From Candidatus Magasanikiibacteriota bacterium (GTDB lineage Bacteria > Patescibacteriota > Patescibacteriia > Magasanikbacterales > UBA10003): a stretch of 15,747 bases of DNA. Shown here piece after piece: positions 1 to 15,747 of this stretch. Position 1 is the stretch's first letter. Every line of letters begins with the position of its first letter. The notes beneath the pieces are model-generated. The model worked only from the letters and a program-made list of their open reading frames with translations. It was not told where the DNA came from and made no database searches. Both the position numbers and the translations under genes were made by a program. The stretch lies in the NCBI GenBank assembly GCA_026396495.1, contig JAPLWR010000031.1:1445-17191 (forward strand), read 5' to 3'.

Positions 1-282
1 CAGACCGCCCAGAGGCTTCAGCCACCACAGGTGCATCACTTGGGCGATGCAGAAGATGATGGCGATTCGGAAGAAGATGGCCCCGTAAAGGCCCCAGCGC
101 AGGGCCTTCTTGCGCTGAGATGGCGGCAACTTGGCCGCCATTACTCCCAGCACGGCCACGTTGTCCATGGCCAGAACGCCCATGATCAGGAACACGGCTC
201 CGAACTGGCTCAGCATCTGAGCCACGCTCAAAACCATGAGCTGATCCCACATGCCAACCATGACGCCGATGAGCCATTCCAC
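1..282 (-). CDS. TerC-family integral membrane protein, N-terminal 94 residues (cut by window edge)
   Basis: The gene reads off the left edge, so only the first 94 codons are visible. The start is a GTG at 280-282 with a GGAGG ribosome-binding site (plus-strand CCTCC at 290-294) seven bases upstream. The product is hydrophobic. Around residues 36-65 it has the pattern LAMDNVAVLGVMAAKLP followed by QRKKALRWGLYGA, which resembles the TerC family: an Asp-Asn in a membrane helix, a short Lys/Arg-rich loop with LP..QR, then another helix. TerC proteins are linked to metal export or tellurite tolerance; the specific role here is unknown. Base use is GC-rich, unlike the neighbouring ileS. It lies 32 bases downstream of a 42-aa membrane ORF and probably shares its transcript; I found no convincing promoter of its own. 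Confidence in the family is good, in function low. Confidence 0.75.
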   Translation of the reverse strand, partial: MEWLIGVMVGMWDQLMVLSVAQMLSQFGAVFLIMGVLAMDNVAVLGVMAAKLPPSQRKKALRWGLYGAIFFRIAIIFCIAQVMHLWWLKPLGGL

Positions 283-314
283 GGCACAACCTCCAGTGAA
301 GGGTTTTTGAATTT

Positions 315-443
315 TCAAAGTCCGCCCAAAGTATCTCCGTTTCTCTTCTTACTTAGCACCTTGATGAAGATGCTGAGTAAAAGAGATCCCAATGCAAGCG
401 TTAGCAAGGTTGGGATCAAAACACAGTTGTTGAGAAAGATCAT
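315..443 (-). CDS. Small single-helix membrane protein, 42 aa, unknown function
   Basis: This short frame begins with ATG at 441-443 and ends with TGA at 315-317. The product starts MIFLNNCVLIPTLLTLALG, has one hydrophobic stretch over residues 2-32 ending in IFIKVLSKK, and closes with a short polar tail. Inside-positive charge after the helix suggests an N-out single-pass protein. An AAGGGA sequence lies almost directly against the ATG, so the SD spacing is poor. That AAGGG also forms the 3' arm of a small hairpin, CCTTAGA-aaac-TCTAAGG, at about 445-462. The gene sits between the 190-aa membrane protein and the TerC-like gene on the same strand, filling most of the gap. I do not recognise a family. 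The hydrophobic pattern and position are the only support. Confidence 0.45.
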   Translation of the reverse strand: MIFLNNCVLIPTLLTLALGSLLLSIFIKVLSKKRNGDTLGGL

Positions 444-490
444 TCCCTTAGAGTTTTCTAAGGCAACCACTCGGCAGGTTGCGCCAGACC

Positions 491-1063
491 TCAGACGGCC
501 TTGGAGACCGGCTCCGGGAACAGGGTCAGGTTACGGAACATCACTACCGGGAGAGGCCGCGATCCGTCGCTGAACCGCTCCTGATCGAACACGGACCCGT
601 AGGACTTGGTCTCATCGGAGTCCACGGTCAAGACCACCGAATGGCCACCCACCGTGATGCCTTCGTCCCCACTCAGCGACGTCGGCATATAGAAGAACAG
701 CATGGGATGTTCCACCAGGGTGAAGTACTCGCCCTGAATCTGGTACGTCCCGCGCAGTTCCAGGTAGAAGGTCTTCTGACGGGACTCCTCGATCGCCGCC
801 TCCCTCGCCTTGTCGGAAGCCAGGAGTGCGAGCGCGATGGACACCCCTGCCATGACGAACCAAATGATAGTCAGAATCTCCGACCAGCCCCATTTGTGAT
901 CACCGAAGATGCCAAACTCACTACAGAAGAACCCCAGGCACAGGCTCATCGTGAGGGTGAGGATGACCCGCGCCACGGGAGGGTACTTCTCCAGCAGGAA
1001 GCCCACCCCTCCGAAGACCAGGAAAGCTCCCACGACCACGATCAAGTAAACATCCGTCGACAT
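491..1063 (-). CDS. Hypothetical membrane protein with three N-terminal helices, 190 aa
   Basis: Unrecognised protein. The start ATG at 1061-1063 has a strong GGGAGG site (plus-strand CCTCCC, 1070-1075) six bases upstream, which fixes the start. Three hydrophobic helices are visible at about residues 5-24, 31-52 and 62-83. Then comes a charged linker (SDKAREAAIEESRQK) and a roughly 100-residue soluble C-terminal domain rich in beta-type residues, with no catalytic motif I can name. Codon use is GC-rich (57% in one line counted), in contrast to ileS. It is the first full gene of a minus-strand unit that continues into the 42-aa and TerC-like membrane proteins, so a shared membrane role is possible but unproven. 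It is preceded by a 13-codon upstream ORF, a long hairpin and a strong promoter. Confidence 0.8.
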   Translation of the reverse strand: MSTDVYLIVVVGAFLVFGGVGFLLEKYPPVARVILTLTMSLCLGFFCSEFGIFGDHKWGWSEILTIIWFVMAGVSIALALLASDKAREAAIEESRQKTFYLELRGTYQIQGEYFTLVEHPMLFFYMPTSLSGDEGITVGGHSVVLTVDSDETKSYGSVFDQERFSDGSRPLPVVMFRNLTLFPEPVSKAV

Positions 1064-1079
1064 CCCACACCTCCCAAAA

Positions 1080-1121
1080 TCACTTACTGCACTTTAACCC
1101 GTACAGCTTGGGCTTGAACAT
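1080..1121 (-). CDS. Possible leader peptide (upstream ORF), 13 aa
   Basis: An ATG at 1119-1121 opens a 13-codon frame encoding MFKPKLYGLKCSK and stops at TGA 1080-1082, 16 bases before the ATG of the membrane gene. AAGGAG (plus-strand 1133-1138) lies 11 bases upstream and GAGG abuts the ATG. The AAGGAG is buried in the 3' arm of a long hairpin. The frame could be a translated leader peptide or chance. Confidence 0.35.
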   Translation of the reverse strand: MFKPKLYGLKCSK

Positions 1122-1127
1122 CCTCAG

Positions 1128-1177
1128 GATTTCTCCTTATTTTAAGGCCTCTAAAGGCACTAAAATAGGGAGAAATC
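1128..1177 (-). promoter_or_regulatory. Long hairpin in the 5' leader of the membrane-protein unit
   Basis: On the minus strand GATTTCTCC (plus 1169-1177) pairs with GGAGAAATC (1128-1136). Inside, TATTTTA pairs with TAAAATA and GCCT with AGGC around a TTAG loop, giving about 20 base pairs broken only by small mismatches. The 3' arm contains the AAGGAG that could serve the upstream ORF, so folding would mask it. There is no U-tract, so it is not a terminator. Confidence 0.7.
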
Positions 1178-1205
1178 AGCTTTAAAAACCATTGTGTAAC
1201 AAAGT

Positions 1206-1234
1206 AGTATAGCACATTTTTGGACTTTTGTCAA
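1206..1234 (-). promoter_or_regulatory. Strong sigma70-type promoter for the 190-aa membrane protein unit
   Basis: TTGACA (plus TGTCAA 1229-1234), a 17-base spacer and TATACT (plus AGTATA 1206-1211) preceded by TGC form a consensus -35 plus extended -10. Predicted transcription start is near 1199, giving a leader of about 136 nt. The element is almost identical to the promoter at 11855-11883. Confidence 0.85.
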
Positions 1235-1266
1235 GACCCTCAAGACAATTTTTAGCTTAAATTTAA

Positions 1267-1300
1267 CTAAAAAAGAGGGCCCTACACGAATGTAGAGCCC
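1267..1300 (-). terminator. Rho-independent terminator with UUCG loop
   Basis: On the minus strand GGGCTCTACA (plus 1291-1300) pairs over all ten bases, one as G-U, with TGTAGGGCCC (1277-1286) around a TTCG tetraloop, followed by TCTTTTTT. It ends the structured non-coding transcript that starts near 1940, just before the next promoter at 1234. Confidence 0.9.
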
Positions 1301-1680
1301 AAGAGTTATGAGGCATTAGTTCTAACTGGTTTGTACCCCAGCTAAGCTTTCGCTGTCTAAAGGTTTTTAGACGAACCTTGGTTTGCCAACCAAGATAGCC
1401 TCGGCGTTGTTATACCTCCTTGTCCCAGCTCTTCCCCAGGCTGGATTGGGGCTGCCGCCTGTACCCTTCATCACATCGTGGGCAGGTCGACAATCTCGAA
1501 GTTGGAATTGTTTTACCCCTTTCGTGGCGATGGGCGGCGATTAGGCGGCCCGGAGGGGTTTTCCTGATGGTTTTGCTTGTTTGCAAGCAGGGCTCTCATC
1601 ACATCCCAGCAGTTGTACTTCTACTCCCGTTTCGCTCCCAACTAAAGCTACTAAGGTTTCGAGAGTTCTATTTATGTTTT

Positions 1681-1737
1681 AGCGCCGTCTGCTATGGCGC
1701 TCGTTTCCGCAGCCGCATTTTACTGCCTCCTTCAGTC
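1681..1737 (-). repeat. Shine-Dalgarno/mini-ORF module, copy 2, inside the structured RNA
   Basis: Reading the minus strand: CTGAAGGAGG, seven bases, ATG, then an 8-codon frame (MRLRKRAP, stop at 1692-1694) that runs into a hairpin AGCGCC/GGCGCT (1681-1686 with 1696-1701). The order and much of the sequence match the copy at 1816-1872: GAAGGAGGC, GTA(A/T)AATGCGGC, GCGCCATA, GGCGC. CACGCC precedes the module in both copies. Confidence 0.6.
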
Positions 1738-1815
1738 TGGCGTGTTGTTGTTGGCGACTCGGACGTCTCTTGAAGGTTGTCGACGATGCGCTTTGATAGC
1801 AGTATTTGTGTCATT

Positions 1816-1872
1816 GCGCCCTGCGATCGTATGGCGCTTCTTACCACTGCCGCATTATACCGCCTCCTTCGG
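1816..1872 (-). repeat. Shine-Dalgarno/mini-ORF module, copy 1, inside the structured RNA
   Basis: Reading the minus strand: CGAAGGAGGCG, then an ATG at 1853-1855 seven bases after GGAGG, opening a 4-codon frame (MRQW, stop TAA 1841-1843), then hairpin arms GCGCC (1833-1837) and GGCGC (1816-1820). It is about 137 nt 5' of the second copy in the RNA. An upstream CGCCT could pair with the AGGCG that overlaps the SD. Confidence 0.6.
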
Positions 1873-1945
1873 TTTTGGGTATGAGGGCAGAATCAGGCGT
1901 GCTGGCCTTCAGGATGAGACAGACCCCATCGCAGCCAGACCAATG

Positions 1946-1974
1946 AGTATAACACAAAACCCCAACTTTGTCAA
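1946..1974 (-). promoter_or_regulatory. Consensus promoter for the structured non-coding RNA
   Basis: TTGACA (plus TGTCAA 1969-1974), a 17-base spacer and TATACT (plus AGTATA 1946-1951) preceded by TGT give a consensus -35 and extended -10. The start is predicted at about 1939-1940. The -35 lies in the loop of the ileS terminator hairpin. Confidence 0.85.
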
Positions 1975-1985
1975 GAGTTGGGGTT
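1951..1985 (-). terminator. Terminator of the ileS transcript, overlapping the next promoter
   Basis: On the minus strand AACCCCAACT (plus 1976-1985) pairs perfectly with AGTTGGGGTT (1958-1967) around the eight-base loop CTTGACAA, followed by a T-rich run TTTGTGTT. It lies about 26 bases after the ileS stop. Confidence 0.75.
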
Positions 1986-2010
1986 CACAGTAGAATTTTT
2001 TTACCTAACT

Positions 2011-4905
2011 TTAGCTAAATTTTATTTTCAATTTCATCTTTTCTACCTCTACTTCTTTTCCTCCGTCGCCAACAGCCCCCACATTTATCTCTTTAGCCAA
2101 AACCTGAACCATTAATTGCTCTTTAAATTTCTCTACCACCTCCAACAAATCTTTTTCTTCAGTTTCCAAAATCATCACTACTTTATCTTTTATAGTAAGA
2201 CTCATTTCTTTGCGCAGCTGGTTAACAGTTCTGACTAACTCTCTTAGTAACCCTTCAGCTTTTAAAGTGTCATCCAACACCACATCTAAAGCCACAGACA
2301 AAGACCCTTCACTCTTTAATACCCAACCCTCATTCAAACCTTCCAAAGTTTTCACGGCCACTACATTTTTCACATTAATTTCTTCGGCAATAATAGAAGT
2401 CAGTTCAGATTTTAAAACTAAATTAGCCACTTGTAATTCTTTAAGAGGCTGTCTAACTTTCATCCCCTTTTCTGCTCTAGCAGCCAAACCCAATTCCACA
2501 ATTTTTCTAGCCACTTCCATTTCTTTTAACAACTCCCAGTTAATTAATTTTTCATCTAAAACTGGCCAATCAGCCAAGTGCACTGACTCAACTTGTTTCT
2601 GTAACCTTCCCCAAAAACGCTCTGTCACAAAAGGAGTAAAAGGAGCCAATAACCTAACTAAACTTAATAAAACAAAACGCAAAACTTTAGCGCAAGCTTC
2701 TTTGTCCTCTCCCTCATTTTTTAATCTTTCACGACTACGACGCACATACCAAGTAGAAAGTTCATTGATAAAATCAATCAACTTTCTAGAAGCTTCAAAC
2801 ACGTGGTAACTTTCCAACTCTTCTGTCACTTCTTTATTCAACAAATTCAATTTTGCCATCACCCATTTATCCAAAACATTATTTAATTTTGGCAATTCAA
2901 CTTTATCCTCTTCCACTTTGTACATTTCATAAAAATTCATCACATTGCCCAATAGCATTACCACTTTACGCAAAACTTCCTCCACATCTTTTTCATCAAA
3001 ATTCTTTGGTTCACCTGGTTGGTTAATGGAAAACAAATGCATACGCAAAGCATCAATGCCAAATTTATCAGCAATCATCCAAGGATCAATGACATTACCT
3101 TTGGATTTACTCATCTTCTTACCTTCTTTATCTCTGATGTGACCCAAACAAATAACATTTTTATAAGGAGCTTCTTTGCCTAATAAGGTGGCTACCGCCA
3201 ACAAGGTATAAAACCAACCACGAGTTTGATCAATGGCTTCAGAAATAAAATCAGCTGGATATTGAATTTTTTTATCGATCATTTCCTTATTTTCAAATGG
3301 GTAGTGATATTGGGCAAAAGGCATGGCTCCAGAATCAAACCAACAATCAAAAACATCAGACACCCGATTCATAGTGCCGCCACAAGTGCATTGAAAAGTT
3401 AGTTTGTCTACAAAAGGACGATGAACATCCACTTCACCATTTTTATTTTTTGGCAAACCGCCAGATCTTTCCTCTAATTCTTTCAAGCTCCCAATCACTT
3501 CCACTTTTTGACAATTATCACATACCCAAATTGGCAAAGGAGTACCCCAATAACGTTGACGGGAAATTGCCCAGTCTTTTATATTAGCCAACCATTCACC
3601 AAAGCGGCCTTCTTTAATATGATCTGGCACCCAATTAATTTTGGCATTATTGGCCATCAATTCTTTTTGGACAGAGGTGACTCTGATAAACCAAGAATCT
3701 TTGGCGTAATACAACAAAGGACTATCACAACGCCAGCAAAAAGGATAATCATGCGTGTGTTTTTCTTCTTCTAAAAATAAATTGCGAGATTTTAAATCTT
3801 CAATAATTTCTTTTTCTACTGAGGCCTTTTTTACAAATTGACCCGCCCATTTGGTAACGCTAGGTAAAAATTTTCCATTTTCATCCACGGTGTGGACAAA
3901 AGGTAAATTATATTCCACTCCAAAATTAAAATCATCTTCACCATACATGACAGCTGTGTGCACCACTCCAGTACCATCAACTGTGGAAACAAAGTTAGCA
4001 TGGCCCACAAACCAAGCCTTCTTACCTTGAGGATCTAGGGCGCCTGGAAAAAGAGGTTCATATTCCCAGCCTTCCATTTTTTCTCCTTTAAATTCTTCTA
4101 CTACTTCCGCCCCTGGACCCAAAACCTGCTCTACCAAAGATTTAGCTAAGATATAAAATTCATTATTAAATTTTACCTTGGCATAATCAATTGTGGGTCC
4201 CACTGCCAAAGCCACATTACCTGGTAATGTCCAAGGTGTAGTAGTCCAAGAAAGAATATAAGTATTAGCTTGATTTTTTAATTTAAATTTAACATAGATA
4301 GAAGTGTCCTCTACGCTTTTATAACCCTGAGCTACTTCATGAGAAGACAAAGCTGTCCCACAACGTGGACATTGAGGTACCACCTTGTAACCTTTATATA
4401 GCAAACCCTTAGTATTTAATTCTTTAGTAATCCACCACAAAGTTTCAATGTAATCATTATGGTAGGTTACATAAGGATTTTGTAAGTCTAACCAAAAACC
4501 AATGCGACGAGTTAAATTTTCCCAATCAGTTTTATATTGCCAAACACTTTCTTGGCATTTTTGATTAAATTCTTCAATACCATATTTTTCAATATCTGGT
4601 TTACCAGATATTCCTAAAGCTTTTTCCACTTGCAATTCCACGGGCAAGCCGTGAGTGTCCCAACCGGCCTTGCGTTCTATATGATAGCCTTGCATGGTAC
4701 GAAAACGTAAAATAATATCTTTAAATGAACGAGCCAAAACATGATGAATGCCGGGTTTACCGTTAGCCGTGGGTGGTCCTTCAAAAAAAACAAAATTACC
4801 TTTGGGAGATTTTTTGTCCAAAGTTTTTTGAAAAATATTTTTATCTTCCCAAAATTTTAAAACTTCTTCTTCATTTTGAGCAAATAGTGATTTTTTGTTT
4901 TCCAT
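2011..4905 (-). CDS. ileS: Isoleucyl-tRNA synthetase, IleRS2 type, 964 aa
   Basis: Class I aminoacyl-tRNA synthetase that charges tRNA-Ile in the cytoplasm. The sequence runs through the whole family architecture: PPTANGKPGIHH near residues 44-55, the class I signature in the swapped form GIHH (52-55) instead of HxGH; the editing domain with WTTTPWTLPGN (220-230) and GTGVVHTAVMYGEDD (311-324); Cys-pairs CPRC (179-182), CWRC (390-393) and CDNC (462-465) that could bind zinc; the catalytic ISRQRYWG block (447-454); KMSKS at 597-601; and an anticodon-binding helical domain with an ENxR-like region. These features indicate the eukaryote-like IleRS2 clade, known for low mupirocin sensitivity. It is somewhat shorter than the roughly 1,030-1,050 residues usual for IleRS2, mainly at the C-terminus. 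The ATG at 4905 lies four bases after the preceding small gene, with no SD. The unit is controlled by an upstream T-box. Confidence 0.97.
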   Translation of the reverse strand: MENKKSLFAQNEEEVLKFWEDKNIFQKTLDKKSPKGNFVFFEGPPTANGKPGIHHVLARSFKDIILRFRTMQGYHIERKAGWDTHGLPVELQVEKALGISGKPDIEKYGIEEFNQKCQESVWQYKTDWENLTRRIGFWLDLQNPYVTYHNDYIETLWWITKELNTKGLLYKGYKVVPQCPRCGTALSSHEVAQGYKSVEDTSIYVKFKLKNQANTYILSWTTTPWTLPGNVALAVGPTIDYAKVKFNNEFYILAKSLVEQVLGPGAEVVEEFKGEKMEGWEYEPLFPGALDPQGKKAWFVGHANFVSTVDGTGVVHTAVMYGEDDFNFGVEYNLPFVHTVDENGKFLPSVTKWAGQFVKKASVEKEIIEDLKSRNLFLEEEKHTHDYPFCWRCDSPLLYYAKDSWFIRVTSVQKELMANNAKINWVPDHIKEGRFGEWLANIKDWAISRQRYWGTPLPIWVCDNCQKVEVIGSLKELEERSGGLPKNKNGEVDVHRPFVDKLTFQCTCGGTMNRVSDVFDCWFDSGAMPFAQYHYPFENKEMIDKKIQYPADFISEAIDQTRGWFYTLLAVATLLGKEAPYKNVICLGHIRDKEGKKMSKSKGNVIDPWMIADKFGIDALRMHLFSINQPGEPKNFDEKDVEEVLRKVVMLLGNVMNFYEMYKVEEDKVELPKLNNVLDKWVMAKLNLLNKEVTEELESYHVFEASRKLIDFINELSTWYVRRSRERLKNEGEDKEACAKVLRFVLLSLVRLLAPFTPFVTERFWGRLQKQVESVHLADWPVLDEKLINWELLKEMEVARKIVELGLAARAEKGMKVRQPLKELQVANLVLKSELTSIIAEEINVKNVVAVKTLEGLNEGWVLKSEGSLSVALDVVLDDTLKAEGLLRELVRTVNQLRKEMSLTIKDKVVMILETEEKDLLEVVEKFKEQLMVQVLAKEINVGAVGDGGKEVEVEKMKLKIKFS

Positions 4906-4909
4906 ATAT

Positions 4910-5281
4910 TTAAAAAGTAGTAAATTCTTGACGCTTAAATTCTATTATATTATCGGGATCAAATTGATATTTATTTAAATATCCTCCTTGGCGTAACAAC
5001 ATTTTTAATTTACGACTTAAATCTTCTCTCATTCTTTTTAAATCATCTACCACTTCTTTAAATTTATCTAACTGCACATCAGAAGAAACATAAAAAAGTA
5101 TCTCCCCTGTTTTGCTAACTAGATAGCCAGCCTGATGACCCCTATTAAATCTAATTTTGCTCAACAAATTATTCAGCAGAGGAATATCATCTTCCACTAA
5201 TAATTTTATCTTTATCTCTAACTCCTTAGGAGACATCTCTATTTCTGTTAATTCTGCGGGAACAAATTTTTCATCATCCAT
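4910..5281 (-). CDS. Conserved-looking hypothetical protein upstream of ileS, 123 aa
   Basis: I do not recognise this protein. It is soluble and charged, with no membrane segment. An alpha/beta N-terminal part (MDDEKFVPAE, then KELEIKIKLLVEDD) precedes GHQAGYLVSKTGEILFYVSS, followed by a long amphipathic helix rich in Lys, Arg and Leu at about residues 74-102. I chose the ATG at 5279-5281. An upstream in-frame GTG at 5303-5305 falls inside the T-box terminator stem and would encode only the uridine tract. There is no SD. It is the first gene after the T-box and ends four bases before ileS, so it is co-regulated with isoleucine-tRNA charging; a role in translation or amino-acid metabolism is only inferred from this. 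Confidence 0.75.
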   Translation of the reverse strand: MDDEKFVPAELTEIEMSPKELEIKIKLLVEDDIPLLNNLLSKIRFNRGHQAGYLVSKTGEILFYVSSDVQLDKFKEVVDDLKRMREDLSRKLKMLLRQGGYLNKYQFDPDNIIEFKRQEFTTF

Positions 5282-5295
5282 ATTAAAAATATAAA

Positions 5296-5317
5296 TAAAA
5301 AACACGCCTTTAGCGTG
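5296..5317 (-). terminator. T-box intrinsic terminator
   Basis: On the minus strand CACGC (5313-5317) pairs with GCGTG (5303-5307) around TAAAG, followed by six T. Two G-U pairs can extend it on the GG side next to the antiterminator strand UCUUG. It precedes the first gene of the ileS unit by about 15 bases. Confidence 0.8.
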
Positions 5318-5456
5318 CCAAGAGTCTAGCTTAAGCCAGACGGTACCATCTTGTGCTTTATCTTAATTATGGCTATAACGCGCCAATCCGAGAGAGTCTA
5401 CTACCTTTTTAAGGCTTCTTTCTCTAGCTCCCCGCTGATAAACGGATCTAAGCTTT
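5296..5456 (-). promoter_or_regulatory. T-box riboswitch (tRNA-Ile sensing) with a very short Stem I
   Basis: The leader carries the T-box core UGGUACC (plus 5342-5348), whose variable base U would pair with discriminator A of tRNA-Ile. Around it the antiterminator folds as expected: helix A1 CAAGA (5349-5353) with UCUUG (5319-5323), the seven-base bulge, then helix A2 GUCU (5338-5341) with AGAC (5324-5327). The terminator CACGC-loop-GCGUG plus U-run follows (5296-5317). Upstream, a small hairpin (TCCG/CGGG) has the loop UUUAUCAG, which holds an AUC isoleucine codon (plus GAT 5437-5439). A second hairpin, AGAG/CTCT over CCTT/AAGG, has internal loop strands AAAGAAG and UAGUAGA that fit a loop-E/S-turn (GAA opposite AGUA). 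Transcription starts almost at Stem I, so no long canonical Stem I is possible. This resembles the ultrashort Stem I class described for actinobacterial ileS leaders, but with a transcriptional terminator. Confidence 0.82.
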
Positions 5457-5462
5457 GAATTA

Positions 5463-5491
5463 AGTTTAAGGGTATTTGGTAAAAAAGTCAA
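5463..5491 (-). promoter_or_regulatory. Promoter of the T-box/ileS transcript
   Basis: TTGACT (plus AGTCAA 5486-5491), 17 bases and TAAACT (plus AGTTTA 5463-5468). Predicted start is near 5456, immediately 5' of the T-box Stem I. It follows directly on the terminator of the upstream gene. Confidence 0.7.
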
Positions 5492-5492
5492 T

Positions 5493-5519
5493 AAAAAAGC
5501 GCCGTAGTAAAACGACGCT
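5493..5519 (-). terminator. Rho-independent terminator of the coiled-coil gene
   Basis: On the minus strand AGCGTCG (5513-5519) pairs with CGGCGCT (5498-5504), one G-U included, around TTTTACTA and is followed by TTTTTT (5493-5498). It lies about 45 bases after the stop at 5564. Confidence 0.88.
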
Positions 5520-5563
5520 GATAAAGTTAAGGAGATTAATAAAAAACTGGCTAGCCATTCAGT

Positions 5564-5908
5564 TCAGTTAGTTTTACCCAACAATCGATGCAATTCTTGA
5601 ACCCTTTGAACCGAAGCCTCCTGAGCGGCTTCCTGCCCGCGCAAATGAACTTGCAGTTCAACAGTAGTTTTTCTGGCATCAGCCAAAAATTGTTCCAAAT
5701 CAGTCACTCTACATTGAGATCTTTTCACATGTGCCCTCAAAGTTGGCATCATTATTTTTTCTCTTTGAGCGATTTGATCTTCCAATCTAGCTAGTTCACT
5801 AGAATACCCTTCAGTCGAAGGACTGGGGTTGACGGGAACAGTAGAAGAGAGGTGGGGATCTGGTGTAGTATCGATAGGATCAAGACCAGCTGTTGTTTTC
5901 AACATCAT
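5564..5908 (-). CDS. Hypothetical coiled-coil protein, 114 aa
   Basis: Unrecognised. A Pro/Ser/Thr-rich N-terminus (PIDTTPDPHLSSTVPVNPSP) is followed by a predicted coiled coil over roughly the last 75 residues, with heptad-like patterns such as LARLEDQIAQREK and VTDLEQFLADARK. The frame is open upstream to a TTG at 5987-5989, but that TTG is the -35 box of a good promoter (TTGACA-17-TATCCT), so translation must begin inside the later transcript. ATG codons at 5906-5908 and 5903-5905 follow AGGAG (plus CTCCT 5911-5915); the second has the better five-base spacing. The gene is monocistronic, between uppP and the T-box leader, with its own terminator. Its base composition is more balanced than uppP. 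A spacer or scaffold role is possible; function is unknown. Confidence 0.65.
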   Translation of the reverse strand: MMLKTTAGLDPIDTTPDPHLSSTVPVNPSPSTEGYSSELARLEDQIAQREKIMMPTLRAHVKRSQCRVTDLEQFLADARKTTVELQVHLRGQEAAQEASVQRVQELHRLLGKTN

Positions 5909-5960
5909 TTCTCCTGCTATCAAAGAACCAAAAATCCACGAGAGAGGCTGTCTACTAAAC

Positions 5961-5989
5961 AGGATAAATAATTTATTTATCTTTGTCAA
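5961..5989 (-). promoter_or_regulatory. Promoter of the coiled-coil gene
   Basis: TTGACA (plus TGTCAA 5984-5989), 17 bases, TATCCT (plus AGGATA 5961-5966). Start predicted near 5954, giving a leader of about 46 bases to the AGGAG-ATGATG start. It begins 11 bases after the uppP stop. Confidence 0.7.
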
Positions 5990-5999
5990 TTTTTAAAAA

Positions 6000-6770
6000 T
6001 TAAATCCTCAACAACCAAAAAACCAAGGCCAAAATAATACGATACCAGCCAAAAACCGCAAAACTTTTTGTTTGAATAAATGCCAAAAATATTTTTATCA
6101 CCGCTAAAGCCGAGAGAAAGGCAGAACAAAAACCCAAAATCAGCAAAATCCATTGTCCATAACTAAAACTAAAACCACTTTTTAATAAATCTAACCCAGA
6201 AGCGGCGAGCATTGTGGGCACAGCCAAAAGAAAAGAAAATTCTACAATAGTTTTTCTTTGTAATCCTAAAATTAATCCACCAATGATGGTGGCCGCAGAC
6301 CTGGACACCCCTGGCACCATCGCTAAACTTTGAAACAACCCAATGCCTAGTGCTTGTTTATAAGAAATTTTCTCTAAATCATCTACCATAACTTTTTTCT
6401 CTGCAAAGAAACTTTCAAAAACTAAAATAGCCACACCACCTAAAAATAAAGCCCACAAAACAACTGACTCATTACCTAATAAAAATTTTTTAATCAAACT
6501 ATAAAAAATAAGACCCAAAACTGCTGTGGGTAAAAAAGCTGTAATAATTTTGAACCACACACCCCATCTTCCCCAAATCTTTTTAAAGTATAAAACTACT
6601 ACAGCCAAAATAGCACCCAACTGAATTACCACTTCAAAACTTTTTACAAAATTACCCGAGTAAATATGCAACAGATTACTTGCCAAAATTAGATGGCCAG
6701 TAGAAGAAATAGGCAAAAACTCTGTTAAGCCTTCCACTAAACCTAGAATGATTGCTTGAATGATTGTCAT
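6000..6770 (-). CDS. uppP: Undecaprenyl-diphosphatase (UppP/BacA), 256 aa
   Basis: Integral membrane phosphatase that converts undecaprenyl diphosphate to undecaprenyl phosphate, recycling the lipid carrier for peptidoglycan and other envelope polymers; it also gives bacitracin tolerance. Both family signatures are present: EGLTEFLPISSTGH at residues 13-26 (catalytic Glu residues, Ser and His) and PGVSRSAATIIGG at 153-165 (with the Arg). Several hydrophobic helices separate and follow them. Its length is slightly under the usual 265-275 residues but nothing essential is missing. The ATG at 6768-6770 lies only about three bases from the predicted transcription start, so the mRNA is essentially leaderless. 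It is divergent from rpiB and ends just before the promoter of the next gene. Confidence 0.96.
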   Translation of the reverse strand: MTIIQAIILGLVEGLTEFLPISSTGHLILASNLLHIYSGNFVKSFEVVIQLGAILAVVVLYFKKIWGRWGVWFKIITAFLPTAVLGLIFYSLIKKFLLGNESVVLWALFLGGVAILVFESFFAEKKVMVDDLEKISYKQALGIGLFQSLAMVPGVSRSAATIIGGLILGLQRKTIVEFSFLLAVPTMLAASGLDLLKSGFSFSYGQWILLILGFCSAFLSALAVIKIFLAFIQTKSFAVFGWYRIILALVFWLLRI

Positions 6771-6779
6771 ATAAAGCCT

Positions 6780-6788
6780 ATTATACCA
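6780..6788 (-). promoter_or_regulatory. Extended -10 promoter of uppP
   Basis: On the minus strand TGGTATAAT (TG at 6787-6788, TATAAT as plus ATTATA 6780-6785) forms an extended -10; the -35 position is only a T-run. Predicted start is at about 6773, three bases before the ATG. Confidence 0.65.
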
Positions 6789-6810
6789 GAAAAATTAGCT
6801 AGAAAAAAAT

Positions 6811-6839
6811 TTGGTAGGCATCTTTAAATCTGCTATAAT
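6811..6839 (+). promoter_or_regulatory. Promoter of the rpiB-ldh operon
   Basis: TTGGTA (6811-6816), 17 bases, TATAAT (6834-6839) preceded by TGC, an extended -10. Start expected near 6846, about 20 bases before the rpiB ATG, in a leader without SD. Confidence 0.75.
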
Positions 6840-6865
6840 TTAAGTACAAAATAATAGATAAATAT

Positions 6866-7321
6866 ATGGAAAAAACTAATCAACAAATTTTTATAGGAAC
6901 TGATCACGCTGGGTTTAAATTAAAGGAGGAAATAAAGTTAAAATTAACAGAATTAGGATATACTCTAGTTGATTTAAGCCCTAACACCCCAGATCCGGGT
7001 GATGATTACCCGTCAGTAGCCAAAAAAGTAACCGGGGAAGTGCTTAAAAATAACGCTCGCGGAATCTTACTTTGTGGTTCTGGTAATGGCATTTGTATGG
7101 CTGCCAACAAAATTAAAGGCATAAGAGCCGCTGTGGGCTATAATACTCAATCAGCCAAATCAGCCCGTAATGATGAGAATACCAATATCCTTTGTTTAGC
7201 TGGGGCCATTTTAAGTCCGGAATATGCTGTGGCCATTGCCAAAAACTTTTTAGACACTCCCTTCTCCAACGAAGAAAGACACCAAAAAAGAATCGAGGAG
7301 TTAAGTCAACTTGAAAAATAA
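6866..7321 (+). CDS. rpiB: Ribose-5-phosphate isomerase B, 151 aa
   Basis: Interconverts ribulose 5-phosphate and ribose 5-phosphate in the pentose phosphate pathway. RpiB/LacAB family features are clear: IFIGTDHAGFKLKE (residues 8-21, with Asp13 and His14 of the substrate site), DYPSVAKKV (48-55), the catalytic cysteine in GILLCGSGNGI (Cys70, anion-hole loop 71-75), and RNDENTNILCLAGA, which is typical near the C-terminal third. Length is normal for the family (about 145-155). It is the first gene of a tight six-gene plus-strand operon, directly followed by rpe, the next enzyme acting on ribulose 5-phosphate. The start is the only reasonable ATG, 27 bases after the -10, without an SD. Confidence 0.97.
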   Translation: MEKTNQQIFIGTDHAGFKLKEEIKLKLTELGYTLVDLSPNTPDPGDDYPSVAKKVTGEVLKNNARGILLCGSGNGICMAANKIKGIRAAVGYNTQSAKSARNDENTNILCLAGAILSPEYAVAIAKNFLDTPFSNEERHQKRIEELSQLEK

Positions 7322-7333
7322 TTTTTAAAAATT

Positions 7334-8011
7334 ATGAAAATTATTCCCGCCATTCTAACCACTGACCCAGAAATATTTAAACAACAATTACGCCAAGTAG
7401 AAAATTTAACAGACCTAGTTCATATTGATATCTGCGATGGCCTATTTGTCCCAGAAAAAACGGTGGACCCAGAACTTTTACGTGACATCCAAACACCAGT
7501 AAAATTTGAACTACATTTGATGGTCCAAAACCCATCCCAAGAAATTGAAAGATGGTACAATTTTCCTAACATCAAAAGAATAATTTTTCATTTAGAAGGA
7601 GCCAAGATTCCAATGGCTTCCATAGAACACATTGAAGCCTACGGTTTTAAAGCTGGTGTAGCCGTGAACCCAGAAACTACTTTGGAAGAAATCGGCGCTA
7701 CTGGTTATGAAACTGATCTGATGTTTTTTTTATCCGTCCATCCAGGTAAACAAGGCCAGATATTTATTCCCGAGGTTTTAGAAAAAATAAAATTATTCAA
7801 AGAAAAACATCCAGACACTCCTGTGGCTCTTGATGGAGGAATTCACATCCCTGAATTAAACATTTTAAAAAATCTTAACTTGGATTACATAGTAATGGGT
7901 AGCGAAATTTTTACTCATCCTAACCCCACGGAACATTTTAAAGAATTACAAGAATTAATTAAATTGACGCCTAGCGTCATCCCGAGCACAGTCGAGGGAT
8001 CTCAACCATAA
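7334..8011 (+). CDS. rpe: Ribulose-phosphate 3-epimerase, divergent, 225 aa
   Basis: Epimerises ribulose 5-phosphate to xylulose 5-phosphate in the pentose phosphate pathway. It is a TIM barrel with family landmarks: IIPAIL at the N-terminus, VHIDICDG (His30, Asp32, metal and acid-base residues), ELHLMV (His61), SVHPGKQGQIF as the phosphate loop (usually SVNPGFGGQ) and VALDGGI with the second catalytic Asp. The motifs match but with several substitutions, so this is a divergent member. The last dozen residues (PSVIPSTVEGSQP) are not part of the fold: they are translated from a dispersed repeat at 7976-8003 that supplies a new C-terminus. It starts 12 bases after rpiB and ends 4 bases before trxB; no SD is visible. 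Confidence 0.93.
   Translation: MKIIPAILTTDPEIFKQQLRQVENLTDLVHIDICDGLFVPEKTVDPELLRDIQTPVKFELHLMVQNPSQEIERWYNFPNIKRIIFHLEGAKIPMASIEHIEAYGFKAGVAVNPETTLEEIGATGYETDLMFFLSVHPGKQGQIFIPEVLEKIKLFKEKHPDTPVALDGGIHIPELNILKNLNLDYIVMGSEIFTHPNPTEHFKELQELIKLTPSVIPSTVEGSQP
7976..8003 (+). repeat. Dispersed inverted-repeat element inside the rpe 3' end
   Basis: The 28-base element GTCATCCCGAGC...GAGGGATCTC carries complementary arms ATCCC and GGGAT. A diverged copy in opposite orientation lies at 12576-12603, with 22 of 28 positions matching when reverse-complemented. One arm change is compensated (C-G to T-A). Similar GTCATCC...GGATCTC elements are common dispersed repeats in several bacterial groups. Confidence 0.65.
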
Positions 8012-8015
8012 TTTT

Positions 8016-8933
8016 ATGCTAGATCTTGCTATTTTAGGTGGTTCTATCTCTGGTATCACCGCGGCTATCTACGGCAAAAGAAGAAATCTTAATCTCAAGG
8101 TCATCGCTCCAGAAGTAGGTGGTGAAATTGCTACTACCACAGACATCGAAAATTGGCCCGGAGAAAATTCCATCAGTGGTTTTGATTTTAGTAAAAAAAC
8201 CCACAACCAACCAGACTACAACAAAGTAAATTTTGATTTAGGCTATGCCGTCACTATAATAGAAAAAATTACCGGAGGTTTTTCTCTCACCATTAAAAAC
8301 TTAACTGGTGAAGAAAAAACAGAAGAAACTCGAGCTATTTTAGTTGCGACCGGCGCCAGACCACGTCACTTAAACATTGAGGGCGAAAAAGAATTCTTTC
8401 ACAAAGGTGTTACTTACTGTGCCACTTGCGACGCCCCTTTGTTTAGAAACAAAATTACAGCTGTAATTGGTGGAGGCAACAGTGCTTTAACTTCGGCCTT
8501 AATGTTGGCAGAAATCGCCAGTCAAGTTTATATCTTGAATGTAAATCCAGAATTTCGTGGTGAACACGTTTTGATTGATAAAGTTAAAAATCATCCTAAA
8601 ATAAATATTCTCTCGGAAGTTAGGACCCAAAAAATTACTGGAGAAAAAATGGTGCAAGCTTTAGAATACTTAGATAAAGATGGAGCGACCCAAACTTTAC
8701 TAGTGCAGGGAATTTTTGTAAATATCGGATTAGAAGCCAACGCCGGTTTTATTGATCTAGTAGAAAAAAATAAATGCGGAGAAATTGTGACGGATCGGGC
8801 TGGGCGAACTAACGTGCCAGGAATTTTTGCTGCCGGTGATGTTACTGATGTACCTTATAAACAAATCGTCATTGCTGCTGGTATGGGTTGTTCTGCCACT
8901 CTCGCAGCCATTGACTACTTAAATCAAAAATAA
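8016..8933 (+). CDS. trxB: Thioredoxin-disulfide reductase, 305 aa
   Basis: FAD flavoprotein that passes electrons from NAD(P)H to thioredoxin. Visible features: N-terminal FAD-binding LAILGGSISGITAAIY (residues 4-19), ENWPG (45-49), the ATGA motif before the second domain, the redox-active CATC (Cys135 and Cys138) followed by DAP where most enzymes have DGF, the nucleotide-binding GGGNSA (152-157), and a C-terminal FAD motif GIFAAGDVTDVPYKQ. Length is close to the 305-320 residues of the family. The nucleotide-binding loop lacks the familiar HRR..R pattern, so cofactor preference is unclear. The gene begins 4 bases after rpe and ends 2 bases before the kinase gene, in the middle of the operon, without an SD. 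Confidence 0.95.
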   Translation: MLDLAILGGSISGITAAIYGKRRNLNLKVIAPEVGGEIATTTDIENWPGENSISGFDFSKKTHNQPDYNKVNFDLGYAVTIIEKITGGFSLTIKNLTGEEKTEETRAILVATGARPRHLNIEGEKEFFHKGVTYCATCDAPLFRNKITAVIGGGNSALTSALMLAEIASQVYILNVNPEFRGEHVLIDKVKNHPKINILSEVRTQKITGEKMVQALEYLDKDGATQTLLVQGIFVNIGLEANAGFIDLVEKNKCGEIVTDRAGRTNVPGIFAAGDVTDVPYKQIVIAAGMGCSATLAAIDYLNQK

Positions 8934-8935
8934 AT

Positions 8936-9901
8936 ATGTACGATATAATTTCTATTGGCGACGCTACTTTAGATACCCTTTTAAAAATTCATGATGCGGA
9001 AGTTAATTGTTCTCTTCATTCTGACCGCTGCATGATCTGCGTTAACTATGCTGATAAAATTCCCGTAGATAGATTAGATAGAAAAGTAGCTGGCAACGCT
9101 GCTAATAATGCCGTGGGATCTTCACGATTAGGGATGAAAACTGCTTTTTATACTATTTTAGGTAATGATGGTGTGGGCGAGTTTATTATGGATAAATTAA
9201 AAAAAGAAGGAGTGGACTTGAAATATACTATTCATGATCCCAAAAAAGAAACCAACTCTTCTTTTGTGATGAACTACAAAGGAGAAAGAACAATTTTTTT
9301 TTATCACTCCAAAAGAACTTACTCTCTACCTAAACTTGAAAAAACTGAATGGTTTTATCACACCTCCCTTGGACCCAACCATGAGCGTTTGAACAAACAA
9401 ATTGCCACTTATGTTACCAAAAACAAAATAAAATTGGGATATAATCCTGGCACCTACCAATTACGTGCTGGCTACAAAAAAATGGCTGAAGTTTTAAAAG
9501 CAGTAGAAGTTATTTTTGTGAATAAAGAAGAAGCGGCTACAATTGTAGGCCCACAACATGATATTAGACATTATCTTTTAGCTTTACACAAAGTTGGGCC
9601 AAAAATAGTGGTTATCACCGATGGCTCTAATGGATCTTTTTGTTTTGATGGAGAAAAATTTTGGCAAATGGATATTTTAAATACTCCCGTGGTAGAACGC
9701 ACTGGCGCCGGCGATTCTTATGCCACTGCTTTTATCGCCGCTTTGTATTACAAAAAATCAGTACCAGAAGCCATGTGTTGGGGCACTTGCAACTCCTCCT
9801 CAGTAATTATGAAATATGGACCTCAAGATGGCTTACTCACCAAAGCCAAAATGTTGGCTTTCCATAAAAAATACAAACATGTTTGTCCAGTTAATTTCTA
9901 A
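8936..9901 (+). CDS. PfkB/ribokinase-family carbohydrate kinase, 321 aa
   Basis: Phosphorylates a sugar, sugar phosphate or nucleoside with ATP. The family's first signature appears as VAGNAANNAVGSSRLG (residues 51-66), followed by the acceptor and lid region. The second signature VVERTGAGDSYATAF (252-266) contains the anion-hole GAGD with catalytic Asp260; VVITDGSNGS (225-234) is the usual strand before it. The substrate cannot be read from sequence. Neighbours in pentose phosphate and lower glycolysis make ribokinase, a fructose-phosphate kinase or a nucleoside kinase all reasonable; many candidate-phylum bacteria rely on PfkB-type kinases of uncertain specificity. It carries an unusual Cys/His-containing insert after the first strand (about residues 25-36). 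It lies 2 bases after trxB and 8 before fba. Confidence 0.9.
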   Translation: MYDIISIGDATLDTLLKIHDAEVNCSLHSDRCMICVNYADKIPVDRLDRKVAGNAANNAVGSSRLGMKTAFYTILGNDGVGEFIMDKLKKEGVDLKYTIHDPKKETNSSFVMNYKGERTIFFYHSKRTYSLPKLEKTEWFYHTSLGPNHERLNKQIATYVTKNKIKLGYNPGTYQLRAGYKKMAEVLKAVEVIFVNKEEAATIVGPQHDIRHYLLALHKVGPKIVVITDGSNGSFCFDGEKFWQMDILNTPVVERTGAGDSYATAFIAALYYKKSVPEAMCWGTCNSSSVIMKYGPQDGLLTKAKMLAFHKKYKHVCPVNF

Positions 9902-9909
9902 ATAATTTT

Positions 9910-10750
9910 ATGCTTGTTAATCTTAATAAAGTCTTAATTCCTGCCAGACGTGATGGTTACGCTGTACCTGCTTTTAATTTTAATAATCTAGAATTTCTAC
10001 AAGCTTTAACGGAGGCGGCCCAAGAATCCAATTCCCCTATTATTATCCAGACCAGCGAAGGCGCTTTAGAATATATGGGGTTAGATTATATTGGTGGAAT
10101 GGTTAAAGCAGCAGTCAAAAATATTAAAATTCCCCTAGTTTTCGTCCTTACTTTATGAAGAAAACGTGGCTAAAACCAAGCAGGTAGTTAAATGGGCCCA
10201 TGCTAAAAAAATGAGTGTAGAAGCAGAATTGGGAATATTAAAGGGGATAGAAGATAAAGTCTCCGCGGCTGAAAATGTTTTTACCAACCCAGAGCAAGCA
10301 GTAGATTTTGTTAAAAAAACTGGTTGTGATGTTTTGGCTGTGGCTATTGGTACTTCCCACGGGGCTTATAAATTTACCGGCTCTGGAAAATTAGATTTAG
10401 CTAGATTAAAAGAAATAGCCAGATTGGTTAAAATTCCTTTAGTCTTACACGGTGCGAGTGGTGTCCCCCAAAGATTGTTGGACTTAATAAAATTTCAATG
10501 TGAAAAAATTGGTGATTGTGAAAGATTGGGTGGAGCAAAAGGAGTACCAGACACAGAAATTTTGGGCGCAATTAAATTAGGTATTTCTAAAATCAATATT
10601 GATACAGACTTAAGAATGGCCTTTACAGCTGGTGTGCGCAACTCCCTGCTCCAAGATTTAAAAGTCTTTGATCCAAGAAAATATTTAGGTGCTGGCAAAG
10701 AAGAAGTAAAAAAAATTGCTTTAGAAAAAATTAAACTTTTTAAATCTTAA
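9910..10750 (+). pseudogene. fba: Class II fructose-bisphosphate aldolase, broken by an internal deletion and frameshift
   Basis: This would be the zinc-dependent aldolase of glycolysis and gluconeogenesis. The first frame (9910-10158) gives a normal start with GYAVPAFNFNNLEFLQA and SPIIIQTSEG, reaches IKIPLV at about residue 77, then reads FVLTL and stops. The second frame, from about 10142 to 10750, resumes as SSLLYEENVAKTKQVVKWAH and continues through SVEAELG, GTSHGAYK, LVLHGASG and KINIDTD to a normal C-terminus. Compared with known aldolases, the block between the fourth strand and PYEEN is missing, roughly 25-27 residues by alignment with the Bacillus enzyme as I remember it. That block normally contains HLDHG, with a zinc ligand and catalytic Asp, so even a corrected frame would be inactive. 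A genuine pseudogene or an assembly deletion are both possible. Spacing to the neighbours is normal for the operon (8 and 4 bases). Confidence 0.88.
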
Positions 10751-10754
10751 CTTT

Positions 10755-11753
10755 ATGGCCGTCAAAAAAATGTTACCTAAAAATAATAAGAAAATTCTTA
10801 GCCCACCATTAGTAGAAACCACCCGCGTGGTAGTAGTTGGTACGGGATTTGTTGGTTCTACCGCGGCTTACACCATGATGGTACAAGGCGTGGCCTCAGA
10901 AATTATTTTAATTGATGTTAATAAAAACAAATGTGAAGGTGAGGCCATGGATTTAGAACACGGCTTATCTTTTGTTAAACAGAGTCGGGTTTGGGCTGGT
11001 GATTACTCTGATTGTAAAGATGCCGATGTGGTGGTGATCACTGCAGGACTTGGACAGAAACCTGGACAAACAAGATTAGAACTAGCGGCCATTAACGCCA
11101 AAATTATTGGCGGGATCATAGAACAAATACGCCACTATACAGATAAAGCCGTAATTTTAATGGTGACTAATCCGTTGGTGACTAATCCGTTAGATGTCAT
11201 GACTTATGTGGCTCTGAAAAAATCTGGGCTTCCTAATTACCAAGTCTTTGGTACTGGCACTACTTTAGATTCTTCTCGTTTCCGTTATTTATTAGCTCAA
11301 GAATTTGGCGTGGCTCCTGATTCTATGGCTGCTTACTTAATTGGCGAGCATGGAGATTCTGAAGTGCCCGTAATTTCTCATGCTAATTTGATGGGTGAAA
11401 ATATTACCAGCTTTAAAGAATACGACCAAAAATTAGTAGATGATGCTTACAACCACACCAAAAATGCTGCCCAAGAAGTAATCTGTAAAAAAGGTGCTAC
11501 TTACTATGCTATTGCCTTAGCCATTTCTAGAATTGTTCGAGCCATTTTATTTGATGAAGACCATGTCTTCCCTCTTTCATCACTTTTAACCGGACAATAC
11601 GGATTGAATGACGTCTGTTTGTCCTTACCAAGTGTAGTTGGCAGAACTGGGATAAAGAGAGTTTTGGAGGTAAAATTAAATGATGAAGAACTACAAAAAT
11701 TACGCCAATCCGCTAAGATAATAAGTGAAACAATCAAGAGTATAAAATTATAA
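10755..11753 (+). CDS. ldh: L-lactate dehydrogenase with a duplicated VTNPL motif, 332 aa
   Basis: NAD-dependent enzyme reducing pyruvate to lactate, the likely fermentative outlet of this operon. Features: a Lys-rich N-terminal extension of about 20 residues; the Rossmann motif VVGTGFVGS (28-36); acidic NAD-binding DVN (54-56); the specificity loop GQKPGQTR with Gln101, which marks lactate rather than malate dehydrogenase, and Arg107; LDSSRFR with Arg175; catalytic His199 in GEHGDSEVP. An exact 15-nt tandem repeat (11161-11190) makes the usual single VTNPL into VTNPLVTNPL (137-146), inserting five residues at the conserved Asn that contacts pyruvate. The frame is preserved. It is the last gene of the operon, 4 bases after fba, followed by a strong terminator. 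Confidence 0.94.
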   Translation: MAVKKMLPKNNKKILSPPLVETTRVVVVGTGFVGSTAAYTMMVQGVASEIILIDVNKNKCEGEAMDLEHGLSFVKQSRVWAGDYSDCKDADVVVITAGLGQKPGQTRLELAAINAKIIGGIIEQIRHYTDKAVILMVTNPLVTNPLDVMTYVALKKSGLPNYQVFGTGTTLDSSRFRYLLAQEFGVAPDSMAAYLIGEHGDSEVPVISHANLMGENITSFKEYDQKLVDDAYNHTKNAAQEVICKKGATYYAIALAISRIVRAILFDEDHVFPLSSLLTGQYGLNDVCLSLPSVVGRTGIKRVLEVKLNDEELQKLRQSAKIISETIKSIKL

Positions 11754-11771
11754 AACTGCATTTACTTAAAA

Positions 11772-11796
11772 ACACCCTTCTCTAAGGGTGTTTTTG
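11772..11796 (+). terminator. Operon terminator after ldh
   Basis: ACACCCTT (11772-11779), loop CTCT, AAGGGTGT (11784-11791), then a T-run. Perfect eight-base stem, 18 bases after the ldh stop. Confidence 0.92.
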
Positions 11797-11801
11797 TTAA
11801 A

Positions 11802-11834
11802 CCGCTATCCGCCAACCAGCGGGGGAGGATTAGC
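11802..11834. repeat. Small GC-rich inverted-repeat element
   Basis: CCGCT (11802-11806) pairs with AGCGG (11818-11822); alternatively GCTATCC (11804-11810) pairs with GGATTAGC (11827-11834) with one bulge. It lies between the ldh terminator and the next promoter, with no T-run. The function is unknown; a palindromic dispersed element is one option. Confidence 0.4.
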
Positions 11835-11854
11835 CAAAAAACTGCCTTATGGTC

Positions 11855-11883
11855 TTGACAAAAGCCTAAAAATGTGCTATACT
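11855..11883 (+). promoter_or_regulatory. Strong promoter of the exported hypothetical protein
   Basis: TTGACA (11855-11860), 17 bases, TATACT (11878-11883) preceded by TGC. Start predicted near 11890, leader about 107 nt. From GGTCTTGACA to TATACT it matches the promoter at 1206-1234 at 31 of 33 positions. Confidence 0.87.
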
Positions 11884-11912
11884 TTAAAGTTAAAAATTGT
11901 TCTTTTATTTTG

Positions 11913-11961
11913 TCCGATCAAACAAATTTAGGCTTAAATTAGATAAACTTATTTGATCGGA
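11913..11961 (+). promoter_or_regulatory. Inverted repeat in the 5' leader of the exported protein gene
   Basis: TCCGATCAAA (11913-11922) and TTTGATCGGA (11952-11961) are perfect ten-base complementary arms; AATTTA/TAAATT forms an inner hairpin. A second ten-base pair of arms, ACTGCCTTAT (11841-11850) and ATAAGGCAGT (11961-11970), flanks the promoter itself. The leader RNA would fold into a stem well before the start codon. Confidence 0.65.
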
Positions 11962-11996
11962 TAAGGCAGTTTCGCCTTTTAGGGAAGGAATGCAAC

Positions 11997-12485
11997 ATGA
12001 AGAAGACACTGAGTTGGGTTCTGGCCCTGGTGTTCGGTTCCTTGCTGTTCGCCCTGGTGCTCCACAAGCCGCGGGCGCAGACGGAGCCCCCCAAGATCGA
12101 GGTCTCGACTGGTGTCCTCATGATCTCCCAGATCTCCTACTGGGTGGAGGTGACCGAGGTGGGAGACGCCAGCGTGCACTCCGACGTAGTCGCCAAGATG
12201 TGGCGACTGGAAAACGGCAACCATCCGTCATTCATCACGGGCGTCGGGACGATCTACAAAGGGGAACTCCGCTGGGGGAAGATCTTCGTGATGGACCCCG
12301 AGAACACGGCCTGCGGCATGTTCTCCGCCAACTCCGCGGCGATCATCTGCGAGGAGGTCTCGGAACTGGCAGCCAACCGAGCCTTCTACCCACTCTTCAA
12401 TCTCTCCCCCCAGCAGCGCACCGAAGCCGCCTACCTCCTCTACGAGGGAGTGCGGGCCGTGATGCCCCATCCCAACTTCAACTGA
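11997..12485 (+). CDS. Exported hypothetical protein with signal peptide, 162 aa
   Basis: I do not recognise this protein. The N-terminus MKKTLSWVLALVFGSLLFALVL followed by HKPRAQ is a typical signal peptide or membrane anchor, with likely cleavage near Ala27-Gln28. The mature part of about 135 residues has mixed alpha/beta character, two cysteines (in NTACGMF and AIICEEV) that could form a disulfide, and no known motif. The ATG follows AAGGA with seven bases between, which together with the signal peptide decides the start over an overlapping +1 frame. Codon use is strongly GC-rich (62% in one counted line), opposite to the AT-rich ldh and trpS on each side, which suggests acquisition or a different expression regime. 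It is a single-gene unit with its own strong promoter, structured leader and terminator. Confidence 0.8.
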   Translation: MKKTLSWVLALVFGSLLFALVLHKPRAQTEPPKIEVSTGVLMISQISYWVEVTEVGDASVHSDVVAKMWRLENGNHPSFITGVGTIYKGELRWGKIFVMDPENTACGMFSANSAAIICEEVSELAANRAFYPLFNLSPQQRTEAAYLLYEGVRAVMPHPNFN

Positions 12486-12492
12486 CAACCCA

Positions 12493-12542
12493 ACCCCGTC
12501 TAGAAGCTGCTAACCCAGCTTTCTAGTACGGGGTGTTTTTTT
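12493..12542 (+). terminator. Terminator of the exported protein gene
   Basis: ACCCCGT (12493-12499) pairs with ACGGGGT (12528-12534), extended inward by CTAGAAGCTG with CAGCTTTCTAG (one bulge), followed by seven T at 12536-12542. Confidence 0.92.
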
Positions 12543-12545
12543 ATC

Positions 12546-12572
12546 AAAAAAACCGCCCACTGTGGACGGTTT
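12546..12572 (-). terminator. Terminator of the DJ-1/trpS unit
   Basis: On the minus strand AAACCGTCCA pairs with TGGGCGGTTT around CAG (plus 12550-12572, one G-U), followed by a T-run. It faces the plus-strand terminator ending at 12542. Confidence 0.88.
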
Positions 12573-12575
12573 AAA

Positions 12576-12603
12576 TAGATTCCTCAACTGCGCTAGGAAT
12601 GAC
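12576..12603 (-). repeat. Second copy of the dispersed inverted-repeat element
   Basis: AGATTCC...GGAATGAC matches the reverse complement of 7976-8003 at 22 of 28 bases. The arms ATTCC/GGAAT keep pairing through a compensatory change. It lies between the trpS stop and its terminator. Confidence 0.6.
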
Positions 12604-12606
12604 AAA

Positions 12607-13575
12607 TTAAATCTCTACTCCAATTTTTTCCCTAATTTTTTTCATCATGGCCACAGCCTCACTCTTAGCCTTCTTAGCTCCCGCGACTAAAATTTCTTTA
12701 ATTTTTTCTTCATTAACGTCTAGTTCTAGCTTTCTTTCTCTAATGGGTTGTAAAAAATTATTAATCCTTATTCCTAATAATTCTTTGGATTCTTTGTAAG
12801 AAATACCACCCTCTTTATAGGCTCTTTCTAATTCTTTTAATTCTTCAGGTGTAGCAAATAACTTATGTAGAGCAAAAATATTATCAGCGGCTGGATCTTT
12901 TTTTTCATTCGCACCTTTGCTATCTGTTTTGATAGTCATCACTTTCTTCAAAACATCTTTTTCACTATCAAACAAACCAATCGTATTTTTATAACTCTTA
13001 CTCATTTTTCTGCCGTCAAGCCCAGGTACCGTAGCAACACTAGCCAAAATTCTTTCTTTAGGAACTTTAAAAACTTCACCAAAAACTTTGTTAAACTTTT
13101 TGGCTGTGTCCTGAGCCATTTCTAAATGTTGTTTTTGATCTGCTCCAACAGGCACCACATCAGCATTGTACATTAATATATCTGCCGCCATTAAAACAGG
13201 ATAATCAAACAAACCCATATTGATAGGGCTACCCTTAGCTACCGCGTCTTTATAAGCATGAGCGCGTTGTAATTCTGCAATAGGAGTTAAACAATTAAAA
13301 ATCCAAGCTAATTCCGTCACTTCTGGAACATCAGACTGTTTAAATAAAGTAACTTTTTGAGGGTCCAAACCAATAGCCAAATAAGCCTTGGCAATCTCTA
13401 AAATATTTTTAGACAATTCCTTGGCATCTTGTAATTGATTTAGGGCATGATAATCAGCAATAAAAATAAAATTCTCAAACTCATTTTGTAAATCTAAAAA
13501 CTGACGCATAGCGCCAAAATAATTTCCAATATGAATATCCCCTGTTGGTTTAATCCCTGATAATAATCTAGACAT
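12607..13575 (-). CDS. trpS: Tryptophanyl-tRNA synthetase, 322 aa
   Basis: Class I synthetase charging tRNA-Trp. The N-terminus LLSGIKPTGDIHIGNYFGA (residues 4-22) holds the HIGH motif as HIGN (15-18), usual in TrpRS; ADYHAL (40-45), AYKDAVAKG and PVLMAADILMYNAD (126-139) line the active site; VGADQKQHLE (143-152) is a TrpRS hallmark; KMSKS is at 190-194. Length is normal for bacterial TrpRS. The ATG lies 5 bases after the DJ-1-like gene on the same strand, with no SD, so the two are co-transcribed. No T-box or Trp-codon leader is visible before it, in contrast to ileS. Confidence 0.97.
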   Translation of the reverse strand: MSRLLSGIKPTGDIHIGNYFGAMRQFLDLQNEFENFIFIADYHALNQLQDAKELSKNILEIAKAYLAIGLDPQKVTLFKQSDVPEVTELAWIFNCLTPIAELQRAHAYKDAVAKGSPINMGLFDYPVLMAADILMYNADVVPVGADQKQHLEMAQDTAKKFNKVFGEVFKVPKERILASVATVPGLDGRKMSKSYKNTIGLFDSEKDVLKKVMTIKTDSKGANEKKDPAADNIFALHKLFATPEELKELERAYKEGGISYKESKELLGIRINNFLQPIRERKLELDVNEEKIKEILVAGAKKAKSEAVAMMKKIREKIGVEI

Positions 13576-13580
13576 AAAAA

Positions 13581-14099
13581 TTAAATTACTTCTAAAATAC
13601 TTTGAGCAAACTCTGGTACTGCTTCTGGCCCAGAAGCCGTTACTAATTTACCATCAATTAAAGATTTTTTATTAATATACTCAGCTCCTGCCTGATGTAG
13701 AATGTCTTTTAAATTACCATCGCCATTCCAACCAGTAACTTTTTGGCCTTGCAACAAATCAGCATTGGCTAAAATACGTGGGGCAATACAAATTGCTCCC
13801 CAAATTTTGCCTTTTTCCTTTGCCTCCTTCATTGCTTGGTAAACTTCTGAATTATCAAGACGTTCCATGGCGCCAGGTCCACCAATTAAGAAAACCCCAT
13901 CATAATTATCAACCACAACATCTTTAACCGATAACTTAATATCAACCTTTTCTTTAGTATGGACGGCCGTGGCTTCACCAATCTTATCAGAAGCTAATTC
14001 TACTTCTAGCCCGCCTTTTTCTAAGAGAGCTTTGGTTTCAAAACACTCTACTGGCTGGAAGTCCTCAAACGCAATAATTAAGAGAACTTTTTTAGGCAT
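13581..14099 (-). CDS. DJ-1/PfpI-family protein, 172 aa
   Basis: A single-domain flavodoxin-like fold of the DJ-1/PfpI superfamily, whose members act as cysteine hydrolases, glyoxalases or stress chaperones; the activity here cannot be told. Seen: MPKKVLLIIAFEDFQPVE with the conserved acidic residue Glu18, LIGGPGAMERL (71-81), and the nucleophile elbow GAICIAPRILANADLLQG with Cys104. The residue after the cysteine is Ile, where many PfpI proteases have His, so a protease triad is unlikely. I chose the ATG at 14097-14099; the open frame extends to a TTG at 14132 that overlaps the likely -35. There is no SD and the leader appears to be nil. trpS follows 5 bases later. Confidence 0.9.
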   Translation of the reverse strand: MPKKVLLIIAFEDFQPVECFETKALLEKGGLEVELASDKIGEATAVHTKEKVDIKLSVKDVVVDNYDGVFLIGGPGAMERLDNSEVYQAMKEAKEKGKIWGAICIAPRILANADLLQGQKVTGWNGDGNLKDILHQAGAEYINKKSLIDGKLVTASGPEAVPEFAQSILEVI

Positions 14100-14103
14100 A
14101 TTA

Positions 14104-14132
14104 ATAAAATTAATTCTCTTTGAGTTTACCAA
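14104..14132 (-). promoter_or_regulatory. Possible promoter of the DJ-1/trpS unit
   Basis: TTGGTA (plus TACCAA 14127-14132), 17 bases, TTTTAT (plus ATAAAA 14104-14109). The -35 is the same hexamer as at rpiB; the -10 is weak. It would make the mRNA leaderless. Confidence 0.35.
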
Positions 14133-14141
14133 AAATAGGAT

Positions 14142-14176
14142 AAAAAATAAACCCCTACTCGGAAATGAGTAGGGGT
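14142..14176 (-). terminator. Terminator after the metallophosphoesterase-like gene
   Basis: On the minus strand ACCCCTACTC (14167-14176) pairs perfectly with GAGTAGGGGT (14151-14160) around ATTTCC and is followed by TTATTTTTT. Confidence 0.92.
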
Positions 14177-14187
14177 GGTTAAAAAAG

Positions 14188-15225
14188 TTACTTCCGGAGC
14201 CTGGTCTTAGGCTTGCTCTTAGACAAGACAGCCTTAGACTTCACAGGCCTCTTACGAGAAGATTTGGCCAAAGTGCGCCAATGTTTACGACCGATTTCTG
14301 CCAAGAAATTTACCGGCAGAACCTTTTCAGAAAAATCACCGCGCATGGGCATCACCAGGAGGTGAGCACCCTGAGTACGCGGCACACTGGAAGCGTAGAA
14401 CTTTTCCGTTGGTGTAACCGTCTGCAGAGTTGCCAGCCGATAAGCCACGGAGAAAGTATTATCGCCCGTCCTAAAACAATCCAACCAGTTGTCATGAGTG
14501 TGACCAGCCAAAGCCACATCAGCATGAACATTCTTGCCAGCGCCAATCAAACCTTCATGGCCAGTCCCCTTGGGATCATGCTGGATCAAAAGATTGATTG
14601 GGCCAAAGAGCGGCTTACCCTTGATATCCAGACCATATTCCGGCAACTGCAGAATGCGCGCCAGACTATAGCCACCAAGAGCTACACGAGGGTTCTTGGG
14701 AATTTCAGGTTTGACTACTTCCAATGCCTCGATACCGAGCGCCCGCAAGCGCTGGAGGAAAAAATCACTCTCACGCAAACCAAGGCGCTGGAGAATATCA
14801 TCCACATGGTTACCGGCTACTGAAGCATGAACAAAACGCAACTTGGAATGGGCCAAGGACAGTTGCAAGAAGTCCATCCAATAGTCGGCCACTCGTTCCA
14901 GAACCGCCTGCATGCTTTCCACTCCGCCCTGCATAGCGTCCCCAGCCAATTTGATAGACAAAGCCATCAGTTGGTCTGGGTTAGTCGGATCAAAATCCTT
15001 AAGCAAGCGGATGTATTCCGTCAAAAGCTGCCGGGGATCTTTCTTCCAACCATAGCGGTGCTTCCACTTGTCAGAGTTGGCCTCGCCAACATCTCCACCA
15101 TCAATGTAACCAGCAGCCAAAGCCGGCCGGCCACGGAAAAGTACAGGGACCTTCAGCAGTGCGCGATAGAATTGGAGGAAACCATCCCGTACCATGATGT
15201 TTTCTTCTGGGCGGAGAAATAGTAC
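14188..15225 (-). CDS. Metallophosphoesterase-like protein, C-terminal part (-1 frame), about 345 aa
   Basis: This is the larger part of a calcineurin-like phosphoesterase. Reading from the frameshift site it begins VLFLRPEENIMVRDG, then shows AGYIDGGDVGEAN (GDxxE-like metal motif), SVAGNHVDD (the GNH motif), LIQHDPKGTGHEG and LAGHTHDN (the GHxH motif), in the order expected for a binuclear-metal phosphatase. The tail is very basic (RKRPVKSKAV, KSKPKTRLRK), perhaps for nucleic acid or envelope binding. An isolated ATG at 15193-15195 could start it but would drop a sensible stretch and has no SD. The upstream frame overlaps it to 15153 and joins exactly at A_AAA_AAG. GC content is intermediate (45-53% in lines counted). 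Substrate is unknown. Confidence 0.7.
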   Translation of the reverse strand, partial: VLFLRPEENIMVRDGFLQFYRALLKVPVLFRGRPALAAGYIDGGDVGEANSDKWKHRYGWKKDPRQLLTEYIRLLKDFDPTNPDQLMALSIKLAGDAMQGGVESMQAVLERVADYWMDFLQLSLAHSKLRFVHASVAGNHVDDILQRLGLRESDFFLQRLRALGIEALEVVKPEIPKNPRVALGGYSLARILQLPEYGLDIKGKPLFGPINLLIQHDPKGTGHEGLIGAGKNVHADVALAGHTHDNWLDCFRTGDNTFSVAYRLATLQTVTPTEKFYASSVPRTQGAHLLVMPMRGDFSEKVLPVNFLAEIGRKHWRTLAKSSRKRPVKSKAVLSKSKPKTRLRK

Positions 15226-15747
15226 TTTTTTGGTTGGTTAAGTACAGAGCCATCAACAAAGTTTTGGTACTGAATCCACTCTGTGCCCACCAAGCTATTT
15301 TCCTTGGTGATAGTGGTTAGACCAGAAACACTGTCATTCTTGTAACGCTGGAAAGCAGCATAACCGCGAGAACCAATGGGTTTCCCAGCCGCCATCCTGA
15401 TAGGCTCCCCACCATCCATGAATTGAGAGATCTTGGATTGATCCTCAAAAGGCAGGGCCAGGACCAGTGTCACATGACCATCATCCACCTTGGGATCATA
15501 GTGGCCGGCGTTTTGAAAATTGGTTTCCTCAACACCAGTAATGAGTTTCTGGTATTGCTTATAACCAAGGCCTGAGTGCCCACTTTCCAACACCACTTCA
15601 GCCTTAGGTTTCTTGCCATGCAGACTCTTCAAGAGTTGTCCTGCCCTGGCTCTGGCCGGCGTCCAAGTGGCGTAACGGGAGTGAGCAAAATCAATGGTGA
15701 GATCGCCGAAAACCAAAATACTAGGGCGCTTCACCAAGACAACACCA
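15153..15747 (-). CDS. Metallophosphoesterase-like protein, N-terminal part (0 frame), cut by window edge
   Basis: The frame is open to the right edge, so the true start is not visible; the first possible start inside the window is a TTG at 15735-15737. It reads VKRPSILVFGDLTIDFAHSR, where GD at the end of a hydrophobic strand may be the first metal motif of the phosphoesterase fold, although the usual DxH His is absent. It continues as a soluble domain until NQPKK at 15225-15239. Past that point it carries on only as KYYFSAQKKTSWYG to a TGA at 15153-15155, which looks like out-of-frame readthrough. The downstream protein continues in the -1 frame from the same place. The two pieces are therefore one gene, about 515 residues visible, joined by programmed frameshifting or separated by a one-base loss. 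Confidence 0.6.
   Translation of the reverse strand, partial: GVVLVKRPSILVFGDLTIDFAHSRYATWTPARARAGQLLKSLHGKKPKAEVVLESGHSGLGYKQYQKLITGVEETNFQNAGHYDPKVDDGHVTLVLALPFEDQSKISQFMDGGEPIRMAAGKPIGSRGYAAFQRYKNDSVSGLTTITKENSLVGTEWIQYQNFVDGSVLNQPKKYYFSAQKKTSWYGMVSSNSIAHC
15225..15231 (-). other. Candidate -1 frameshift heptamer A_AAA_AAG
   Basis: In the upstream frame the codons are CCA AAA AAG, so AAAAAAG is phased exactly as X_XXY_YYZ; slipping back one base makes the next codon GTA and enters the long downstream frame. A stop (TAA, 15238-15240) blocks the downstream frame just before this site, so both frames are open here. I see no SD-like stimulator and no clear stem after it. A lost A in a run of seven would look the same. 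Confidence 0.5.

Follow-up and report, generated by a model that had tools for sequence, protein, structure and literature searches.

A putative noncoding transcription unit carrying repeated translation-initiation signals downstream of ileS in a Candidatus Magasanikiibacteriota genome

A stretch of 15,747 nucleotides from a Candidatus Magasanikiibacteriota bacterium (contig JAPLWR010000031.1; hereafter the window) carries on its minus strand, between ileS and a GC-rich ORF of 190 aa, what is plausibly a discrete noncoding transcription unit. Its sequence points to a lineage-specific noncoding transcript composed of translation-initiation parts and perhaps engaging ribosomes in trans, a reading that we hold tentatively and that could well prove mistaken. 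If true, a strong promoter of a very small genome would be devoted to an RNA in which most of the recognisable parts are of the ribosome-binding kind, which would open a testable question of translation control in such reduced bacteria. In the same genome, a pseudoknot leader supported by covariation, and absent from Rfam at gathering score, precedes several GC-rich genes, that of the 190-aa ORF among them.

The unit lies behind a promoter with 11 of 12 consensus bases (TTGACA-N17-TATACT with a TG extension; 1974-1946, minus strand). Exact TTGACA-N14-TGnTATA[AC]T sites number 28 genome-wide, this promoter among them, and the reversed control pattern has none. Three such exact promoters occur in the window, compared with 0.14 expected even when two mismatches are allowed; the second is found upstream of the 190-aa ORF (1234-1206, minus strand), and the third precedes a 162-aa ORF at 11997. 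The promoter of the unit overlaps an 11-pair hairpin downstream of ileS (1986-1957, minus strand), probably the ileS terminator, so placed that the -35 box falls within its loop. At the other end is an intrinsic terminator of 10 pairs with a UUCG tetraloop and a T run (1300-1277, minus strand), which is supported by its quality and not by its count since the same scan gave five terminator-like sites in 2.5 kb where 2.5 were expected. A noncoding transcript of about 640-670 nt without clear coding signal is predicted between the two (1939-1270, minus strand), with a start at ca. 1939 set by the promoter position, and we infer that the span is transcribed as one molecule.

On the transcript strand no ORF of 60 aa was found, the longest within the span having 58 and 51 aa, and the antisense 117-aa ORF of the span had no match in the protein collection. 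A codon-usage score trained on the genes of this genome was below 0 in all six frames for every 150-nt window tried in the first 640 nt (maximum -0.19). For known genes the mean score lies between +0.03 and +0.44, although the test is not absolute, single true-gene windows going down to -0.25 and wrong frames up to +0.34. The GC content of the span is 0.523, versus 0.363 for ileS, 0.462 for the RNase P RNA of this genome and 0.393 for its tmRNA, and its composition is A-rich and T-poor (0.293 and 0.184), unlike the GC-rich ORF beside it, for which A is 0.162 and T 0.244. A first-pass annotation of this DNA, which had described a consensus promoter, a UUCG-capped terminator on the same strand, the lack of a plausible protein and a raised GC, is borne out on all of these points.

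The motif AAGGAGG occurs three times in 673 nt, a number seen in none of 2000 dinucleotide shuffles. Two of these Shine-Dalgarno sequences (SD) belong to a duplicated module. In module A (1881-1813, minus strand), a possible 4-bp hairpin ACCG/CGGU presents AAGGAGG in its loop and is followed by an AUG and then by a GCGCC/GGCGC hairpin, while in the second copy, module B (1744-1679, minus strand), the possible hairpin is ACUG/CAGU. The copies lie 137 nt apart and are equal at 40 of 51 positions, whereas 200 shuffles reach at most 31; because they are copies of each other, the two SD-AUG modules count as one observation. Differences between them are fewer in the module core (2/22) than outside it (9/29), which is not significant (p 0.09). 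One pair is altered on both sides between modules A and B, and this was rejected as support for structure, being uninformative in a two-sequence control in which 256 of 500 shuffles reached as much.

Behind SD1 (1869-1863, minus strand), a 7-nt spacer leads to a 4-codon ORF, MRQW (1855-1841), and behind SD2 (1732-1726, minus strand) a spacer of the same length leads to an 8-codon ORF, MRLRKRAP (1718-1692). Both modules thereby combine the strong SD, the few codons and the stop by which a drop-off minigene is recognised. NGG codons stand at positions 2 and 4 of both minigenes, and early NGG codons cause peptidyl-tRNA drop-off in E. coli according to one report (PMC12204400). Since the GC-rich gene at locus L164 likewise begins with AUG CGG, these codons are only suggestive of drop-off. 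Several GC-rich genes of this genome start 5-7 nt behind AAGGAGG and, at the level of sequence, the repeated SDs match the ribosome-binding sites of these genes.

The RNA of the window with apparent covariation support is the neighbouring leader (1188-1067, minus strand) and not the 670-nt span. This leader, of about 120 nt, is common to six strong-promoter GC-rich units of the genome, and the loci of the family are the one in the window, L153, L154, L159, L164, L173 and L183. Its layout comprises a long hairpin and then an H-type pseudoknot made of CCC, AA, stem 2, GGG, some five bases and the second strand of stem 2, shortly before the SD. The copy in front of the 190-aa ORF, with its pseudoknot at 1112-1086, was a seed of the leader model (R2) and scores 111.8 bits with it. 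All seven pairs of stem 2 form in 7/7 sequences, one of which comes from the congener G001, and 6/7 pairs change on both sides. The covariation score was reached by 0/500 shuffles and the count of two-sided changes by 9/500, bearing in mind that related sequences can exceed such shuffles. When the stem-2 partners are shifted by 1-3 columns, pairing drops from 98% to at most 57%; for stem 1, one of the seven leaders does not pair in the register tested. Over 382 genomes, R2 recovered six sites in the own genome (all of them seeds), G001 at 81 bits and, in five further genomes, one match each at 24-26 bits, near noise. At gathering score, Rfam gave no family on the leader loci except tRNAs. A literature search covering mostly non-subscription papers gave no report of either the leader or the 670-nt unit in the candidate phyla radiation, and the one paper found on both Patescibacteria and riboswitches mentions the latter only as a future tool.

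A putative pseudoknot of the genus leader form is also found within the unit (CCCC-AA-UCCAGC-CU-GGGG-AAGA-GCUGGG; 1451-1424, minus strand), where a descriptor search detected it 2 nt before the third AAGGAGG, SD3 (1421-1415, minus strand). No ATG, GTG or TTG occurs 4-10 nt downstream of SD3 and no ORF of 40 aa begins within 70 nt behind it. The descriptor, to which this pseudoknot conforms, consists of a CCC/GGG stem 1, an AA loop, a stem 2 of 6-7 bp and an SD within 25 nt. As it was drawn up with the motif already known, the chance figures are optimistic: any such pseudoknot occurs in 17/2000 shuffled versions of the RNA, and one with GGAGG within 25 nt in none. The likeness to the genus leader resides in stem 1, the AA loop, a complementary stem 2 and the nearby SD, whereas the long upstream hairpin, the start codon and a GC-rich gene behind are lacking in the RNA. 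Stem 2 of this pseudoknot has six pairs, one of them G-U, versus seven in most leader copies; the pseudoknot also contains two additional unpaired bases, and the full model R2, which matches 1188-1067, has no match on the RNA. A count over 315 kb of own DNA gave 15 such pseudoknots, seven with an SD; a GC-rich ORF follows six of these seven, and the remaining one is that of the RNA described here. In relatives, ca. 327 kb of DNA from partly overlapping loci, read on both strands, gave five, none with an SD. This comparison is descriptive because the descriptor is post hoc and the own-DNA sample was partly chosen, 6/47 stretches having been picked for known units. The earlier suggestion that the repeated SDs hint at a ribosome-related role gains from their match to the ribosome-binding sites of GC-rich genes and from the position of SD3 behind a pseudoknot of the leader form.

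Folding analyses indicate that strong structure is limited to the 3' end. The RNA as a whole folds with a z of -1.7, and 3/60 shuffles fold as well (0/20 in another run); in the same shuffling test the tmRNA and the RNase P RNA of this genome, taken as positive controls, reached -4.7 and -3.1. For the first 510 nt, z is 0.2, 44/80 shuffles are at least as stable, and pair-probability entries above 0.9 number 6 compared with a shuffle mean of 33. Nested helices of high predicted probability close positions 1-208 of the RNA in the full-length fold, but this domain folded alone is ordinary (z -0.98, 35/200 shuffles). At the 3' end, a five-way junction with a GAGGC/GCCUC closing stem and four hairpins is predicted (1407-1303, minus strand); these 105 nt have a z of -4.8, with 0/200 shuffles as good, while a slightly longer cut (1432-1300) is weaker (z -2.6, 1/200 shuffles). 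The best of fourteen 120-nt windows, 1422-1303, has a z of -5.0. GAAA, CAAA and UUCG hairpin loops are present in the predicted fold. No second copy of the junction was found in 334 kb, chiefly own DNA, where a covariance model of the 3' domain built from one sequence entered twice (R3) retrieved only itself. The dense hairpins claimed in the first-pass annotation are therefore real at the 3' end, and extending dense structure to the whole RNA is not supported. Of the large structured noncoding RNA that it proposed, the discrete noncoding transcript finds support in the sequence, and structure throughout the molecule does not.

Two other promoters of the genome are followed by far more strongly folded RNA. 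At L169, the 530 nt behind the promoter, before a GC-rich ORF, have a z of -10, and at L152, where the ORF start is cut by the contig end, the 440 nt behind the promoter have a z of -8.3; in both cases 0/80 shuffles are as stable, and no convincing Rfam match was found in either stretch. As large structured RNAs, both are stronger candidates than the 670-nt span.

Searches for relatives of the RNA, which had been proposed as checks, yielded no convincing homologue among 144 genomes by BLAST and 382 genomes with a covariance model. No Rfam family matched the span at gathering score; under lenient settings the best was sbrA, lying on the terminator, at 27.6 bits (gathering score 45), and the others were weaker. 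In the 144 relatives, the only strong BLAST match was the own copy, and at E up to 1 some match occurred in 101/144 genomes, the best with 35.6 bits (E 0.012), the weak ones being 16-43 nt long among the matches listed. Against phages and plasmids the best E was 8. A search of 380 genomes of the class with the module pattern gave two exact matches, both in the own genome, and seven elsewhere with three mismatches, compared with five for the reversed control. The covariance model of the duplicated module (R1), whose seeds are the two copies in this one RNA, scored these at 95 and 88 bits over 382 genomes and the best outside locus at 23 bits; at E up to 0.5 it matched in 79 other genomes. A search of 29 of these outside loci for another copy of the module brought up a single weak one, of 9 bits. 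Two outside loci were viewed in context and rejected as relatives: L078, the best of them, resembles the start of an ordinary gene at the end of its contig, and L081 overlaps the beginning of an ORF that is coding on the opposite strand. Module patterns in viral contigs and in a species-genome collection gave no convincing relative; on the loci so obtained R1 reached at best 22 bits, and on further such loci (80 of at least 120 scanned) there was none at E 0.01. Beyond the window, R1 had one match, of 10 bits, in 318 kb that were mostly own DNA. As far as could be searched, the unit thus appears confined to this lineage. A divergent tmRNA or RNase P RNA was discarded as an identity for it, normal copies of both being found above cut-off on other contigs.

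The context of the unit differs from that of the same-genus genome G001, the ileS protein of which is 74% identical. In G001, the interval between ileS and a NIF3-like gene (named by eye) contains a 270-aa ORF and no copy of the RNA unit, and no match to the unit above chance was detected elsewhere in that genome by BLAST or R1. In the genome studied here the same interval is occupied by the RNA, the 190-aa ORF and TerC, on a GC-rich segment. The 190-aa ORF (1063-491, minus strand) is membrane-protein-like by eye, and both it and a second GC-rich orphan, the 162-aa ORF (11997-12485, plus strand), returned only themselves among 5.77 billion proteins, in a search for relatives of the first that share short exact words. 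Strong promoters tend to be associated with GC-rich DNA in this genome: 14/25 scored promoters, those of this unit and of the 190-aa unit included, are followed by DNA with a GC content of 50% or more, versus 22/843 background windows from 40 contigs, the genome median being 35%.

Leader minigenes, of which lambda bar is one, share with the RNA a strong SD and few codons; here, the unit ends in a terminator and does not stand before a gene. In axe-txe and other cases, such minigenes combine a strong SD with few codons and have ribosome occupancy without a protein product, and those described acted in cis, in front of a gene (PMC8708949). The tisB mRNA of E. coli requires a pseudoknot in its 5' region to bind 30S subunits and S1 (PMC7708055). 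That pseudoknot is located close to the 5' end of the mRNA, with the standby site some 100 nt away from the ribosome-binding site, unlike the present one, which is separated by only 2 nt from an SD and belongs to an RNA that has no gene. The RNA had also been said to share the profile of ROOL, GOLLD, OLE and HEARO. The likeness amounts to several hundred nt without a protein, and the comparison is not supported, for lack of an Rfam gathering match, of covarying homologues and of any folding excess in the first 510 nt. GOLLD is reported to have bound ribosomes in pull-downs, and a phage or tRNA-island setting is described for GOLLD and ROOL (PMC12286853). The window contains no tRNA, its RNA has no convincing phage or viral-contig match, and five of its proteins had no PHROGs match below E 0.06. 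The tisB pseudoknot and the GOLLD pull-downs nonetheless provide parallels for a ribosome-binding RNA of this sort.

The reading proposed here would run as follows. The RNA would lie on a GC-rich segment which, between ileS and the NIF3-like gene, stands where the congener has a different gene. The RNA would be built of the same initiation parts as the GC-rich genes of the genus, namely two SD-AUG copies and a start-less pseudoknot-SD, followed by the compact five-way junction predicted at the 3' end and by the terminator. Its SDs may bind 30S subunits; two of the sites would lead only into ORFs of 4 and 8 codons, on both of which initiation would be abortive, and the third SD to no start, so that the RNA might occupy ribosomes, or a leader-binding factor, in trans. 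That it is specifically a ribosome-occupying RNA, whose duplicated drop-off minigenes and start-less pseudoknot-SD hold or cycle 30S subunits or a leader-reading factor and thereby tune the translation of GC-rich genes in trans, seems improbable as a complete account.

Part of the same evidence could be explained by decay, if the bodies of GC-rich genes had been lost or scrambled and only the promoter, initiation signals and terminator were left on a functionless transcript. Initiation modules without real genes, the absence of a homologue for any part and the GC-rich units into which other strong promoters of the genome lead would all fit, and we regard this as unlikely but deserving some weight. 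A long decay agrees poorly with a promoter, three SDs, a pseudoknot and a terminator that all look intact, and a recent one with the lack of any window positive for coding, even though true-gene windows also reach -0.25; the A-rich, T-poor composition is moreover unlike that of the neighbouring GC-rich ORF. There is little chance that the span represents a new class of large ornate structured RNA. The size, the promoter and terminator, the strong 3' junction and the confidently predicted helices closing positions 1-208 would suit such an RNA, but the first 510 nt have a z of 0.2 with few confident pairs, the 1-208 domain is ordinary when folded alone and no collection searched yielded a convincing homologue.

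Whether the terminator at 1300-1277 is conditional, and the RNA a long attenuating 5' leader of the 190-aa and TerC genes, was considered in the light of L169 and L152, where promoters precede 440-530 nt of highly folded RNA and then an ORF, in the same strand and order as here. This is rather improbable, as a separate promoter (1234-1206) and a separate leader of the genus type (1188-1067) precede the 190-aa gene. A CsrB-like sponge for CsrA could account for AAGGAGG in the possible hairpin loops of modules A and B and for the context of SD3, ACAAGGAGGU, which fits the CsrA consensus. It is largely refuted and highly improbable, CsrA having been found in 2/19 genomes searched and not in this one, a draft that is 93.33% complete.

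Several further observations were made on the GC-rich gene set and the window. Behind the 190-aa ORF (435-485) and TerC (G000:C112:879-929), 51 identical bases form a shared 3' element, for which the sole other match in the genome is of 17 bases, at chance level. Among GC-rich products at L179, L164, L157 and L163, an SPFH/Band 7 protein and a macro-domain protein were recognised above cut-off, and outer-membrane-barrel-like and transglycosylase-like products below it. At 5480-5300 (minus strand), the sequence is by eye similar to the region upstream of ileS in G001, and a GGTACC stretch recalls a T-box, an assignment that was rejected since no Rfam T-box matched there. Finally, adjacent ORFs at 9910-10750 (plus strand) resemble, by eye, one class II fructose-bisphosphate aldolase gene split in two frames.
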